Part shown: one piece after another, positions 1-64,000 of the stretch
Layout: every line of letters starts with the position of its first letter
How positions within the stretch are numbered: position 1 is the first letter of the stretch
NCBI GenBank assembly: GCA_001920415.1
Contig: MNJR01000049.1
Coordinates: 1-64,000, forward strand
Reading direction: 5' to 3'
DNA length: 64,000 bases
Origin: Acidobacteria bacterium 13_1_20CM_3_53_8
GTDB lineage: Bacteria; Acidobacteriota; Blastocatellia; Pyrinomonadales; Pyrinomonadaceae
Translations under genes and position numbers: made by a program
Notes under the pieces: model-generated
What the model was told of the DNA's origin: nothing
Seen by the model: the letters and a program-made list of their open reading frames with translations, nothing else
Database searches by the model: none

Positions 1-399
1 TTCAACAACTTCGGTTCTTTCACGCTCAGTGGTGCTCCGAACAATTACAACGGAAACACTTTCACCTTGCGTATAGCTTTCGCGCTGCCGCCCGGAACGG
101 CTCCAGGCTCTGGCCTCTATACGGCAGACCTATCCGGGACTGTGACAGGGACGAATGTAGGCGGAGTGCAGATAACTTTCTCAAACCCTACGCAGACGTT
201 CCTCTTTAGCGGCGGGACGTTCACGCTGACGGTTAACAATCTGGCGATTACGGGCGGCCAAGGGCCTGTGGCCTTGACCGGCAATATCACGTCTACTACG
301 GTTCCTGAGCCAACTACACTATTGCTACTCGGCACGGGCTTGACAGGACTTGCCGCAGGGATTCGCAAGCGGCGTCGTTCGCGTGAAAACAGGCAATAG
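1..399 (+). CDS. PEP-CTERM sorting domain protein, C-terminal part
   Basis: The reading frame is open from the first base, so the gene begins upstream of the window and only about 132 residues are seen. The visible part is rich in Gly, Thr, Asn and Ser, as in secreted beta-rich proteins. It ends in a classical PEP-CTERM tail: VPEPTTLLLLGTG, a hydrophobic helix, then the basic cluster IRKRRRSR. In this family the tail is a sorting signal recognised by an exosortase, which anchors or releases the protein at the cell surface; proteins of this kind are linked to exopolysaccharide producers. No exosortase lies in the window. The function of the body of the protein cannot be told from this fragment. 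Confidence 0.85.
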   Translation, partial: FNNFGSFTLSGAPNNYNGNTFTLRIAFALPPGTAPGSGLYTADLSGTVTGTNVGGVQITFSNPTQTFLFSGGTFTLTVNNLAITGGQGPVALTGNITSTTVPEPTTLLLLGTGLTGLAAGIRKRRRSRENRQ

Positions 400-420
400 C
401 CGAAAGAGAGTTTTATTGAA

Positions 421-1917
421 TTACAGAGTAGCGCGCGAGGCCAGGGCTTCGCGCGCTACTTCTTTGTCATCGAAATGAGAAATCTCACGCCCTATGATCT
501 GATAATCCTCGTGCCCCTTCCCTGCTATCAAAACTAGATCGCCCGTGCGCGCTTCCGAGATTGCGCGCGTGATAGCTGCGCGTCTGTCAGCAATCTTTTC
601 GTAAGGCTTAGCAATCGAACGCAACCCCTCCTCTACATCCCGCAGAATTCTTTCCGGGTCTTCCGTTCTAGGATTATCGGAAGTCAGAATCACCACGTCG
701 CTCAGGCGCGCGGCAGCCTCTCCCATAGGAGCGCGCTTCGTCCTATCTCGGTCACCGCCGCAGCCGAAGACCGTTATGATTCGCCCGCGCGCAACGTCTC
801 GTGCCGCGCCGAGCACATTCAAGAGCGCGTCGTCAGTGTGCGCGTAATCCACCACGACTGCGAAATCGCCAGCATGCGGCACGCGCTCGAACCTGCCGGG
901 CGCGCCCGTGCAAGTACCTATAGCGCGCGAGATGGCATCAAGGCTGTAGCCTAGTTCTAGACCTGTGGCCGCAGCAGCAAGAATGTTGTAGATATGTGGC
1001 CGCCCGACAAGAGGTGAAGCGAGGATGCGCTCGCCCAATGGTGTCACAAGTTTGAATCTCATCCCTTCCAATGAATGCTCCACATCCACAGCCGTCACGT
1101 CCGCTTCAGCCGAGAGCGCATAGCGCACTACGCGCACGCCTCTTGATTCCATCTCACGAATCAAATCAAGTCCGCGCGCATCGTCCGAGTTGATGACGGA
1201 CGTGCGTGGCCGCTCGCCCAGACGCCCGTCGAACAGACGCTTCTTCGCATAAAAATAGGCTTCCATTGTCTTGTGATAATCCAGGTGATCGCGCGTGAGG
1301 TTTGTGAAGACAGCAACGCTGTAACGAAGCGCATCGCAGCGATGAAAGTCCATAGCCTGAGATGAGCATTCCATCACAGCCGTTTTGCAATCCACCTCGA
1401 CGGCGCGTCGCAAGAGACGCTGCATGTCTGTGGCTTCCGGCGTCGTCCTATCAGCTTTGAATCTTTCAGCGCCTATCCTGTATTCGACCGTGCCAGTCAT
1501 TGCTACAGGCTCGCCCGCAGCTTCTGCGATTGCTCCAACCAGATATGCAGTTGTGGTCTTTCCATTCGTGCCTGTGATGCCTACAAGCTGAAGCTCGCGC
1601 GACGGATGATTGTGAACCTTTGCGGCAGCCAGAGCCATAGCGCGGCGCGCGTCCTTGACCTCAATCCACGCGCCTTGAAAATTTTCTGGACAGGAATCTT
1701 CCGAGATAACTCCGACTGCGCCCTGCAACATCACCTGCGGGATGAATTTATGCGCGTCCCATTGCTCCCCGCGTATAGCTACGAAGAGAGCATCCTTGCC
1801 GGCGCGCCGCGAATCGTGCGTCACGTCTGCGATGGCGAGCTTGGCGTCTCCCGTCAATTTTCCACCCGTCGCTCGCTGTACATCTGCGAGCGTGACCTTT
1901 TTTCTCTTCTCGGACAA
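421..1917 (-). CDS. murE: UDP-N-acetylmuramoyl-tripeptide synthetase MurE (meso-DAP type)
   Basis: Cytoplasmic Mur ligase adding the third residue, meso-diaminopimelate, to UDP-MurNAc-L-Ala-D-Glu in peptidoglycan synthesis. At 498 residues it has the usual length and three-domain layout: N-terminal UDP-binding domain, central ATPase with P-loop GITGTNGKTTT at residues 113-123, and C-terminal ligase domain. The DNPR signature (TSDNPRTEDP) marks meso-DAP rather than lysine specificity, and GKGHEDYQ lies near the end. The start is a TTG preceded by an AGAGG ribosome binding site at good spacing; no ATG gives a better N-terminus. It stands alone, without murF, mraY or murD beside it, facing the PEP-CTERM gene tail to tail. 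Confidence 0.95.
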   Translation of the reverse strand: MSEKRKKVTLADVQRATGGKLTGDAKLAIADVTHDSRRAGKDALFVAIRGEQWDAHKFIPQVMLQGAVGVISEDSCPENFQGAWIEVKDARRAMALAAAKVHNHPSRELQLVGITGTNGKTTTAYLVGAIAEAAGEPVAMTGTVEYRIGAERFKADRTTPEATDMQRLLRRAVEVDCKTAVMECSSQAMDFHRCDALRYSVAVFTNLTRDHLDYHKTMEAYFYAKKRLFDGRLGERPRTSVINSDDARGLDLIREMESRGVRVVRYALSAEADVTAVDVEHSLEGMRFKLVTPLGERILASPLVGRPHIYNILAAAATGLELGYSLDAISRAIGTCTGAPGRFERVPHAGDFAVVVDYAHTDDALLNVLGAARDVARGRIITVFGCGGDRDRTKRAPMGEAAARLSDVVILTSDNPRTEDPERILRDVEEGLRSIAKPYEKIADRRAAITRAISEARTGDLVLIAGKGHEDYQIIGREISHFDDKEVAREALASRATL

Positions 1918-1970
1918 CTTGCACCTCTTTTAAGCTTGAAAGTCTCTTTGAATCTTACCTCATAAAACCG

Positions 1971-2085
1971 GAGCGGGGGCAAGCCCACCTTCCTGACTTG
2001 CGAGCCATTCGGAGTTGAGTATTTGCATTTGAACCTCTCGACTCTCATAACCTCAAAGGTCGGGAAGGTGGGCAGCGCCCCCGCT
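1971..2085. repeat. Intergenic inverted repeat between murE and the amidohydrolase gene
   Basis: The arm beginning GGAGCGGGGGCAAGCCCACC (from 1971) is matched in inverse orientation by GGGAAGGTGGGCAGCGCCCC (near 2061-2080), around a loop of roughly 60 bases. It lies between two divergently transcribed genes, so it is not a plain terminator. It is GC-rich and unlike the heptamer hairpins elsewhere in the window. Confidence 0.7.
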
Positions 2086-2171
2086 CTTTTGGAAGAAAAT
2101 AATAGACATCCTAATCAAAGAACTACGATAATCCATCACGCTCTGCTCATTTTGTTCCCCTGGGATTATTT

Positions 2172-3791
2172 ATGAAACGAACTGCTCTTGCGCTGCTCAT
2201 CTTCGCTGCACTTCTCTTCCCGCTTCTTCTTCCTGCCAGCCGAGCCGCTCCTCTTGATTATGACATCATCATCAGAAACGGGCGCGTGATTGACGGCACA
2301 GGCCGCGCTAGCTACAACGCGGACGTTGCTATCAAAGGCGAGCGTATCGCGCGCATTGGAAATTTGAGAGGTGCGCACGCGCGGCGCGAACTGGACGCGC
2401 ACGGTCTGGTGGTCGCTCCCGGTTTCATAGACATGTTGGGGCAATCGGAGATTTATCTTCTGATTGATCCGCGCGCGATGAGCAAAGTGATGATGGGCGT
2501 GACGACGGAGATAACGGGCGAGGGCGGCTCAATCGCGCCCATGAACGAACGGCTCATTCGTGAAGATGAAAGCTTTTATCGCAGATACAATCTGACGGTT
2601 GACTGGCGCACGGTGCGCGCTTACGTCGTGGGATTCGATAATCGAGCGCCAACACCGGCTGAACTTGGCGAGATGAAGCGGCTCGTGGCCGAAGCTATGG
2701 AGGACGGAGCGCTGGGCGTTTCCACTTCGCTTCAATACGTGCCCGCGCGCTTTGCTAAAACTGACGAGCTGATAGAGCTTGCGAAAGTTGCTCAAAAGTA
2801 CGGCGGCATATACGCCACGCACCAGCGCAGCGAAGCCAACGCGATTGATTCTTCGCTGGGTGAAGTCTTCCAGATTGGACGCGAGGCGCGCATCCCAGTA
2901 GAAATCTGGCATCTCAAAACTGCTTACAAAAGGAACTGGGGACGAATGCCTGAGATTTTAAGGCGCATCGCGGACGCACGCTCGCGCGGCCTCAACATAG
3001 CAGCGAACGTCTATCCATACACTGCCGCGAGCACTGCTCTCTCCGCTTGTCTTCCTCCGTGGGCGCTCGAAGGCGGGACTGAGAAAATGCTTGAACGATT
3101 GCGCGACCCGGCGATGCGCGAGCGTTTGAAGCGCGGGATAATGACCGATTCAAACGAGTGGGAGAATATCTATCTGGGAAGCGGAGGCGCAAACGGCGTT
3201 CTAATAGGCTCTGTCGTCAATCCTTCCCTTGAATCTCTTCAGGGCAAACGTCTTTCGGAGATTGCAGCAGAGCAGCGGAAAGAGCCGCTCGACGCGCTCT
3301 TCGATTTAATCATAGCGGATCGCGGGCAGACCGGGGCAATCTATTTCATGATGAGCGAAGACGATCTGCGCGCGGCGCTTCGCTCGCCTTTCGTAAGCAT
3401 CTGCACGGACAGCGGGGCGCGCGCAACTGATGGCCCGCTCGCCGGATCGAAATCGCACCCGCGCGGATGGGGAACTTACCCGCGCATTCTGGGGCGTTAC
3501 GTACGCGACGAGCATCTGCTCACGCTCGAAGAAGCCATACGGAAGATGACAGGCTTGCCAGCTTCGCGCGTAGGCTTGCGTGAACGAGGCCAATTGCGCG
3601 AGGGTTATTTTGCGGACATCACAATCTTTGACCCGAACACTGTGCGTGACCGCGCGACGTTCGAGAACCCGAATCAATATCCCGAAGGCATACCTTTCGT
3701 CATCATCAACGGCCAAATCAGCGTTGACAGAGGCCAGCGCACCTCCGCCCTAGCAGGCCACGTTTTGCGCGGCCCCGGTTATCACAGATAA
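2172..3791 (+). CDS. Secreted D-aminoacylase-like amidohydrolase with altered metal-site motifs
   Basis: 539 residues beginning with a signal peptide (basic MKR, hydrophobic stretch, cleavage after about residue 25). The body matches the amidohydrolase/N-acyl-D-amino-acid deacylase fold: a beta-sandwich start DIIIRNGRVIDGTG (31-44), the strand VAPGFID (81-87), then THQRSE, IWHLK, CTDSGA and the closing GYFADITIFDP. The usual HxH after GFID is absent: residues 85-91 read FIDMLGQ. The Cys of the family GNCG turn is replaced by Glu (TGEGG, 115-119). The later His and Asp positions are kept. It therefore belongs to a divergent branch; a hydrolase acting on N-acyl amino acids or a related amide in the periplasm is likely, but the substrate is unknown. 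No clear ribosome binding site precedes the ATG. Confidence 0.8.
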   Translation: MKRTALALLIFAALLFPLLLPASRAAPLDYDIIIRNGRVIDGTGRASYNADVAIKGERIARIGNLRGAHARRELDAHGLVVAPGFIDMLGQSEIYLLIDPRAMSKVMMGVTTEITGEGGSIAPMNERLIREDESFYRRYNLTVDWRTVRAYVVGFDNRAPTPAELGEMKRLVAEAMEDGALGVSTSLQYVPARFAKTDELIELAKVAQKYGGIYATHQRSEANAIDSSLGEVFQIGREARIPVEIWHLKTAYKRNWGRMPEILRRIADARSRGLNIAANVYPYTAASTALSACLPPWALEGGTEKMLERLRDPAMRERLKRGIMTDSNEWENIYLGSGGANGVLIGSVVNPSLESLQGKRLSEIAAEQRKEPLDALFDLIIADRGQTGAIYFMMSEDDLRAALRSPFVSICTDSGARATDGPLAGSKSHPRGWGTYPRILGRYVRDEHLLTLEEAIRKMTGLPASRVGLRERGQLREGYFADITIFDPNTVRDRATFENPNQYPEGIPFVIINGQISVDRGQRTSALAGHVLRGPGYHR

Positions 3792-3792
3792 A

Positions 3793-3894
3793 GAAGTCTG
3801 GAGTCTGGAGTCTAGAGTCTGGAGTCAAAGGCAAAAGCAAGAAACTGTCTTTGACCTCGGACTCCAGACTCTAGACTCCAGACTCCAGACTTCT
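3793..3894. repeat. Heptamer hairpin (AGTCTGG family)
   Basis: Two bases after the amidohydrolase stop, four tandem 7-bp words (AGTCTGG or AGTCTAG) run to about 3826. Their reverse complement occupies 3861-3894, leaving a 34-base loop. The second arm runs into a T-rich tract (ttcttttta), so the folded RNA could act as a terminator for the upstream gene. The same words recur at 10935-11014. Confidence 0.85.
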
Positions 3895-4052
3895 TTTTAG
3901 TCGTTTTTTTCTGATAATCGCTGAAATCGCACGATTTTCTATTGACTCTTGAGCCGTTGCCGGAGTAGAGTTGCGCCCACGATATTTAAAGCATCACACG
4001 GTTTCGAGCATTTTCCAATAGAAGCAAGGTTTCCCTGACTATGGAGGCTTTT

Positions 4053-4730
4053 ATGAACTCAAAGCATAAGAAAGTGACTTCGGCAATCGCTCTAGTCCTT
4101 GCGGTCGCTCTCTCTCAAGTATACGTCCACGCAAATCTGCCGGATGCGTCAGGCAATACGAAAAGTCCTTCGAACGCTTCTGCGCCTTTTGGCAAGCTGA
4201 CGGCTAATTACAGCAACCCGACTATCAACAGCATGGTCGGCGTCAATGACGTTGCGGTTGAATCCGGCGCGACCATCTTTTCAGGCTCGCGCATCAATAC
4301 TCCTGAAGATGTCGGCGCAAAAATAGAGTTGGGCGCGCTGGGCCAGGTTGATATAGCTCCAGGCTCAAGCCTTACGCTTAACTTCACGACCTCAAACGTC
4401 GCCGTCAATCTAGATCAGGGATACGCAACGTTGACGACCAATCTGGGAATCAACGGAACGCTGACGACTTCCGCAGGCGCGGTCGAGCATACGGACATAA
4501 CCAAGCGCTCGTCCGTTGATGCAACTGCCGGAGCGGCTCAGGGTGGCGGCGGAACAACGGGTGGCGGCACGGGCGGAGGAGTTCCGGGCGCTGACTCGGC
4601 TCGGACTTTCGGCCTGATAGTTTGGGGATCAGCCGTCGTGCTCGCGTTCGTCTTCATCCCCTGCCGAGGCGGTCACCCCGGCAACGTTAGCCCACACACA
4701 GCCGGAGAAGATTGCCACCATCATCCGTGA
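4053..4730 (+). CDS. Small secreted, membrane-anchored protein with FecR-like beta region
   Basis: An ATG at 4041 is in frame, but its own bases form the GGAGG ribosome binding site for the ATG at 4053, which is therefore preferred (225 residues). A signal peptide (KKVTSAIALVLAVALSQ) leads into a beta-rich region of about 100 residues with the pattern SGATIFSGSRINTPE, LGALGQVDIAPGSSLTL and LDQGYATLTT, which resembles FecR-type domains. A Gly-rich linker (GGGGTTGGGTGGG) follows, then one hydrophobic helix (FGLIVWGSAVVLAFVFI) and a short Cys/His tail ending HHHP. It is probably held in the membrane with the beta domain outside the cytoplasm. The function is unknown. Confidence 0.75.
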   Translation: MNSKHKKVTSAIALVLAVALSQVYVHANLPDASGNTKSPSNASAPFGKLTANYSNPTINSMVGVNDVAVESGATIFSGSRINTPEDVGAKIELGALGQVDIAPGSSLTLNFTTSNVAVNLDQGYATLTTNLGINGTLTTSAGAVEHTDITKRSSVDATAGAAQGGGGTTGGGTGGGVPGADSARTFGLIVWGSAVVLAFVFIPCRGGHPGNVSPHTAGEDCHHHP

Positions 4731-4774
4731 TGATTGGCAAGCCTGGCAGGCTGGGTTTCTAATTCGGATAAAAT

Positions 4775-4822
4775 AAAAGCTAAGTGCACGGCTTATCTAA
4801 CCGAGTCAGGCACTTAGCTTTT
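4775..4822 (+). terminator. Putative intrinsic terminator
   Basis: A 13-bp perfect stem AAAAGCTAAGTGC / GCACTTAGCTTTT encloses a 22-base loop and ends in a short T run, 45 bases after the anchored-protein stop. The stem is convincing; the loop is longer than usual. Confidence 0.6.
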
Positions 4823-4840
4823 CTATGCCCAATCTAAATA

Positions 4841-4897
4841 GGTTTCAGGTTTCAAGTTCTTCGGCTTCTAACTTGAACCTTGAAACCTGAAACCTGA
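4841..4897. repeat. Heptamer hairpin (GGTTTCA family)
   Basis: Tandem 7-bp words GGTTTCA GGTTTCA AGTTC at 4841-4859 are followed after about 10 bases by their inverse, TTGAACC TTGAAACC TGAAACC TGAAACT. The element ends only about 16 bases before the start codon of the AhpD-like gene, so it lies in that gene's leader. Confidence 0.8.
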
Positions 4898-4913
4898 AAC
4901 TTGAAACTTAATT

Positions 4914-5483
4914 ATGACGTGGATTCGCACCGTACCGTTTGAAGAGGCAGACGAGAAGCTGCGCCGCGCAATGGAATCTCAGCGCGAGTTGTACCCCGTT
5001 GAGTACGCCACGCCGATTCATCCTACGCCCGATGGCGAAACTTCCGGCATAGTCGCCTCGCACAGCCTCATCCCCGAAGCGCTCTATCATGCGTTCGCAA
5101 CCTTCGGCGTGCTGATGTCTGCGGATTTGCCGCTCACGCGCGAGCAGCACGAGATGATTACCACGGTCGTCTCGGTCAACAATCGCTGCCATTATTGAAT
5201 TGAATCTCACGCAGAGTTTCTGCGTCGAGTGACTTTGAATGACGAACTGGTTCGCGCTCTTCAAGACGATTACAGAAGCGCGCCCATCTCGGACGAGAAC
5301 CGCGTGATGCTCGATTACGTTGTGAAGATTACGAAGGACGCAACCCGTGTGAGCCAGCAGGATCACGCGCACTTACGCGCCGCAGGCTTCGACGACCGTG
5401 GCATACTTCAAATAACGCTCATAGCATCTTGGTTCAACTACATCAATCGCGTGGCGGACGCGCTCGGCGTCGGTAGAGATTGA
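4914..5483 (+). CDS. AhpD-like peroxidase-family protein, candidate selenoprotein (TGA at residue 95)
   Basis: Read conventionally this is two reading frames, 4914-5198 and 5229-5483. They lie in the same frame, split only by a TGA at 5196-5198. Reading through gives 189 residues, the usual length of the carboxymuconolactone decarboxylase/AhpD-like peroxidase-related family. The family active site CxxCxxxH appears as C-H-Y-(TGA)-I-E-S-H, so the TGA sits exactly at the second Cys. The sequence after it stays family-like to the normal end ([16 protein letters not shown]), with no other stop or frameshift. A hairpin suitable as a bacterial SECIS follows the TGA. The likely reading is selenocysteine, making a peroxide- or disulfide-handling enzyme. 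The alternative is a recent nonsense mutation of a Cys codon. No sel genes are in the window. Confidence 0.7.
5207..5232 (+). promoter_or_regulatory. Candidate bacterial SECIS hairpin
   Basis: Just after the in-frame TGA, bases 5210-5215 (CGCAGA) pair with 5219-5224 (TCTGCG) around a three-base loop GTT, and weaker outer pairing (TCA with TGA) is possible. The loop begins 17 bases after the TGA. Bacterial SECIS elements carry a G in a small apical loop at about this distance, as in E. coli fdhF. This was judged by eye, without a folding calculation. Confidence 0.55.
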
Positions 5484-5508
5484 TGGATTTGCTGGAAGAT
5501 GATCGAAC

Positions 5509-5982
5509 ATGCCGGACATGCTCGTTAACCTGTTGAAGCTTTCCTCCCTTGAACCTCTGCTTGACGAACTGAAACTGAAAGGTATCAACATACGTCGCGC
5601 GCAGAGTTTTGAGATAAGCCCCGTGCGCGAGTTCATACTGAAAAACTTCGAGCCGGGTTGGGCTGACGAAATTCTAGTGGGCTTCTCTCAAAAACCCGTC
5701 GCCATCTTCATAGCAACGAAAGAGGGTCGCGTCATAGGCTTTGCAGCTTACGAATGCACGCGCAGAAACTTTTTCGGACCGACAGGTGTTTCACCAAAAA
5801 TGCGCGGACTCAAGATAGGAAAGGCTCTGCTGCTCGCCTCTCTATGGTCTCTGCGCGAGATGGGTTACGTCTATGCAATCATCGGCGGAGTTGGGCCAAC
5901 GGAATTTTACGAGCGAGCGGTCGGAGCATCGGTCATCCCCGAAAGCCATCCGGGCATCTATACAGACATACTGCAAAGATGA
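5509..5982 (+). CDS. GNAT family N-acetyltransferase
   Basis: 157 residues with a GNAT fold. The acetyl-CoA binding motif A is visible as GVSPKMRGLKIGKALLLASL (R-x-x-x-x-G-K-A), preceded by the strand VIGFAAYE and followed by the usual YERAVGA helix. About 35 extra residues stand at the N-terminus. It begins 25 bases after the AhpD-like gene on the same strand and is probably co-transcribed with it. The acceptor substrate cannot be told. Confidence 0.75.
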   Translation: MPDMLVNLLKLSSLEPLLDELKLKGINIRRAQSFEISPVREFILKNFEPGWADEILVGFSQKPVAIFIATKEGRVIGFAAYECTRRNFFGPTGVSPKMRGLKIGKALLLASLWSLREMGYVYAIIGGVGPTEFYERAVGASVIPESHPGIYTDILQR

Positions 5983-6028
5983 AAGAAGATGGTATCGAAT
6001 TGCAAAATAAGAGAAGAGAGATTGATCA

Positions 6029-6097
6029 TCCACGGATTCACACGAAACGACACGAAGAGAACGGCGCGATTCGTGTCGTTTCGTGTGAATTCGTGGA
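6029..6097. repeat. Inverted repeat (CACGAA family)
   Basis: Arm TCCACGGATTCACACGAAAC (6029 onward) ending in GACACGAA is matched in inverse orientation at 6070-6097 with one mismatch and a loop of 13 bases. The same word set recurs at 7369-7441 and, more diverged, at 41052-41127. Confidence 0.85.
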
Positions 6098-6157
6098 CAG
6101 TTTTATTTATCTTCTTTAATAATCCGCCAAGAGATAGCTCGATAGAGGTTTAAGCGC

Positions 6158-7189
6158 TTGTCACTAATGCTGAAAGAGATCGCGGAGCAGCCTGCGGCTC
6201 TGGAGAAAACTATTCGTGAGGAGCGCGAGAAGGTTTCGTCGCTTGCGCGCTTTTTGAAGTCGCGCGACATTGATCTGATCGTACTGGTCGCGCGCGGAAG
6301 CTCTGACAACGCTGCGCTCTTCGGACGCTACCTGCTTGAAATCAGAACAGGCATTCCCGTCTCGCTCTCCGCTCCTTCGGTTCACACGCTCTATAATGCA
6401 AAGCTCAACTTTAGTCGCGCGCTCGTCGTAGGCGTCTCGCAATCAGGTGAAGGTGAAGACATCAATCTCGTTCTTGAGAACGCCGGAAAGTGCGGAGCTT
6501 ACACAGTTGGTATAACGAACGAGCCAAGCTCTTCTATGGTTGAGCTTGTGGACGAAGCGCTGCTCATGCACGGCGGGCACGAGCGCTCTGTTGCCGCCAC
6601 GAAAACTTATACGGGACAGCTATTGCTCTTTCACATGCTGGCCTACGCGCTATCCGATGGAGAGAAGTTGGAGTATGACGCGATTCCAGATTACGCCGCG
6701 CGCGCGCTCGGAAAGAGAGATGAGATAAAAGAGTTGGTCGAGCGCTACGTCTTCATGGAGAACTGCGTTGTGGTCGGGCGAGGGATTATCTACGCGAACG
6801 CATACGAGTTTGCATTGAAGTTGATGGAGACATGCTACGTCGTGGCCGAACGCTTTTCTTCAGCGGATTTTCTTCACGGCCCACTAGCCCTGGTCGAGCG
6901 CCACTTCCCCATACTCATGTTCGCGCCGCCGGGCAAAACTTTGAGCAGCGTGAAAGTTCTGCTGGATAGATTGAAGGAGTTGCGCGCAGACACGCTCGTC
7001 ATCACCGGCGATGAAGAGATTGCTGGTAAAGCTTCGCGTGCGATTCTGATGGACGGTGAAATCAACGAGTTTCTGTCGGCCATTCCTTATATCATCCCTG
7101 CGCAGCTATTCGCGGCCATGCTCGCCGACGCGAAAGGATTAGACCCGGATGCGCCGCGCTCGCTCTCGAAAGTAACGCGAACTTTGTAA
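6158..7189 (+). CDS. SIS domain sugar-phosphate isomerase/deaminase, GlmS C-domain like
   Basis: 343 residues with two SIS domains, similar to the isomerase half of glucosamine-6-phosphate synthase but without the N-terminal glutaminase. Visible motifs are ARGSSDNAA, VSQSGEGEDIN, SVAATKTYTGQ and ADFLHGPLALVE, the last matching the GlmS segment that binds the sugar phosphate. Proteins of this design act as glucosamine-6-phosphate deaminases or related amino-sugar isomerases. The chosen start is TTG at 6158, which has AGAGG nine bases upstream; an ATG at 6167 is possible but too far from that site. It stands between two intergenic hairpins. Confidence 0.85.
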   Translation: MSLMLKEIAEQPAALEKTIREEREKVSSLARFLKSRDIDLIVLVARGSSDNAALFGRYLLEIRTGIPVSLSAPSVHTLYNAKLNFSRALVVGVSQSGEGEDINLVLENAGKCGAYTVGITNEPSSSMVELVDEALLMHGGHERSVAATKTYTGQLLLFHMLAYALSDGEKLEYDAIPDYAARALGKRDEIKELVERYVFMENCVVVGRGIIYANAYEFALKLMETCYVVAERFSSADFLHGPLALVERHFPILMFAPPGKTLSSVKVLLDRLKELRADTLVITGDEEIAGKASRAILMDGEINEFLSAIPYIIPAQLFAAMLADAKGLDPDAPRSLSKVTRTL

Positions 7190-7222
7190 GGACAGATCAA
7201 ACCGATAATGACCATTCAACCG

Positions 7223-7307
7223 CTTTGCGTTCTTAGCGTCCTTGCGGCTTTGCGTGAAAAAACCATCTCACGCTGTAGGAGCAAAGACGCCAAGAAGAAC
7301 GCAAAGA
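7223..7307. repeat. Inverted repeat (TTTGCGTTCTT family)
   Basis: CTTTGCGTTCTTAGCGTCCT at 7223 onward is paired imperfectly with the inverse arm GCAAAGACGCCAAGAAGAAC (7281 onward), with a second short match GCGTGA / TCACGC at the loop. It lies 33 bases after the SIS gene stop. Confidence 0.75.
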
Positions 7308-7368
7308 GAATTATGAAGCACGCTTGTAGTAATCAATATCTAGTTGCAGTAATAAAAGAGGGGATGAT

Positions 7369-7441
7369 GTCCACTAAATCACACGAAGTAACACGAAAAG
7401 ACTGCTTTTAGTTTCGTGTCGTTTCGTGTGATTTAGTGGAC
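7369..7441. repeat. Inverted repeat (CACGAA family)
   Basis: GTCCACTAAATCACACGAAG (7369 onward) plus TAACACGAAA is matched in inverse orientation at 7412-7441, with a loop of about 13 bases. It is closely related to 6029-6097 and lies just upstream of the permease gene. Confidence 0.85.
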
Positions 7442-7461
7442 AATCTCTTTCTTTCTTTTGA

Positions 7462-9168
7462 TTGCATTACGGTATAAGAAAGGTTCAGGCTGTTCTAGGC
7501 CACACAAAACCTTTGGCTTCATCAGCAGAATCAAATAGAACTCAATCACACAACCGCCTTCTGAACGTGCTGGGGATCGGTTTCGGTCTTGCGCTGACGG
7601 TCGCGGCTACAATAGGCGTAGGCATCCTTCGCACGCCGGTCGAGATTGCAGCCTACCTTCCAATCCCTCTGCTCTTCATGGGAGTGTGGATACTGGGCGG
7701 TCTCTACTCGCTGCTGGGCGCGGCGCAGGTTGCGGAGCTTGGCACCGCGCTTCCGCGCTCAGGAGGTTTTTATGTATTCACGCGCCGCGCGCTTGGCCCA
7801 TACGCTGGCTTCGTAGTGGGTTGGAGCGACTGGCTCTCTTCCTGCGGATCATTAGCCTCAGCCGGAATAGTTCTGGGCGAGTATTTGGCCGCGCTCTTTC
7901 CCGCGCTCTCCAATTACGTCCCGCACATAGCCGTCTCAACCGTACTGCTCTTTTCAGCCCTACAGTGGCGCGGCGTGCGCATGAGCAGCGGCACGCAACA
8001 GATAACCACACTGCTCAAAGCCCTCGTGTTCATAGGACTGATCGTAGCCATCTTCACGCTAGGCGGCCAAGCTCATGAAGCAACATCTACTCAACCCGCA
8101 CCACAAACAAGCATGAGCTTGCTGCTGTTCGCACCTTTAATCCTTGCGATGCAGAGTGTGATATTCACTTACGACGGATGGTACGGCGTCATCTATTGCT
8201 CGGAAGAGATGCGCAATGGAGAGCGCACCATACCGCGCTCGATCTTCGGCGGCGTGCTGTCCGTCATTGCAATCTACCTGCTCTTCAACATAGCGCTCAT
8301 ATACGTTCTGCCCCTGTCAGCCCTTGCGGGTGAAAAGCTCGCGGCTGCCGCCGCCGCTCGCGCAATCTTCGGCTCGCGTGGCGACACAATAATAAGCGCG
8401 GTGGCAGCCGTCTCCATGCTGAGCAGCATCAACGCATTTCAGATTGGCGCGTCGCGTGTTCTATTCGCTATGAGCCGCGATGGGCTGTTCACCCAAAAAG
8501 CTGCGCGCGTGAGCGAAGCAGGAACGCCCAGAGGCGCGCTACTGGTGAGCACAATCGTTGCAGTGCTCTTCATTATCTTGAGCGGAACTTTCGCCCGTGT
8601 GCTTGCAATGGTCTCATTCTTCTTCGTAGCCAACTATGCCATGACGTACCTCTCCGTCTTCATACTTCGTAAGCGCGAGCCAGAGTTGCCCAGACCTTAT
8701 CGCGCGTGGGGCTACCCCTGGACAACCGCGCTCGCACTTCTAGGCTCAATCGCCTTCCTAGCAGGCTCAGTAAAAAGCGATACAGAGAACAGCATCTACG
8801 CGCTCATCATGCTCGCCGCCAGTTATCCCGTCTATCTTTTAATCATGAGCAAGAACCGGACTAAGAAGCGTGCTTTGTTAGCATTCGCTAGTGGCAGCGC
8901 TATTACGTCCCTGCCTCTGCTTGTCTTACTTGTGCTTAAAGTATCCTTACTTGCGCTCAAAATATTCCATTACAGCGACGCTTTGGATAGAACGACCTTT
9001 TTGGATAGAACAACTCTTTGGATAGTTTTTTGGCCTATGGCAATAACATGGTTCATTTTACCCCGAAGCACCCCAATGTCTGTAAATATCACCGTAGGGA
9101 TAATATTCACCGTGCTTTTATACTCTTCGGTGATATATCTCCTTATGAAATGGCGTGGAAAGCCTTAG
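7462..9168 (+). CDS. APC family amino acid permease
   Basis: An inner-membrane protein of up to 568 residues with 12 or more hydrophobic segments. The first helix carries the APC signature GFGLALTVAATIGVGILRTP (unwound helix 1 with the Gly-rich turn), followed by ALPRSGGFYVFTRRALGP and, near the middle, FTYDGWYGVIYCSEEMRNGE. It probably imports or exchanges amino acids by proton coupling; the substrate is unknown. The TTG start at 7462 gives a non-hydrophobic N-terminus of about 35 residues and has no clear ribosome binding site; starts at 7513 (TTG) or 7567 (GTG) are possible. The last 140 residues add further membrane segments beyond the core. Confidence 0.85.
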   Translation: MHYGIRKVQAVLGHTKPLASSAESNRTQSHNRLLNVLGIGFGLALTVAATIGVGILRTPVEIAAYLPIPLLFMGVWILGGLYSLLGAAQVAELGTALPRSGGFYVFTRRALGPYAGFVVGWSDWLSSCGSLASAGIVLGEYLAALFPALSNYVPHIAVSTVLLFSALQWRGVRMSSGTQQITTLLKALVFIGLIVAIFTLGGQAHEATSTQPAPQTSMSLLLFAPLILAMQSVIFTYDGWYGVIYCSEEMRNGERTIPRSIFGGVLSVIAIYLLFNIALIYVLPLSALAGEKLAAAAAARAIFGSRGDTIISAVAAVSMLSSINAFQIGASRVLFAMSRDGLFTQKAARVSEAGTPRGALLVSTIVAVLFIILSGTFARVLAMVSFFFVANYAMTYLSVFILRKREPELPRPYRAWGYPWTTALALLGSIAFLAGSVKSDTENSIYALIMLAASYPVYLLIMSKNRTKKRALLAFASGSAITSLPLLVLLVLKVSLLALKIFHYSDALDRTTFLDRTTLWIVFWPMAITWFILPRSTPMSVNITVGIIFTVLLYSSVIYLLMKWRGKP

Positions 9169-9302
9169 TTTATTCAGATCAGTAAATCACTATCAAATTT
9201 TGCTGCCGCTAGACATTCTCGATTCAATCTTTTAATCTCATTTCATCATCCTCTGAACTGACAACAATGCTGGCAAAGGTATATTATCGTTCTTGAAGAA
9301 GC

Positions 9303-9388
9303 GCCGGGGTGGCGAAATTAGGCAGACGCGCGAGTCTTAGAAGCTCGTGCCGCAAGGCGTGCGGGTTCAAATCCCGCCCCCGGCACCA
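9303..9388 (+). tRNA. tRNA-Leu (anticodon UAG)
   Basis: A complete class II tRNA: acceptor stem GCCGGGG / CCCCGGC, discriminator A and encoded CCA. The anticodon stem CGAGT / GCTCG has loop CTTAGAA, giving anticodon TAG for CUN codons. A long variable arm (TGCC GCAA GGCG) is typical of Leu, and the T arm is GCGGG TTCAAAT CCCGC. It lies between the permease and tig. Confidence 0.95.
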
Positions 9389-9487
9389 ACGGTTTTGATG
9401 ACGAATAGATTATCCGGTTGATTTTCGGTAGAAAGAGAGATGCCCGTCGGCGGCGCATGATACGCATCGGTGACGGGCTTTGGTTTG

Positions 9488-10918
9488 ATGAAGACTGAAG
9501 TGAAGGACGTGTCCGAGACACGCAAAGAGATAAGGATAGAGATTGAGCCTAGCCGTGTGCGTGATGTTTACGACCGCATCAGTGCGCGCTATGCGAAGCT
9601 CGCAACCGTGCCCGGCTTTCGTCGCGGACACACGCCCGTATCGGTTGTGCGAACGAGATTCAAGGACGACATACGCGGCGAAGTTTTAAGGGAACTCGTG
9701 CCGCAGGCCGTGATGGACGCTATAAAGGAGCACAATCTGGAAGCCATTGGCGAGCCGGACGTTCACCTGGACGACGAGCAGAGCCTTGAAAAACTTGGCG
9801 AGCAACCGCTAGGCCTTCACGTGCACGTTGAAGTTCTGCCCGAAGTGAAACTCGGCGAATACAAAGGTCTGGAAGCCTCGCGCATGACGCGCCCTGTAAC
9901 GGATGCGGACGTTGATCGCGTCATTGAAGGCTTGCGCGAAGCCTCCGCATCGCTTCAGCCCGTAGAAGATCGCGGCGCGCAACCGGGCGACATAGTGACG
10001 GTTAACTTTCACGGCAAGTTTTTGAACGAGCCTGAAGGGACAGAGGACATTGACGTTGAAGATGTAGATGTGGAACTTGGCGGTGAAGCTGTGCAGCAGG
10101 AGTTCAACGAAAATCTTCTGGGCATGAAGGTTGACGACGAAAAAGTTTTTACGGTGAATTACCCGGAAGATTTTACGTCGAAAGGTCTGGCGGGCAAACA
10201 GGTCGAGTACACCGCGAAAGTCACTGCGGTTCGCATCAAAGAGATGCCTGAGTTGGACGACGAATGGGCTAAGAGTTTGGGCGACGATTACGAATCGCTC
10301 TCCTCTTTGCGCGAAAAAATTCGTGAGGACTTGCAGACGCGCGCTACGTTTGAATCGGATCAGCGCCTTCGTGGTACAGTCATGCAAAGATTGGTGGACG
10401 CGCATCAGTTTGAAGTGCCAGAGTCGCTCGTCGTGCATCAGGCGAATAACCGCCTTGAATCTGTAGTGCGCGACATGATGGGGCGCGGAATTGACCCGCG
10501 CGGCGAGGGATTTAATTGGGAAGGCGTGCGCGATCAGTTGAAGTCTCAGGCAGAGTTTGACCTGCGCGGCTCGTTCCTTCTTGAATCAATCGCGAACGCA
10601 GAAAACATAGAAGTCAGCGACGAAGAGATTGAATCTGAAATCAATGTAATCGCCGAAGCTTCGCATCAAACTCCCGAACAAGTGCGAGCCGCCTTGACAA
10701 AGCAGGGAGGCGCTACTAGCATCGCCGACAGGTTGCGCAATCGCAAAGCGCTAGAACTGCTGGTTGAAAACGCGCGCGTTACAGATGCGGAGTGGCGCGA
10801 AGAAGCTACGGAAGACGAAGAGACAAACGAAACAGAGGCCGCCACCGCAACTGAAGAAACCGCAAACATAGACGAAGAGCGCGAAAAGGGCGGCGAAGCG
10901 CAAGCACAAGGTTCTTGA
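9488..10918 (+). CDS. tig: Trigger factor
   Basis: Ribosome-associated chaperone and peptidyl-prolyl isomerase of about 476 residues. The ribosome-docking loop is seen as VPGFRRGHTP near residue 45. A FKBP-like isomerase domain (GDIVTVNFHGKFLNEPEG) and the long helical chaperone arms follow. The C-terminus is a very acidic tail rich in Glu, Ala and Thr, longer than in E. coli. The frame could open at a GTG at 9470, but trigger factors begin a few residues before the KDVSETRKE strand, so the ATG at 9488 is preferred. The order tig-clpP-clpX is the common bacterial arrangement linking folding and proteolysis. Confidence 0.95.
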   Translation: MKTEVKDVSETRKEIRIEIEPSRVRDVYDRISARYAKLATVPGFRRGHTPVSVVRTRFKDDIRGEVLRELVPQAVMDAIKEHNLEAIGEPDVHLDDEQSLEKLGEQPLGLHVHVEVLPEVKLGEYKGLEASRMTRPVTDADVDRVIEGLREASASLQPVEDRGAQPGDIVTVNFHGKFLNEPEGTEDIDVEDVDVELGGEAVQQEFNENLLGMKVDDEKVFTVNYPEDFTSKGLAGKQVEYTAKVTAVRIKEMPELDDEWAKSLGDDYESLSSLREKIREDLQTRATFESDQRLRGTVMQRLVDAHQFEVPESLVVHQANNRLESVVRDMMGRGIDPRGEGFNWEGVRDQLKSQAEFDLRGSFLLESIANAENIEVSDEEIESEINVIAEASHQTPEQVRAALTKQGGATSIADRLRNRKALELLVENARVTDAEWREEATEDEETNETEAATATEETANIDEEREKGGEAQAQGS

Positions 10919-10934
10919 AAAGACAGATGAAAGA

Positions 10935-11014
10935 AAAGTCTGGAGTCTGGAGTCTGGAGTCAAAAACTTCAATCCTTCAGACTCCAGACTCCAGACTCCA
11001 GACTCCAGACTTTT
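10935..11014. repeat. Heptamer hairpin (AGTCTGG family), tig-clpP spacer
   Basis: Three AGTCTGG words plus AGTC at 10935-10961 are followed after an 18-base loop by four inverse words to 11014, then a T-rich run. It is the same family as 3793-3894. Lying between tig and clpP, it could attenuate transcription or protect mRNA ends within the operon. Confidence 0.85.
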
Positions 11015-11038
11015 CTACTTTTTGAGGTAAGAAGTTTT

Positions 11039-11626
11039 ATGGCTTTAGTCCCTATGGTCGTTGAGCAGACTTCGCGCGGCGAGCGCGCGTTCGACATCTA
11101 CTCGCGGCTTCTTAAAGACAACATCATCTTCATAGGCACACCGATTGACGACCAGATTGCAAACCTGATCGTCGCTCAACTGCTGTTTCTGGAAGCCGAA
11201 GACCCGGAGAAGGATATAAACCTTTACATAAACAGTCCGGGCGGCTCAATAACTGCGGGGATGGCCGTCTGCGACACCATGCAGTTCATACGCCCGGATG
11301 TAACTACCATCTGTGTAGGCCAGTGCGCCTCTATGGCCGCACTGCTTCTTACGGCTGGCACTAAAGGTAAGAGGTTCGCGCTGCCCAATTCGCGCATACT
11401 GATTCATCAACCCTCAATCGGCGGAATCAGCGGCCAGGCCACAGACATCAAGATTCACGCGGAAGAGATCATACGCATGCGCGAGTTGACCTCGCAGATA
11501 ATAGCAAGGCACACAGGGCAAACTTATGAAACCGTAGAGCGCGACGTTGAGCGCGACCGTATAATGTCTCCCATGCAGGCCAAAGAGTATGGCCTGATTG
11601 ACGAAGTGATCGTACATAGAGAATAA
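11039..11626 (+). CDS. clpP: ATP-dependent Clp protease proteolytic subunit
   Basis: 195 residues, the standard ClpP length. The catalytic triad is visible: Ser98 in [11 protein letters not shown], His123 in [11 protein letters not shown] and Asp173 in VERDRIMSP. The handle region [14 protein letters not shown] and the substrate-strand motif INSPGGSI are conserved. It forms the double-heptamer degradation chamber and partners with ClpX encoded next. A GAGGT ribosome binding site precedes the ATG, directly after the hairpin. Confidence 0.97.
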
Positions 11627-11630
11627 AACC

Positions 11631-11751
11631 ATTTTGGATTTTGGATTTTAGATTTTGGATTGAAGACGAGAAAATTTGCTTGATCGAATCCCAAATCTAA
11701 AGCTCACGAGCGAGAGCTCCAATCCAAAATCCAAAATCTAAAATCCAAAAT
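11631..11751. repeat. Heptamer hairpin (ATTTTGG family), clpP-clpX spacer
   Basis: Words ATTTTGG ATTTTGG ATTTTAG ATTTTGG at 11631-11660 are inverted as CCAAAAT/CTAAAAT words at 11719-11751. The roughly 57-base loop contains a second small hairpin (AGCTCACGAGCGAGAGCT). It fills almost the entire space between clpP and the clpX start codon. Confidence 0.85.
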
Positions 11752-11758
11752 CGAATTT

Positions 11759-13003
11759 ATGGTACGACGAACTGATGACACGTTGCGATGCTCGTTCTGC
11801 GGCAAGTCGCAGAATGAGGTGAAGAAGCTGATCGCAGGCCCCACCGTCTACATCTGCAACGAGTGCATAGACATCTGCAACGAAATCATCACGGACGACC
11901 AGAACGCAGAATCTGTAGCGTCCCGCCCGCCTCTGCCCAAACCCGGCGAGATAAAATCTTTTCTTGACGAGTACGTCATTGGTCAGGAAGACACCAAGAA
12001 GCGTCTGGCCGTCGCCGTCTATCAGCACTACAAGCGAATTGAACTAGCCAGACGCCGCTCGGATGTAGAGATTCAAAAATCCAATATCCTCTTGATTGGT
12101 CCGACCGGCACAGGCAAGACCTTGCTCGCTCAGACGCTCGCGCGCATGCTCAGTGTTCCCTTCACAATCGTTGACGCCACGACTCTGACCGAAGCAGGTT
12201 ATGTTGGCGAGGACGTTGAGAACATCATACTGAAGCTGTTGCAGGCTGCGAACGGAGACGTAGAGCGCGCGCAGCAGGGCATAATCTACATTGACGAAGT
12301 TGACAAGATTTGTCGCAAGGACGAGAACCCTTCCATCACGCGCGACGTTTCGGGCGAGGGCGTGCAGCAGGCTCTATTGAAAATCTTAGAAGGCACGGTC
12401 GCAAACGTTCCGCCGCAGGGAGGCCGCAAGCATCCACACCAGGAGTTCTTCCCCGTTGACACGACCAACATACTTTTCATCTGCGGCGGCGCGTTCGTAG
12501 GATTGGAAAAAGTCGTAGAGCGGCGCATGAGGAACAAGAGTCTGGGGTTTCACGCTGAAGTGAAATCCGGCGCAGTGCGCAACGCCGAAGCCTTGATGAA
12601 CGTGCAGCCAGAGGATTTGGTCAGGTACGGCTTGATACCTGAGTTCGTCGGACGCTTGCCCGTTCTCGGCGCGCTGCACGAACTGGACGAAGGCGCGCTG
12701 ATTAAGATTCTGACCGAACCAAAGAACGCGCTCGTCAAGCAGTACCAGAAAAAATTCGAGTACGACAACGTGAAGTTGAAATTCACAGACGACGCGCTCA
12801 AGGCGATTGCTCGTCAGGCTGTGGAAAGAAAGGTCGGCGCGCGCGGGCTTATGATGATTCTGGAAGAACTGCTTCTGGACGCTATGTACACCTTGCCATC
12901 GCAGAAGCGCATAAAGGAGTTCGTCATCACCAGCGAGATGGTCGAGCGCCGTCGCGCAGTGCCCGGCGAAAGCCTAGCTGGCATTGACGGCGCTGCTGCG
13001 TAA
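11759..13003 (+). CDS. clpX: ATP-dependent Clp protease ATPase subunit ClpX
   Basis: 414 residues. The N-terminal zinc-binding domain has two CxxC pairs (CSFCGKSQ and CNECIDIC). The AAA+ domain follows, with Walker [15 protein letters not shown], Walker [11 protein letters not shown], the pore loop GYVGEDVE, sensor regions and a C-terminal small domain with [13 protein letters not shown]. It unfolds substrates and feeds ClpP. The start lies eight bases after the hairpin arm, so initiation may be influenced by that structure. Confidence 0.97.
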
Positions 13004-13007
13004 ATCA

Positions 13008-13121
13008 AGTCAAAAGTAAAAAGGCAAAAGGCAAAAGTAAGGAAGGCATTCAACCCTCTTCACTTTTGCCTTTTACCTTTTTACTTTTGACTTCTTCAGT
13101 TTGCCTTTTTACTTTTGCCTT
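13008..13121. repeat. Heptamer hairpin (CAAAAGG/TAAAAGT family) between convergent genes
   Basis: Words CAAAAGT AAAAAGG CAAAAGG CAAAAGT at 13011-13038 are inverted at 13061-13092, and a further partial inverted block follows at 13099-13121. It fills the gap between the stop codons of clpX and the convergent giant gene, so it may end transcription from both sides. Confidence 0.85.
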
Positions 13122-13124
13122 GAT

Positions 13125-16100
13125 TTAGCGCAGTTTCATTGTCGGGTCGCCGAAGAATATCCATGTGCGTCTAACCGCTTGATCCTGCGTTGCAGTCTTA
13201 GCTCCTCTTATGGCATCCCCAACCGTCACGGAAGTGCTGCCGAACAGTATTTGGTAGAATCTCTGATTAATCTCTGCCTGCGGCGGCGCGTTCGTCAATC
13301 CACTAGATGCCCACACAGCAACTGCTCCTCCCTGCTGCGATTTCAGGAAAGCCTCTGCCATGCTGTTGCCGCTGACATCGTGGAAGAAGCCATTCAAACA
13401 TGTCATGGCAGTAAGAAGAGGCAGCCTGTTGCCGTTTGTCAACGTCGCTGCATCGTCAGTGCCCAGAAGTCCTGAGCCTGTCCACAACCCAACAGAGCCG
13501 TGACCGTAGTAGTTAGCCACTAGCGGCCCCTGATCCAGACCGTTGATTATCTGGCTATGAACTGTGCTCACGTCCGTGCTGCCACGATTGATGACCTGCA
13601 CCTGCATGCCAGAAGGCAACAGATGCATCAAAGCCTGACTCGCTCCCTCAAAGTTATTATCGTTGTCGTTGCGATCAGCTATCAGCAGAGCGCCCTGTCC
13701 CGTCTGCGGAACATAAGAGACTATCTTCGAGACCATCAGAGTAGCTTCGCTCGCAGCGCGAACCGGCAATCGCCCCATAGCTATGTCGGGTACGTCATCC
13801 GAGTTGAAATCCACGAACCAGTCATCCGAAGCAGTCTTCATAGTCCCTGCGTAGAGCAATTTCGTAGGAACCATGTCGTTACGGCCAAAGCCAAGATAAT
13901 CTCTGGGGTCATAGGTGGCGTCACCGACCATCAGCACGTATCTTGGCTTAACCGTCCAACCGCTAACAGCCGTAGAGAGGAAGTCTCTAATGGCCTGCGG
14001 GCTATGCGCGCCGAACGAGAACTCGTCATAGACATCCTCAACGTCAACGACATTGACTGTCATTCCCTGACTTCTGCGCAACTGCGCGAGCGGCTGCACG
14101 CTGCCGAGGAAATCGTTATGCGTGATGATTAGAAAGTCTGCGCCCGTGCTGTGCGCTAAGCTGGAAGGCTTGTTCCTCGTCACGCTCGCTGGCTGCTCTG
14201 CCTGACTGTCATTGACCATTAGCAGCGTGTGCGCGTTGGTTCGGCTTGCGCCAGCCACGTTGACCGTCACGCTGTAAGAACCGTTGGCCTGCTTTTGAAT
14301 TGTCGGGGAAACTTCTTCGACAGCAGACGGATTGGTTATGTCAATCACGCGAACGCTGGAACTGTTGAAGCCGTCAACCTGGACGGGCTGAGTGTTTGTA
14401 ACAACGAAGCTCAGCCGATTGTTGTCAGCCGCGTAAGTGTGCGCGTAATTGAGCCGCACGCTGTCAACGAGCGAAATATCTTCCTCGCCGCCGGTCGCAA
14501 CAAACTGCAAAGTGTTCGCGCCTTCACGTAGCTGTGAAGTGTTAATGCTGAACTTCTTCGTCAGGTGATCCACGCCGCTGAAGTTGACCGTGCCCACTGC
14601 AATGCCGTTGAACTGTACGCTAACGTGGTGCGCTCCGTCTGTCACGCCCTGCAACGAGACGTCAAGCGTGGTCTGGCCTGTGCGTGTTGTATCCAGATGC
14701 ATGACCTGCAAAGACTCGCTCACTGCCTCGTCGCTGGTGATAATAGCGCCGAAGAAGCTGTCTGCATCACCGTTGTTAAGGCCTGCGAAGTAAGTGGTGC
14801 GATCTCTTCGCTCGATTGTGTAATTGAAAGAGCCTTGAGTCTGATCCGATTTGACGACACCGCCCCCGCCCTTCTTTACAGGGATGCGCTTGCCTGCCGC
14901 AGTGCCCACTATAAGGTAATAGGTCTGCGCGTCGCTTGTGGCCGTGTCCTGAGCCACGCCATAGAACTCTATGCCTGCTGCGTTGACGCTTATAGGTACT
15001 TCAACGCCATTCGAGTAGAGTTGCAGCATTCGCTGGTCTGCATTTGCGTTAAGTCCTGCTGCTATAAGATCGGATTGATTGACTCTCTGCCAGCCTGTTC
15101 TATTCACAGCAAGCTTCACGGCCTGCATTCCTGCTATCTGCTGCTGTCGCTCAAGCGGCGTGAGCGTTGTGCCTGCGCCTGCGACTCTCAGTTCGTTGAT
15201 CTGCCCAGAGACGGGCGAGACCTTGATTGTCCCTACTGTGGGCCAACTGCGCTGAGTCGAATCGTCGTTGCTGGCTTCAACGCTATTCATCTCGCTCAGA
15301 AGCTCTGCGCGAGCCTGTTCAGATAGATTGCGCGTTACAGTTCCAATCGTGGGAGAGATTGGCCCGTTAAGTGTGCGAGCGCCATTTGTGTCAACGTCTT
15401 CGAGCCAGTAGGTAACAATCGCACTCTGCACTCCATCGGGCAGACGGTCGTACCATGTATAAGTCTGACCTGCCGTCAAAACTGTGCGACGGCCTGCCAG
15501 CAAAGCAGAGCCTGCGACGATTGAAGGAGTGATGCGTGTGCGTTGGCCGTTCACTTCTCTGTAGACGTGATAGCCCAGATTGTGCGCTTCATACCCAGAC
15601 TGCCAGCTTATCTGCACGGTCGAGCCATCCGTCACAGCGCCAAAGCCTGTCAATCTCACTAATGTGGGCGCTAGGCTGTTGGGATTGGCAAGCGTCCAGT
15701 CAGAAAACTGAGCTATGCCACTCACCGTAACTGTATTGCCGGACGCCGTGGAAGCCATCTGGTTAATCGAGTTGTCGGCGTTGTGTCTGTATGCGACAAG
15801 AGCGTTGGTGTCTGTAATGCCGCTGGACACATCACCTGTAGGCGGCGCACCCGGAACATACTGGAAAGTCACGTCGGCGGTGAGCGTGCCATCGGCTTCG
15901 CCGCTCGTCAGTGTCCACGTTCGCTTTATGGCCTGAGTTTGGTCGCTGACCCACGACGCATACGAGTTGTCGGCGGAAACCTTGAAGGTCGTCGGCGCTG
16001 GATTGCTCGTTATGTTGAGAGTGACAGGCGAATAGCCGTTCGGCGTTCCGACATGGAACGTGCTCGAGCCGCTGCCGCCGCTAAGATTCCTGAGCAAGCT

Positions 16101-19100
16101 GCCTATGACATAGCCGCTCGCGCCGCCAGTAAGCGTGCCGTTGACAGTGACCGTCTTGCTGTTGGGATTGCTCAGGCCAAGCTGCACGATTCTATTGAGC
16201 GCCAGCGTCGTCGTGCTGGTGACGGTCACGTTGCCATCTAAATTGACGCTTCTTGTGTTGCTGCTGTCGCTGAAGGTGACCGTGTTGCCGGGTTTGTTCA
16301 CAGATATTCCGCCTGAGCCTGCGGTAAGGGTAACATCAGGAAGCGTGCCGGTGTTGCCCGCGCCGTTGCTGGTGATATTGCCCTGAATGGTGATAGTGCT
16401 AGTGCCAGAACCCGTGTAAGTGAGCGAGGAACTAGCAGAGGCAGTGCTCTTGATTGTCAAGTTATCGAACTGGAAGCTGCCCGTGCCGCTATCGCTGGCG
16501 TTGACGGCTATGCCGCCGGGGTCTGCCTTGCCTATGACCAGATTAGCGTAAGTCCTGCCGTTGGCGTCGAAGCCTGTGGCCGTTATGAAATCGGCTTCGC
16601 TTCCGGTCTGGAAAGTCACGACTGTGTTGCCGGACGTGCCGAACGGGCTGCTTCCCGCGTTGTGGAAGTAGGCAGAGCCGTTTGCAAATATGATAGAACC
16701 AGCAAAGCCATCATTTGTGCCGCCCGTGCCGAAGGCGTTACCCGTAAAGCCTGTGCTTGTTGTAAAGATTGCGCCGCTATTGAATGTAATGGCGTTTGCC
16801 GCATTGCCAAGCAAGCGATGCGCGGCGTCCTGAAAGATTATCTGGCCGTCAATTACACCCGTAGAGCCTGACGCGACGGAAATCTTCAACGCTGAACTAC
16901 CGGCAAGCGTTAGCCGTGTGCCGGATGTAAGTTGAAGATCGGTGCCCGTCCCGCCTGAAAGCGTAAGTGTTTGAGGCGCGCCCACAGATGAAGCATTGAG
17001 CTTCACACTCACGTTGTTGTTAACCAGACGAAGTGCAGCAATCGTTTGCGTCGGGACATCCGTCACGATTGGAGAGGGCGTGTTGTTCCCGTCGAATATA
17101 AGTACATCGGCTGGGTTTGGCGTTGTTCGTGTCGGCGACCAGTTCGTAGCCACCTGCCAGTCGGCGTTGAGGCCGCCGATCCATATGTAAGAACCCGATG
17201 TACAGGTATCCACAAATACCCAGCCTGAGCCGTTGGTTCCTGCATTATCAGTTCCGCTATTGACAAGTATTACAACACCAACGCCTGTCGTTTGGTCTTT
17301 AACGTTAACGTCGGTCATGGAAAACGTCCCGTTTCCTGACCATGTACGCTGCGTCCCGTTAATAGAAGAGCGGATCAGAATATCATCGGTGTCACCGCAA
17401 GGCGTTCCATTAGCATTAAAGTTAATCGTGCCGCTGTTTGAAACGTTACCTGAAAGCGTGAGGTCGCCCGTGCCGAGATTCTGGAAGGTCGCGACAGATG
17501 AGACCGTGACTGCATTGGTAGTTAGGTTGGAAGATGATGCACCTGTTCCCTGATCGAATATGCCCTGAGTAATATTCAAAGCAGTGTTGACGGTCGTGTT
17601 CTGTGCTAGAGAAACCGTGTTGTTGCCGTTCGTGCCTGTATTGCTAATTGCAAGCGTTGAGAAGGTAGTAGAAGATGAGCCACCTATAGTCTGATTTGTC
17701 GTTCCATTGAATGTGGTTGTCTGCGTGCCAGAGGTGAATGTACCGCTGTTGGTCCAGTCGCCTTTTAGCGTTATATTACTTCCAGTTCCTACGTTCGCGT
17801 TGAGCGTTCCACCGCTATTAATAGTGAGACTACCATTTAGGATAAGGGCACTAGCAGTTGCTGTGCCTTGTACATTGCCGAGATTGACCGTTCGATTTGA
17901 TCCGCCTTGTTGGTTCGCTACTATAAGATTATTAAAAACGATGCCGCCTGTAACGACTTCGAAACCGTCAATAGAGCCTGCTGTTGATGAAGTGCCATCA
18001 CCAAGAGAAATTGTGCCACCTGAAAAGGTTTTAGTACCCGCGCCGGATGTCAGGGAAATTTCGCGTCCTGTACCGGTTGCACTAAGCGGGTCAACAATGG
18101 TTATAAATCCACTGCTCATACTTACACTGGCAGCAGCAGCGGCCTCGAACACATTGCTGGTTGAACCCAGAGCGTTGGTAGCTTGCGGGTCTATGTTTAT
18201 TGTCGCGCCATTGATTGTTGTCGTTCCGCTAGTTAGCGTCAGCCGCCCATTGATAGTTATTGTCCCCGCTGTGAAAGTAACACTTCCACCAGAACCTACT
18301 TCTAGGCGATTGTTTCCTGTGCCGAGCAAAAACGTTCCGCTAGTATTTACACTTAACGTTCCTGTGAGTCCGCCACTTCCGCCAGCCCCTGTTAAGGAAC
18401 TAGGAAAGCTTGCGCTTGCGCTACTTGTCAGGCTCAAACCTCCGTTGGTCGTTATTGACTGATTACCGCTAGTAAAGGTTAATGTCCCCGCAGTTTGCTC
18501 CCATGTGCCATTGGTATAGGTAATAGCCTCTGTTCCACCGCTCATCGAAACGTTTATTGATGCACTGACTTTTGCTGTTGATGACCCTTTATTTAGCGTT
18601 ATCTTGCTGAAGGTAGTAGTTGTGGCAGACCCGCTTATGGTTTGAAGCCCTGAGTTGTTAAATACAACTGTCCCACTATTGGCGTTAAAGACTCCGTTGT
18701 TGGTAAAGTCGCCCGCTACATTCATAGTGCCACTTGGCGCGGTGACGCCTGACCCGCTATTACTGATGGTCACGTTGTTGAATGTAGGCGTTCCTGAAAT
18801 GGTTTGAGTTCCAGAGCCATTGAAATTAACGGTGTTTCCGGTGGCGGTATAAGTTCCCGTTCCCGGCGTGAAATTGCCTGTAAGAGAAATGGTGCCAGAG
18901 GCTAAAGTTCTATTTCCATTTCCGCTGTTCGTAATTGTGTTGTAGTTGATTGCGGGGATTGTCTGTGCACTAGCACTTGAGAAGTTGACTGTGCTAGTTC
19001 CGGGCACATAAGTCCCTATTGTAAAGGTAGCAGTGGCCGAAAATGTCCCAGTAACATCAATCGTACCGTTTGCTAAAGTAACATTATTGCTTGTGCGTGT

Positions 19101-20261
19101 GCCGCTGATAGTAAGATTTCCATAATTGGCGGCTGAGACGGTCTGCGCGCCGGAACCGTTATAGTCAACGGTGCTGGCGGCATTCAGTGTACCGAAGGTA
19201 GGTATTGTTGAATTCTGTAGAGTGAGCGTATTAGAGCCGGAACTGGCTGCCGCGATATCAATCGTTCCTGTAAACGAAAAATTACCTGGAACTGTGAAAT
19301 TGATAGCAGTTACAGTTGGGTCACCAAGCACAACCTTTGATCCGCTGCCCGAAACCGTCCAATTTGCCCCAATGGTTGGAGAAGTATTGTTCCTAATATT
19401 GAATACCTGATTGGCAGTCGTGAAGTCGGTTGGGCTTGTCCCTGATCCGTCCGTGTTAGTGCCCCATGTTGCTGTATCATTCAGGTTACCGGTTGATTTA
19501 GAGTAAAAATTGGTGTTAGAAATGGCCGTCGCAGTAACAGTCAAATTATCCATGCTTATTTTTGGTCTGCTGCCACTAGCACCTGTTGTTGTACCATTAA
19601 AATAATAAAATCGGATTCGAGCCGTTGAGCTATTATTGAATGAAGCCGGTAAGGTTATGGTCGTAATTGATCCCGATGCTGTTCCGCCATTGTTAATTAT
19701 ATTGTTAACAGCAGCCGAAGTTAACTCAGTAAATGTACTTCCATCAGTGCTAGTGTAAACCCTTAGAGAGCCTCCGCGATCACCTGTAGAATTGTTAACC
19801 CGCGTCCAGTCAAAGCTTATCGTTCCAGCGTTCACGCCAGTGAAATCTAGAAAGAAATCTATAGCGCAGGCGCTAGTATTAGATGTTGCTCCGGTAGATA
19901 ATAAGACGATAGTTCCGGCGGGATTGCCGCTGAGGCTTCCTCTCTGAACTCCACCGCTACTTCCTGAAGTTTGAAAGGTTGCTGTTGAAACTGTTGTCCT
20001 AACGCCGTCAGGAATTGTACCCGTTGCATTTACTGCTACAGACCCAAACCGATTTGCACCAGTACCGCTAGCGAAGTTATCAGTCCAATTAGCTATATCG
20101 CTAAAATTTTCTGTATATGAAAGCCCCGGCTGCGATGCCATAGGTACCGGAGTCTGTGCTGATACCATTATACTCATCATCACAATGCAAAACGCTACCG
20201 CTAAAAAGAAACCGATTCTCTTCGTCACATTAAGGCTGATGTTTCTCATCTTCTCATTCAC
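13125..20261 (-). CDS. Giant secreted surface protein with C-terminal gingipain-like (C25) peptidase domain
   Basis: 2378 residues. A signal peptide (GFFLAVAFCIVMMSIMVSA) ends near residue 35. About 1400 residues of Thr/Ser/Asn/Gly-rich beta repeats follow, with recurring VNFNGSGTQTISG and FNNVTISNSG units, as in adhesin-like passenger regions. The C-terminal ~340 residues (from about 2041) form a caspase-fold C25 peptidase domain: YVLMVGDATYDPRDYLG, MGRLPVR, the catalytic His in YYGHGS (about 2254) and the catalytic Cys in TAMTCLNGFF (about 2288), ending FFGDPTMKL. In Bacteroidota this fold occurs in gingipains and in PorU sortase; here no type IX sorting domain is seen. Start GTG at 20261 or ATG at 20249. 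Role: surface protease, adhesin processing or sorting (inferred). Confidence 0.85.
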   Translation of the reverse strand: MNEKMRNISLNVTKRIGFFLAVAFCIVMMSIMVSAQTPVPMASQPGLSYTENFSDIANWTDNFASGTGANRFGSVAVNATGTIPDGVRTTVSTATFQTSGSSGGVQRGSLSGNPAGTIVLLSTGATSNTSACAIDFFLDFTGVNAGTISFDWTRVNNSTGDRGGSLRVYTSTDGSTFTELTSAAVNNIINNGGTASGSITTITLPASFNNSSTARIRFYYFNGTTTGASGSRPKISMDNLTVTATAISNTNFYSKSTGNLNDTATWGTNTDGSGTSPTDFTTANQVFNIRNNTSPTIGANWTVSGSGSKVVLGDPTVTAINFTVPGNFSFTGTIDIAAASSGSNTLTLQNSTIPTFGTLNAASTVDYNGSGAQTVSAANYGNLTISGTRTSNNVTLANGTIDVTGTFSATATFTIGTYVPGTSTVNFSSASAQTIPAINYNTITNSGNGNRTLASGTISLTGNFTPGTGTYTATGNTVNFNGSGTQTISGTPTFNNVTISNSGSGVTAPSGTMNVAGDFTNNGVFNANSGTVVFNNSGLQTISGSATTTTFSKITLNKGSSTAKVSASINVSMSGGTEAITYTNGTWEQTAGTLTFTSGNQSITTNGGLSLTSSASASFPSSLTGAGGSGGLTGTLSVNTSGTFLLGTGNNRLEVGSGGSVTFTAGTITINGRLTLTSGTTTINGATINIDPQATNALGSTSNVFEAAAAASVSMSSGFITIVDPLSATGTGREISLTSGAGTKTFSGGTISLGDGTSSTAGSIDGFEVVTGGIVFNNLIVANQQGGSNRTVNLGNVQGTATASALILNGSLTINSGGTLNANVGTGSNITLKGDWTNSGTFTSGTQTTTFNGTTNQTIGGSSSTTFSTLAISNTGTNGNNTVSLAQNTTVNTALNITQGIFDQGTGASSSNLTTNAVTVSSVATFQNLGTGDLTLSGNVSNSGTINFNANGTPCGDTDDILIRSSINGTQRTWSGNGTFSMTDVNVKDQTTGVGVVILVNSGTDNAGTNGSGWVFVDTCTSGSYIWIGGLNADWQVATNWSPTRTTPNPADVLIFDGNNTPSPIVTDVPTQTIAALRLVNNNVSVKLNASSVGAPQTLTLSGGTGTDLQLTSGTRLTLAGSSALKISVASGSTGVIDGQIIFQDAAHRLLGNAANAITFNSGAIFTTSTGFTGNAFGTGGTNDGFAGSIIFANGSAYFHNAGSSPFGTSGNTVVTFQTGSEADFITATGFDANGRTYANLVIGKADPGGIAVNASDSGTGSFQFDNLTIKSTASASSSLTYTGSGTSTITIQGNITSNGAGNTGTLPDVTLTAGSGGISVNKPGNTVTFSDSSNTRSVNLDGNVTVTSTTTLALNRIVQLGLSNPNSKTVTVNGTLTGGASGYVIGSLLRNLSGGSGSSTFHVGTPNGYSPVTLNITSNPAPTTFKVSADNSYASWVSDQTQAIKRTWTLTSGEADGTLTADVTFQYVPGAPPTGDVSSGITDTNALVAYRHNADNSINQMASTASGNTVTVSGIAQFSDWTLANPNSLAPTLVRLTGFGAVTDGSTVQISWQSGYEAHNLGYHVYREVNGQRTRITPSIVAGSALLAGRRTVLTAGQTYTWYDRLPDGVQSAIVTYWLEDVDTNGARTLNGPISPTIGTVTRNLSEQARAELLSEMNSVEASNDDSTQRSWPTVGTIKVSPVSGQINELRVAGAGTTLTPLERQQQIAGMQAVKLAVNRTGWQRVNQSDLIAAGLNANADQRMLQLYSNGVEVPISVNAAGIEFYGVAQDTATSDAQTYYLIVGTAAGKRIPVKKGGGGVVKSDQTQGSFNYTIERRDRTTYFAGLNNGDADSFFGAIITSDEAVSESLQVMHLDTTRTGQTTLDVSLQGVTDGAHHVSVQFNGIAVGTVNFSGVDHLTKKFSINTSQLREGANTLQFVATGGEEDISLVDSVRLNYAHTYAADNNRLSFVVTNTQPVQVDGFNSSSVRVIDITNPSAVEEVSPTIQKQANGSYSVTVNVAGASRTNAHTLLMVNDSQAEQPASVTRNKPSSLAHSTGADFLIITHNDFLGSVQPLAQLRRSQGMTVNVVDVEDVYDEFSFGAHSPQAIRDFLSTAVSGWTVKPRYVLMVGDATYDPRDYLGFGRNDMVPTKLLYAGTMKTASDDWFVDFNSDDVPDIAMGRLPVRAASEATLMVSKIVSYVPQTGQGALLIADRNDNDNNFEGASQALMHLLPSGMQVQVINRGSTDVSTVHSQIINGLDQGPLVANYYGHGSVGLWTGSGLLGTDDAATLTNGNRLPLLTAMTCLNGFFHDVSGNSMAEAFLKSQQGGAVAVWASSGLTNAPPQAEINQRFYQILFGSTSVTVGDAIRGAKTATQDQAVRRTWIFFGDPTMKLR

Positions 20262-20408
20262 TCTCTCTTATGAATTCAAAACTCACTAACCCGCGCTTCG
20301 ATTTGCGAGGATAGACGCGCGCGCGGGGCGCGGCGTATCTCAGGCCCACTTGTTCCCGTGTGGTAATTGTTGCTGAAGTAGTGTGGCGGTTATCGGGATT
20401 CTTTGGAT

Positions 20409-20501
20409 GCGGGCGGAGAGTTTTTGTTGCCTGTACTCTCTCTGCGGCCCGTATCCTTATTTCCCCTTACTCAGCTTGTTGATTTGCCGGAACCACCCGG
20501 C
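20409..20501 (-). other. Conserved direct-repeat element, copy A (candidate structured RNA)
   Basis: Read on the minus strand it begins with a hairpin GCCGG...CCGGC (20501-20486). The segment CAAGCTGAGTAAGG and GAAATAAGGATACG follows, then a second possible hairpin with arms GAGAG and CTCTC and an end CCGCCCGC. A second copy with the same order lies at 21193-21266. The conserved linker is nearly identical, while the second hairpin is kept with different bases. Copy A lies in the leader of the giant surface protein gene. The remainder of 20262-20572 shows nothing I recognise. Confidence 0.45.
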
Positions 20502-20572
20502 TTCTTGCTTGCTTTGCGTTCGCTTGAGCGTGTGCCGTCCCCTTATTCAGTGTCTCGCGCTTCGTTGAGGAT

Positions 20573-20821
20573 TTAGCTGAATGCTGTGACCAAAACATCT
20601 CGCTTGCCGCGCGCTTTGATATAACTGACTTCGCCGCTCAAAGTCTCGTTCGCAAGGTCTTGAACTTCCTGCGCAATCTCTTCATCAATATACGTCTCGC
20701 CGCAATTCTCTCACACGCGCGCAGGTATATCTGTGATGAGCAGGATGGCGTTGCCACGTTCAATCGGCAGCACCGTAGTACCTTTCTTAAAGCGATTATG
20801 TTTGCAGACCAGGCATTTCAT
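20573..20821 (-). pseudogene. YgiT/MqsA-type zinc finger protein, broken by a premature stop
   Basis: Translated on the minus strand from the ATG at 20821 the frame reads MKCLVCKHNRFKKGTTVLP, runs into a TGA at 20713-20711, then continues ENCGETYIDEEIAQEVQDL to a normal stop. The family has two CxxC pairs: the first (CLVC) is intact, and the TGA replaces the first Cys of the second (C-E-N-C-G-E). Such small zinc finger proteins are usually the antitoxin-like partner of a DUF4258 protein, and that gene lies immediately upstream with a four-base gap. Because the partner is also damaged, a nonsense mutation is the simplest reading. Confidence 0.7.
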
Positions 20822-20825
20822 TTCG

Positions 20826-21099
20826 TTACCTTCTACGCTCACGAAAACCCGCTTTCCAGCGTTTAATATCCGGCTCGTAAGCTGTCACAACAGTCGTCTC
20901 ACCCGCTACCGGGTCATCTTCTCCGATAACATGGATCGGCCTCTTTCCGCTCCATCCTAGCATGAGATAGCGCGGCGGCGAATCAGCCTTGTACTCTTCG
21001 ATCAATTCGCCATTCTACAATACGTCGCGCCAAGTCGGCGACAGTGATGCCGCGCTCGATCATGCGCTTCAAAACATATAGCGGGTAGATTATTTTCAT
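20826..21099 (-). pseudogene. DUF4258 (putative toxin) gene, frameshifted
   Basis: On the minus strand the first part reads YVLKRMIERGITVADLARR, the N-terminal helix of DUF4258 proteins. Around 21008-21015 the frame must shift by one base. After the shift it continues GELIEEYKADSPPRYLMLGW, then GKRPIHVIGE and YEPDIKRWKAGFRERRR, the family's C-terminal signature. The total length of 274 bases is not a multiple of three, consistent with a single indel. DUF4258 proteins are RelE-like in type and commonly paired with YgiT zinc finger proteins. The locus is a decaying toxin-antitoxin-like remnant. Confidence 0.7.
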
Positions 21100-21192
21100 G
21101 CATGAGTCAACACTCAACTGGCAGTTTCGCGTATCTGCCGAGCATACACATGGCTATCTGTGCTTTCGGGACGAGTGCCTATCAGTGCCTCA

Positions 21193-21266
21193 GGCGGGCA
21201 GAAGCCTTAGCCATCTGCTCGTACCCTTTATTTCACCTTACTCAGCTTGACGGCTTTCCCAGCTTA
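21193..21266 (-). other. Conserved direct-repeat element, copy B (candidate structured RNA)
   Basis: It starts a few bases after the S24/S26 peptidase stop codon. On the minus strand the shared core reads CAAGCTGAGTAAGG, then TGAAATAAAGGGTACG. A hairpin with arms GCAGA and TCTGC and an end GCCCGCC follow, in the same order as copy A. Copies A and B flank the toxin-antitoxin remnant in direct orientation. It may be an RNA element, the end of a lost mobile unit or a plain duplication. Confidence 0.45.
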
Positions 21267-21271
21267 CGGGG

Positions 21272-21694
21272 CTATAATCTTTTGTCTGCTATCGCAGACT
21301 CTTTAAGCTTTGCAACGATCAATCGGGCATTCTGTCTCAATCTGGCGGCGCGGCCTGTCAATGCGATTATGCGCCCGCCGCGTTCTACCTCTGTGACGCG
21401 CCCAATAGTCTGTTCGGCTGCGACAGGCTCATCCAGAGACGCGCAGGCATCTCCGCGCAGGTGAAAGACCCTTGCGCCATCATTGCTTTCGTCAACGCGT
21501 ACGACGCGGTGCGCCGTCAAACCACGCCCGGCGCTATAAAGAATGATGTCGCCGCGCCTTATCTCAAGAGCGCTGACAGGCTCTACCTTCACGGCCTCGC
21601 CGTCACGAATCGTAGGGTGCATAGAGTTTCCGCCCGCGCGAAACCGCACGCCGTAACCTTCAGCAAGAAGCTCTGTGCTCAATTCAAGAAACAT
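21272..21694 (-). CDS. S24/S26-type signal peptidase-like serine protease
   Basis: 140 residues. The catalytic Ser24 lies in GGNSMHPTIRDGE. The general-base position carries His62 in LTAHRVVRV instead of Lys, as in SipW/archaeal-type signal peptidases. The strand RRGDIILYS is the usual box before it. No strong membrane helix is present, so it may be a soluble or peripheral processing peptidase. It is the last gene of the RiPP operon (PqqD, radical SAM, peptide, kinase), separated from the kinase by a heptamer hairpin. A role in removing the leader from the modified peptide is plausible but inferred. Confidence 0.75.
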   Translation of the reverse strand: MFLELSTELLAEGYGVRFRAGGNSMHPTIRDGEAVKVEPVSALEIRRGDIILYSAGRGLTAHRVVRVDESNDGARVFHLRGDACASLDEPVAAEQTIGRVTEVERGGRIIALTGRAARLRQNARLIVAKLKESAIADKRL

Positions 21695-21708
21695 GACAGC
21701 ATTTAGTA

Positions 21709-21829
21709 AGAAGGTAAAAGTAAAAAGGTAAAAGGCAAAAGTGTGGACACGCCTTGCAGGCGTGAATTATAAATTAAAAATGGCTTTGTCCTTACTTTTG
21801 TCTTTTACCTTTTTACTTTTACCTTCTTC
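21709..21829. repeat. Heptamer hairpin (TAAAAGT/CAAAAGG family) overlapping the kinase 3' end
   Basis: Words TAAAAGT AAAAAGG TAAAAGG CAAAAGT (21714-21741) are inverted at 21794-21829. The loop carries GACACGCCTTGCAGGCGTG followed by AATTATAAATTAAAAATG. A close inverted copy of this loop occurs in the element at 63526-63661. The right arm lies inside the kinase reading frame and encodes its last residues (VKKVKVKR) and stop codon. Confidence 0.9.
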
Positions 21830-22737
21830 ACTTGCTCACGTATAAATCGAATTACCTTTTCATCCGGCACGAATCTCAATTCACAGCATTCAACTTGCTG
21901 CGTCAATTCGTCTAAAAATTCGAGCGTGTAAGCAATTCCACTTGAACTGTAGAAAGGTGGGAAGCTGCACGCGAAGAGGCGCGCGGCTGCCTGAGGTTTC
22001 GCCTGCGGCACAAGCTCGTTCACGTGGCCGCGACCGAGTAGAAATATTTTGCTAAGTGGCGCGCTGGTCGTGCTTGAAATACCTGCGTCGCCGTGCCAGG
22101 GCGTGCCGTGCATGTGGAACTGGCCGTCAACGCCGCGACGTATGATGACGCGCTCGTCGCTAAGAATTTTAATGCCCTCATGGTTGCTCCACAAAAGAGC
22201 CATTGTTGACTTGCCCGCGCCCGATTGCCCTGCAAAGAGGTAACCGTTGCCTTCATCATCGCTCAAAGCACAACCGTGAATCTCAATCCCGCGCCCTGCG
22301 GCCAGCATGTTCGAGATAAGAACTTCGTCGAGCGGGTATTCCAGAGGATAGACGACCTTTCCCGGCTCGAAATATCTTTCATCACAGATAATCTCGCCGC
22401 GCGTCCAACTACTATTGAAGCGCGCAGTCTTAAAGGGGCGCCAATCGGAGAAAGGCGCTGCAAGCCTGAACTCGAAACCATTATCGTCTGTCGCATACAG
22501 ACGCCAGATGCTTCCCGAATCGAAGAGCAAAGAGCCGCCACTGTCATCATACGTCTTTCCCCAACGAGTGCGTATGATGATGTCCGGCTCCTCTTCAACT
22601 TCATCAACGACGAACTGCTCCATTGCCCCCAGGACGCGCTGCTGCATGTCATCAGCAGCGTACAGCGCTACAAGGATTCCCGCGAGGCTAAGGCGGGTGT
22701 GATTCGCGTTATTGATGTTAAGGGGTTCAGTCATCAC
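21805..22737 (-). CDS. HprK-like serine kinase of a RiPP cluster
   Basis: 310 residues related to the C-terminal kinase domain of HPr kinase/phosphorylase. A P-loop is seen at residues 168-177 (FAGQSGAGKS), followed by the Asp/Glu-containing segment ILSDERVIIRR. There is no HPr protein nearby. HprK-like proteins are frequent companions of PqqD-dependent peptide clusters, and in paeninodin-type lasso clusters they phosphorylate the peptide C-terminus, so the adjacent precursor is the likely substrate (inference). It starts nine bases after the precursor stop. The final eight residues come from a hairpin repeat, so the original C-terminus was probably replaced. Confidence 0.75.
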   Translation of the reverse strand: MMTEPLNINNANHTRLSLAGILVALYAADDMQQRVLGAMEQFVVDEVEEEPDIIIRTRWGKTYDDSGGSLLFDSGSIWRLYATDDNGFEFRLAAPFSDWRPFKTARFNSSWTRGEIICDERYFEPGKVVYPLEYPLDEVLISNMLAAGRGIEIHGCALSDDEGNGYLFAGQSGAGKSTMALLWSNHEGIKILSDERVIIRRGVDGQFHMHGTPWHGDAGISSTTSAPLSKIFLLGRGHVNELVPQAKPQAAARLFACSFPPFYSSSGIAYTLEFLDELTQQVECCELRFVPDEKVIRFIREQVKKVKVKR

Positions 22738-22746
22738 CGCAGAAGT

Positions 22747-22929
22747 TTACGAACCGTGAGCCTGACATGAAACGGGGTTGCACTGCCCACCCGCGCCGCC
22801 TCCAACAGTGCTGCTATTAGCCTTGCATGCTCCAAGAACCGCCTCTTGCGGTCGCAATTCAATGCGCCGCATCTTCGGCTTCACATAAAGCTTTTTTCGT
22901 GCACCATTCTTCTCTTCTCTATTATTCAT
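22747..22929 (-). CDS. Candidate RiPP precursor peptide with three Cys
   Basis: 60 residues. The N-terminal half is charged and leader-like: KKLYVKPKMRRIEL followed by RPQEAVLGACK. The C-terminal half is a core-like, Gly/Ser-rich stretch with Cys35, Cys50 and Cys55 (SSTVGGGAGGQC, NPVSCQAHGS). It lies between a radical SAM/SPASM enzyme (91 bases upstream) and an HprK-like kinase (nine bases downstream). A PqqD-like protein that could bind the leader is encoded at the operon head. Radical chemistry of SPASM enzymes on such cores often forms thioether or C-C links, and three Cys would suit that. The modification and exact cleavage site are unknown. Confidence 0.65.
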   Translation of the reverse strand: MNNREEKNGARKKLYVKPKMRRIELRPQEAVLGACKANSSTVGGGAGGQCNPVSCQAHGS

Positions 22930-23020
22930 GCTCTCTCCTTATGAAACTTCTCATTGCTGATTACGAACGACTGAGCGGCAGGTCCCGCCCGCTACCGCAG
23001 GCGGTACTGACTCATTGTGC

Positions 23021-24283
23021 TTACGCGCACGAATTGCAGCCGCCAGACGAGCAGCCGGAAGCGCTCTTTTGCTCGGTCAATACGGGAAGGAATCTGTTAA
23101 TGTTTGCCCTCAAACGATTCTCTCTGGCGCGTCGCTGTAAATCTTCAACCGACTTCATCAAACTTTCGTAGCCGCTGCCGCCTTCGCAGTATTCACAATC
23201 GCCGTGCGCAGGAATAGGGAAGCCCAGAGTGTGCGCGCGCAGGTGAGAGACCTGGCAAAGAAAATCAACGGGCGATTCCGGGTCGCCAGCCTCAAGCTCG
23301 CCATTGGCCGGACACATCCCGCACGTTGATTTCATCTGACACGCGACGCACTTGGTCAATCGTGTAGTCTTCTTGTGACGAACTTTTTGTAGAAAATTCT
23401 CCCAGCCGTCGTGGAAACTTCCCTTCCGCAGATCGTAAGTGTCCATGTGCGACAGAACGCAGATGCTCATCTTCCCTTCCGGGTCAACGGCGAAAGAGTT
23501 GACGCCGCCGCCGCAGATGTAGACTTCGTCGCTGATTGTTGCGGGGCCGTTGAACTGCTCTGCTATGCGACGCCATTCGGCTATGCGCCCTGGGTCGGCC
23601 AGATCAAGCTCAACTATCTCTTCTGGATGAAGACGAACTTCGAGCGGGCTTTGAGAACAATCAATACGCGGGTTCATCATGGCGTCGTACTTGAATTCAA
23701 CGCCTATCTCATTTTCCGCAAACCGCTCCATATCCAGAAGCTCATGCTTGTTTATGGTGACAGCGACCGATTTAAGTTTCAGAGGAAGGTTGCGCTCCTT
23801 GAGAAGCTTTATGCCGCGTATGCAGCGCTCGTAAGAACCCGGAATCCCTGTCAATCGCTCGTAAGTCTCTTTCGTGTAGCCGTAGAGAGTTATCTCTATG
23901 CTGAAGGGACGCCACTCTACAAGATAATCTGCAATCTCAGGCGTGATGAGCGTGCCGTTTGTAAAGAGCGTGATGATGAGGCCGCGCCGCTTGGCGTAGG
24001 TGTAGATGTCAAGAAAATCTTTTCGGGCGAAAATCTCGCCGCCCGTGTAGAGAAGCCATAGACATCCCGCTTCAACAATCTCGTCAATGAGGCGGCAATG
24101 CTCTTCGTAACTTAATTCTCGGCGGCGAGCTTCGCGGTCGCTCATAGGAAGATTGTTGTAGCAGTGCGAGCAGGTGAGCGGGCAGCGGCGCGTCACCTCA
24201 ATCGTGGCGCTGGCAGGCAGACGCTCACGGTTTACGCGACTGTGCAACTCCTGACTGAACTCTGCGTAGCTGATTGACTCCAT
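23021..24283 (-). CDS. Radical SAM/SPASM peptide-modifying enzyme
   Basis: 420 residues. The radical SAM cluster motif CxxxCxxC is at Cys34, Cys38 and Cys41 (RRCPLTCSHCYNN), followed by the SAM-binding TGGE. A SPASM domain in the C-terminal third carries auxiliary cluster ligands: CGGGVNSFAVDPEG, ICVLSH, KCVACQMKSTCGMCPANG and a further Cys in FLCQVSH. The protein continues past the SPASM domain with CEYCEGG and ends in a Cys-rich tail SGCSSGGCNSCA. It starts three bases after the PqqD-like gene, so the two are translationally linked, as expected for enzyme and RRE partner. The substrate is most likely the 60-residue peptide encoded next. Confidence 0.9.
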   Translation of the reverse strand: MESISYAEFSQELHSRVNRERLPASATIEVTRRCPLTCSHCYNNLPMSDREARRRELSYEEHCRLIDEIVEAGCLWLLYTGGEIFARKDFLDIYTYAKRRGLIITLFTNGTLITPEIADYLVEWRPFSIEITLYGYTKETYERLTGIPGSYERCIRGIKLLKERNLPLKLKSVAVTINKHELLDMERFAENEIGVEFKYDAMMNPRIDCSQSPLEVRLHPEEIVELDLADPGRIAEWRRIAEQFNGPATISDEVYICGGGVNSFAVDPEGKMSICVLSHMDTYDLRKGSFHDGWENFLQKVRHKKTTRLTKCVACQMKSTCGMCPANGELEAGDPESPVDFLCQVSHLRAHTLGFPIPAHGDCEYCEGGSGYESLMKSVEDLQRRARENRLRANINRFLPVLTEQKSASGCSSGGCNSCA

Positions 24284-24286
24284 AAC

Positions 24287-24583
24287 CTATCCTTTCAGGG
24301 CGCGAATCAACCCAGCCTCTTCCATAGAAGCAAGCAACTCCGAAACGTCGCGCTCGGCCTCAACGCTTTCAACCTCGAACTCATCGCCTATAATCTCTAC
24401 GATGCGTCTGACCGTGAAGCCCTCGCCAATCAACTGCCATATGCGCGACGCGACTTCGTTCAATGTGTAGATGGAATCAAGATCGCCAACGCGCCCGCGC
24501 ACGGGCACGACCAGAGTTTCCCCTGCAATGACGCGCGTTGTCAGTTCGTCATCTCTGACGAACGATTTTTCAGAAGAACTCAT
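24287..24583 (-). CDS. PqqD family peptide-binding (RRE) protein
   Basis: 98 residues with the PqqD winged-helix pattern: a beta hairpin (RVIAGETLVVPVRGRV), then YTLNEVASRIWQLI, the helix TVRRIVEIIGDEFEV and the terminal helix LLASMEEAGLIRAL. PqqD-type domains bind the leader of a RiPP precursor and present it to the radical SAM enzyme, here encoded immediately downstream. It is the first gene of this operon. No second precursor was found beside it. Confidence 0.85.
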   Translation of the reverse strand: MSSSEKSFVRDDELTTRVIAGETLVVPVRGRVGDLDSIYTLNEVASRIWQLIGEGFTVRRIVEIIGDEFEVESVEAERDVSELLASMEEAGLIRALKG

Positions 24584-24826
24584 AAAATCTGGTTTCTATA
24601 AGACAAGCAGCACCGTGTAGCTTCTTATATACAATTCCCCATTGATAAAACGATCCGGGCACTGAGGGCTTCGATATTAATTTTATTGACGAAGGCTAGA
24701 CAAAGCCGCAGCAAAGTCTGCGGAAGAACAAGCAATCGCTGACAAATCAGAGTCGCACGAATCTCTGACCGAATAACGTGTACTTGGGCTGTGAAAGTTA
24801 ACACTTATATACTGGCCGGTCAAATA
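24584..24826. other. Leader region upstream of the radical SAM operon, no gene seen
   Basis: An AT-rich stretch of about 240 bases between the PqqD start and a hairpin element. I found no open frame with coding character on either strand. It probably contains the minus-strand promoter of the PqqD operon, but no -35/-10 pair is convincing enough to place. Confidence 0.4.
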
Positions 24827-24945
24827 AATTGCGGAATGCGGATTTAAGAGATGGATTAAATTCTTTAATCTGAGATTTCAAATCTGAAATTTGAGATTTC
24901 AAATCCTAGCTTTCAATCCGCAATCCGAAATCCGCATTCCGCAAT
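24827..24945. repeat. Compound heptamer hairpin (CCGCAAT and GATTTCA families)
   Basis: Outer arms AAATTGCGGAATGCGGATTT (24827 onward) and AAATCCGCATTCCGCAAT (24928-24945) pair. Inside them a second heptamer series (GATTTCA AATCTGA AATTTGA GATTTCA AATCC) is itself palindromic. The right arm also shows the 7-base period: CAATCCG AAATCCG CATTCCG CAATCGG. It lies just downstream of the SGNH gene stop. Confidence 0.8.
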
Positions 24946-24969
24946 CGGTAGTTCCGCAATTGAAAGATT

Positions 24970-26235
24970 TCAGTTTTGAAGCCAGGCTCTGGCGCGCAGT
25001 TCGTCAGCGAGAATCGAAGCCAGCAATTGATAGCCTGCGGCGTTGAAGTGTCCCACACAGCCCTCGTATATCTTGCACAAATCTTCGTTCCCGATTCTGC
25101 CCAGTATCTGCGGCCCTGCATGAATCACCGTAACTCCCCTTTGAGTCAAGATGTCTGCCAGAGGCTGATCCACCCACTCTCCGGTTTTTCGCGCCATTTC
25201 AATATCATCGGCTGAAGGTATCAAAAGCACTGCGCCTCTCTTACCTCTTGCGCCAGCTTCCTGCACAAAAGTTTCCAGGATACGAGCGGTCAATTGCAAA
25301 GCTCCAGATGGATGACCGGGTTTATAGAACTCTGCATAGCGAGGTATGCCCGCAAGCTTTGCACGAACGTGAGAATCCGTGAAGAGCCAGCGCAAAAGCG
25401 CAAGTGTGTAGGGGAAATTGCGGCGCGGACGATCTATAAAAGCCTCTAAGGGAAGTTTGGCTTTCGGGTTCTCCTCAAGAGAACGAAAATCTTCCAGACT
25501 GTTTACAGGCGGAGGCACATAATGTAATCGCTCACCTTCAAGTATGAATCTGGGCTTTAAGGCCAACTCATCGCCCGGATAAAGCAGGTTTCTGTATTGG
25601 TTTACGTTGCGAAGAATGTTTTCTGTAAAATGGCCCAGGATTACTACTGTAGATTGATCCAAATCAGCCTGAGCACGAAAGAGCATCAAAGCCTGATCCG
25701 AGCCATAGCCTCCAACGCCATAATTCGCTACAGCACAGTTCAGATTCAAACTTAGAAAGTGAGGGTAAGTAGCATCGTCAAGGCTTCCGTGCGTGAACGA
25801 GTCGCCATAAGCGCTTACACAGGGTGTTTGATTTGAAGGGAACGCGGGGTCTGTGCGTGCAACCGCATGAATAATTTTACCAGCAGAGTCCGTTTCAGGT
25901 CCCCAGCCTAGACCAATGCTACGCTTGTTCAGATACTGGTTGAATTTTTGTTGGGATAGGTGAGGTATGTAAGCCATCCAGACCTTGCGCGTCAGTATGT
26001 AAGTTCCAAGGCACGAGATGGCTTCAATACAAGATGCTGTGAGGAGGATTGTAATGAAGAGATGGAGTAACCTTTTGGGGCCGCTTATTTTGTTGGTGCG
26101 CACAATAATCTTCTTCAACCCGGGCGCGTCAGGATGGAATGCTCGCTTCGAGTTCCGCTTCAGTTGATCTGTGTGAAAAGAGCGCGGCAGCTTTGCAAAA
26201 ATATTTTCCTGCCAAGCGGCAAGCTCTCGCCACAT
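24970..26235 (-). CDS. Membrane-anchored SGNH/GDSL-type hydrolase
   Basis: Up to 421 residues. One membrane helix (LLHLFITILLTASCIEAI) is followed by an SGNH hydrolase domain: block I AYGDSFTHG with the nucleophile Ser, block II VANYGVGGYGSDQ, block III GHFTEN and a terminal GHFNAAGYQLL carrying the catalytic His. Enzymes of this kind deacylate or acylate sugars and peptides outside the membrane. The start is uncertain: the ATG at 26235 would overlap the upstream nucleotidyltransferase gene by 107 bases, whereas a TTG at 26118 would leave a short gap and keep the helix. Its position at the end of the lasso-like operon suggests a link to envelope or peptide modification. Confidence 0.75.
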   Translation of the reverse strand: MWRELAAWQENIFAKLPRSFHTDQLKRNSKRAFHPDAPGLKKIIVRTNKISGPKRLLHLFITILLTASCIEAISCLGTYILTRKVWMAYIPHLSQQKFNQYLNKRSIGLGWGPETDSAGKIIHAVARTDPAFPSNQTPCVSAYGDSFTHGSLDDATYPHFLSLNLNCAVANYGVGGYGSDQALMLFRAQADLDQSTVVILGHFTENILRNVNQYRNLLYPGDELALKPRFILEGERLHYVPPPVNSLEDFRSLEENPKAKLPLEAFIDRPRRNFPYTLALLRWLFTDSHVRAKLAGIPRYAEFYKPGHPSGALQLTARILETFVQEAGARGKRGAVLLIPSADDIEMARKTGEWVDQPLADILTQRGVTVIHAGPQILGRIGNEDLCKIYEGCVGHFNAAGYQLLASILADELRARAWLQN

Positions 26236-27358
26236 AGTAAAGAGGGAGAAGCGTGGCTGGCAGCCTTATGACAAGCAAATCCGGTAGAGTTGGAACAAAA
26301 ATCGAACGCCACAAACAGAGCAATGCGTCCTTAGCCCCGTCCATGACCTTGAGGTTGAATATAAAAATCTCTTTTTGAGACGGCTCGCCGGTTTGCCCTG
26401 TGAGGAATTCGGCCAACACTTCATCCACAGCTACGGCAACCGAACCTTTAGCAGCCCATTCTGTTTGAACTTCGTCCGGCAGCTTTATTCCCAAAAACTT
26501 TTCAACCAACAGAAGGCCAAGTAAAAGCCTGCGCTCGGCGCTTGCATCACGCGCTTTCTTGAATAAACTTTGCCAATCAATCTGCGCCTGAAGATTTCTT
26601 ATAAACCCACCGATGCTGCAAACCCACTCCAACCTTCTCCAAAGATGCTTTGCCCCATGAGCGCAAAGAAAGAGAATAGTATCTTCTGGCGATAGCACAG
26701 GCAGGCTTGCGTTATCTGAAGCCGTCCGCCTACGCTCGTGCCACAATTCGTCCGCAGTGACAGTAAAATTGAACTGTGGCGGAAGCAGTCCCCAGTGCAT
26801 GTCAAGAAATATATTTCCGTCGGCGCTGCTGAATAGGATTTCACAGTTATAACGTTGCAGCGCAACGTACTGGGCTTCTGTTAGCTCCGCCTGCGGCACA
26901 TATCTTTCAGACGCCAGAATCTCTTTAACTTTAAGGAGGTCGCGCGCGTGAATGAGAATATCTAAATCTGAAAACTGCCGTAGAGCTAAACTTCCGTACG
27001 CACTATCGGCGAGCGCAGGGCCTTTGAGCGCCAACGCTTCAATCGAGTGAGTTTCAAACAGGTCTAGCAGCTTCAACAAACGTCCAGTCAGATGAAGGCA
27101 TCTCCTGGTATTCTCATGTAAAGACTGTTCCAATCCTTTCAGCACAGCTTCAGGGATAAGGTCTGAAGCGCAGCGGCTAACCGTCAGATAGAGTATAGGA
27201 ATCAGCCCGTGCTTATCTGCCATATCGAGCAGTAGCGGCCAGTTGACGCCCTCGCTGATTGAAGCCCGTAAGGCTTCATCGCTCTGAGCATCAAAAAAGG
27301 CGCGCACGCAACTGAGTAATAAGCCGGTCTCTGTTAGTTGAATTTTCTGCCCTCGCAT
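26129..27358 (-). CDS. Nucleotidyltransferase family protein (NTP_transf_5 type)
   Basis: 409 residues of the uncharacterised nucleotidyltransferase family often found in lasso and related RiPP clusters. The core is ALALKGPALADSAYGS followed by LRQFSDLDILI, the Gly/Ser plus DxD pattern of nucleotidyltransferases. HWGLLPP and LSPEDTILFLCAHGAKHLW are characteristic of the family. The precise reaction is not established; it may nucleotidylate the peptide or a partner. It follows the ABC exporter on the same strand after a repeat-rich gap and overlaps the SGNH frame. Confidence 0.8.
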   Translation of the reverse strand: MRGQKIQLTETGLLLSCVRAFFDAQSDEALRASISEGVNWPLLLDMADKHGLIPILYLTVSRCASDLIPEAVLKGLEQSLHENTRRCLHLTGRLLKLLDLFETHSIEALALKGPALADSAYGSLALRQFSDLDILIHARDLLKVKEILASERYVPQAELTEAQYVALQRYNCEILFSSADGNIFLDMHWGLLPPQFNFTVTADELWHERRRTASDNASLPVLSPEDTILFLCAHGAKHLWRRLEWVCSIGGFIRNLQAQIDWQSLFKKARDASAERRLLLGLLLVEKFLGIKLPDEVQTEWAAKGSVAVAVDEVLAEFLTGQTGEPSQKEIFIFNLKVMDGAKDALLCLWRSIFVPTLPDLLVIRLPATLLPLYYVARACRLAGKYFCKAAALFSHRSTEAELEASIPS

Positions 27359-27429
27359 ATTGTAGATTTTTGAAGGAGCAGCGAATCAAATCAAATTTTG
27401 TAACTCACCTTACGCAAGATTGGATTTCA

Positions 27430-27632
27430 GCCCGCGCGAGCGGGCGACCGTCTAAAGCCCAGTGCGTTAGCGCTGGGAAAGATAGCCATCAAGATTACCT
27501 AAGCCCGCGAGAGCGGGCGACAGCCCATAATAATCAAACGGCTGTCGCTATCTTCGATAGCTCGCTCTTCATTCTTGCGCTCTATCCCAGTGCTCACGCA
27601 CTGGGCTTTATTCTGCCGCCGTCTTCGACGGC
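27430..27632. repeat. Cluster of REP-like GC-rich palindromes
   Basis: Five short hairpins lie within about 200 bases of the gap 27359-27720: GCCCGCGCGAGCGGGC (27430-27445), CCCAGTGCGTTAGCGCTGGG (27458-27477), GCCCGCGAGAGCGGGC (27503-27518), CCCAGTGCTCACGCACTGGG (27586-27605) and GCCGTCTTCGACGGC (27618-27632), with CTATCTTCGATAG at 27548-27560. The two CCCAGTGC units are also inverted copies of each other with flanking GATAG/CTATC. No gene is seen in this gap; the structure resembles clustered REP elements. Confidence 0.8.
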
Positions 27633-27720
27633 TTAGAAATTTTTCGTTGCGTAACATGAGTTTGTAAGAGAGATTCCATTAAAGGCGCGAGACTAAACTT
27701 CAACGAATGACAACTTATAA

Positions 27721-29577
27721 TCATATCGCTTCCAACTGAGTAACGCCTTCGCCCATCTGTTCTAACCACGATTTTGCATAAAGCCCATCGCGAGTGAGCA
27801 ACTCATGGTGGCTGCCCGATTCAACTATCTTCCCTTCGACCATCACGTGAATGGTGTCCGCGTGCATCGCGGTCGTAAAACGATGCGTGATGATTACAGC
27901 CGTCCTTCCACTGGCAATCTGTTTGAAACGCCTCAACCAATCAGCTTCCGCCCAGGGGTCAAGCGCGCTCGTTGGTTCATCTAACAGAATGAGTGGAGAG
28001 CGCCGCAAGTAAGCGCGCGCTAGCGCCAAGCGCTGCCATTCGCCCACACTCAACTCAGTCCCACCTTCGAACCACTTCCCTAAAATGCTCTCGTAAGCAT
28101 TGGGGAGTTTCAGGATAGTGTCGTGCGCCCCTGCGGCTTGAGCCGCAGCCTCAATCTCGCCCCTGCCGTGCTCAACTCCCGCGTCACCTAAAGCTACATT
28201 TTCGCGCACAGTAGCACTGTAATGTACCGGCTGTTGAAAAAGAACTGTGACCAATCGCCTCAACTCTTTCAGAGGAAACTCCCGAAGATCAGCACCGTCC
28301 CACTCTATGCGCCCTTCTTCCGGGTCATACAATCTGCACAGCAGCTTAATCAAAGTGCTCTTCCCGGCCCCGTTGAGGCCAACTATGGCGACAACTTTTC
28401 TAGCGGGAATCATTAGATCGAACTTATTCAGAGCATCGTGCTCGCTCAACGGATACCGAAAAGTAACTTGCCGGAAGCGTATTCCGTCTCGAATGACGTG
28501 CGGCGCGGACTTACAGGAAGAAACAGGGTCAACCACCTGCGGCTTCAATGCCAGAAAGGCGAAAAGATTACTGAGGAAGAGGCTGTTGGAGTATATCTGC
28601 CCAACATTTTCCAGCAGCGAGCTTGCAAGACGCTGCCCCTGACTGATGGCCTGATAGAAGAGCGCCAGATCGCCAAGGGTCACGCTTCCCTGCATAGTCC
28701 TCAACACCATCCACGTAAGCAAAGCGCCTGTGATGGTAAAGGTGATGGCGCTTGCGCAGAGTTCAGCCAACGCCTGGCTGCGCGCCAAGTTTAAGCGCTC
28801 GCCCCGCAAACGCGCCCTGATTCGTTGAAAAGCGGAACTGAAGTATGCGCCTAGATCAAACAGCCTTATCTCGGCCGCATTCTCTCCGTTAGTGAGCAGG
28901 TGATCGTAGTACCATGTGCGCCGCTCGTCCGCAGTAGTACGCAGACGCCAGTGGTGCTGGCGAAGGTTGTAACGAAGTACGACATAGAATGCAGGCAACG
29001 TGCTCAGTACCAGAGCGAACGGCAGCCACAACCCGAAAGGCGCTAGCACCGTGACCATACCGACGAGCGTTATAGTGGTTTGCAGAAGACCGCCTACGCT
29101 CTCAAGAAGAGCCAGCGGACGATAGGTCGCCGCGCCCCGCGCTCTGTGCAAGTGATCGTAGTAGTCCTGCGATTCGTAGAACGCCAGATCAACCGAGACA
29201 GATTTCTCGTGAATCAGCGCGCTCAAGTGATCCTGAATCAATTCAGCCTGTGCGACGCGAACCCAACCCGCCGATGTCCTGAACATCTCTCCCAGAAAAA
29301 ATATGACCGCCATAATGACGGCCAGCACCAGCACAGGCTTGAAGTCAGCCCACATCCGTGCAGAGCCGAGCGCTATGACAAGCCGGTTCACCAGAGCACG
29401 CGTTAGATAGACTGTTGCTACAGGGAGCAACCCCTGTGCGACAAGCAGCGCGAGCCACACAGCAGTCCAGCGCCTTGATGCCGCCCAGACCAGAGCAAGT
29501 GCCTTGGGGAGATAAGGAAGCTGCGCGAGAAGTTTTTTGAACTTAGCCAGGAGAATGAAGTAATTGTTTCTCATCAA
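27721..29577 (-). CDS. ABC transporter, fused permease and ATPase (peptide exporter type)
   Basis: 618 residues with an N-terminal six-helix transmembrane domain (about 35-340) and a C-terminal ATPase. Walker A GLNGAGKST is at 400-408, the signature is LSVGEWQRLALARA, and Walker B LILLDEPTSALDP is followed by ITHRF. It lacks the N-terminal C39 peptidase domain, as expected for lasso-type exporters, where leader removal is done by B2. Its position among lasso genes makes export of the mature peptide, with self-immunity, the likely role. Confidence 0.88.
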   Translation of the reverse strand: MMRNNYFILLAKFKKLLAQLPYLPKALALVWAASRRWTAVWLALLVAQGLLPVATVYLTRALVNRLVIALGSARMWADFKPVLVLAVIMAVIFFLGEMFRTSAGWVRVAQAELIQDHLSALIHEKSVSVDLAFYESQDYYDHLHRARGAATYRPLALLESVGGLLQTTITLVGMVTVLAPFGLWLPFALVLSTLPAFYVVLRYNLRQHHWRLRTTADERRTWYYDHLLTNGENAAEIRLFDLGAYFSSAFQRIRARLRGERLNLARSQALAELCASAITFTITGALLTWMVLRTMQGSVTLGDLALFYQAISQGQRLASSLLENVGQIYSNSLFLSNLFAFLALKPQVVDPVSSCKSAPHVIRDGIRFRQVTFRYPLSEHDALNKFDLMIPARKVVAIVGLNGAGKSTLIKLLCRLYDPEEGRIEWDGADLREFPLKELRRLVTVLFQQPVHYSATVRENVALGDAGVEHGRGEIEAAAQAAGAHDTILKLPNAYESILGKWFEGGTELSVGEWQRLALARAYLRRSPLILLDEPTSALDPWAEADWLRRFKQIASGRTAVIITHRFTTAMHADTIHVMVEGKIVESGSHHELLTRDGLYAKSWLEQMGEGVTQLEAI

Positions 29578-29698
29578 CCGAGGGACTTGCTGGGCCAGTT
29601 TGCGACAGACGGTTTAGATTCTTTTATTGCAGTTTCAGGGGACAAAAAGATCGGGATAATTTAATGTATGAAAGTTAGATTGTTGAAGGCAAGTGATT

Positions 29699-29860
29699 TT
29701 AGACGCTAACGCGCTCAATTAACCTTTCCGCGAGTTCGACGTATCTGATCAGTAGTGGCTCAAATCTTTGATAGGTAAGAATCCCTTTACCAATCGCATA
29801 AATGCGCTCTGAGAATGTCGGTAATTTATCTAACTCGAACAGCAGTAACTCATTTTTATT
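29699..29860 (-). pseudogene. Possible gene remnant in the ABC-methyltransferase gap
   Basis: The gap 29578-29935 contains a minus-strand open stretch of about 53 codons with protein-like composition (LLLFELDKLPTFSERIYAIG, then LLIRYVELAERLIERV) ending at a TAA at 29699-29701. There is no ATG, GTG or TTG start and a stop lies just upstream, so it looks like the surviving C-terminal end of a lost gene. I do not recognise the family. Nothing else is visible in this gap. Confidence 0.3.
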
Positions 29861-29935
29861 TTATGATGGCTAGAAGCTGATTATTTGTTCAAAGAAGTTC
29901 GCATGTTAACAGCTATAGCCTTAGTCAACAAAAAG

Positions 29936-31090
29936 CTACCTGCTATAAGTTTTCGACAACTCTCTTACGCGGGCAAGAGCACACTCTTCGTCAACAAAGC
30001 TAGCGGGAAAAGCCTCTTGGAGCCTTACGGCAATTTCATCCAGCGCTGACTGCCCGTCCATCAAATTAAGAATAAACCGCGTTGCCTGACCTTCTTCACC
30101 GAGCTGCGGTATGTATCCATTTGCCTGCTTTAGCAGCTTCTCTCTGGAAAGCATCGCTCCGAAAAAGTTTGACTGCCGGAAGTTAGCTTTAACGCAGCCT
30201 GAATCACCTTGCCCGAGGATGAGTGTTTCCCAGCGCCAGATATAATCTTCACCGACTAGGTTAGCGTGTAGTCCAACGGTAACGATATCACCAATATCGA
30301 GGGTAACAGGCAGAGATAAAGGAAAGAATGCGTTACCGAAAATAAGTTCGGTTTGACCGGGAGCGTTAGAGAATGAGACATCATCAGCTAACGTCGAGTC
30401 AAACCAGAGGCAAAGCCCATGAACGACTCCCGCGCGGGTAATTCGCCACGTTACCTCTGCACTCACATTCGGGTCTTCAATATTTTCGTACTCAAGGACC
30501 GCCCAGCATTGAGGCTCTGCTAATAACTGCTCCGGTTTAACCCTACCCTTAACCCACAAGTTAATGATCAGCTCATGGGCAGGCTGCATATTGATTCCGT
30601 ACAAGTTTTCAATCCAAGGTGAGATAAAAGGGCGGTACAGTTCAGGCGCCTCGACTAGGGTGACCCATAGGCTTTCACGCTTCGGGATCAGCGTTCCGCC
30701 GGGCTTGAGTAAACGTCGCCGCGCGTCAGCAATGGAGGGAACAAGATGTTGAAACAGGGGCAAGATGCCGTGGATTTCAGAGACGATGACATCAACAGGC
30801 TCTGGTAAGGTGATCTGGGAAGATAAGTCTCGAATGAATTCTATTCGATTAGAAAAACCGTTGATAGTGGCAATCTCTTTCGCTATTTCAATAACATCGC
30901 TAACCTCTAAAGCGTAAACCTTACGCGCGCCAAACTGACAGGCGAGCATTGCGAATATTCCTAACCCCGTACCGATGTCCAGGACTATCGAGTCACCGTT
31001 TATGGCTCGTCGCAGCGCCTCGCTGTATGCGCCCGTTCGCACGCTATCGTTTATCATGTTACCGTAGTTAGCGAGATTGTATGTGTGCAT
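29936..31090 (-). CDS. PRMT-like methyltransferase with C-terminal PqqD-like domain
   Basis: About 384 residues. The SAM-binding core is like that of protein arginine methyltransferases: motif I VLDIGTGLGIFA, the acidic residue of VYALEVSD, then VSEIHGILPLF in the place of the double-E loop, and LLKPGGTLIP. A beta-barrel-like half follows. The last ~55 residues (FILNLMDGQSALDEIAVRLQ and onward) resemble the helical half of a PqqD/RRE domain. The frame extends to a GTG at 31114, but the ATG at 31090 has AAAAGGTG suitably placed before it. In this lasso-like cluster it may methylate the peptide, using the tail to grip the leader. Confidence 0.75.
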   Translation of the reverse strand: MHTYNLANYGNMINDSVRTGAYSEALRRAINGDSIVLDIGTGLGIFAMLACQFGARKVYALEVSDVIEIAKEIATINGFSNRIEFIRDLSSQITLPEPVDVIVSEIHGILPLFQHLVPSIADARRRLLKPGGTLIPKRESLWVTLVEAPELYRPFISPWIENLYGINMQPAHELIINLWVKGRVKPEQLLAEPQCWAVLEYENIEDPNVSAEVTWRITRAGVVHGLCLWFDSTLADDVSFSNAPGQTELIFGNAFFPLSLPVTLDIGDIVTVGLHANLVGEDYIWRWETLILGQGDSGCVKANFRQSNFFGAMLSREKLLKQANGYIPQLGEEGQATRFILNLMDGQSALDEIAVRLQEAFPASFVDEECALARVRELSKTYSR

Positions 31091-31203
31091 TTGAATTGGC
31101 ACCTTTTGGACCACGAAAAAATTTAAAACCCTATCAACTGTTCTGCGGCATCGCGGCTCAATTGTCTGTAAAGGAAGACCTCCTCTGAAGGTTTGCGGGT
31201 ATA

Positions 31204-31815
31204 TTAAAAGAACCAGCTAACTATACTGTATCTCGTACCGTGCGTGATTGCGGTGACTTCATGCAATACTTCTGAGCGGAAAACTACTAGTAAGCCTTTT
31301 TTCCCTGTTAATGGGAAACCATACCTCTCCCATCGAGCGTCATCAATCAACCCATAAAAGGTTAGCTTTCCCCCACAATAGCCCTCTGGTTGAGGTTCCC
31401 CTGTCTCATCGCTTAAGAAAATCACAGCGGATAAGCGGCGCTTTCTAAAATAGTCAGGCTTATCCGGCTCGTCCCCGCCATCTGTATGAGGCAGAAAGAA
31501 GTCGCCTGGTTGATAGACAAGGAACTGTGGGATTTCGCACCCGCTGAGTGTCAAAGAAAAATGATCTTCCACCTGCGGCTTCAAGTTGTGCAAAAGCTTT
31601 TTCATCAGAAAGACGGACGATGCCGAAACCTCTGCCTGCCGAGTAAGACGCACGCTCCTCTTTTCTCTTTGGGTTAGAGTGTAACCGTCTATGACGGTAG
31701 CCAAGGGTTGTTCGCTGCGACACATCTCTGTGCACAGGTTTCTGCACAACTGAGCTTCCAGGAAGTCTCCGTTGATGAAAAACCCAAACTTGGAAAAAAA
31801 GAGCGGGTCCGACAT
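31204..31815 (-). CDS. 2OG-Fe(II) oxygenase, prolyl 4-hydroxylase-like
   Basis: 203 residues with the double-stranded beta-helix dioxygenase pattern. The iron ligands His and Asp are in FFLPHTDGG, and the distal His and the 2-oxoglutarate-binding Arg are in SEVLHEVTAITHGTRYSI. RLSAVIFLSD and GGKLTFYG are typical P4Hc strands. It lies in the lasso-like gene cluster, so hydroxylation of a residue of the peptide (the proposed core contains Pro, Asn, Asp and Lys) is a reasonable role, though inferred. Confidence 0.82.
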   Translation of the reverse strand: MSDPLFFSKFGFFINGDFLEAQLCRNLCTEMCRSEQPLATVIDGYTLTQREKRSVRLTRQAEVSASSVFLMKKLLHNLKPQVEDHFSLTLSGCEIPQFLVYQPGDFFLPHTDGGDEPDKPDYFRKRRLSAVIFLSDETGEPQPEGYCGGKLTFYGLIDDARWERYGFPLTGKKGLLVVFRSEVLHEVTAITHGTRYSIVSWFF

Positions 31816-31888
31816 TGCTCGCTTAAAACTGGCTGGATTAACGCCGCAGATGGATCGAGAGCGACCATCTGATAATTCGCTCTCACGC

Positions 31889-32902
31889 TTAGCTCGCCGT
31901 AAGCGTGTAACGCGATTCTGCTAACCGCTTAAAGTCATCAACTATCACGCCGCCGAGCTTTGATAGAAGGGCGGGGCTTGTATGAGGAGTTATACGCCGG
32001 AATGGTACGGTTTGCGCTATACGGCTGAGCGTTTCAAACTCTTGAGCGCGCATTGAAGCGTCTAATAAATAGTTGGCATATGTGTTCGCGATCAGTCCTA
32101 TCAACCCCTCGCTAGTAACGATGCACTCGACGAATGGGGCAGATAAACCATCACTACGTTCCGCAAGGAGGTAGATCGCCGCTAGGGGCAGCGGCTTTAT
32201 TTGAAACTCTTGACCATCTTCGGCAAGTTTCAGGAATCGTTTGTCCCAAGTAGGGTCTTTCGGCACGAGCCTTGGTAAACGGTCGGGCGCGCCGTAGAGA
32301 ATATTCACCGAAGAAGGCCATAGACGCAGGCACGGATACGCTGGCTGAACAATAAAACTTCCCCCTTGGTCAGAGAGGGCAACAACATCGTCGGATAAAA
32401 CCGGATAGCCCATCCCTGAGAGATATGCAGCCGTGGTGGATTTTCCGGCTCCTGCTGGCCCAACTAACGCGATAGCCTTGTCTTCTACACAAACGGCACT
32501 GGCGTGCAGACATGTTATTCCACGCAGGCGCAGAACAAATCCCAAGACCGGTCCAAGAAGGTAAACCGATGCGTCCTCCATCGCCAACGTATTAGGCCAA
32601 GCTGCCCAAATCCGTGTGCCTTTCCTATCTAGTATGAACTCCATCCCGTCGCTATAGCGCAGTCTGAGATACTCTCCTCCCGCCAGGTCCCACGAACGCA
32701 ATACGGGGTTACCTTGTCCATCCCGATGTGAACTGACATAGCGAATTTTTGGCTCAGAACTCAACAACTCTTTTGATTCTGACGGCATTGATTGGAGCCA
32801 CACCCGCACGTCATATTGGCCCATACAGGGTAAAGGGTTTAATCCAGAGATGGGTAGATTGGCCCCAAGGCGTAAGCCATAGATAGAATAAGAAATATGC
32901 AT
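31889..32902 (-). CDS. HprK-like kinase of the lasso-like cluster
   Basis: 337 residues. The P-loop is at 148-156 (GPAGAGKST), preceded by LHASAVCVEDKAIALV and followed by YPVLSDDVVALSD, the HprK C-domain pattern. A homologue in the paeninodin cluster phosphorylates the side chain of the C-terminal Ser of the precursor. The precursor encoded just upstream here ends in S-N-K-T, so a C-terminal Thr or nearby Ser could be the target (inference). It is the first gene after the precursor, with a gap of about 200 bases that holds no further gene. Confidence 0.82.
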   Translation of the reverse strand: MHISYSIYGLRLGANLPISGLNPLPCMGQYDVRVWLQSMPSESKELLSSEPKIRYVSSHRDGQGNPVLRSWDLAGGEYLRLRYSDGMEFILDRKGTRIWAAWPNTLAMEDASVYLLGPVLGFVLRLRGITCLHASAVCVEDKAIALVGPAGAGKSTTAAYLSGMGYPVLSDDVVALSDQGGSFIVQPAYPCLRLWPSSVNILYGAPDRLPRLVPKDPTWDKRFLKLAEDGQEFQIKPLPLAAIYLLAERSDGLSAPFVECIVTSEGLIGLIANTYANYLLDASMRAQEFETLSRIAQTVPFRRITPHTSPALLSKLGGVIVDDFKRLAESRYTLTAS

Positions 32903-33098
32903 TTTCTCAGGGCGGTAGACTTTTACTCTTGAGATGGAATTCTGGGGCTGAGTCGAAAGCTGGCTTTAGACTTGCGCGAAGAGACTGAAGATGGCTCGCA
33001 CACGTCAAACAATATAGGGCATCTCACATTGACAGCAACAGGGAAGTAGAGGCCCGACCCGTCATAGGACTAGGTGATGATTAAGCCAGAGCATAGGG

Positions 33099-33266
33099 CT
33101 AAGTCTTGTTGCTAGGAGCGTCCTTTGTATTCTTTTGCGTATTTGTCTGAGTCATCTCAGAAATATTACCGTAATGAACCAACTGAGGGGTTCGATACTC
33201 AACTCTTTTCCAATCTTGCGACTTGGGGTGTCCGTCAGCAGTCAGGCTTTCATCTTGTGATCTCAT
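33099..33266 (-). CDS. Lasso-like precursor peptide (A protein)
   Basis: A 55-residue gene. It has an AGGAG ribosome binding site and an ATG that shares four bases (ATGA) with the stop of the cyclase gene, so it is translationally coupled. Residues 24-40 carry the lasso leader signature Y-x2-P-x-L-x3-G: Tyr24, Pro27, Leu29, Gly33 in YRTPQLVHYGNISEMTQ, with Thr39 at the -2 position. If cleavage follows Gln40, the core is TNTQKNTKDAPSNKT, with Asp49 at ring position 9 as the acceptor for a macrolactam. The first core residue would be Thr rather than the usual Gly. The leader and context are strong; the core boundary is inferred. Confidence 0.8.
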   Translation of the reverse strand: MRSQDESLTADGHPKSQDWKRVEYRTPQLVHYGNISEMTQTNTQKNTKDAPSNKT

Positions 33267-35122
33267 GCACTTCTCCTATAGTTAAACTGATTTTTAGCTG
33301 GCCTAGAATACTTCAACCAGTATTTTAAACAAATCGGCCTAATATTCAACCATAATTGTTGAATATCTCGCTCTGTACTTAATTGTGGGATTTTATTTCG
33401 ATTTATATATTTGTCCATCTCGGGCGAGCTTTCAAAGTAATCTATCCATCGTGAATCACTCTGACGTAGAAGCTCTCGCTCTGGAAAACCTTTCAGCGGC
33501 GTCTTCGGGCGCAGTCTGATCTCCTCCGGTAACCTTCCTCGTATGGCCGCTCGCAGCAAATCTTTATGCACAAACCATGGGATCGGCGGAAGGGCGAAAA
33601 GATAGTTAAGTAAACGTACATCAAAGAACGGATAGCGCGTTTCTACAGGAACCCTGATCACGCCCGGATCGGCACGCTCAAATACATCCGGCCAAAACGG
33701 ATGAGTCAAATGATAATAAGCTTCTGGGCGGGTTGGATGGAGTCGTTCGGGCTCTTTATCAATCTGCTCCACGCGCCCCTGTATATTTAATTTTTCCGCT
33801 AGCCCCTTATCGAGCCAACAAGGATAGGAGTTATATTTCTCTGAACCATTCCTTAACCAATTCTTGAATACAGTACGAAATCCTAGCTGAGGAAATCGCC
33901 CATACAATCGCCTGTGTCTCCACATACACTTAATGACTTTTCCAAACTTTAAGCTTTTAAGTGTCTCAGCGAAATACAGGGATGAAAAAAGCAAGGCCGG
34001 ATCCCCCCCAAGCCCGCTTAATACTGTTTGTGAATGAGATGAAACTATTTTCAGATAATCGTACAAAAATGAGGTGAGAGGAAAATCCGTAGGCTCCGGC
34101 GAATATAATTCAGGTTGATCCCATCTCTCGAATAGTGCGTAATCGTCTAAAGTAAGGTATTGGATCGGTATTTTTAGAAAGTCTGCTGTCACTCCAGAGT
34201 AATACCGCTCTTCATCAGGAATCAGCCTGTCATAGACCATAGTAAAAGCGCGCAAGTCATAAGGTTTTGAGTTATGAGACGATAGTTGTTTGGCAATAGC
34301 AGCTATTGAAGGTGAGTCAAGCCCTCCACTCATTGAAACGGCGACTTTGCGTGTGCGCAAACGATCCGCCACTGCGCCTCGCAACAACTCTTCAAAATGC
34401 CCCACATATTCGTCGGGATGACGGTATCGAATATATCCGCCTGTCGGCAAATTCCAGTAACGAATTGGAGGTTGTAACCGCCCTGGGGAGGAAATTAAAT
34501 AATGTGCTGGCGGTAGACGATTGATGTCAGCAAATGTTGTCGTTGTAAATTCCTGATTGAATCCAAAGATTAAAAAGTCGGAGACCGCCAAATCATTTAG
34601 ATCATCCGATACGGCTTCATGAAGCCGCAAGCAGTTGAGAGTATTACTAAAGATGATGTTATCATGGAGGAAAGCATAGTAAAAGGGCTTTATTCCGAAA
34701 TGGTCGCGCGCGCAGAAGAGATGTTGATTCTGCTTGTCCCAGATGGCGAACGCGAAATCTCCTATCAGATGATGGACGCACCGCTCACCCCATACGCGGT
34801 AGGAGCGCGCTATCAATTCAACGTCCGTAGCATCTTTCGAGACAGTCTCGCCTTTGGAATTCAACGACGATATAAGCTCCGCGCGCCCGTCAATGCGTGC
34901 GTCGGCTGTAATCCAGACCTCGCCATCAAGGCTGAAGGGCTGGTGTTCGTTAAAGGATTCGTCCGTAGTGCGAAGCATCGCGTGGCAGAACCCTGCGTTT
35001 CCTTCGCTCCATACACTTTGCGCGTCCGGCCCGCGAAACGACATAAAATCCGCCATGCGTTCGAGCAAAGGTCTGTCAACAGGCTTTCCGTCAAGATTTA
35101 TTATTCCAGCTATTCCGCTCAA
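33263..35122 (-). CDS. Asparagine synthetase-like lasso cyclase (C protein)
   Basis: 619 residues. The N-terminal Ntn-like domain begins MSGIAGI, so the catalytic Cys2 of true glutamine-dependent asparagine synthetases is missing and glutamine hydrolysis is unlikely. The C-terminal synthetase domain has the PP-loop SGGLDS at 265-270 for ATP-dependent adenylation. In lasso pathways such proteins activate the Asp/Glu side chain and close the macrolactam. The start overlaps the B2 stop by four bases and the stop overlaps the precursor start, giving a tight B1-B2-C-A order. Confidence 0.88.
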   Translation of the reverse strand: MSGIAGIINLDGKPVDRPLLERMADFMSFRGPDAQSVWSEGNAGFCHAMLRTTDESFNEHQPFSLDGEVWITADARIDGRAELISSLNSKGETVSKDATDVELIARSYRVWGERCVHHLIGDFAFAIWDKQNQHLFCARDHFGIKPFYYAFLHDNIIFSNTLNCLRLHEAVSDDLNDLAVSDFLIFGFNQEFTTTTFADINRLPPAHYLISSPGRLQPPIRYWNLPTGGYIRYRHPDEYVGHFEELLRGAVADRLRTRKVAVSMSGGLDSPSIAAIAKQLSSHNSKPYDLRAFTMVYDRLIPDEERYYSGVTADFLKIPIQYLTLDDYALFERWDQPELYSPEPTDFPLTSFLYDYLKIVSSHSQTVLSGLGGDPALLFSSLYFAETLKSLKFGKVIKCMWRHRRLYGRFPQLGFRTVFKNWLRNGSEKYNSYPCWLDKGLAEKLNIQGRVEQIDKEPERLHPTRPEAYYHLTHPFWPDVFERADPGVIRVPVETRYPFFDVRLLNYLFALPPIPWFVHKDLLRAAIRGRLPEEIRLRPKTPLKGFPERELLRQSDSRWIDYFESSPEMDKYINRNKIPQLSTERDIQQLWLNIRPICLKYWLKYSRPAKNQFNYRRSA

Positions 35123-35598
35123 TAGAACTCCACCTCGCCCGGTACAATCGCTTGGTTAAATGGAACAAAGCTTTGCACAGCGTCTTGGCTGTCGTTAATG
35201 CACCTGCCATTAAACTCTACCCAAGCGTGTGCTTCGATTAAGTGTTTGTTCTTTCGCACACCAATGCGCAGGTCGCCGCCTATCTTCTCGCGCCTGAGAA
35301 GCCACCAGAGGACTAGCGAGCGCTGTAGACAGTTAGCACGAAAAGGTAGATGCGCGGCGGCGATGTTTACGATTCTTGTTAAGACGCGCGCATGTTCGTT
35401 CACGGACGCGTTTTTGGATGAATCAATAGTGGATTCTAAGGGCACGTGACGTTTGAGAATCGAGTAGCAGCGATTAAAACCGAAGACTCGCGTGCACAGG
35501 GCTGTAAAGGGAAGAAGTATGGCGGCCTGTAGAAGACGCCAACGCTCTGACCATCCTAGACGGCGTAGCTTGTCCCACTTATTCATCGCTAATCTCAA
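35119..35598 (-). CDS. Lasso peptide biosynthesis B2 protein (transglutaminase-like leader peptidase)
   Basis: 159 residues with the papain/transglutaminase-like triad of B2 proteins: Cys90 in RANCLQRSLVLWWLLRR, His124 in EAHAWVEFNG and Asp136 in INDSQD. It removes the leader after the conserved Thr at -2. It overlaps B1 by 20 bases and the cyclase by four, which indicates one transcript with coupled translation. Its first 45 residues form a basic, partly hydrophobic extension. Confidence 0.88.
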   Translation of the reverse strand: MRLAMNKWDKLRRLGWSERWRLLQAAILLPFTALCTRVFGFNRCYSILKRHVPLESTIDSSKNASVNEHARVLTRIVNIAAAHLPFRANCLQRSLVLWWLLRREKIGGDLRIGVRKNKHLIEAHAWVEFNGRCINDSQDAVQSFVPFNQAIVPGEVEFY

Positions 35599-35863
35599 TC
35601 AGCCCTTGCTCTAAAAGTTTCTCGACCAAAGCTTCAAGGTCTCGCCTGAGCAAATCTGTCTCAACATCATACTTTTGAAGAAGTTCACGGTAAGCAGCCT
35701 CTATTGATTCGGAGTCGGACAGTGCCGCCCACATCTCCGTCCCCGTGTCATCCAACCCAAAATAACGCTCGCTGCGTAGATTCAGTATGACGGACTCGCC
35801 GCCAACTTTCGTGATTAGAATATCGCGCGGAACTCGAACCCGGCTTGAAAAAGATATTGCCAT
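35579..35863 (-). CDS. Lasso peptide biosynthesis B1 protein (PqqD family RRE)
   Basis: 94 residues with the PqqD pattern: a beta hairpin (DILITKVGGESVILNL), ERYFGLDDTGTEMWAAL, the helix ESIEAAYRELLQKYDV and the terminal helix LVEKLLEQGLIEI. It binds the precursor leader (Tyr-x2-Pro motif) and delivers it to B2. It is the first gene of the lasso-like operon; the 78 bases upstream separate it from the WecA-like gene on the same strand. Confidence 0.88.
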   Translation of the reverse strand: MAISFSSRVRVPRDILITKVGGESVILNLRSERYFGLDDTGTEMWAALSDSESIEAAYRELLQKYDVETDLLRRDLEALVEKLLEQGLIEISDE

Positions 35864-35941
35864 TTAGCTTTATCCACCCCGATTGTATGCTCGAAGAGAA
35901 TTAGAGCGACTTCTTCCTATCATGGATTTTTTGCTTGACCG

Positions 35942-37537
35942 TTAACTTGCAGCCCCTGCGACCGTCCCTACAGCTACTGTCTCAATCTTTTCATCCTTTA
36001 CAGAACATAGCACTCTTTCAGATGCGCTAGCCAACTCGCGCTGAAACAGATCGCACAAGTAATTTATGTCAAGCAGTATCGCTTCTGAGCCTATTTCTCT
36101 ATAAAGCGAGATATAACCCCACCCACCTTTATCTGTTGCTAGCGGCAGCCGCAATGTCCAGAAACGAGATGAACTAAGCTCCTCAGCAATGAAGCTTTTC
36201 CTTTCCCATGACCAGACGATGAGTCCCTGACGAATCTCCACGCCGCGCAATTTCCCCTCTCTTTTCTCTTCAGCCACAGCCCTCTCGTTCCGTTCGACAT
36301 CCCCGCCGCGCCCAAGCTGTACGCTGGCATGATCAAATTCACCCGCTTCCAGCATTCGCTCGATCACTGAAAAGATGTCCGCAAGACAGGTTGCATTTGA
36401 TAGCGCGCGGCTCGCTCGACGCACATTAATATTATTAGCCAATCTAGCGTGGCGTTCAGTAATGTTTCTTATAACACCAGCTTTTATCTCCTCGACTTCA
36501 TGGTAGCGCAGGTGATGGACAGCTATCACTGTGGCAAAAGCTAGAACGAAAAGTACGAGTCCGGTTACGGTTCCAGTGCCGCCAACAAACAATAGCGAGG
36601 CAAGTCCTAGCACAGCGCACGCGCCGTATAGAGCAAGCGCCGTGCGTCGTTGCGACCAGCCGCGCGCAACCAGCATGTGATGTATATGCTCGCGGTCACC
36701 CTCGAACAATGGCTTGCGGCTGATGAAGCGGCGCGCCATAGTAAAACCCGTGTCTAGAACTGGAAGACCGAATGCAAGAAGCGGGATAGCCACTACGACA
36801 GCAGTGGAAGCTTTCTGCGCGCCCGTGACCGATAGCGCCGCGAGCAGAAACCCTATGGAGAGCGCTCCAGAATCGCCCAGAAAGATAGAAGCAGGATTAA
36901 AGTTGTAGCGCAAAAACCCTACGAGCGTCCCAGATAGCACTAGAGCGAAAACGATTACGACAGGATTGCCCAGCAGCAGAGAGACGATAAGTAAAGTCAG
37001 AGAAGAAAAGAGCGCTGCGCCGGCAGCAAGCCCGTCAAGACCGTCAATCAGGTTGAATGCGTTTGAGATGCCGACCGTCCAGACAACCGTCAGGCAGAAG
37101 CCCGCCCACATGGGTAGATGTATAGACCCTACGAACGGGATGGATAAAGCTTCTACGCGCCCGCCCGCCCAGTAAAGGAGCGAGGCGACGAGTGCAAGCG
37201 AGACGAATTTCACGCGAGCGTTCGCGCCTCGCAGGTCGTCGTAGATTCCCAGCAGAAGGACGAGCGCCGTCGTCAATAAGATTAATCTTATCTGCGAGCC
37301 ATGTTCACGAAGCGACCGCGTCAGAAGATTGTCGACGAACAGCAGCGCGGATAATGACAACCCTATTGACAGAAATATCGCTATACCGCCGAGGCGTGGG
37401 ATGGCTTTTCTATGAAGCCTTCGCTCGTCGTGCGGCTCATCCAGCAATTTGAGGCGCTCGCACAAGCGACGCACTATAGGGGTCAGCAACAGCGATGCCC
37501 CCAATGAAATCACAAAGAGGAGAATATAGGTTTTCAT
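35942..37537 (-). CDS. WecA/TagO-like undecaprenyl-phosphate sugar-1-phosphate transferase with extra C-terminal domain
   Basis: 531 residues. The first ~340 form a polytopic membrane domain of the MraY/WecA family: LLDEPHDERRLHRKAIPRLG, GIYDDLRGA, NAFNLIDGLDGLAAG, FLGDSGALSIGF and the cytoplasmic loop REHIHHMLVARGWS. It transfers a UDP-activated HexNAc-1-phosphate to the lipid carrier and so starts polysaccharide synthesis. About 180 further residues follow the last helices and look like a soluble cytoplasmic domain; family members usually stop near residue 350. It stands at the boundary between the polysaccharide and lasso-like genes. Confidence 0.88.
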   Translation of the reverse strand: MKTYILLFVISLGASLLLTPIVRRLCERLKLLDEPHDERRLHRKAIPRLGGIAIFLSIGLSLSALLFVDNLLTRSLREHGSQIRLILLTTALVLLLGIYDDLRGANARVKFVSLALVASLLYWAGGRVEALSIPFVGSIHLPMWAGFCLTVVWTVGISNAFNLIDGLDGLAAGAALFSSLTLLIVSLLLGNPVVIVFALVLSGTLVGFLRYNFNPASIFLGDSGALSIGFLLAALSVTGAQKASTAVVVAIPLLAFGLPVLDTGFTMARRFISRKPLFEGDREHIHHMLVARGWSQRRTALALYGACAVLGLASLLFVGGTGTVTGLVLFVLAFATVIAVHHLRYHEVEEIKAGVIRNITERHARLANNINVRRASRALSNATCLADIFSVIERMLEAGEFDHASVQLGRGGDVERNERAVAEEKREGKLRGVEIRQGLIVWSWERKSFIAEELSSSRFWTLRLPLATDKGGWGYISLYREIGSEAILLDINYLCDLFQRELASASERVLCSVKDEKIETVAVGTVAGAAS

Positions 37538-37547
37538 TTTTGTCCCT

Positions 37548-38645
37548 TTAACTGCCTACGACTTCTCTGTAAACCTCTAGAGTTCTGTTGGTCATGGTTG
37601 CTAATGAGAATTCCTCCTCGACGCGCTTGCGACCGGCCATTCCCAACTCATGAGAGCGAGCCGGGTCGTTTAAGAGGTTGTTGATTGCTCTTCCTAGAGC
37701 GAGCGGGTCTGCGGGCGGCACTGTCAGTCCTGAAACACCGTGAAGAGAGACGAAGGGCACGCCCGAATCCAAGTTGGTGTTGACCACGGGCTTGCCGCAT
37801 GCCATCGCCTCCAGTTGAACGATTCCGAAAGCCTCGCTTCGTGCCACGGACGAGAGCACGAATACGTCCGCAGCATGATAAAAAGGCGAGACCTCCTTAA
37901 CCTCTGATAGAAAGAAAACTCTGTCAGTTATATCGTGCGCACTGGCCTCTTCCGCGAGCGTGCGACGCAAAGGCCCATTGCCGACTATTAACAGGCGGCC
38001 ACGCACATGGCGCATAGCTCGTATGAGATATTCGAAGCCTTTGTAGTAAACTAACCGTCCTACGGCCAGCACTATCCTTGGCCCAAAATTCTTCCTTATA
38101 TCTTCTACCTCCGCATGATCTGTTCGTTTGAATGCTTCCAACGAGATGCCGTAAGGAACGACTCTGCACAGCTTTCCGTAAGGGCGCAGTATCGGTGAAC
38201 TGGCGATGTGATTGGGCGTCGCAACTATTATCGCGCTGGCACGGTCGAGCGCACGTTTGAGGAAAGGCCAGAATGCCTTTCCCAGAAACTTTTGTCTGAC
38301 AATGTCGCTGTGATAGCCGATAATCAAGCGCCCTTTGTGTCCGCTCGCAAGGTAAGACAGAATGGCTGTGGGATTCGGATAGTGTATGTGAACGATTTCA
38401 GCCTTCGTCTCTCTAATCTTCCTCACCATGCGAGGGCAGACAGGGGCTGCTGCTAAGTCGAACGCCTTGCCTAATCGCGTCACTTTAATCCCGTCAATTA
38501 ACTCTTCCACTGTGTTGCCGCTATCGTTAGCAACGATGATTTCGACATCCACGGACGACTTCAGTTCCGCGCAAAGCGCTTTTATATGCGTCTCCATCCC
38601 GCCGGGATGAGGCGGATAGTATTTGCCTACGTGTAGAACTTTCAT
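37548..38645 (-). CDS. Glycosyltransferase family 4
   Basis: 365 residues, GT-B fold. The N-terminal KYYPPHPGGMETH loop and the C-terminal VGRLVYYKGFEYLI and EAFGIVQLEAMACGKPVV (the E-x7-E nucleotide-sugar site) are typical of retaining GT4 enzymes. It starts on the same strand upstream of the WecA-like gene with a 10-base gap. Sugar and acceptor are unknown. Confidence 0.88.
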   Translation of the reverse strand: MKVLHVGKYYPPHPGGMETHIKALCAELKSSVDVEIIVANDSGNTVEELIDGIKVTRLGKAFDLAAAPVCPRMVRKIRETKAEIVHIHYPNPTAILSYLASGHKGRLIIGYHSDIVRQKFLGKAFWPFLKRALDRASAIIVATPNHIASSPILRPYGKLCRVVPYGISLEAFKRTDHAEVEDIRKNFGPRIVLAVGRLVYYKGFEYLIRAMRHVRGRLLIVGNGPLRRTLAEEASAHDITDRVFFLSEVKEVSPFYHAADVFVLSSVARSEAFGIVQLEAMACGKPVVNTNLDSGVPFVSLHGVSGLTVPPADPLALGRAINNLLNDPARSHELGMAGRKRVEEEFSLATMTNRTLEVYREVVGS

Positions 38646-38757
38646 TCGTTAGCTAGCAGCTTATCTGAACTGATATGAACAGAAGCGTCTCTGAAGAGAG
38701 TTTGATGAAGATGTTTTCAGCCAGATTATCAAGACCTGGAATCCGGCAGAAAGTGAG

Positions 38758-39753
38758 CTAACGCGCGGAAACTCCCAGAGGAGTTTCCGTCAGCGCTTCG
38801 ACATCTTTTCTAACCATCTCTTTAATCAAGTCTACGAAGGAGTAAGTAGGCTGCCAGCCCAACACGCGGCGGGCTTTGCCGGCATCGCCGACCAGCATGT
38901 CAACTTCCGCTGGACGGTAAAGCTTCTCGTCCAGCTTCACATACTTCTCGTAGTTCAGCCCCACCTCCGCAAAAGCAAGCTCGCAGAATTCGCGCACGCT
39001 ATGCGTCTCGCCCGTAGCGACAACATAGTCGTCCGCCTCTGGTTGCTGAAGCATCAGATGCATAGCGCGTACGTAATCTGCGGCGTGTCCCCAGTCTCGC
39101 TTCGCCTCAAGATTGCCCAGACGAAGTTCTGAAGCCAGCCCCAGATTTATGCGCGCCACCGTGCTTGAGATTTTACGCGTCACGAACTCGAACCCGCGTC
39201 GCGGTCCCTCGTGGTTAAATAGCAGGCCGCTAACGCAGAACATTCCATACGCCTCGCGGTAATTTCTGGTCAACTCGAAGCCAGCGACCTTGCTTATCCC
39301 ATAGGGCGAGCGCGGGTGAAATGGAGTTGTCTCATTCTGCGGAACATCCCTGACCTTGCCGAACATCTCGCTCGAACCGGCGAAGTAGAACTTGCACTCC
39401 GGTTGCAACTCGTGCAGCGCTGCAAGCATGTGATGCGTGCCGTTGACGTTGATATTCATCGTAGAGAAGCCATCGTTGAAACTTTCAGCGACGAAGCTCT
39501 GCGCCGCCAGGTGATAGCATTCGTCGAACTTCTCTCTCGTCAGAACATGGAAGATGCTTGAATAGCTTTCCAGACTAGCCGGATGGAGTTTGATTCTGTC
39601 CAGCAGATGTTTTATGCGAAAGAACCTGCGTTCCGGGTCTTCCAGCGCGACGCGGCGCACAAGCCCGTGAACCTCGTAGCCCAGATCAAGCAGATGCTCG
39701 GCCAGATAACTACCGTCCTGCCCGGTTATACCTGTTATAAAAGCTCTTTTCAT
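38758..39753 (-). CDS. gmd: GDP-mannose 4,6-dehydratase
   Basis: 331 residues from the second Met (an earlier ATG at 39774 adds seven). An extended SDR with Rossmann motif ITGITGQDGSYLAE, the segment LHPASLES, the catalytic FAGSSEMFG and SPYGISK (Tyr-x3-Lys), NHEGPRRG and RDWGHAADYV, all hallmarks of Gmd. It converts GDP-D-mannose to GDP-4-keto-6-deoxymannose, the precursor of fucose, rhamnose or perosamine type sugars. No obvious partner reductase or aminotransferase lies beside it. Confidence 0.92.
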   Translation of the reverse strand: MKRAFITGITGQDGSYLAEHLLDLGYEVHGLVRRVALEDPERRFFRIKHLLDRIKLHPASLESYSSIFHVLTREKFDECYHLAAQSFVAESFNDGFSTMNINVNGTHHMLAALHELQPECKFYFAGSSEMFGKVRDVPQNETTPFHPRSPYGISKVAGFELTRNYREAYGMFCVSGLLFNHEGPRRGFEFVTRKISSTVARINLGLASELRLGNLEAKRDWGHAADYVRAMHLMLQQPEADDYVVATGETHSVREFCELAFAEVGLNYEKYVKLDEKLYRPAEVDMLVGDAGKARRVLGWQPTYSFVDLIKEMVRKDVEALTETPLGVSAR

Positions 39754-39817
39754 CACGCTCTTTTCATCCTTCAACTTTCATCTGCAAACGGCAAAGCCCG
39801 TTTGAAAATCAGGAACT

Positions 39818-40975
39818 TTAAACCAGTTGACGATACAGGGCAACCATGCGCTCGGCGTACGCCGCCCAACTATATTTTGCCGCCTGCTCAACTCCTTTTG
39901 CCTTTCGCTTGTTCCATTCCTCAGGCTGCTTAACCTTCTCATTGAGAAGTTGGACTACAGACTCACTCCACACTTTAATGTCGCCGACAGCGCTGAAGAC
40001 GGCTGCGTCTCCGGCCACCTCACGTAGCACAGGCAGGTCGCTCGCAACCACTGGCGTCCCGCAAGCCATCGCTTCAACAACAGGCAGGCCGAACCCTTCC
40101 CTCTCTGAAGGCTGCAATACCAGAGTCGCGCAACGGTAAACGGCTGCGAGAATTTTTCTATCCAGGTAAGGCAATACAGTTATAGAATCGTCTAATCTCA
40201 ACTCATCAATCAGACGCTTCTGCTCTCTTGTAAACGACCCGCCCACGCGAACCAGCCGGACGTGCGGCACTTCATTCCAAACAGACACTAAAGTCCTTAG
40301 CAGTACGTCAACTCTTTTACGCGGTATAGTGCTGCCCACATGTAAGATGTAAATAGCATCGCCGTTTGAAGAGCCTAGAAGTCGCGCCGCCACGGCGTCC
40401 GCGTTCGCGTCCGCTTCTGGCGAGCACGCGGGATGAACACCATTAGGGATAACAACGACGCGCTCAGGTTCTTGAAGGCCATGTTCTAGCAACTCTTCGC
40501 GCGTTACGTTGCTGACGCAAACCACTCTCGCGGCCTTGCCTAGACCGGCCAGCGTGTACTTTGCAACCATCCTGAGCACACCGTTCTTACGGCCACCGTT
40601 CTTATCCCAGAGACATCGAAAAGCATCAAGGTCATGGCATGTTACGACCGAGCGCTCGCCCGGCAGGTAGTTGACCAGTTGCCCGTAGCTGTGGTCCACG
40701 ATGTGAAACAGGTCAAAGCTACCTCTCAACTCATGCATCATGCGCGTGTAATCCCACATGCGATTAACCAGCCGATCTGCGTTGAAAGCGCTGCGCCAGG
40801 TGGGCGGAGCTATTCGAGTAAAGCGGCGTCGCATAGGCGGACGTATTGATGTCACGCTAATCGAGTCGGCATGATTGCGCCTGAGATTGCTGCACAGCAT
40901 CTCTCCGACCAGGTCCATGCTGGGCCAATTCTCTTCAACTAGATCGCAAAGTACGGCAAGGCGCGGCAGGCTCAT
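39818..40975 (-). CDS. Glycosyltransferase family 4
   Basis: 385 residues, GT-B fold. GSTIPRKRVDVLL is the start of the C-terminal Rossmann domain and EREGFGLPVVEAMACGTPVV the E-x7-E donor site, resembling mannosyltransferases of the WbaZ type. It lies upstream of gmd on the same strand. Its specificity cannot be told. Confidence 0.88.
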   Translation of the reverse strand: MSLPRLAVLCDLVEENWPSMDLVGEMLCSNLRRNHADSISVTSIRPPMRRRFTRIAPPTWRSAFNADRLVNRMWDYTRMMHELRGSFDLFHIVDHSYGQLVNYLPGERSVVTCHDLDAFRCLWDKNGGRKNGVLRMVAKYTLAGLGKAARVVCVSNVTREELLEHGLQEPERVVVIPNGVHPACSPEADANADAVAARLLGSSNGDAIYILHVGSTIPRKRVDVLLRTLVSVWNEVPHVRLVRVGGSFTREQKRLIDELRLDDSITVLPYLDRKILAAVYRCATLVLQPSEREGFGLPVVEAMACGTPVVASDLPVLREVAGDAAVFSAVGDIKVWSESVVQLLNEKVKQPEEWNKRKAKGVEQAAKYSWAAYAERMVALYRQLV

Positions 40976-41051
40976 AAGATCAATTGTACACGGAATGAAT
41001 AATACTAACGTGAGTTCGATGTAAGAAAGAGAAAGACGAAAGAGAGAGAGA

Positions 41052-41127
41052 TGTCCATGCGCACCACACTAAGCAACACGAAACGAGCAGTTCTATTCGT
41101 GTAGATTAGTGTGATGCGCGTGGATAA
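41052..41127. repeat. Inverted repeat (CACGAA family, diverged)
   Basis: TGTCCATGCGCACCACACTA (41052 onward) plus AACACGAA pairs with TTCGTGTAGATTAGTGTGAT and GCGCGTGGATA ending at 41127. It lies in the 266-base gap 40976-41241, which has no gene. The family also occurs at 6029 and 7369. Confidence 0.75.
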
Positions 41128-41241
41128 TTCATTCGCTCCTTTCTCTTCATGGCTTATATCAAATTCGCGTTAATACTAATTTGTAATCAATGAAGCTTTA
41201 ACTTTCAGTCAACCGCCTCGGCACGATTGCACTTAAATTAG

Positions 41242-42045
41242 TTAATCGGGCTTGCGCGCAAGGAAATAATGGTTGGAAGCGAATAGACGCTTCGACATCA
41301 GACTCTGTGAGAGCCGACTCTTTTTTATTACTCTTTTAAGAGCCGGTTGGCTCAAGCTGCTTCCCAGACCCAGGTACAGAGACTTTTCGACGCGAAGCCC
41401 CGCGTTAGTTATCAAGTGATAAAGCTCTTCGTGCGTGTATTCCCGGTAATGAATATCCGCCTTCGTAATGACCTGTTCATCATCAATCTTTGGCTCGTCT
41501 ATGAAGTCGCGCGTCCCCCAGAGCAAAGACTTGCCTCTAAGAGAGCGAACGGCGGCCATCACGGTCGCCGGGTTCGGAGTTGTCAGAATCATCAATCCGC
41601 CTGGGCGCATCAGGCGCGCCAGATCGAGCATAAGTCCTAGAGGGTGATTCAAGATATGCTCTATCACCTGTGCGATAATCACTATGTCAAACGAGTTGCT
41701 TGCCAGATTTTTGAAAGGACGCAGTTCGTTCAGATTTGAGTGGACGAATTTGATGCCAGCCTTATCAAAGACCTCGCGCCTATCAGCAAGTTCGCAAGCG
41801 TCAGTCCCCGTCACGCTATATCCAAGAAGTCTGAACAGGAAACTGATGTAGCCGTTAAAACAGCCTACATCCAGAACGTGCAGGCCAGGGTGTGGCGGAA
41901 AGCGCGTTACCACGTCGTCAATCATCAGACGCACATGCGGCTCGTTCAAAGGCCAGTGCTCATTAATCATCCACGAATTATAGCGGTACTCATGAAGCAT
42001 AGAAGCAATGGCGTGCTCCGCTTCAACCTTCACAGCTTGCGCCAT
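41242..42045 (-). CDS. SAM-dependent methyltransferase (class I)
   Basis: 267 residues. Motif I is HVLDVGCFNGYISFLF, motif II IAQVIEHILNHP and motif III LMRPGGLMILTTPN, a Methyltransf_11/23-like pattern. The start codon shares one base with the stop of the upstream glycosyltransferase. It probably methylates a glycan or lipid-linked sugar; the substrate is unknown. Confidence 0.85.
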   Translation of the reverse strand: MAQAVKVEAEHAIASMLHEYRYNSWMINEHWPLNEPHVRLMIDDVVTRFPPHPGLHVLDVGCFNGYISFLFRLLGYSVTGTDACELADRREVFDKAGIKFVHSNLNELRPFKNLASNSFDIVIIAQVIEHILNHPLGLMLDLARLMRPGGLMILTTPNPATVMAAVRSLRGKSLLWGTRDFIDEPKIDDEQVITKADIHYREYTHEELYHLITNAGLRVEKSLYLGLGSSLSQPALKRVIKKSRLSQSLMSKRLFASNHYFLARKPD

Positions 42046-43154
42046 TACTGCTTTCTCCCTTTCCCGCCTGAATTCATAGCAGAGTCAATAATTCTCTTCA
42101 TACGCTCGGCCAGGACGGAATAATCAAAATACTTTTTTGCAAGCTCTACATTTTTAGAACTTTTTCGAATCACCTCTGGTTCGTCCAGAATCCTCCTTAT
42201 TCTCTCGGCAAGCTTCTGCGGGTAGCCAGAATCTTTAACTCCATCGTAAGAGACCAGCATGTCCCGGTTAAGAACGAGCGCGGCCTCGCCAACGTCGCTC
42301 GCCAGAACATAGCGACCCGCCGCCAGGTAAAGAGGAAGTTTCCCAGTCGTTCTCACTTGACCGACCAGATTGTTTGTTTGGGTAGAGAGGCAGATGTCAA
42401 TGAGATTTAATTTTTCGGCTAATTGCTCATAAGGGATATACCCCATAAATTTTATCTTGTCTTCAATCCCGTATTTACGACAGCGAGCCTTAAGATGAGC
42501 TATGCCAGAGCCGTCGCCGATTAATATACCTACTACGGGCTTGTCTTTCAGCAGGCGCAGGGTCTCCACCAATTCCCAGCCATAGCACATCTGCAATTTT
42601 TCGCTCCAAACGGACGAGCCTACGACGCCCACAGTCACGAACTCGCTCAGTCCTGATTGTTCGCGCAAACGGCAGACATCTCTGGGGGCGAAAAGGGAAG
42701 TGTCCACGCCGTCCTGTAACACTTCGGCCTGAACTTTTCGCCGCAGCAGGTAATCCCTGTGAAGGCTTCCGCGTACGACTACCTTGTCCGCAACGCCGAG
42801 CGAAAAACTCTCAAGCACACGCGTCAAAAAAAGTCCTGTAGCTCCGCGCGTGCCAGAGGACTTCGCCAACTCGTAGATTGCGTCTCCCGTCTCAACGATG
42901 AGAACATTTCTGAATATCGCTTTGAATAAATAGGAAGCAATCACGCCTGAATATGACATGTCGAATACATAACTCACCTTCGGACGTGTGCGAAGCAAGA
43001 AAATAAGGAACTTGATTATCGCGCCCAGCCTTCTGCGCGAGCGGTATTTAATCTCTATACGGTAATCATCTGCTAGACGGGCGGCAAGCTCCCTGGCTCT
43101 ATGCCCCATGGCCGACTCGTACGAGCCATTAACTATGAATGCCACGGTCGTCAT
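42045..43154 (-). CDS. Glycosyltransferase family 4-like
   Basis: 369 residues. The C-terminal half has the GT-B signs VGVVGSSVWSEKL, YGIEDKIKFMGYIPYEQL and LYLAAGRYVLASDVGEAALV. The E-x7-E site is less canonical than in the neighbouring enzymes. The stop overlaps the methyltransferase start, indicating co-translation. Confidence 0.8.
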   Translation of the reverse strand: MTTVAFIVNGSYESAMGHRARELAARLADDYRIEIKYRSRRRLGAIIKFLIFLLRTRPKVSYVFDMSYSGVIASYLFKAIFRNVLIVETGDAIYELAKSSGTRGATGLFLTRVLESFSLGVADKVVVRGSLHRDYLLRRKVQAEVLQDGVDTSLFAPRDVCRLREQSGLSEFVTVGVVGSSVWSEKLQMCYGWELVETLRLLKDKPVVGILIGDGSGIAHLKARCRKYGIEDKIKFMGYIPYEQLAEKLNLIDICLSTQTNNLVGQVRTTGKLPLYLAAGRYVLASDVGEAALVLNRDMLVSYDGVKDSGYPQKLAERIRRILDEPEVIRKSSKNVELAKKYFDYSVLAERMKRIIDSAMNSGGKGRKQ

Positions 43155-43198
43155 TTAATGTTTGCTGGTTTTGAATCCAGATGATTCGGCCTGAGCGG

Positions 43199-44266
43199 TT
43201 AATTTGAAGAAGCTATGACTTCCAGGTAAGTCCGCTCGACCGCCTGAACCACTGAAGGCCAGCCGTACTCTTGGGCAGATGCTTCGGCCTTTTGTCCTAT
43301 AGAACAGATCAACTCCCTGTCACGAAGCGCCGCAACAGTTCCTTCCACCCACTCGTCAAGCGGGAACACAAACCCATCTCTCCCGGAGCTAATAATCTCG
43401 GAAGCGCCCGCGCAATCTGATGTGAAAACGGCCAGGCCTGACGCCATCGCCTCTAGAACGACCATTCCGAAGGCGTCATAAGTTGTTGGGAAGACGAAAG
43501 CGTCCGCGGCTGCGTAGTAGCGCTCTATCTCGGACGTGGGCGGAAGGATTCGCACGTTTTCTCCATGCCAGCGGTAACGCCTAGAGCGTGTCACGATTAC
43601 CATCTGAATATCTGGCGCGGCTTCGCTCAATGACTTCAGATGAGTGTGCGCTTTCGTCAGATCGCCAACGTAAAGCGCCACCGCTTGATCTTCAGCAATT
43701 CCCAGTTCGCGTCGCACGAGCGAGCGGAAGCGCACGCGGTTCGCGCTGCTGAAGCGGCGGTTATCAACGCCATGCGGTATAACTTTGATAGGGCATCGCA
43801 CCTGATAATGCTCGCGCAAATCCCCTGCAATCTTCTTCGATATGGCTATGACCTGGCTGTTATACTGCCTATAAAATTTCGACTCAGCGGCAGCCATCAA
43901 TTTAAGCGACAGGCGATTTCGTAGAGAGATTGAACGAAGCGAATTCAGATAAGAGGCGACACAGATGTGCGCCGTAACAACGTTAGGGCTACCGCCGCAA
44001 TACCCTTGCGCATGTGTTATATCAAATCCGGCTAGTGCCTCCGCGTGCCTACGCATTCCGAGCGGGAACGTTTGCACGCTTGATAAAGCATTGATACGCA
44101 ATGCACTAACTCTACGGAATTCCCAAGAGTTATTTGAGTGCGTATCTGACATGTTTGCGAAGACGGTAACTTCGTGATTTCTACTTAACCCGCACGCTAA
44201 AGTTTTAGTGTAAAGGCTGTGCCCGCCGGACGAATGCAGGTCATGTACAATGAGTGCTATCTTCAT
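43199..44266 (-). CDS. Glycosyltransferase family 4
   Basis: 355 residues from the ATG at 44266; the longer frame begins with a TTG at 44281 that adds five residues before the natural start MKIALIVHDL. The donor site is FPTTYDAFGMVVLEAMASG, and the N-terminal HDLHSSGGHSLYTK loop fits a GT4 acceptor domain. Confidence 0.87.
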   Translation of the reverse strand: MKIALIVHDLHSSGGHSLYTKTLACGLSRNHEVTVFANMSDTHSNNSWEFRRVSALRINALSSVQTFPLGMRRHAEALAGFDITHAQGYCGGSPNVVTAHICVASYLNSLRSISLRNRLSLKLMAAAESKFYRQYNSQVIAISKKIAGDLREHYQVRCPIKVIPHGVDNRRFSSANRVRFRSLVRRELGIAEDQAVALYVGDLTKAHTHLKSLSEAAPDIQMVIVTRSRRYRWHGENVRILPPTSEIERYYAAADAFVFPTTYDAFGMVVLEAMASGLAVFTSDCAGASEIISSGRDGFVFPLDEWVEGTVAALRDRELICSIGQKAEASAQEYGWPSVVQAVERTYLEVIASSN

Positions 44267-44320
44267 CGCTAGCAGAGTCAAACGCTTGACAGGTCTATCT
44301 CAAAACTTATCCGAATCTCT

Positions 44321-45628
44321 TTAGGTTGAAGCGGAGCCAGCAACTTTCTCAAACACTTTTGCCAGAGCGCTCAGATGTCTTTGCATTGAAAAAGTCTCTG
44401 CAACTTTACGAGCTTCTTGCCGCATCTGCGCCAGCTTTGCAGGGTCACGTAGGCACCGCACTATAGCTTCCGCTAAACTTGAGGAGGTTGGTGGGTCGCC
44501 AGATGCTAAAAGGCCGTTGACGCCGTCGTGAAGCCAATCTGCTATTCCGCCAACGGCGAAAGCTACAGCCGGGACACCGCGTAAGCCCGCTTCAGGCCCA
44601 ACTAGCCCGAATGGTTCAGGCCATAAGCTGGGCATGACCAGCAGGTCTGAATCGAGCAGAACTGTGTCGAGCTTATCGTCGTTCACCCAGCCGATGAATC
44701 TAATCTCCAAATCACTATCTTGCGCGCGCAACTTCGCAGCCTTTCGCTCCCATTCCGTCCGTTGCGGGCCATCGCCCGCGAAAGTCACGCGCAAAGGTTT
44801 TGCTATAGAGGCCCTCACTGTCGGTAGAGCTTCAAGGAAAGTTTCGCCCCCTTTGAGATTGCTCATGCGTCCGAGGAATAGCAAACGCCAGCGCTTTGAT
44901 TCACCGTTTCCGGTATCATTATTTTGTGTGCCAGCAAAATCATCTCTGCTATCAGTATAGCTGCCGACGCCATTTCCGTTCTCTAACTCGCCATGACCGT
45001 TTTCACCAGCTATCTCTCCTGACCAGACGACTGGCAACGAAACATTGAAGACTTTATCGGGATTAATTCCATTCCTGATAAATTCTGCACGCATGTGTTC
45101 CGAACCTGTCAGTATTGCTCTGTACTTGCTGAGCATCTCCAGCCTTTTCGACTGACGGCTGTAATCTTTTAGCATGGTCAGCGGATTCAACCCGCCGCAA
45201 CGGTTAGGGTAATAGTGCAGCAAGCATTCCCACCCGAAAGCGCGCGTGCAAGGCATAGTAGTCGGTCTTTTGAAAGTTTTTAACCCGCTGATGCAAGTTC
45301 CGTAATAGTCGTGAGCGAAAAGAATAGCCGGAGCAATATCAAGCAGCCTGGCTTCAACGCGCGGCTCCGTGACTTTATGAACATAAAGCAGATCGGGATG
45401 CCAATCCCGTAGCGCCGCCAGACTCTCGTCTTCACCAATATCAGATGCGCACAAGGCAGGCACGCCTTCAGGAATAGGAATCCGCTCTCTATTCTGTGGA
45501 GCATCAACCTCGCTCCAGAATAAGAGATTGTGTTTCAAGCGCTGCAACTCAGGGATGATGATGCTGCTCAGGTATGTTTCAACCCCGCCCGCTCTCCGCC
45601 TGCTCCAATTAACTAAAGCTATACGCAC
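44321..45628 (-). CDS. Glycosyltransferase family 4 with unusual Gly/Asn/Asp-rich insert
   Basis: 435 residues. RRRAGGVETYLSSII opens the N-terminal domain; LFLGRMSNLKGGETFLEAL and PSLWPEPFGLVGPEAG form the donor-binding C-domain. Between the domains, near residues 208-248, lies a stretch of about 40 residues made mostly of Gly, Asn, Asp, Glu and Ser, which lengthens the usual linker and is probably disordered. Confidence 0.85.
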   Translation of the reverse strand: MRIALVNWSRRRAGGVETYLSSIIIPELQRLKHNLLFWSEVDAPQNRERIPIPEGVPALCASDIGEDESLAALRDWHPDLLYVHKVTEPRVEARLLDIAPAILFAHDYYGTCISGLKTFKRPTTMPCTRAFGWECLLHYYPNRCGGLNPLTMLKDYSRQSKRLEMLSKYRAILTGSEHMRAEFIRNGINPDKVFNVSLPVVWSGEIAGENGHGELENGNGVGSYTDSRDDFAGTQNNDTGNGESKRWRLLFLGRMSNLKGGETFLEALPTVRASIAKPLRVTFAGDGPQRTEWERKAAKLRAQDSDLEIRFIGWVNDDKLDTVLLDSDLLVMPSLWPEPFGLVGPEAGLRGVPAVAFAVGGIADWLHDGVNGLLASGDPPTSSSLAEAIVRCLRDPAKLAQMRQEARKVAETFSMQRHLSALAKVFEKVAGSAST

Positions 45629-45667
45629 CTTTTATTACTACGGCCTAAGTTTTCTAACTATTTAGAA

Positions 45668-46555
45668 TTAAGGAAGACGAAGAATAGCAGACAGGGCAAC
45701 GCACAATCGCTCGCGCTTACTGGAACGCATATGTTGGACAAGCAGTTCGGTTTTATACGCTGCTCTTGTAAGAAATCGTCCAGCCATAAATCTGAACCCA
45801 AAGTGGCCGCTAAGCATGGGAGTGCCCCAAACGCTTATCTGTTCAATCTGCAATCCGACTGTTTCAGCTAATTTAGAAAGTTCTTGAGGCGTAAACAAGA
45901 AGAGATGGCCGTCAGCATCGGGCTTAAACTGATATGATTCCAGTTCATCAAAGTCACTAATTTCAGAATAGGTTGGCAGATTATTGCGGAAGTGTGCGCC
46001 ATTTGGCGTTGTAAGCAAGATACGCCCTTCCGGTTTGAGAAACTTTTTTAGATGATTCAATAGATCTTCTGGATGAGCTACGTGCTCAATCACCTCGCAA
46101 GCTATCACCAAATCGAACTTGCAAAGTTGAATTGGTGAGAGGTCAAACATGTTTCCGCCAACTACTTTGATTGTATCTCCTGTGCAGTATTCCTTGATCG
46201 CCCCGGTTATTTGCTCCTCCAGCAGGTCATTAACCACAACGCTACAGCCTACTTTCGTTAGACTGGCAGCTAATCCACCTCCTCCGGCGGCAACTTCCAG
46301 CACTCTTGTCGGTTTCAAACGTATAGCGTCTTGAATCGCCAGGAGCGAGCGCATACGCCCAAAAGCTTGATAAGACGGAGGCCATCCCGGACTGAATTTC
46401 CAGCCGTGAAAATCAGGCGATGATCTTGACTTAAATGGATAAATGGCAGACAAACCATCCCGGCACGTACGCATGAACAGCGAGTATTCTGGAAATTGAA
46501 TACAATCGAGTTCGCCTGCTTTCTTTGAGCTATTACGCATAGACCACACGACCAA
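45668..46555 (-). CDS. SAM-dependent methyltransferase (class I)
   Basis: 295 residues. VLEVAAGGGGLAASL is motif I, IACEVIEHVAHPEDLLNHL the acidic and VIEH segment, and LKPEGRILLTTPNGAHF motif III. It lies between two glycosyltransferases on the same strand. The substrate is unknown; sugar O-methylation is likely from the context. Confidence 0.82.
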   Translation of the reverse strand: MVVWSMRNSSKKAGELDCIQFPEYSLFMRTCRDGLSAIYPFKSRSSPDFHGWKFSPGWPPSYQAFGRMRSLLAIQDAIRLKPTRVLEVAAGGGGLAASLTKVGCSVVVNDLLEEQITGAIKEYCTGDTIKVVGGNMFDLSPIQLCKFDLVIACEVIEHVAHPEDLLNHLKKFLKPEGRILLTTPNGAHFRNNLPTYSEISDFDELESYQFKPDADGHLFLFTPQELSKLAETVGLQIEQISVWGTPMLSGHFGFRFMAGRFLTRAAYKTELLVQHMRSSKRERLCVALSAILRLP

Positions 46556-46612
46556 AATCGGCTCGTTAGGTATAGATGAATTTTAACGAAGAGCGTTCAA
46601 AAGTTTGATTTA

Positions 46613-47764
46613 TTAGCGAGGCGCTTGGCGCAGAGCCGAGATGGTATGCTTCACATCGAATCGATCTTGATACAGTTTTTTCGCTGACACGCTCATTCTG
46701 CTTCTAGCGTCTTTATCCGATAGCAGTCTATGCAGAGTTTCTGCGAACGCCGTATGATCTTCAACCGGCGTCAATGCGACGGCATTGCTCTCCGCCCATA
46801 AAGGCTCTGTTAGCGAACCCGTGGTCGTGACGACGGGAAGCCCGTGCGAAAGCCCAACCATCGTGCTCGTGCGCCGACTGCTAACGCCGTCAGGATAAGG
46901 CTGAAACATAAGGTCGCAAGCGCTAATGTGGCGCGAGAGATTTTCCGGCGACAGCCCGCCCGTCGCATGTATATGTGCGGCAATCCCAGAATGTTTTCGA
47001 ACAATCTCGTCGCGCAAAGATTCGCTTCGCCGCCCCAACAACAGAAGATCGAATTCACAATGAGTCTGCCAGAGCAGAGGTATTGCATCAATTAAAAGAG
47101 CATTTATGTTTCGCTCGCCAGTCCCCAAATGTCCGATTAAGATGTTTCCGTTTCGCGCGTAACGTTCGCGCACAACTCTCGCCCCTGCGTAATCTTCTGC
47201 GAAGGGTACGGTGCTCGGAATGGGTAGCCAATTAAACGGCACGCGCCTCCCCAGTGTGTACGGACGTAGGCACGCCTCCCAGGCAGGAATGGAGAGCCAG
47301 ACTTTATATGCAGCGTTCAAGATAGTTATGGTCATCAAGCGATGAACCAAGGCTACTGCGCTCTGCTTCCATGAGCCACCTCTGAAGGTCAAGTAAGGCT
47401 CATGGACCATAACTTCAACCAAGTCTTTATGTATCTTTGCGCGTTCGTATAACCAGAAGCAGAACGGCAAGTTCATAGACTGATACCCGTAGCCATGTGG
47501 AACCCACTGAACCAGAAGACGCCTTGGAGAGCTGAACTCGCTTAACATTTTCCCGGCACGCCGCAGGTCTGGTAGTGTCAGCTGATTCAACTCACGATGA
47601 ACCACCACACCTGCGCTCTGCGGCGTTGGCCCATCGGCGGGCGGACACCATACATGAACCTCATCACCTTCCGCCGCGAGTCCTGCTGCCACCTGGTGCG
47701 TGTAATCGCTGACGCCGCCCGGTTGCGGCGGGTACTCACTTGTTATGAAATGCCAGGATGTCAT
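46613..47764 (-). CDS. Glycosyltransferase (GT4-like)
   Basis: 383 residues. SEYPPQPGGVSDYTHQVAAG is the N-terminal loop; IGHLGTGERNINALLI and MFQPYPDGVSSRRTS replace the more usual donor-site sequences, so it is a diverged GT-B enzyme. Its start overlaps by four bases the stop of the GNAT gene upstream. Confidence 0.83.
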   Translation of the reverse strand: MTSWHFITSEYPPQPGGVSDYTHQVAAGLAAEGDEVHVWCPPADGPTPQSAGVVVHRELNQLTLPDLRRAGKMLSEFSSPRRLLVQWVPHGYGYQSMNLPFCFWLYERAKIHKDLVEVMVHEPYLTFRGGSWKQSAVALVHRLMTITILNAAYKVWLSIPAWEACLRPYTLGRRVPFNWLPIPSTVPFAEDYAGARVVRERYARNGNILIGHLGTGERNINALLIDAIPLLWQTHCEFDLLLLGRRSESLRDEIVRKHSGIAAHIHATGGLSPENLSRHISACDLMFQPYPDGVSSRRTSTMVGLSHGLPVVTTTGSLTEPLWAESNAVALTPVEDHTAFAETLHRLLSDKDARSRMSVSAKKLYQDRFDVKHTISALRQAPR

Positions 47765-48279
47765 CCTTTAACTTCGTGAGATACGGGCAGCCACACCATC
47801 TGGACCAGTTCCTCTACCCAACCCAGTTGACGGTAAAGCCTACGCGCGCTTTCATTCCTAGCGATGACTTGAAGCTCAAGACGAGTAATATCTCGCTCTT
47901 GAAACCAGTTGACAGCTTCTGCTACGAGTTTTCCACCTATCCCACGGCTTCTGTAAGAGTCATGAACGAAAACTTCGCTTATGAAGCCGACCTGACTGCC
48001 GCCGAAATATTGCGGAAGAGAGCGTATCCTACCGGCTAGAAATCCTACGAGTTCGTAGTTATCTGCTGCGACGAACAGACAGCCAAAGCGACCAAGAATC
48101 GGATTCAACGAGTTGGCCCAACGCTGAAAAGCGTCAACGGGTAGTTCTATAAGCATCCCGTTCTCTTTCTGATGCTCGTAAAGTGCTAGCCACAGCGGTT
48201 CTATGAAAGAGAGATCGTCGCTGCCTACCAGCCGAATCACCACAGACCCGGACGCGCTCGCACGCTCGCCTTCACTCAT
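47761..48279 (-). CDS. GNAT family acyltransferase
   Basis: 172 residues. The CoA-binding motif A is seen in EVFVHDSYRSRGIGGKLVAE, followed by LELQVIARNESARRLYRQLG. It lies directly downstream of an amino acid:carrier-protein ligase and a carrier protein. GNAT enzymes can take acyl or aminoacyl groups from carrier proteins or CoA, so it may be part of an aminoacyl transfer route; ordinary N-acetylation of an amino sugar is the alternative. Confidence 0.82.
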   Translation of the reverse strand: MSEGERASASGSVVIRLVGSDDLSFIEPLWLALYEHQKENGMLIELPVDAFQRWANSLNPILGRFGCLFVAADNYELVGFLAGRIRSLPQYFGGSQVGFISEVFVHDSYRSRGIGGKLVAEAVNWFQERDITRLELQVIARNESARRLYRQLGWVEELVQMVWLPVSHEVKG

Positions 48280-48319
48280 TATCAGGCACCCGTCTTCTTT
48301 CGCTGAACAATAGATTGCT

Positions 48320-49501
48320 TCAAACTGTCATCCCGGTTCTTACTGCGTCAGGCCAGAGCACGGGATCGAGACCGTACTGGGCTAGAAATGCCAGGACTAA
48401 TCTTTCAAGCCCGAACCCGACGCAGCTTGTGTGAAGCGGCTCTTCATTCGCGCTCTTAATGCTGAAAGAGCGACCGAAAAAATCTTGATGATAGTTGAAT
48501 GATCCCACCGCCAGCGTGTCTAGTTTGTAAGGCAGGCATGCGCGAGCTTCGTACTTTAGATCAAACGCTGATTGGAACATGGTCTGCGAAGAATAGTCTT
48601 CTATGAAAAACGGGTCTGTAGCGCTCTTGATTTCGTATGACAGCCCCCACTCATCGAAAAGAGCGACGGTCTCGTCAATCGCCTTCTGCCTTTGAGCGAG
48701 GACGTACTGTTTAGAGCCTACGAAAATAATCTCGCGCATGGTGAAATCCCACAGGCGCTCAAGCGTCTTAAGATTGCCAGACTCGTAACGAAAGCATTTG
48801 CCAATCGCTGTGACGGCTCTAGATTCCGGCTGGCAGCTATCTGCGAGCCATACATACCAGTGGAAGCAGATGGACGGCGCAAGTAGACATTCAATCCCGC
48901 TCAGGTTTTCAGGCTGGCAGCTTAGCTCGCTCCCATCCCAGCGAGCGTTTTTGGCAAACTCTTGAACGGATTCCAGGTCTTCGCGAAGATGTGTGACCAA
49001 TGTCAATGAGTGCGGGAAAGATCGTATGTATTTGCAGCGATCCAGAGCATCGGCACCAATCAAGCTTGGGAATTGATACGGCGCAGCAGAAAATTTCTTC
49101 GCCATGCGGCGCAGTTCGCCGTCAAAAAATTCCATCAACCCCGTCAGAAAAGCGCCCAGTCCGTAACGACCCGGCGCGTACTCGAACAACTCTCCCAGAT
49201 CAAAGAGCGCCGGGTGCGGGTCCTCGCCGAAAGGGACAGCATGATCTTGCCGACTGATCAGGATTTTGGTGTCGCCGGGGCGGTAAGCGTGACTCATCTT
49301 TTCGGCAACCTCAGCGATTCTGGACGCTATCATTTCCGCCTTCTCATCATTGCCGGGATGCAATCGAAAGCGAACTCGATTGCGCTCTTCCGAAGTAAGG
49401 TTAAACTCTTCGAGCGCCTCGGAGACGTAGTACAGCTTGCTCAGGAAATCAGGAATCAACTCCGGCGGGATGGCCGCCTTCAGGTCTGCGTAATAAACCA
49501 T
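48320..49501 (-). CDS. Amino acid:carrier-protein ligase (class II aaRS-like)
   Basis: 393 residues resembling the catalytic core of atypical seryl-tRNA synthetases without a tRNA-binding arm. Class II motif 2 is FRYE (237-240) with TMREI (254-258) and motif 3 is GFGLERL (362-368). Cys156 (DRCKYIRSFP), Glu204 (GIECLLAPS) and Cys360 (TSCVGFG) are candidate zinc ligands by analogy with the Bradyrhizobium enzyme. Such proteins adenylate a small amino acid (Gly or Ala in known cases) and load it on the phosphopantetheine of a carrier protein instead of tRNA. The carrier protein gene is 17 bases upstream. Its place inside a polysaccharide locus with an MBOAT suggests that the amino acid ends on a glycan. 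Confidence 0.85.
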   Translation of the reverse strand: MVYYADLKAAIPPELIPDFLSKLYYVSEALEEFNLTSEERNRVRFRLHPGNDEKAEMIASRIAEVAEKMSHAYRPGDTKILISRQDHAVPFGEDPHPALFDLGELFEYAPGRYGLGAFLTGLMEFFDGELRRMAKKFSAAPYQFPSLIGADALDRCKYIRSFPHSLTLVTHLREDLESVQEFAKNARWDGSELSCQPENLSGIECLLAPSICFHWYVWLADSCQPESRAVTAIGKCFRYESGNLKTLERLWDFTMREIIFVGSKQYVLAQRQKAIDETVALFDEWGLSYEIKSATDPFFIEDYSSQTMFQSAFDLKYEARACLPYKLDTLAVGSFNYHQDFFGRSFSIKSANEEPLHTSCVGFGLERLVLAFLAQYGLDPVLWPDAVRTGMTV

Positions 49502-49518
49502 TCAGTCCTCCAGATGAA

Positions 49519-49803
49519 TTAAGCAGAGGCACTGCTGTCCCTGACCGCTCGCACAATCGCTGGAACACTCACGAGGTCGGCTAGCACGAAATTAGGAAAC
49601 GTCACGCCGAACTCCTTTTCTAGCTGTATGACCAACTCCATGTGCCCAAGCGAATCCCAGCCTGCCGGATTTCCCATGCCCAGTTGGCCCTCAGCTTCTT
49701 GCGGGGAAAGGTGAAACATCTCTGCAATGACGCTTCGAACTCGTTTCTCTATTTCCGCTTCGCTCTGCGTCACGCTACCGGCTTGATCGTAACTTTGACT
49801 CAT
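49519..49803 (-). CDS. Acyl carrier protein-like aminoacyl carrier
   Basis: 94 residues, a four-helix carrier protein with the phosphopantetheine attachment site at Ser51 in AGWDSLGHMELV. The sequence EKEFGVTFPNFVLADLVSVP forms the later helices. It lies between the ligase and the MBOAT gene on the same strand and is their probable shared partner, as DltC is for DltA and DltB. Confidence 0.9.
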   Translation of the reverse strand: MSQSYDQAGSVTQSEAEIEKRVRSVIAEMFHLSPQEAEGQLGMGNPAGWDSLGHMELVIQLEKEFGVTFPNFVLADLVSVPAIVRAVRDSSASA

Positions 49804-49824
49804 TATCTCCTCATTCTTTGAAGA

Positions 49825-50985
49825 TTAAATTTGGCCCAAAACTTTTAATATCCTTGAAGGAAGAATCCAGCATGAGCAGACAAACACGTAGGTCAGGATT
49901 GGACCCAAAATTCGCATCGTCGCTCCGTTTGTCTCAAACTGTTTCGAGGCTCGCCTGTGCCTGTACCATATGAAGCAGCAGAAGCCTATGCCGTGCAGCA
50001 TTCCCCAGATCACCCAGTACCAGTTCGCGCCGTGCCAGAGACCAACAAGGAAGAATATGATTAGCGTGTTTAGATAGAGATTGACTCTTTGCTGGCCCCA
50101 GCGTGTGTAGAACAGGTAATCTCTGAAGACAGACGTGGCGGTCATGTTCCAGTTAGCCCAGAACTCGGAAATGTTTGGACGACCAAAGGGCGCGTTGAAG
50201 CTCGGCGGCAGGCTCACGCTCCACATCAACGCCAGGCACTCCATAAGTTTGTAAAAACCCCACCAAGTCAACAGAAAGCTCCAGGGAGAGATGCCGAACG
50301 AATCAAGAAGTTTTATCCAATATGGCACGCCCTGAGTTCCGCTTGCGAACATTGTCGCGTGCAATCTGCTCAATGTTATCCCGCAAACAAGGAGCGCCGT
50401 CGCCCTCAGCGCATTGAGCACCCACGTTCTAGTATAGACTGCGCGCGCCACCTCAGCTTCGCGCATAAAGGGAAGCTGAGACTCGAATTGAGAGTAACGC
50501 AGTAGCGGCCCGAAAACCGTAAAGGGCATGCATGTCCAAATAGCGAAGGTGAGCAAGCTGGGCTGAGCAATACGACCTGAGCCGAACTCCCAGAGGAAAG
50601 TAACCAGACGCAGCAGCAACCACATATCAACGCTGAACAGCGACCACTCGATTCCGCCTACCAGCAATCCTTTAGTCTCAATCTGATACCATCGTCCGAC
50701 AATAAACGCGACCACCAGAGCAATCAGTGCTGCGCAAGACCAACGCCAGCGAAGCCTTCTCTTCGCATCACTGTTCGCCGTGATTCGTGCAAGGCTAGTA
50801 ACAAACAGGAGAACGATCACATTGATTAGCACGTAGCCGACTGCCAGTTGGCGATAGACCAAAGCTATGCCCAGCAGGCTCAGCACTAAGAACCCTGAAG
50901 CCCTTCGAAGAAAAGAGAAGCTGATGACGAGCGCGCCACTGATGAGACAGATTAAAATCTGAACTATCGGAATGGATTCAAACAT
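49825..50985 (-). CDS. MBOAT family membrane O-acyltransferase (DltB-like)
   Basis: 386 residues with about ten membrane helices. The MBOAT signature is present: ISEFWANWNMTATSVFRDYL and the catalytic-type His regions LVGLWHGANWYWVIWGMLHG. DltB and AlgI are relatives that pass acyl groups through the membrane to an extracytoplasmic polymer. Its gene is 21 bases upstream of the carrier protein gene, which supports a carrier-protein-dependent O-(amino)acylation of the exported polysaccharide. Confidence 0.87.
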   Translation of the reverse strand: MFESIPIVQILICLISGALVISFSFLRRASGFLVLSLLGIALVYRQLAVGYVLINVIVLLFVTSLARITANSDAKRRLRWRWSCAALIALVVAFIVGRWYQIETKGLLVGGIEWSLFSVDMWLLLRLVTFLWEFGSGRIAQPSLLTFAIWTCMPFTVFGPLLRYSQFESQLPFMREAEVARAVYTRTWVLNALRATALLVCGITLSRLHATMFASGTQGVPYWIKLLDSFGISPWSFLLTWWGFYKLMECLALMWSVSLPPSFNAPFGRPNISEFWANWNMTATSVFRDYLFYTRWGQQRVNLYLNTLIIFFLVGLWHGANWYWVIWGMLHGIGFCCFIWYRHRRASKQFETNGATMRILGPILTYVFVCSCWILPSRILKVLGQI

Positions 50986-51036
50986 TGAGCAAAGGAATAA
51001 AGGGCAATGTGATGGCTGGGTTCTGCTATATCCAAA

Positions 51037-51999
51037 CTAATAACGTGCCTCTGCTTGTAGCCGCGGAAGGTATTGACGAAACCATTCGATAGTTAATTTC
51101 AGCCCCTCATCAAGGCTCATGTATGGACGCCAATCTAGAATTTCCTTCGCTCGCATGTTGTCCGCATACATTCTCCAGATTTCAGTCGGGCGATAAGGCA
51201 GCGCACCGATCTCAAGCTTGGATGATGTGCTGGTAAGCTCAGCGATTTTTTTCACCAGGTCACGAATAGCCACCTCTTCGCCCGCAGCAATATTTATAGC
51301 GCCTTCCATTCGGCCTTCATACCGCGCGGCTTTTATCAGAGCTTCAACGATGTCACCGACATAGTTGAACTCGCGCGTCTGCTCACCTTCGGTTGTGCGT
51401 ATAGTTTTGCCCAGCAGGCAATTAATAATCAGTTCAGGGATGACTGCCTTTGTGCTTTGATATGGGCCGTAGGTGTTAAAGGGGCGCAGAATGATTATTG
51501 ACTGGTCACCTTCAAGACGCTGCTTCATACGGCAATAAAGCTCGCCCGCATACTTCGTGATTGCATACGGCGAAATCGGCTCAGGCGTCATGGTCTCTAC
51601 GAAAGGAACTTCTTTCTGATGACCGTAGACTTCTGAAGTGGACATGTAAATGAATCTCTCTGCGTCCGTGCAAAAATCTAGAAGGTTAGCAGTGCCTTTG
51701 GCGTTCACATCGAAACATTCTTCGACCTGCACAAAGCTCTGGCCGACGTGATTGTAGGCCGCCAGATGAAAAACTATCTCAGGCGCAAACTCGCGCACGC
51801 CCTGAAGCGCGCCTCGATTACGCAAATCAGCTTCGATTATTTGAATACTATCCCAGCAATCCCGCAGGCGCTCGTTCTTCATTATGTTGCCGTAACGAAC
51901 CGTGACGGCGACTTCTGCGCCCTCTTTGAGCAGGCGATGCAACAGATGGCTTCCAATAAATCCTGAGCCGCCCGTCACTAAGACTCTTTTTTGCTTCAT
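51037..51999 (-). CDS. NAD-dependent epimerase/dehydratase (extended SDR)
   Basis: 320 residues. The Rossmann motif is VTGGSGFIGSHLL, the active site MSTSEVYGHQ and YAITKYAGE (Tyr-x3-Lys), and RPFNTYGPYQ binds the nucleotide sugar. It resembles nucleotide-sugar 4,6-dehydratases and 4-epimerases. It overlaps the nucleotidyltransferase gene by four bases, so the two probably make and convert the same NDP-sugar. Confidence 0.86.
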   Translation of the reverse strand: MKQKRVLVTGGSGFIGSHLLHRLLKEGAEVAVTVRYGNIMKNERLRDCWDSIQIIEADLRNRGALQGVREFAPEIVFHLAAYNHVGQSFVQVEECFDVNAKGTANLLDFCTDAERFIYMSTSEVYGHQKEVPFVETMTPEPISPYAITKYAGELYCRMKQRLEGDQSIIILRPFNTYGPYQSTKAVIPELIINCLLGKTIRTTEGEQTREFNYVGDIVEALIKAARYEGRMEGAINIAAGEEVAIRDLVKKIAELTSTSSKLEIGALPYRPTEIWRMYADNMRAKEILDWRPYMSLDEGLKLTIEWFRQYLPRLQAEARY

Positions 52000-52721
52000 A
52001 CCCTTTGGCTATCCAACAAAGTAAAGAATTCGATCATCTCCGACTCTGCCAGAACACGATCCTTCTCCGTATTAACGGTCAGGTGCTTACCATCATGCTG
52101 ATGGGCAAAGAGCGCACCGCCTTCTGCCAGCGAGGCCAGAAACTCCGGCATGTCCGAGCCGGGCTTGAGATAGTTGAAAGCTTCAAGCTCGCACAGCATG
52201 AAGCCTATGTTTATCCAGTAAGGCAAGCGAGGTTTTTCCACGAACCCTGTGATTTGCCCGGACGAATCAAAGCTAACGATCCCGAAGGGGCTGTGCATAG
52301 GATAGACCGTCATTGTAACGAGCGCGCCGCTCGTTTGATGGTCTTGTAGTAGAACTCCCAGGTCTAAGTTAGCCAGCGTATCTCCGTAACAGACAAGCGC
52401 AGGGCTGTTGAGGTAGCGTCGCACATCGCGAAGGCGATCCGTCATGCTAGCATCGCCGGAATTTACGCAAATTAGTTCCCATGCGGGATTAACACTGTCT
52501 CGCACGAACTCTTCGATAGCTTCTGCTTTGTATCCCACACAAATTATGAATCGCTTGATCCCGAAGGCAGATAGATACCTGAGCAAATAGCGCAGTAGCG
52601 GTTGGCCGTTCAACGGGACAAGGGCTTTAGGCTGGTCGTCTGTAAACGGCTTGAGCCTTTCACCTTTGCCGCCGCATAAAAGTATTGCCGTTAAATTTGA
52701 AAGCGAGTTGTCTAAGCTCAT
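51996..52721 (-). CDS. Sugar-phosphate nucleotidyltransferase
   Basis: 241 residues. LCGGKGERLKPFTDDQPKAL is the nucleotide-binding G-x-G-x-R-x(n)-K-P segment, and VCYGDTLANLD and GFVEKPRLPYW are the sugar-binding segments. It is related to RmlA, HddC and RfbF enzymes that activate sugar-1-phosphates with an NTP. The product is presumably used by the overlapping SDR gene. Base and sugar cannot be assigned. Confidence 0.85.
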   Translation of the reverse strand: MSLDNSLSNLTAILLCGGKGERLKPFTDDQPKALVPLNGQPLLRYLLRYLSAFGIKRFIICVGYKAEAIEEFVRDSVNPAWELICVNSGDASMTDRLRDVRRYLNSPALVCYGDTLANLDLGVLLQDHQTSGALVTMTVYPMHSPFGIVSFDSSGQITGFVEKPRLPYWINIGFMLCELEAFNYLKPGSDMPEFLASLAEGGALFAHQHDGKHLTVNTEKDRVLAESEMIEFFTLLDSQRV

Positions 52722-52723
52722 TG

Positions 52724-53872
52724 TTACGCAGACAAAGCATCAAGGCATGAAACATACTGCTGGCGGAACTTCTCGAATGTCAGAGAGCGCGCAGTCTCGC
52801 GCGCTGCGCGCCCCATTTCGCGTAGCAGGCCAGGGTTATTAGCCAGATTCTCAAGCCTATCTCTTATCGCTTCACTATCACGCGGCGGAACGATGTAACC
52901 GTTCTGCCCGTCTACAATCAGGTCTGCCGCCCCGGTCTTATCCGTCACAATCACGGGAATGCCGCTAGCCATTGCTTCCGCGACAACGTATCCGAACCCG
53001 TCGGCGAGAGAAGGATGAACGAGAACGCTCGATTTAGCGTATACCTCGCCGTAGCCAAGGCTGCGAACTTCAACAGGTCGCACAACGATTGCAGGGTTTC
53101 GCGCCATCTGTTCCTGCAAATAGCGATTGGCGGGTCTTGAACCGGAGCCTCCCCACAGAATGAGTTCGCTGTCCGGCAAGTTAAGAGAGTTGAAAGCTTC
53201 AATCAGGTAATGAAATCCTTTCCAAGGCTCAATCAATCCGACAAAGCTTACACGAAACTTCGGCTCATCAAATTTGGCTTCGGGAAATTCTTCAAATTCT
53301 AGTGGAGGCGTAACAACACGCACGCGGCCATCCGTGAATCCTCTATCAAGAAAAGTCTGCTGTGCGCGCTTTGACATTACGCGAATCAAGTCGGCGTTCT
53401 CATACTCTCTTTGAATCCTTCTTCTCAGTCCTCTATTAATAGAGGGGCGCACGCCGAACCTGATGCACTCGCGTCTTTGCTCTTCTCCGAAATCCTCTAT
53501 GTGAGTTGTCACGACATCCAGAAGCGTGCCGCAGCCAAGCTTTTGAGCCTTGCGGATGCTCTCCGCGCACTGACCCGTAACTCCCTGGAACACATCTGTT
53601 GTCGTCAGACGCGCCGACACGTACCTGTCGAAATGCGAATCAGAAATCAAAGCCTGCCAATCGCGCAAGCGGCGAATTATAGGCGTCCTGTTGATCAAGT
53701 TACTGAAACGTGCGTCGGGCACAACGTGCGTATTCACATCTGTGCAATCCCTGCGGCAAAACACAGAGACCTCGAATGAGCCGCGCGAACCTTCTATCAT
53801 GTGGTAAAGATTAAGACCCTGCCCGCCCTCTAGAGGATTCGCGTTGGCAGAAAGTATCAGATGACGTGCCAT
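52724..53872 (-). CDS. Glycosyltransferase family 4
   Basis: 382 residues, GT-B fold. FVGLIEPWKGFHYLI opens the C-domain and ADGFGYVVAEAMASGIPVIV is the donor site. The stop is two bases from the nucleotidyltransferase start, so it belongs to the same transcript. Confidence 0.87.
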   Translation of the reverse strand: MARHLILSANANPLEGGQGLNLYHMIEGSRGSFEVSVFCRRDCTDVNTHVVPDARFSNLINRTPIIRRLRDWQALISDSHFDRYVSARLTTTDVFQGVTGQCAESIRKAQKLGCGTLLDVVTTHIEDFGEEQRRECIRFGVRPSINRGLRRRIQREYENADLIRVMSKRAQQTFLDRGFTDGRVRVVTPPLEFEEFPEAKFDEPKFRVSFVGLIEPWKGFHYLIEAFNSLNLPDSELILWGGSGSRPANRYLQEQMARNPAIVVRPVEVRSLGYGEVYAKSSVLVHPSLADGFGYVVAEAMASGIPVIVTDKTGAADLIVDGQNGYIVPPRDSEAIRDRLENLANNPGLLREMGRAARETARSLTFEKFRQQYVSCLDALSA

Positions 53873-53951
53873 CTGGTTTTGCCGTATGAAATAAAGCTGT
53901 TCCGGATTATAGCAACAATCAAGGAGAGGTCTCTCGTTAATCAGCGGTGAT

Positions 53952-54812
53952 TTACCCGTGTCGTATAGCGAACAGCAATCCCCACTTCGAGGGGTATCCT
54001 TTGATGGTTACTGAAAAACCGTTGGAGTGCAGCAACTCTGCCAACTCCAGCACATTAACGTTCGTGTGATATTCCAGAGCAATGCGACCAATTCTTTTGA
54101 AGTAATCTGCCGGTAAAGCTGATAGGATTTTACCTTCTGCCCCCTCGCAATCAATTTTGAGGAAATCGCATCTCTCTATCCCGTATTCATCGAAGACCTG
54201 CTGCAAAGAGATGCATTCAACCGTCTCGTAATGGTCATCTTGGAATTCCAATCCATCGCCTTTATCCAGAATCACACTATGCGCGCCACAGTTCTCGTCA
54301 ACCAGATAGAGCTTAAGAGATTCGCTACGATCAGAAATTCCTTTATTGATGAGAACCATATTGTCCAGCCCATTGATCTTCTGATGATAGGAGAGGCGCT
54401 CGAAATTACTGCGGCTCGGCTCGAAGCAATAGACCTTTCCGGTTCGGGAAAGATTGGCGGCGCAGGTGGCGAACAGCCCAACGTTAGCTCCAATATCAAT
54501 CACCGTGTCATCTCTGGAAATCTTGAATGCTGTATAAGCGTCTATGGTCGGGAAATAGACCCGCGCCGTATAAACTTCATCCAAAATCAGATCGCTCATG
54601 CTCTGAGCTTCGACCTTGAACTTCAAGAACTTCTTCCGCCCTCCACGACAGAAGACCACTGATTGTCCGGTCAGCCTACTTAGCATTTCCGGGCCAATCT
54701 GTTTCAAGCGGACTGGAAGGCGGCTCTCTCTGTAGCAGCGAGCTATTTTTTGCCATCTGCTCAAGCTGACGATCTTTCCAGTTTCGTTCTGTGCTAATAA
54801 ATCTGTTGTCAT
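53952..54812 (-). CDS. FkbM family methyltransferase
   Basis: 286 residues. VIDIGANVGLFATCAANLS is motif I, YCFEPSRSNFERL binds SAM and LKIDCEGAEGKIL is the FkbM signature. These enzymes methylate hydroxyl groups of sugars or polyketides; a sugar methylation in the polysaccharide is likely here. Confidence 0.87.
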   Translation of the reverse strand: MTTDLLAQNETGKIVSLSRWQKIARCYRESRLPVRLKQIGPEMLSRLTGQSVVFCRGGRKKFLKFKVEAQSMSDLILDEVYTARVYFPTIDAYTAFKISRDDTVIDIGANVGLFATCAANLSRTGKVYCFEPSRSNFERLSYHQKINGLDNMVLINKGISDRSESLKLYLVDENCGAHSVILDKGDGLEFQDDHYETVECISLQQVFDEYGIERCDFLKIDCEGAEGKILSALPADYFKRIGRIALEYHTNVNVLELAELLHSNGFSVTIKGYPSKWGLLFAIRHG

Positions 54813-54845
54813 CGCTGTTGAAGAGTTGTAATGATGGAAATCGGT

Positions 54846-55865
54846 TTAGTGCAGCTTCATGCTGCACTTCGCTAATAACTTTAATCTTCGACTGAAGTTT
54901 AACGGCGTCTTCCTAGCAAGTTGAGATTCTGAATATCTTCTGGAAACCCAAAGACCTAATCCAGCAGCAGCATTGCATACAGAGAACCACTTATCAGATA
55001 GGAGACTGCGAAAAATTGATTCTTCATAGATTTTTTTTTGCTCGTTCGCTCTCTGTAGCTTAAGAAGCCATCTCTCGCTACGATCTACAAAATCCTTATT
55101 ACTTACAAATCTCCCGGTAGAAATTTCCGCATGTAGATCAAGCTCGTCCTTCTCAGCCGAGACCCCTAACTCTTTAAGCTGACGTATCCTTACTTGTTGA
55201 GCCAAGTTCTGTTGTCTCTCACGGTCATACTCACTGACTTGTGAATCATGTACGCGATAGAAAAGCAGAACTTCGGGTATATTCATCAGAGCACCAACCT
55301 TAGAAGCTTCAACCCAGAGAGAATAATCAGATGCTTCTCGGAAAGAGTGGTTATAACTCAGTCCATGTACTTCAAAAAGTTTTCTTCTCATCATTACCGA
55401 CGGATGAGCAAAAGCACACTCAAACAATAAGAGACACTTGATGTCTTCTGAATCGGTTGGGTAACTAATAACGTGGTTCTTTGTAGCGCTAAAGGCTTTG
55501 ATCCATGTACCGCATAAGCTGTGTGCTGGATGCGCTTCAAGGAATTTAACCTGTCGGCTGAATCTTTGAGGCAAACTAATATCATCAGCATCCATTCTTG
55601 CAATATACTTCCCTTTAGCTAATTTACATGCCGAATTTAGTGCTGTAGTAAACCCAAGTTTCTTCTGGTGATATATGGAGATTCGACCATCTTCTCGTTT
55701 GCAACGTTCAAGAATTTCGGCAGTGCTATCGTCTGAGCCGTCATTAACAATAATGAATTCAAAATTCTTGCATGTCTGTCGTAGAATGCTCTGAATCGCC
55801 TCCAATACATACTTCTCACCGTTATGAACCGGCATAACGACACTCACTAGCGGCAAGGATGACAT
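54846..55865 (-). CDS. Glycosyltransferase family 2
   Basis: 339 residues, GT-A fold. VSVVMPVHNGEKYVLEAI begins the domain, IIVNDGSDDST and ARMDADDISLPQRF give the DxD metal site, and the C-terminal third is helical. It is the only clear GT2 enzyme in the locus. The first 110 residues are highly typical of inverting sugar transferases. Confidence 0.9.
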   Translation of the reverse strand: MSSLPLVSVVMPVHNGEKYVLEAIQSILRQTCKNFEFIIVNDGSDDSTAEILERCKREDGRISIYHQKKLGFTTALNSACKLAKGKYIARMDADDISLPQRFSRQVKFLEAHPAHSLCGTWIKAFSATKNHVISYPTDSEDIKCLLLFECAFAHPSVMMRRKLFEVHGLSYNHSFREASDYSLWVEASKVGALMNIPEVLLFYRVHDSQVSEYDRERQQNLAQQVRIRQLKELGVSAEKDELDLHAEISTGRFVSNKDFVDRSERWLLKLQRANEQKKIYEESIFRSLLSDKWFSVCNAAAGLGLWVSRRYSESQLARKTPLNFSRRLKLLAKCSMKLH

Positions 55866-55886
55866 ATCAGTCTCAGTGTGCTCGGA

Positions 55887-56570
55887 CTAATTGGAAGTCT
55901 CTACGCGAGTTAGCCAACATAAACTCTCAACATAGCCGGAGAGAGACCATGTTCCAGTTGCAAGAGCTTCTCCAATGACCTGTGGCACGCCGGGGAAAAT
56001 CGTCGTGCTGTCATGGAATGCTATAACTCCTCCTACACCAACCCAAGGAGAGACCTTTTCAAAATCTGTCTTTACTGCTGAATAGCTGTGATCGCCGTCA
56101 ATGAAGACAAGACTCAAGGGTAAGTTTATTTCCGATTCAACCAACTCCTCGCTTCTTTTACGAACAACTATTATCAAATCACTAATTTGGCGTGTGTTTC
56201 TCTTAAAAACAGCGAACGTATCCTGTTCCCCCTCGGGCATGGTCTCGTTATTCCAAGTATCAACACAAAACATACGCCCTCGAACATGCACCAACCCGGC
56301 AGCTATGTAACAGGCCGAAGCTCCTAGGTGTGAGCCGATCTCCAGAGCATTTGCCCATGGCGGACAATTTCTGGCTAATTCGTACAGCATGTTTAGCTCA
56401 GACTGCTTAGTGTATGTAGGAATATCTGAAGTAAAACTACCCGCAATAGCTTGAACGTTTGCTCGAATCCTATTTGTATCAATCCCAAAAGATAAATTTT
56501 GAAAACGGCGCGATAAGGAGCGAAACAAGCGCTGTTTAAAATTTGACGTTGGCAGACTCAAAGAATACAT
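55887..56570 (-). CDS. Class I SAM-dependent methyltransferase (CmcI/Methyltransf_24-like)
   Basis: 227 residues. ALEIGSHLGASACYIA is motif I, RMFCVDTWNN the acidic strand and VFIDGDHSYSAVKTDFEK the metal-site-like segment. IAFHDSTTIFPGVPQV follows. Such proteins are O-methyltransferases common in polysaccharide clusters. Confidence 0.83.
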   Translation of the reverse strand: MYSLSLPTSNFKQRLFRSLSRRFQNLSFGIDTNRIRANVQAIAGSFTSDIPTYTKQSELNMLYELARNCPPWANALEIGSHLGASACYIAAGLVHVRGRMFCVDTWNNETMPEGEQDTFAVFKRNTRQISDLIIVVRKRSEELVESEINLPLSLVFIDGDHSYSAVKTDFEKVSPWVGVGGVIAFHDSTTIFPGVPQVIGEALATGTWSLSGYVESLCWLTRVETSN

Positions 56571-56632
56571 CCCTAAAATTTGCGATGAGCCGGACTGCTT
56601 CTAAAATATTAATCGGCTAACGCGCAGGGCCG

Positions 56633-57937
56633 CTATGCAAGCATCGAACTTTTCTCAGGGTGATTAGAATCATTATGCTTGCAGATTCCACTATCTATTA
56701 GTGATCTCACAAAACTCTCAGAGCGGTGAAATATTGTATGATTGGCAAATACCTCACGTTGCGCTTGTAACGCACGTCTTTGCGCTTCTTCAGGTGCTCT
56801 TAAGATTAGATTGAATAGACTCTCGTATTCCGCCGGACTATTGGCAACAAAAAAGCTGTCGAGATGAAATCTATTGAACAACAGCTTTGGAGTATCAATT
56901 AATTGCGGGATACCGCAAGCCGCTAAGTTATAAGTCCTCTCATTTAACTCGCAAGCCCAATCAATTTGAGTCTGAATATGAAGATTAAGCCCGACTCTGG
57001 CGCGTGCGCACAGATAACGATGGGTTTCAGAACCACCGAACTTGGAGATTGATTTCCACCATGGGCCATCAATATATCCTGGATATTTGGTCAGCACACT
57101 TTTGAAATATGAATAGTAGCGAGGCCATTTATCCGGGTTAGTTGAGCCAAGGAAGACGTAATTCAAATCGCGCTTGATCCCGGGTACCGGATAATAGATT
57201 AGCGGGTTGGCTCCGAATTCAAGATTAAAGACCTGATAACCATTATCAAAGAATTCTCGGTAGCGTTCTTTTACATATTGCGGTGATCTGAAGCTGTAAT
57301 AGAAGTCAATATCATTTTGCCGCGCCCACTTTAATCGAATTGGCAGCGGGGTGGTGCCGTATTCCTGCAACCAAGCTTGCAACCCAACCCGCAAAATATG
57401 AGACTTGCGATAATGCCGAACTGCTTCCCAATCAATTTGCGATAAATAACCTGAGTGATCCGCCGTGAGTAAGACTGTAGGCTGAAATTGTTCAAGCACG
57501 CTACGGGTATCATCTGACCAGCCAAGTTCCTGTACGGTGAGTCCCAAGAATCGAAAGCTTTGTATAAAATTGGTGAAGAGCGAAAATCCCGCAGAGGATA
57601 CGACCGCAGGCGGTACGTGAATAAGCATCCTTATTTGATCATATTGTCGGCAACGATTCTTAAAGTAACGCTTGGCCTTGTGTACCAGATCGAAGCCCTG
57701 ACGTACTACCGGATCATCTGATTTTTGATAAAGATGATCGGCTTCAGTTTCAGCCGATGCTTCCGCCTGAGCTTCAGCCCAAGCGAGCAATTCATCATGC
57801 CTGCACCATGTCTCCGGGTGAATAGAAGCCTCGAATTTTCTGAATTTTCGAGCCGGGCCGTAATGATGAATGATGTTGCGGGCTGCTTCGATTTTTTTGT
57901 GGGGTAAGCTCCAGATGTTTCGCACTTGAATGTTCAA
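56633..57937 (-). CDS. CgeB-like glycosyltransferase
   Basis: 434 residues. The C-terminal half has NERTYNLAACGIPQLID and FFVANSPAEYESL, the pattern of the CgeB/spore-protein-like glycosyltransferases. The N-terminal ~100 residues, rich in charged helices, are not recognised. It lies upstream of the small methyltransferase on the same strand. Confidence 0.78.
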   Translation of the reverse strand: MNIQVRNIWSLPHKKIEAARNIIHHYGPARKFRKFEASIHPETWCRHDELLAWAEAQAEASAETEADHLYQKSDDPVVRQGFDLVHKAKRYFKNRCRQYDQIRMLIHVPPAVVSSAGFSLFTNFIQSFRFLGLTVQELGWSDDTRSVLEQFQPTVLLTADHSGYLSQIDWEAVRHYRKSHILRVGLQAWLQEYGTTPLPIRLKWARQNDIDFYYSFRSPQYVKERYREFFDNGYQVFNLEFGANPLIYYPVPGIKRDLNYVFLGSTNPDKWPRYYSYFKSVLTKYPGYIDGPWWKSISKFGGSETHRYLCARARVGLNLHIQTQIDWACELNERTYNLAACGIPQLIDTPKLLFNRFHLDSFFVANSPAEYESLFNLILRAPEEAQRRALQAQREVFANHTIFHRSESFVRSLIDSGICKHNDSNHPEKSSMLA

Positions 57938-57990
57938 AATGAAGAAGCTGCTTGAAAAATTTTATCTCTACTTAACGTCTTGGATTGTGA

Positions 57991-59307
57991 TTATGTGTGC
58001 AGGGATTCCTCTTGATATGAAGAGGCTGTCGGATTCCCGGCTTTGGTATTAATCTCCCAATCCAACATAGGACGTATGACGCCCGGCCACTCGCCCACAT
58101 ACTCGCCGCGCACGCCGTCACCTTCACTGCGGTCGAATATCTGAAATGCTACTGCGTCTCGCTCTATGGCGTGGAGCAGGTTCGGGTTATATGTGCCTAT
58201 GCCCACGGTGACGAGCACACGCCCTTCCGAGAAGAAATTTCCCGGCAGCTTACATACGGAGCGAACAAGGCCCGGCTCGCGCCTAGTATCGGCCCAAACA
58301 TTGTTGTTGAAATCGTTGCTCTGGAACAGGCACACGCCGTCTTCATTCGTGAATATTAGAAGGACGCTCGGACGAAGCCGACGCTGCAAGTTCCAATATT
58401 CGACCTCGATTCGAAAGTCTTGCCGGATGTCCGTCGCCTCTATGGTCTTTCCCGCCTTATCGCACACACGGATTGAGCGCAGGCGCGCGACCGTATCGCC
58501 CGGAGCGATTTCGGCGGAAGGCCAGACTCTTTCGGCTTGACTTCCCGTTGACGAACTCAAATATTGTCGCGTCACTTGTTGAGGCGAGCCATCGGCCAGA
58601 AGCTGTCCCTGGTCTAGAAGGATAACTCGGTTGCAGAGTCTCAGAACTGCTGGCATATTGTGGGAGACAAAGAGCACAGTGCGCCCGCCTGAACTCATCT
58701 CTTCCATCTTGCCCAAACATTTCTTCTGAAAATTGTTATCCCCTACAGCTAAGACTTCATCCACTAGAAGAATTTCAGGCTCAAGGTGAGCCGCTACGGC
58801 AAAGGCCAAACGCAGATACATTCCGCTTGAGAACCGTTTGACAGGAGTGTCAATAAATTTTTGCACTTCAGCGAAGGCCACAATCTCGTCGAACTTGCGC
58901 TCTATCTCTTGCCGCTTCATGCCAAGTATTGCGCCGTTCAAGTAAATGTTCTCTCGGCCTGTCAATTCGGGATGGAAACCTGTGCCGACTTCTAAGAGAC
59001 TTCCGACTCGACCAAATATATCAACGCCACCGCGCGTCGGTTCAGTGATTCGTGAGAGCACTTTGAGCAGCGTTGATTTGCCAGCGCCGTTGCGACCGAT
59101 GATGCCTACGAGTTCGCCTCGGTTGATCTCGAAGCTTACATCTTTCAGCGCCCAGATTGTCGAATCCGACGCCCGCTTGTTCCGCCGGAAAAGCTTTAAC
59201 GGAGCATTTGCGAATCCGGCGATTGAGTCGCGCAGCGTTGCATAAGGCGCGCGCGACACGCCGATACTATATTGCTTGCTGAGATTTTCGACTTTGACAG
59301 CCTTCAT
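57991..59307 (-). CDS. wzt: Polysaccharide ABC exporter ATPase, Wzt-like with substrate-binding tail
   Basis: 438 residues from the ATG at 59307; a longer frame to 59397 would overlap the permease and adds an atypical N-terminus. The ATPase has Walker A IGRNGAGKSTLLKVLSRI, signature FSSGMYLRLAFAVAAHLEP and Walker B ILLVDEVLAVGD. After about residue 250 a beta-rich extension (IEVEYWNLQRRLRPSVLLIF, FQSNDFNNNVWADT) matches the Wzt C-terminal carbohydrate-binding domain, which recognises the end of the finished chain. It pairs with the permease eight bases upstream. Confidence 0.92.
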   Translation of the reverse strand: MKAVKVENLSKQYSIGVSRAPYATLRDSIAGFANAPLKLFRRNKRASDSTIWALKDVSFEINRGELVGIIGRNGAGKSTLLKVLSRITEPTRGGVDIFGRVGSLLEVGTGFHPELTGRENIYLNGAILGMKRQEIERKFDEIVAFAEVQKFIDTPVKRFSSGMYLRLAFAVAAHLEPEILLVDEVLAVGDNNFQKKCLGKMEEMSSGGRTVLFVSHNMPAVLRLCNRVILLDQGQLLADGSPQQVTRQYLSSSTGSQAERVWPSAEIAPGDTVARLRSIRVCDKAGKTIEATDIRQDFRIEVEYWNLQRRLRPSVLLIFTNEDGVCLFQSNDFNNNVWADTRREPGLVRSVCKLPGNFFSEGRVLVTVGIGTYNPNLLHAIERDAVAFQIFDRSEGDGVRGEYVGEWPGVIRPMLDWEINTKAGNPTASSYQEESLHT

Positions 59308-59315
59308 TGAGTTGC

Positions 59316-60209
59316 TCAAACAACGTCTGCGAAGCTTTTTTCCATCCTCCGAAAAACGTAGAAGGAGTAGGCGAGCAGCGCGAAAGTGATTAGACACGCC
59401 AGCCCAATCTCCACCCAGTTGAACGGCCTGCCCAATAGCGTGGCACGAAAAGCTTCAACCAAACCGGACAGCGGATTTATCAGCATCACCCACCTGAACC
59501 TCTCCGGCACTATGTTCAATGGATAAATGATTGGCGTTGCGAACATCCACAACTGAATCAGGAACGGCAGCGCGTAACGAATGTCCCTGTATTTGACATT
59601 CAGCGCCGAAACCCACATGCCTACGCCTAGCGCCAGAAGCGTCGTGATGACCATCAGCAGCGGGAAGATTAAGAAACTCCAGGTCAGTGCGATTCCGTAG
59701 TAGAACATCAGTCCAAGAAGAATCGTGGAAGCTATCAGGAAATCTACAATCCCCGCGCAGACCGCCGCGCCGGGAATTATCACGCGCGGGAAATAGACCT
59801 TCGTTATAAGGTTTGAATTACCTACCAGGCTGTTGCCGCTATTGGTGACGGCGTTTGAGAAGAACGTCCAGGGAAGCAGTCCTGCATAGGCGAAGACCGG
59901 ATACGGGATTCCGTCCGAAGGCATCTTCGCCAGCTTACCGAAGAAGAGCGTGAACATCAGCATAGCGAAAAGCGGCTGAATGATAGCCCAAGCGACGCCC
60001 AGAATGGTCTGCTTGTAGCGAATCTTAATGTCGCGCCATGTCAGAAAATAGAGCAGCTCGCGGTACGCCCAAAGATCGCGCAGATTGAAGCCGCCCCATC
60101 CCTTAGCAGGTCGTATCCTGATAAGTGGAATCTCGTTGGAGATTTCACCCTCGATCCGCTCATCTCCTAAAGGGACGGACGACTCCGGCACGGTGCTTTC
60201 AAAATCCAT
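59316..60209 (-). CDS. wzm: Polysaccharide ABC exporter permease, Wzm-like
   Basis: 297 residues with six membrane helices of the ABC-2 type: RYKQTILGVAWAIIQPLFAM, PWTFFSNAVTNSGNSLVGN and INPLSGLVEAFRATLLGRPF. It forms the export channel with the Wzt-like ATPase. The N-terminus is cytoplasmic and includes the short helix LRDLWAYRELLYFLTWRDIK. Confidence 0.92.
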   Translation of the reverse strand: MDFESTVPESSVPLGDERIEGEISNEIPLIRIRPAKGWGGFNLRDLWAYRELLYFLTWRDIKIRYKQTILGVAWAIIQPLFAMLMFTLFFGKLAKMPSDGIPYPVFAYAGLLPWTFFSNAVTNSGNSLVGNSNLITKVYFPRVIIPGAAVCAGIVDFLIASTILLGLMFYYGIALTWSFLIFPLLMVITTLLALGVGMWVSALNVKYRDIRYALPFLIQLWMFATPIIYPLNIVPERFRWVMLINPLSGLVEAFRATLLGRPFNWVEIGLACLITFALLAYSFYVFRRMEKSFADVV

Positions 60210-60218
60210 TAATGCTAC

Positions 60219-61586
60219 CTATACAACTGTACTTTTACTCGAAGCTACTAGATCGCTTTCGGCAGGTCTTAACTTAAAAGTTCTACCTTCATGTTCCATT
60301 ATATGCGACCGAACAGCAACTGATGGCCTGGCTATCATCCACCCCATACTCAGAAGCAGCAAAGATGTTTGCGGCACGGCGGTGAACAGTCCTATTCCGA
60401 TTAATCCTAAAGCGAAGCTGGTGGCGCTCGAATACCAGATTAAATTCCTTCCGATGCGCCAAGGGTCTTGCTTAATGGAAACTTTTCGGGTGAAAAACCA
60501 GAGGATGAATAGAATCCAGAGAACCAGTCCTATGAAGCCTTGCTCAATCGCGATTGCCGCATAATTGTTTTCAATGGTTATAGGATTGATAAGTCTGTCT
60601 CTTAGAAAATAAGGAATACTTGTGCCGCCGCCGCCGAGGCCGTTGCCGAATGGGTATTTTGTTATCACTTCCCACAGGTTCATGTTGATGCTGATGGAAA
60701 GACGATCTCTAACCAGGTCTGTATCCAGCAGCGTGGTGAATCGTTGTAGACGACCTTCGCCTGAGACGAGCCACCCTATCACTGAGAGAATCAAGAGCCA
60801 GCCCAGAAGCGAAGCGTACTTTGATCGAATAGAGAAAGTTCCAACGATAATCAGAATTGCCGCCGCTATAAAATTTGTGCGGGTCGCGGAGATGAAAACG
60901 CCTAAAAGGGCTGCTGTAAGTCCTAACGCAAGGAGAATGGGGTACAACAATTTTCGTTGTTTTTGGAACACTGCGCCAAAGAGCAGAGGCATTGTCGCTA
61001 CCATCGTTCCGGCATAAGCGTGGGCATTAGCGAAGATGGCAGGAATCCTATAGGCCCTACTGTTCGTCACATCATTGCTCTGATAAATTATCCTAGTAAC
61101 TTCATTCTTAGGGAAGAATCGCTCCATGCCCATGAAGAATTCAGCGCCCGCGAAAGCGCAAGCGATTAGATTGAAGACTGCCAGCCACAGCGCCAGTTTA
61201 TAGATATCCTCGTCTTTCAAACCTGCGCCGATGAGTAAAAATGGCAACAGGAAGATTGCGCCTCGCAGCCCGACCAGTTGGATTAGCGGGTCTTGAAGCG
61301 GCACGAAAAATATTATCACAGGCCATAAGACCAAGACCGCCGTCCAGCTTTTCAGACTTATCACTTCAGAATAATTCGGCAGGCGAATCGGATGAAGCCA
61401 TAAGGACAAGTAAAGGCCGAGCACGCCAGCGTCATAAATGAAGTGCGAAAAGGTTTCCGGCAGGTTAGCGCGCACTATGCCATACACGTAGCCGACTGCA
61501 AGCAGAGCAGCGAGTCCCTTAACTAACGAGCGGCTGCCTGCCCAGAAGCAGAGGGCAAATGAGACTAGACAAAGAAGAGCGGACAT
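60219..61586 (-). CDS. O-antigen ligase/polymerase-like membrane protein
   Basis: 455 residues with about twelve membrane helices and the Wzy/WaaL pattern: SATRTNFIAAAILIIVGTF and, in the large periplasmic loop, YPFGNGLGGGGTSIPYF and ENNYAAIAIEQGFIGL. It joins or polymerises glycan units on the periplasmic side. It starts upstream of wzm on the same strand with a nine-base gap. Confidence 0.85.
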   Translation of the reverse strand: MSALLCLVSFALCFWAGSRSLVKGLAALLAVGYVYGIVRANLPETFSHFIYDAGVLGLYLSLWLHPIRLPNYSEVISLKSWTAVLVLWPVIIFFVPLQDPLIQLVGLRGAIFLLPFLLIGAGLKDEDIYKLALWLAVFNLIACAFAGAEFFMGMERFFPKNEVTRIIYQSNDVTNSRAYRIPAIFANAHAYAGTMVATMPLLFGAVFQKQRKLLYPILLALGLTAALLGVFISATRTNFIAAAILIIVGTFSIRSKYASLLGWLLILSVIGWLVSGEGRLQRFTTLLDTDLVRDRLSISINMNLWEVITKYPFGNGLGGGGTSIPYFLRDRLINPITIENNYAAIAIEQGFIGLVLWILFILWFFTRKVSIKQDPWRIGRNLIWYSSATSFALGLIGIGLFTAVPQTSLLLLSMGWMIARPSVAVRSHIMEHEGRTFKLRPAESDLVASSKSTVV

Positions 61587-61658
61587 TATTTAACCGGATG
61601 CTTACCTAAGAGCTAATTAATTTCTCGCCAATCGCGTCTTGGAAATCACTCCTTGGGC

Positions 61659-62387
61659 TTAAGGTTTCTTCCCAAGCAGAAGCAGATTATCTGAAAGAGC
61701 GCGGGGGAAAAGTTTTGATAAGAATTTCGGATAGCTCCAAGGCGTCAATACTATTCGCCCCTGAAGGCTATATGCGATTTTTAGATCAACAAGGCCGCAT
61801 TCAAGCGCTATTCGTTTTAGGTCTGTTTCTAACAGAGCTGTAATATGCGCTGGATAATGCACGTCTTGAAATGCCACGAATTGACGCTTGATTAAGAGAG
61901 AAAGCAAACTGAGCAGGCTTAGTTGATTCGGCGTAGTTATAATGATAAGCCCGCCCGGTTTAATGATTCGAGCTAGCTCTCGCATAAAAGCCCTGGGATT
62001 CTCCAAGTGCTCAATCACTTCAACTGCAACCGCCACGTCCGCGCTATTTTCCCGCAAAGGTACCTGATTTATATTTAAGTCTGCTTGTATAAACTTCGCT
62101 CCGGCAGGAAACTCGCGGTACTGAACTGCGTCAACTCCTACGTATTCCTTAAAATTGCTATGAACAAAGTTCCAAAGGTTACCTACACCACAACCTGCAT
62201 CAACAATCAATCCGCCAAGCCTCTTTTCTCGTAAAGCGTCGGCTACCATTTGATAGATTGCCGTGTTGCTAATGCCCAGACTTTGAGCGGCGCGGCTTTC
62301 GAGTTTTGAGTAGTCGTGCACAGATGATCTGCTGTTGATGTAGAGAGAAGCTGGCATTAGATAATCACGGGAATTCCGCGCGAACAA
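61659..62387 (-). CDS. SAM-dependent methyltransferase (class I)
   Basis: 242 residues. LIVDAGCGVGNLWNFVHS is motif I, VAVEVIEHLENPRAFMREL motif II and IIKPGGLIIITTPNQLSLL motif III. It directly follows the glycosyltransferase upstream with no gap and is probably part of the same transcript. Substrate unknown. Confidence 0.85.
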   Translation of the reverse strand: MFARNSRDYLMPASLYINSRSSVHDYSKLESRAAQSLGISNTAIYQMVADALREKRLGGLIVDAGCGVGNLWNFVHSNFKEYVGVDAVQYREFPAGAKFIQADLNINQVPLRENSADVAVAVEVIEHLENPRAFMRELARIIKPGGLIIITTPNQLSLLSLLSLLIKRQFVAFQDVHYPAHITALLETDLKRIALECGLVDLKIAYSLQGRIVLTPWSYPKFLSKLFPRALSDNLLLLGKKP

Positions 62388-63509
62388 TTATTCGGCATTT
62401 GGATACAGAACGCGGGTGAGTATCCGATTAATTCGTTCAAGTTGCGTCTTCACATCGCAGAGGGTACGCGCGCGATGCGGCCCGGTCGTTCCTAACGTTC
62501 GGCGCAGCGTCTTGTCTTCGATTAATTTCCTCAGTGCTGCCGCCAGGTCATACGGCTCTGGCTGAACTAGCACCCCACAGGAATCATCAACGATTTCAAG
62601 CCCGCCGCCAATGGCTGTCGTAACAACAGGCAGTTGTGCGTAAAGAGCTTCGATGAAAGTGATGCCGAATGGTTCAGGACCCGCATTCGGCTGGCAATGT
62701 ATGTCGGATGCAGCTAAAAGTTCGGTCACGTTGGTTCGCTGGCCTAGAAAGCGAACACGGTCTGCTATTCCTAATTCGGCGGCACTCTTCTTCAGCCCAT
62801 TAAAATAGCGTCGCTCTTCTGGGCGCTGCTCCCCTCCGACTTGCCAGCAGACCCAGTTTGGAACATCTTTTATCAGGCTTAGAGCTTTAAGGTGTAACTC
62901 ATGACCTTTCCACTGCTCCATACGACTAACCTGAATAACCACAGTAGCATCTTTCGGCGTATTTAATTTATTCCGAGTTTCTTCTCTATCAATCTCTGAA
63001 TCTAAAATCTCAGGCGGCGCAATTGGATAGTAAATCACTTCGCTGCTAACTTTTGGGTATAAGTTGCGCAATGTCCCTGATGTAAACAGGCTGTTACACA
63101 GAGCGAAATCCGGTGGCGTGCGTCGCGCGTAGCGTTCAAGCCAGTGGCGACCGTTGGCAGCGCCGTGAAGCCAGAAGACCAGGGGGATTCCGGCTTTGCG
63201 AATCACGGGAGCGAAGATGGCTTGCGTCCAGGCTGAATGGCATACGGCTATGTCGAAGCGCTCAAGTTTTAATAGCTCTCGCAATGCGCGTCGCCCGCGC
63301 CACACTGTTTGAGGTCGGCTGATCCTAACACTTCCTAATTTAGAGACCGGCGCGTTTAGCGATTCAAGTTCCCGGCTCAAACGCCCTTCAAAGCAGAGCG
63401 CGTAATTCTGTTCCATCGCCGGACAGAGTTCCTGATGACGCGCTAGAGTCAGAAGAAACGTCTCTATGCCGCCGAATAAGTTTCCGCTGTGGACGTGAAG
63501 TACGCGCAC
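62388..63509 (-). CDS. Glycosyltransferase family 4
   Basis: 373 residues, GT-B fold. HVHSGNLFGGIETFLLTLAR opens the acceptor domain; QVSRMEQWKGHELHL and PEPFGITFIEALYAQLPVV form the donor site. The gene upstream, another glycosyltransferase, is separated by a heptamer hairpin. Confidence 0.88.
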   Translation of the reverse strand: MRVLHVHSGNLFGGIETFLLTLARHQELCPAMEQNYALCFEGRLSRELESLNAPVSKLGSVRISRPQTVWRGRRALRELLKLERFDIAVCHSAWTQAIFAPVIRKAGIPLVFWLHGAANGRHWLERYARRTPPDFALCNSLFTSGTLRNLYPKVSSEVIYYPIAPPEILDSEIDREETRNKLNTPKDATVVIQVSRMEQWKGHELHLKALSLIKDVPNWVCWQVGGEQRPEERRYFNGLKKSAAELGIADRVRFLGQRTNVTELLAASDIHCQPNAGPEPFGITFIEALYAQLPVVTTAIGGGLEIVDDSCGVLVQPEPYDLAAALRKLIEDKTLRRTLGTTGPHRARTLCDVKTQLERINRILTRVLYPNAE

Positions 63510-63525
63510 CGTTTGATGAGAAGAT

Positions 63526-63661
63526 TACTTAAGGCAAAAGTAAAAGGAAGGCAAAAGGTAAAAGTAAAAAGGCAAAAGTGAAGAGGCAATCATTTTTAAT
63601 TTCTAATACACGTCTTTAGGCGTGTCTTCACTTTTGCCTTTTACCTTTTTACTTTTGCCTT
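63526..63661. repeat. Heptamer hairpin (CAAAAGG/TAAAAGT family) overlapping a glycosyltransferase 3' end
   Basis: Words such as CAAAAGG TAAAAGT AAAAAGG CAAAAGT up to about 63580 are inverted at 63628-63661. On the minus strand the loop reads GACACGCCTAAAGACGTG then TATTAGAAATTAAAAATG, nearly the same as the loop of the element at 21709-21829 in the other orientation. The right arm lies inside the upstream gene and supplies its last codons and stop. Confidence 0.88.
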
Positions 63662-64000
63662 TGATCAAAACGCTGCTCGGCTGTACGCCTTCCTGCCCGC
63701 CCCAATCTCTCGCGCAACCCTTTATCGGCGGCCAACTCCATAATGCGCTCTGCAAGCTGTCCGGTACTTCCAGGCTTATGTCCGAGCGCGTTGATTCCCG
63801 GTTCGACTATCTCTGAAGCGCCGCCAGCTTCGCTCACAATGACGGCGCGACCGCAGGCCATTGCCTCTGCTATGACCAGGCCGAAGGGTTCAGGCTCTGT
63901 GCTGGCGTGAACGATTACATCCAGCGAGCGCATTGCCGCTTCGGGTTTATCCACGAATCCTGTGAAACCAACTCTGTGCGACACTCCCAACCGTGAAGCG
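63649..64000 (-). CDS. Glycosyltransferase family 4, C-terminal part
   Basis: The frame stays open to the window edge, so the gene begins beyond 64000; about 117 residues are visible. HRVGFTGFVDKPEAAMRSLD and STEPEPFGLVIAEAMACGRA (E-x7-E donor site) are typical of GT4. The last residues RQK and the stop come from the adjoining hairpin repeat. Confidence 0.85.
   Translation of the reverse strand, partial: ASRLGVSHRVGFTGFVDKPEAAMRSLDVIVHASTEPEPFGLVIAEAMACGRAVIVSEAGGASEIVEPGINALGHKPGSTGQLAERIMELAADKGLRERLGRAGRRTAEQRFDQRQK

Follow-up and report, generated by a model that had tools for sequence, protein, structure and literature searches.

The window analyzed here is a 64,000-nucleotide stretch of contig MNJR01000049.1 from Acidobacteria bacterium 13_1_20CM_3_53_8, whose genome (6.1 Mb in 155 contigs, 95.9% complete) has nearest relatives labelled Pyrinomonadaceae / Acidobacteriota. 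On the sequence evidence presented below, positions 4914 to 5483 of the forward strand almost certainly constitute one whole gene for an AhpD-like selenoprotein that carries selenocysteine (Sec) at its active site. The following features of this locus are referred to throughout.

4914 to 5483, + strand: predicted selenoprotein gene, AhpD-like, a TIGR01926 peroxidase-related enzyme with a CMD domain (from the translation with TGA as Sec, Pfam, TIGR01926 and full-length homologues).
5187 to 5189, + strand: codon of Cys92, the putative partner thiol of CxxU (invariant in a 31-sequence alignment).
5196 to 5198, + strand: putative Sec codon TGA (U95), at the second Cys position of CxxC (TGA in 110 of 110 homologue loci; TGC in one relative, genome G127).
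5209 to 5225, + strand: predicted bSECIS upper stem-loop, in which 5209-5215 pairs with 5219-5225 around a GUU loop at 5216-5218 (from its fold, the freezing of silent sites, pair counts in Sec and Cys genes, and the limits in PMC13188914).

When TGA is translated as Sec (U), 4914-5483 runs from an ATG at 4914 to a final TGA stop at 5481-5483 and yields a product of 189 amino acids with Sec at residue 95. The sole internal break is the TGA at 5196-5198, in agreement with an earlier, sequence-only reading of this DNA, which had described two half-frames lying in one frame with a TGA alone between them. The motif around this codon, R-C92-H-Y-U95-I-E-S-H99, also bears out the proposal that the TGA occupies the second Cys position of CxxCxxxH. 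Under translation table 11 the locus is read as two short ORFs, 4914-5198 and 5229-5483, which is the split that had been predicted for automatic gene callers. The window holds 17 comparable frames, defined as those interrupted by a TGA that has 70 or more codons on its 5' side and 50 or more on its 3' side, and a CxxU of a known redox family is found in 4914-5483 only. The 16 others contain no CxxU or UxxC and were judged by inspection to be chance occurrences or overlaps.

The table 11 call of two short ORFs, and the fact that the assembly is a draft of 155 contigs, would also fit a TGA that is a genuine stop arising from sequencing error or pseudogene formation, with two dead half-genes as the result. 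The homologues refute this explanation, leaving it a negligible probability. At codon 95, TGA is found in every one of the 110 close homologue loci (66-100% identity), a set drawn from a genome search and from named GTDB contigs, two collections that overlap and hold many duplicates; the same TGA is present in >80 distinct genes from independent genomes. Named homologue records derive from Acidobacteriota, Gemmatimonadota and one Latescibacterota MAG, and 48 of 116 relative genomes possess a TGA copy at E <1e-50. In a 49-row tree, the gene's own clade, distant members included (group I), is set apart by a branch with 96/97 support and comprises 104 distinct proteins, all with TGA. A distant clade with ~32-41% identity (group II) has TGA at the same codon; as counted here, group II has 12 members, namely those of the main distant clade plus two outliers that also carry TGA (L166 and L171). 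Eight Cys homologues, the G127 form among them, have TGC or TGT at the Sec codon, and three weak homologue loci (L138-L140) with no usable alignment were left out. Strong purifying selection is apparent on either side of the TGA, and for the downstream half a median dN of 0.19 with a dS of 2.2 (saturated) indicates strong constraint on the protein.

The same data bear on whether the locus might instead encode two functional proteins, an N-terminal one of 94 amino acids and a C-terminal one of 84 amino acids initiating at GTG 5229, which is codon +11 after the TGA and the earliest point at which translation could restart. While the window gene does have GTG at this codon, about two thirds of the homologues carry a non-start codon there (58 of 87 distinct sequences: GTC in 41, GTT in 8, GTA in 5, ATC in 3 and ATA in 1). 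Moreover, residues between the TGA and codon +11 are kept despite free silent variation, with Ser(+3) encoded by four codons of similar frequency and retained in 86 of 87 distinct sequences, and Arg(+10) encoded by five codons and retained in 85 of 87. This interpretation is likewise refuted by the homologues, and we consider it extraordinarily improbable. Collectively, the retained residues at +3 and +10, the non-start codons at +11 and the constraint on the downstream half exclude a pseudogene, a sequencing error and two separate genes, and these comparisons indicate that translation runs through the TGA.

We also examined the hairpin downstream of the TGA. The sequence-only reading had reported a 6-bp hairpin with a GTT loop starting at +18; the loop and its position stand, but the stem is 7 bp (5209-5215/5219-5225) rather than 6. 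The stem begins 11 nt after the UGA, the loop start at +18 corresponds to a 17-nt spacer, and the predicted MFE is -12.2 kcal/mol. The published bSECIS model specifies a loop of 3-9 nt with a G in the first two positions, an upper stem of 4-16 bp, a UGA-loop spacing of 16-37 nt and an MFE of at most -7.5 (PMC13188914). The hairpin lies within each of these limits (3-nt loop with G first, then U; 7 bp; spacing 17; MFE -12.2), consistent with the bacterial SECIS geometry that had been claimed for it. As a single-sequence fold it is modestly unusual (z of about -1.5 to -2.2), a level that on its own does not set the hairpin apart from chance. However, the mean normalised silent entropy of codons +4 to +9 (CAC GCA GAG TTT CTG CGT) across 87 distinct sequences is 0.05, compared to a mean of 0.80 (sd 0.14, minimum 0.31) for the 168 other codons. 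The loss of silent variation exactly over the hairpin codons implies selection on the RNA beyond that on the protein. At the fourth stem pair, every group I sequence has C-G and 7 of the 12 group II members have G-C; among 7 Cys homologues, 1 pairs at this position, and as a group these do not preserve the stem. Group II mostly preserves the stem using other bases, partly through changes on both sides, although two or three rows are out of register with it. Covariation in group II is supportive rather than conclusive evidence for the hairpin, given the 12 members, the misfit rows and the lumping in of L166 and L171.

The sequence-only reading had further implied that this genome should contain a Sec machinery, and all four components, selA, selB, selC and selD, are present: a tRNA-Sec with anticodon TCA (69.8 bits), and matches to SelA (559.6 bits), SelB (368.3 bits) and SelD (356.2 bits). 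The SelD gene (L018, G000:C5:42190-43116, - strand) is itself a selenoprotein candidate, with an in-frame TGA, the eleventh codon of the matched region, in the motif VSCAGUAAK. Given that tRNA-Sec occurs in 110 of the 116 relatives, its co-occurrence with the gene carries little weight on its own, and it is a weak point for the same reason that each of the 48 relatives with a TGA copy has at least one of tRNA-Sec and SelA. In genomes G020 and G041, tRNA-Sec, SelA, SelB and the AhpD-like gene are all absent. Several relatives have two tRNA-Sec matches over the cut-off, and one, G066, has four (on C15, twice on C6 and on C11).

Among 396 genomes of the phylum, a search recovered one close homologue without the stop (G127:C125, L180; 63-64% identity). 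This form has TGC at the Sec codon, and Thr replaces C92 (NRTRYC). Three of the seven stem pairs are left, and the local MFE is -3.5, compared to -8.8 to -11.5 in three Sec genes. In the G127 genome, which is 99% complete, no SelB match exceeded the cut-off, and the top-scoring match to tRNA-Sec (47.1 bits) proved to be a tRNA-Ser whose anticodon is TGA. These results imply that the Sec codon, the hairpin and the machinery, as judged by tRNA-Sec and SelB, were lost together. They also settle whether homologues have TGA or a Cys codon at this position, which the sequence-only reading had named as informative: close homologues have TGA, and the sole Cys form recovered at comparable similarity belongs to a genome without tRNA-Sec or SelB. 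The replacement of C92 by Thr in G127 indicates that C92 may not be essential as a resolving thiol, at least where Cys replaces Sec.

Could suppression or near-cognate read-through place Cys or Trp at the UGA instead of Sec? Misreading of UGA is possible in bacteria, and homologues with a sense codon have Cys at this position. Nevertheless, SelA, SelB, tRNA-Sec and SelD are all found in the genome, and the hairpin is under selection at SECIS spacing and was lost along with the Sec machinery in G127. Since unspecific read-through needs no such element, we regard decoding as Cys or Trp as very improbable. Recoding of UGA 5196 to Sec is, on these comparative data, strongly supported, and we propose that SelB carrying Sec-tRNA(UCA) would bind the hairpin that follows, so that the UGA is read as Sec.

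The full-length product matches the Pfam CMD domain (E 4e-8) and scores 113.6 bits against TIGR01926, "peroxidase-related enzyme", above the curated cut-off of 81.8; its N-terminal ~50 residues do not align to this model. The C92-H-Y-U95 motif is the CxxU of TIGR01926 AhpD-like (COG2128) selenoproteins. In contrast, the product is not a member of canonical AhpD (TIGR00777; 16.5 bits, curated cut-off 191.95), NF041238 AhpD_rel_CFYUT (53.4 bits, cut-off 175) or NF053654 GroundWater_YciW (seleno)protein (38.8 bits, cut-off 310). While it shares the AhpD/CMD fold with the latter two, these matches are weak and far below the cut-offs. The genome also holds a second AhpD-like selenoprotein candidate (L166, G000:C1:17487-18395) with the motif C-E-F-TGA-Q-D-I-N, which exceeds the NF053654 cut-off of 310 with 326.7 bits.

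An AlphaFold model of moderate confidence (pLDDT 75, ~60-67 around the motif; pTM 0.68) is nearly all helical. Its best structure matches are 2prr, 2pfx and 3c1l (E ~1e-6, probability 1.0, TM ~0.63), and sequence matches to known structures are in line with these, also being peroxidase-related proteins. Together with 2oyo and 6k40, these Cys-type proteins share the fold and the CxxC position at 25-31% identity; they differ in having Cys where this gene has Sec, and are mostly without established function. M. tuberculosis AhpD (1knc, 1gu9), a Cys enzyme with ~11% identity, is a weak fold match. Its active site consists of E118, C130, C133 and H137. E80, C92, U95 and H99 of the product, invariant among the 31 aligned sequences, have this same spacing, and we take E-x11-C-x2-C/U-x3-H to be an active-site pattern common to both proteins. 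By this analogy, E80, C92, U95 and H99 would form the active site.

A 2005 study of the Sargasso Sea reported AhpD-like COG2128 selenoproteins with CxxU (PMC1088965), AhpD-like 1 appeared in the 2008 GOS survey (PMC2398784), and a 2026 review places AhpD-like selenoproteins with CxxU under TIGR01926 (PMC13188914). Acidobacteria were among the known selenoprotein holders by 2006 (PMC1794560). The statement of the sequence-only reading that AhpD-like selenoproteins had been described in other bacteria is thus correct, and the locus adds a member to this known CxxU family, with which it shares the family model above its cut-off, Sec at the second position and a downstream bSECIS. It differs in belonging to an apparently separate clade of Acidobacteriota and Gemmatimonadota (support 96/97 in the tree built here), and in the N-terminal region outside the TIGR01926 alignment. 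What it adds beyond the known family is a clade that uses Sec almost exclusively, a pairing with a permease gene in about a third of relatives, and the second AhpD-like candidate. In a limited search of the open-access literature we found no description of near-exclusive Sec use, permease pairing or a swap of CxxU to TxxC, so novelty is unproven.

At 26 of 80 relative loci, the gene immediately upstream encodes an APC amino-acid permease; it has the same orientation and is usually no more than a few bases away. The median distance within this cluster is -3 bases, corresponding to an overlapping stop and start. At one such locus (L053), the upstream gene, a Pfam AA_permease_2 member, occupies 1664-3004 with its stop ending at 3004, and the selenoprotein gene starts at 3001. 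This linkage may point to a role connected with the uptake of amino acids or thiols. In the window, the upstream gene (4041-4730) has no family match, and neither the GNAT gene at 5509-5982 nor other window neighbours showed conserved linkage at the selenoprotein loci of relatives. Two further elements lie between the upstream gene and the start codon.

4772 to 4828, + strand: terminator-like hairpin between the upstream gene and the selenoprotein gene (z -5.8; putative role).
4836 to 4899, + strand: long inverted repeat built of TTGAAACCTGAAACC-like units, immediately preceding the start codon (z -6.8).

The inverted repeat may be a repeat element or form a hairpin in the 5' leader. Elsewhere in the window, a match to the Acido-Lenti-1 RNA was observed at 27586-27633 (43.4 bits, gathering score 37).

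Based on these data, the product is predicted to be a 189-residue helical protein of AhpD/CMD fold in the peroxidase-related branch. The U95 selenolate may attack a peroxide or another oxidant, after which oxidised U95 would form a selenenylsulfide with C92, to be reduced by a cellular thiol or a thioredoxin-like partner. A selenol-dependent thiol/peroxide oxidoreductase is probably, although by no means certainly, the physiological role. The selenoprotein could instead serve in thiol-disulfide exchange, dehalogenation or a function linked to amino-acid uptake, for which the permease upstream in 26 of 80 loci and a weak fold match to the debrominase Bmp8 (E ~0.003) can be cited. We consider such roles rather unlikely: within the window's genome the closest match to that permease (69% identity) sits on a different contig, the pairing is missing from many relatives, and both sequence and structure searches lead to peroxidase-related proteins, even if these are themselves mostly uncharacterised.

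More tentatively, and with less confidence than in the oxidoreductase role, we suggest that the gene may represent a distinct, nearly Sec-only AhpD-like subfamily, common in soil Acidobacteriota and Gemmatimonadota, which works with an APC permease, the two genes overlapping in some lineages, and in which losing the Sec machinery is accompanied by conversion of CxxU to TxxC. If this is true, the mechanism of the subfamily needs position 95 but no CxxC pair. The Cys form in G127 provides a natural before-and-after comparison for understanding why Sec is kept. Ordinary annotation would split or discard a gene of this kind, and, with TGA copies in 48 of the 116 relatives, annotations of soil Acidobacteriota probably miss part of their selenium-dependent redox chemistry.
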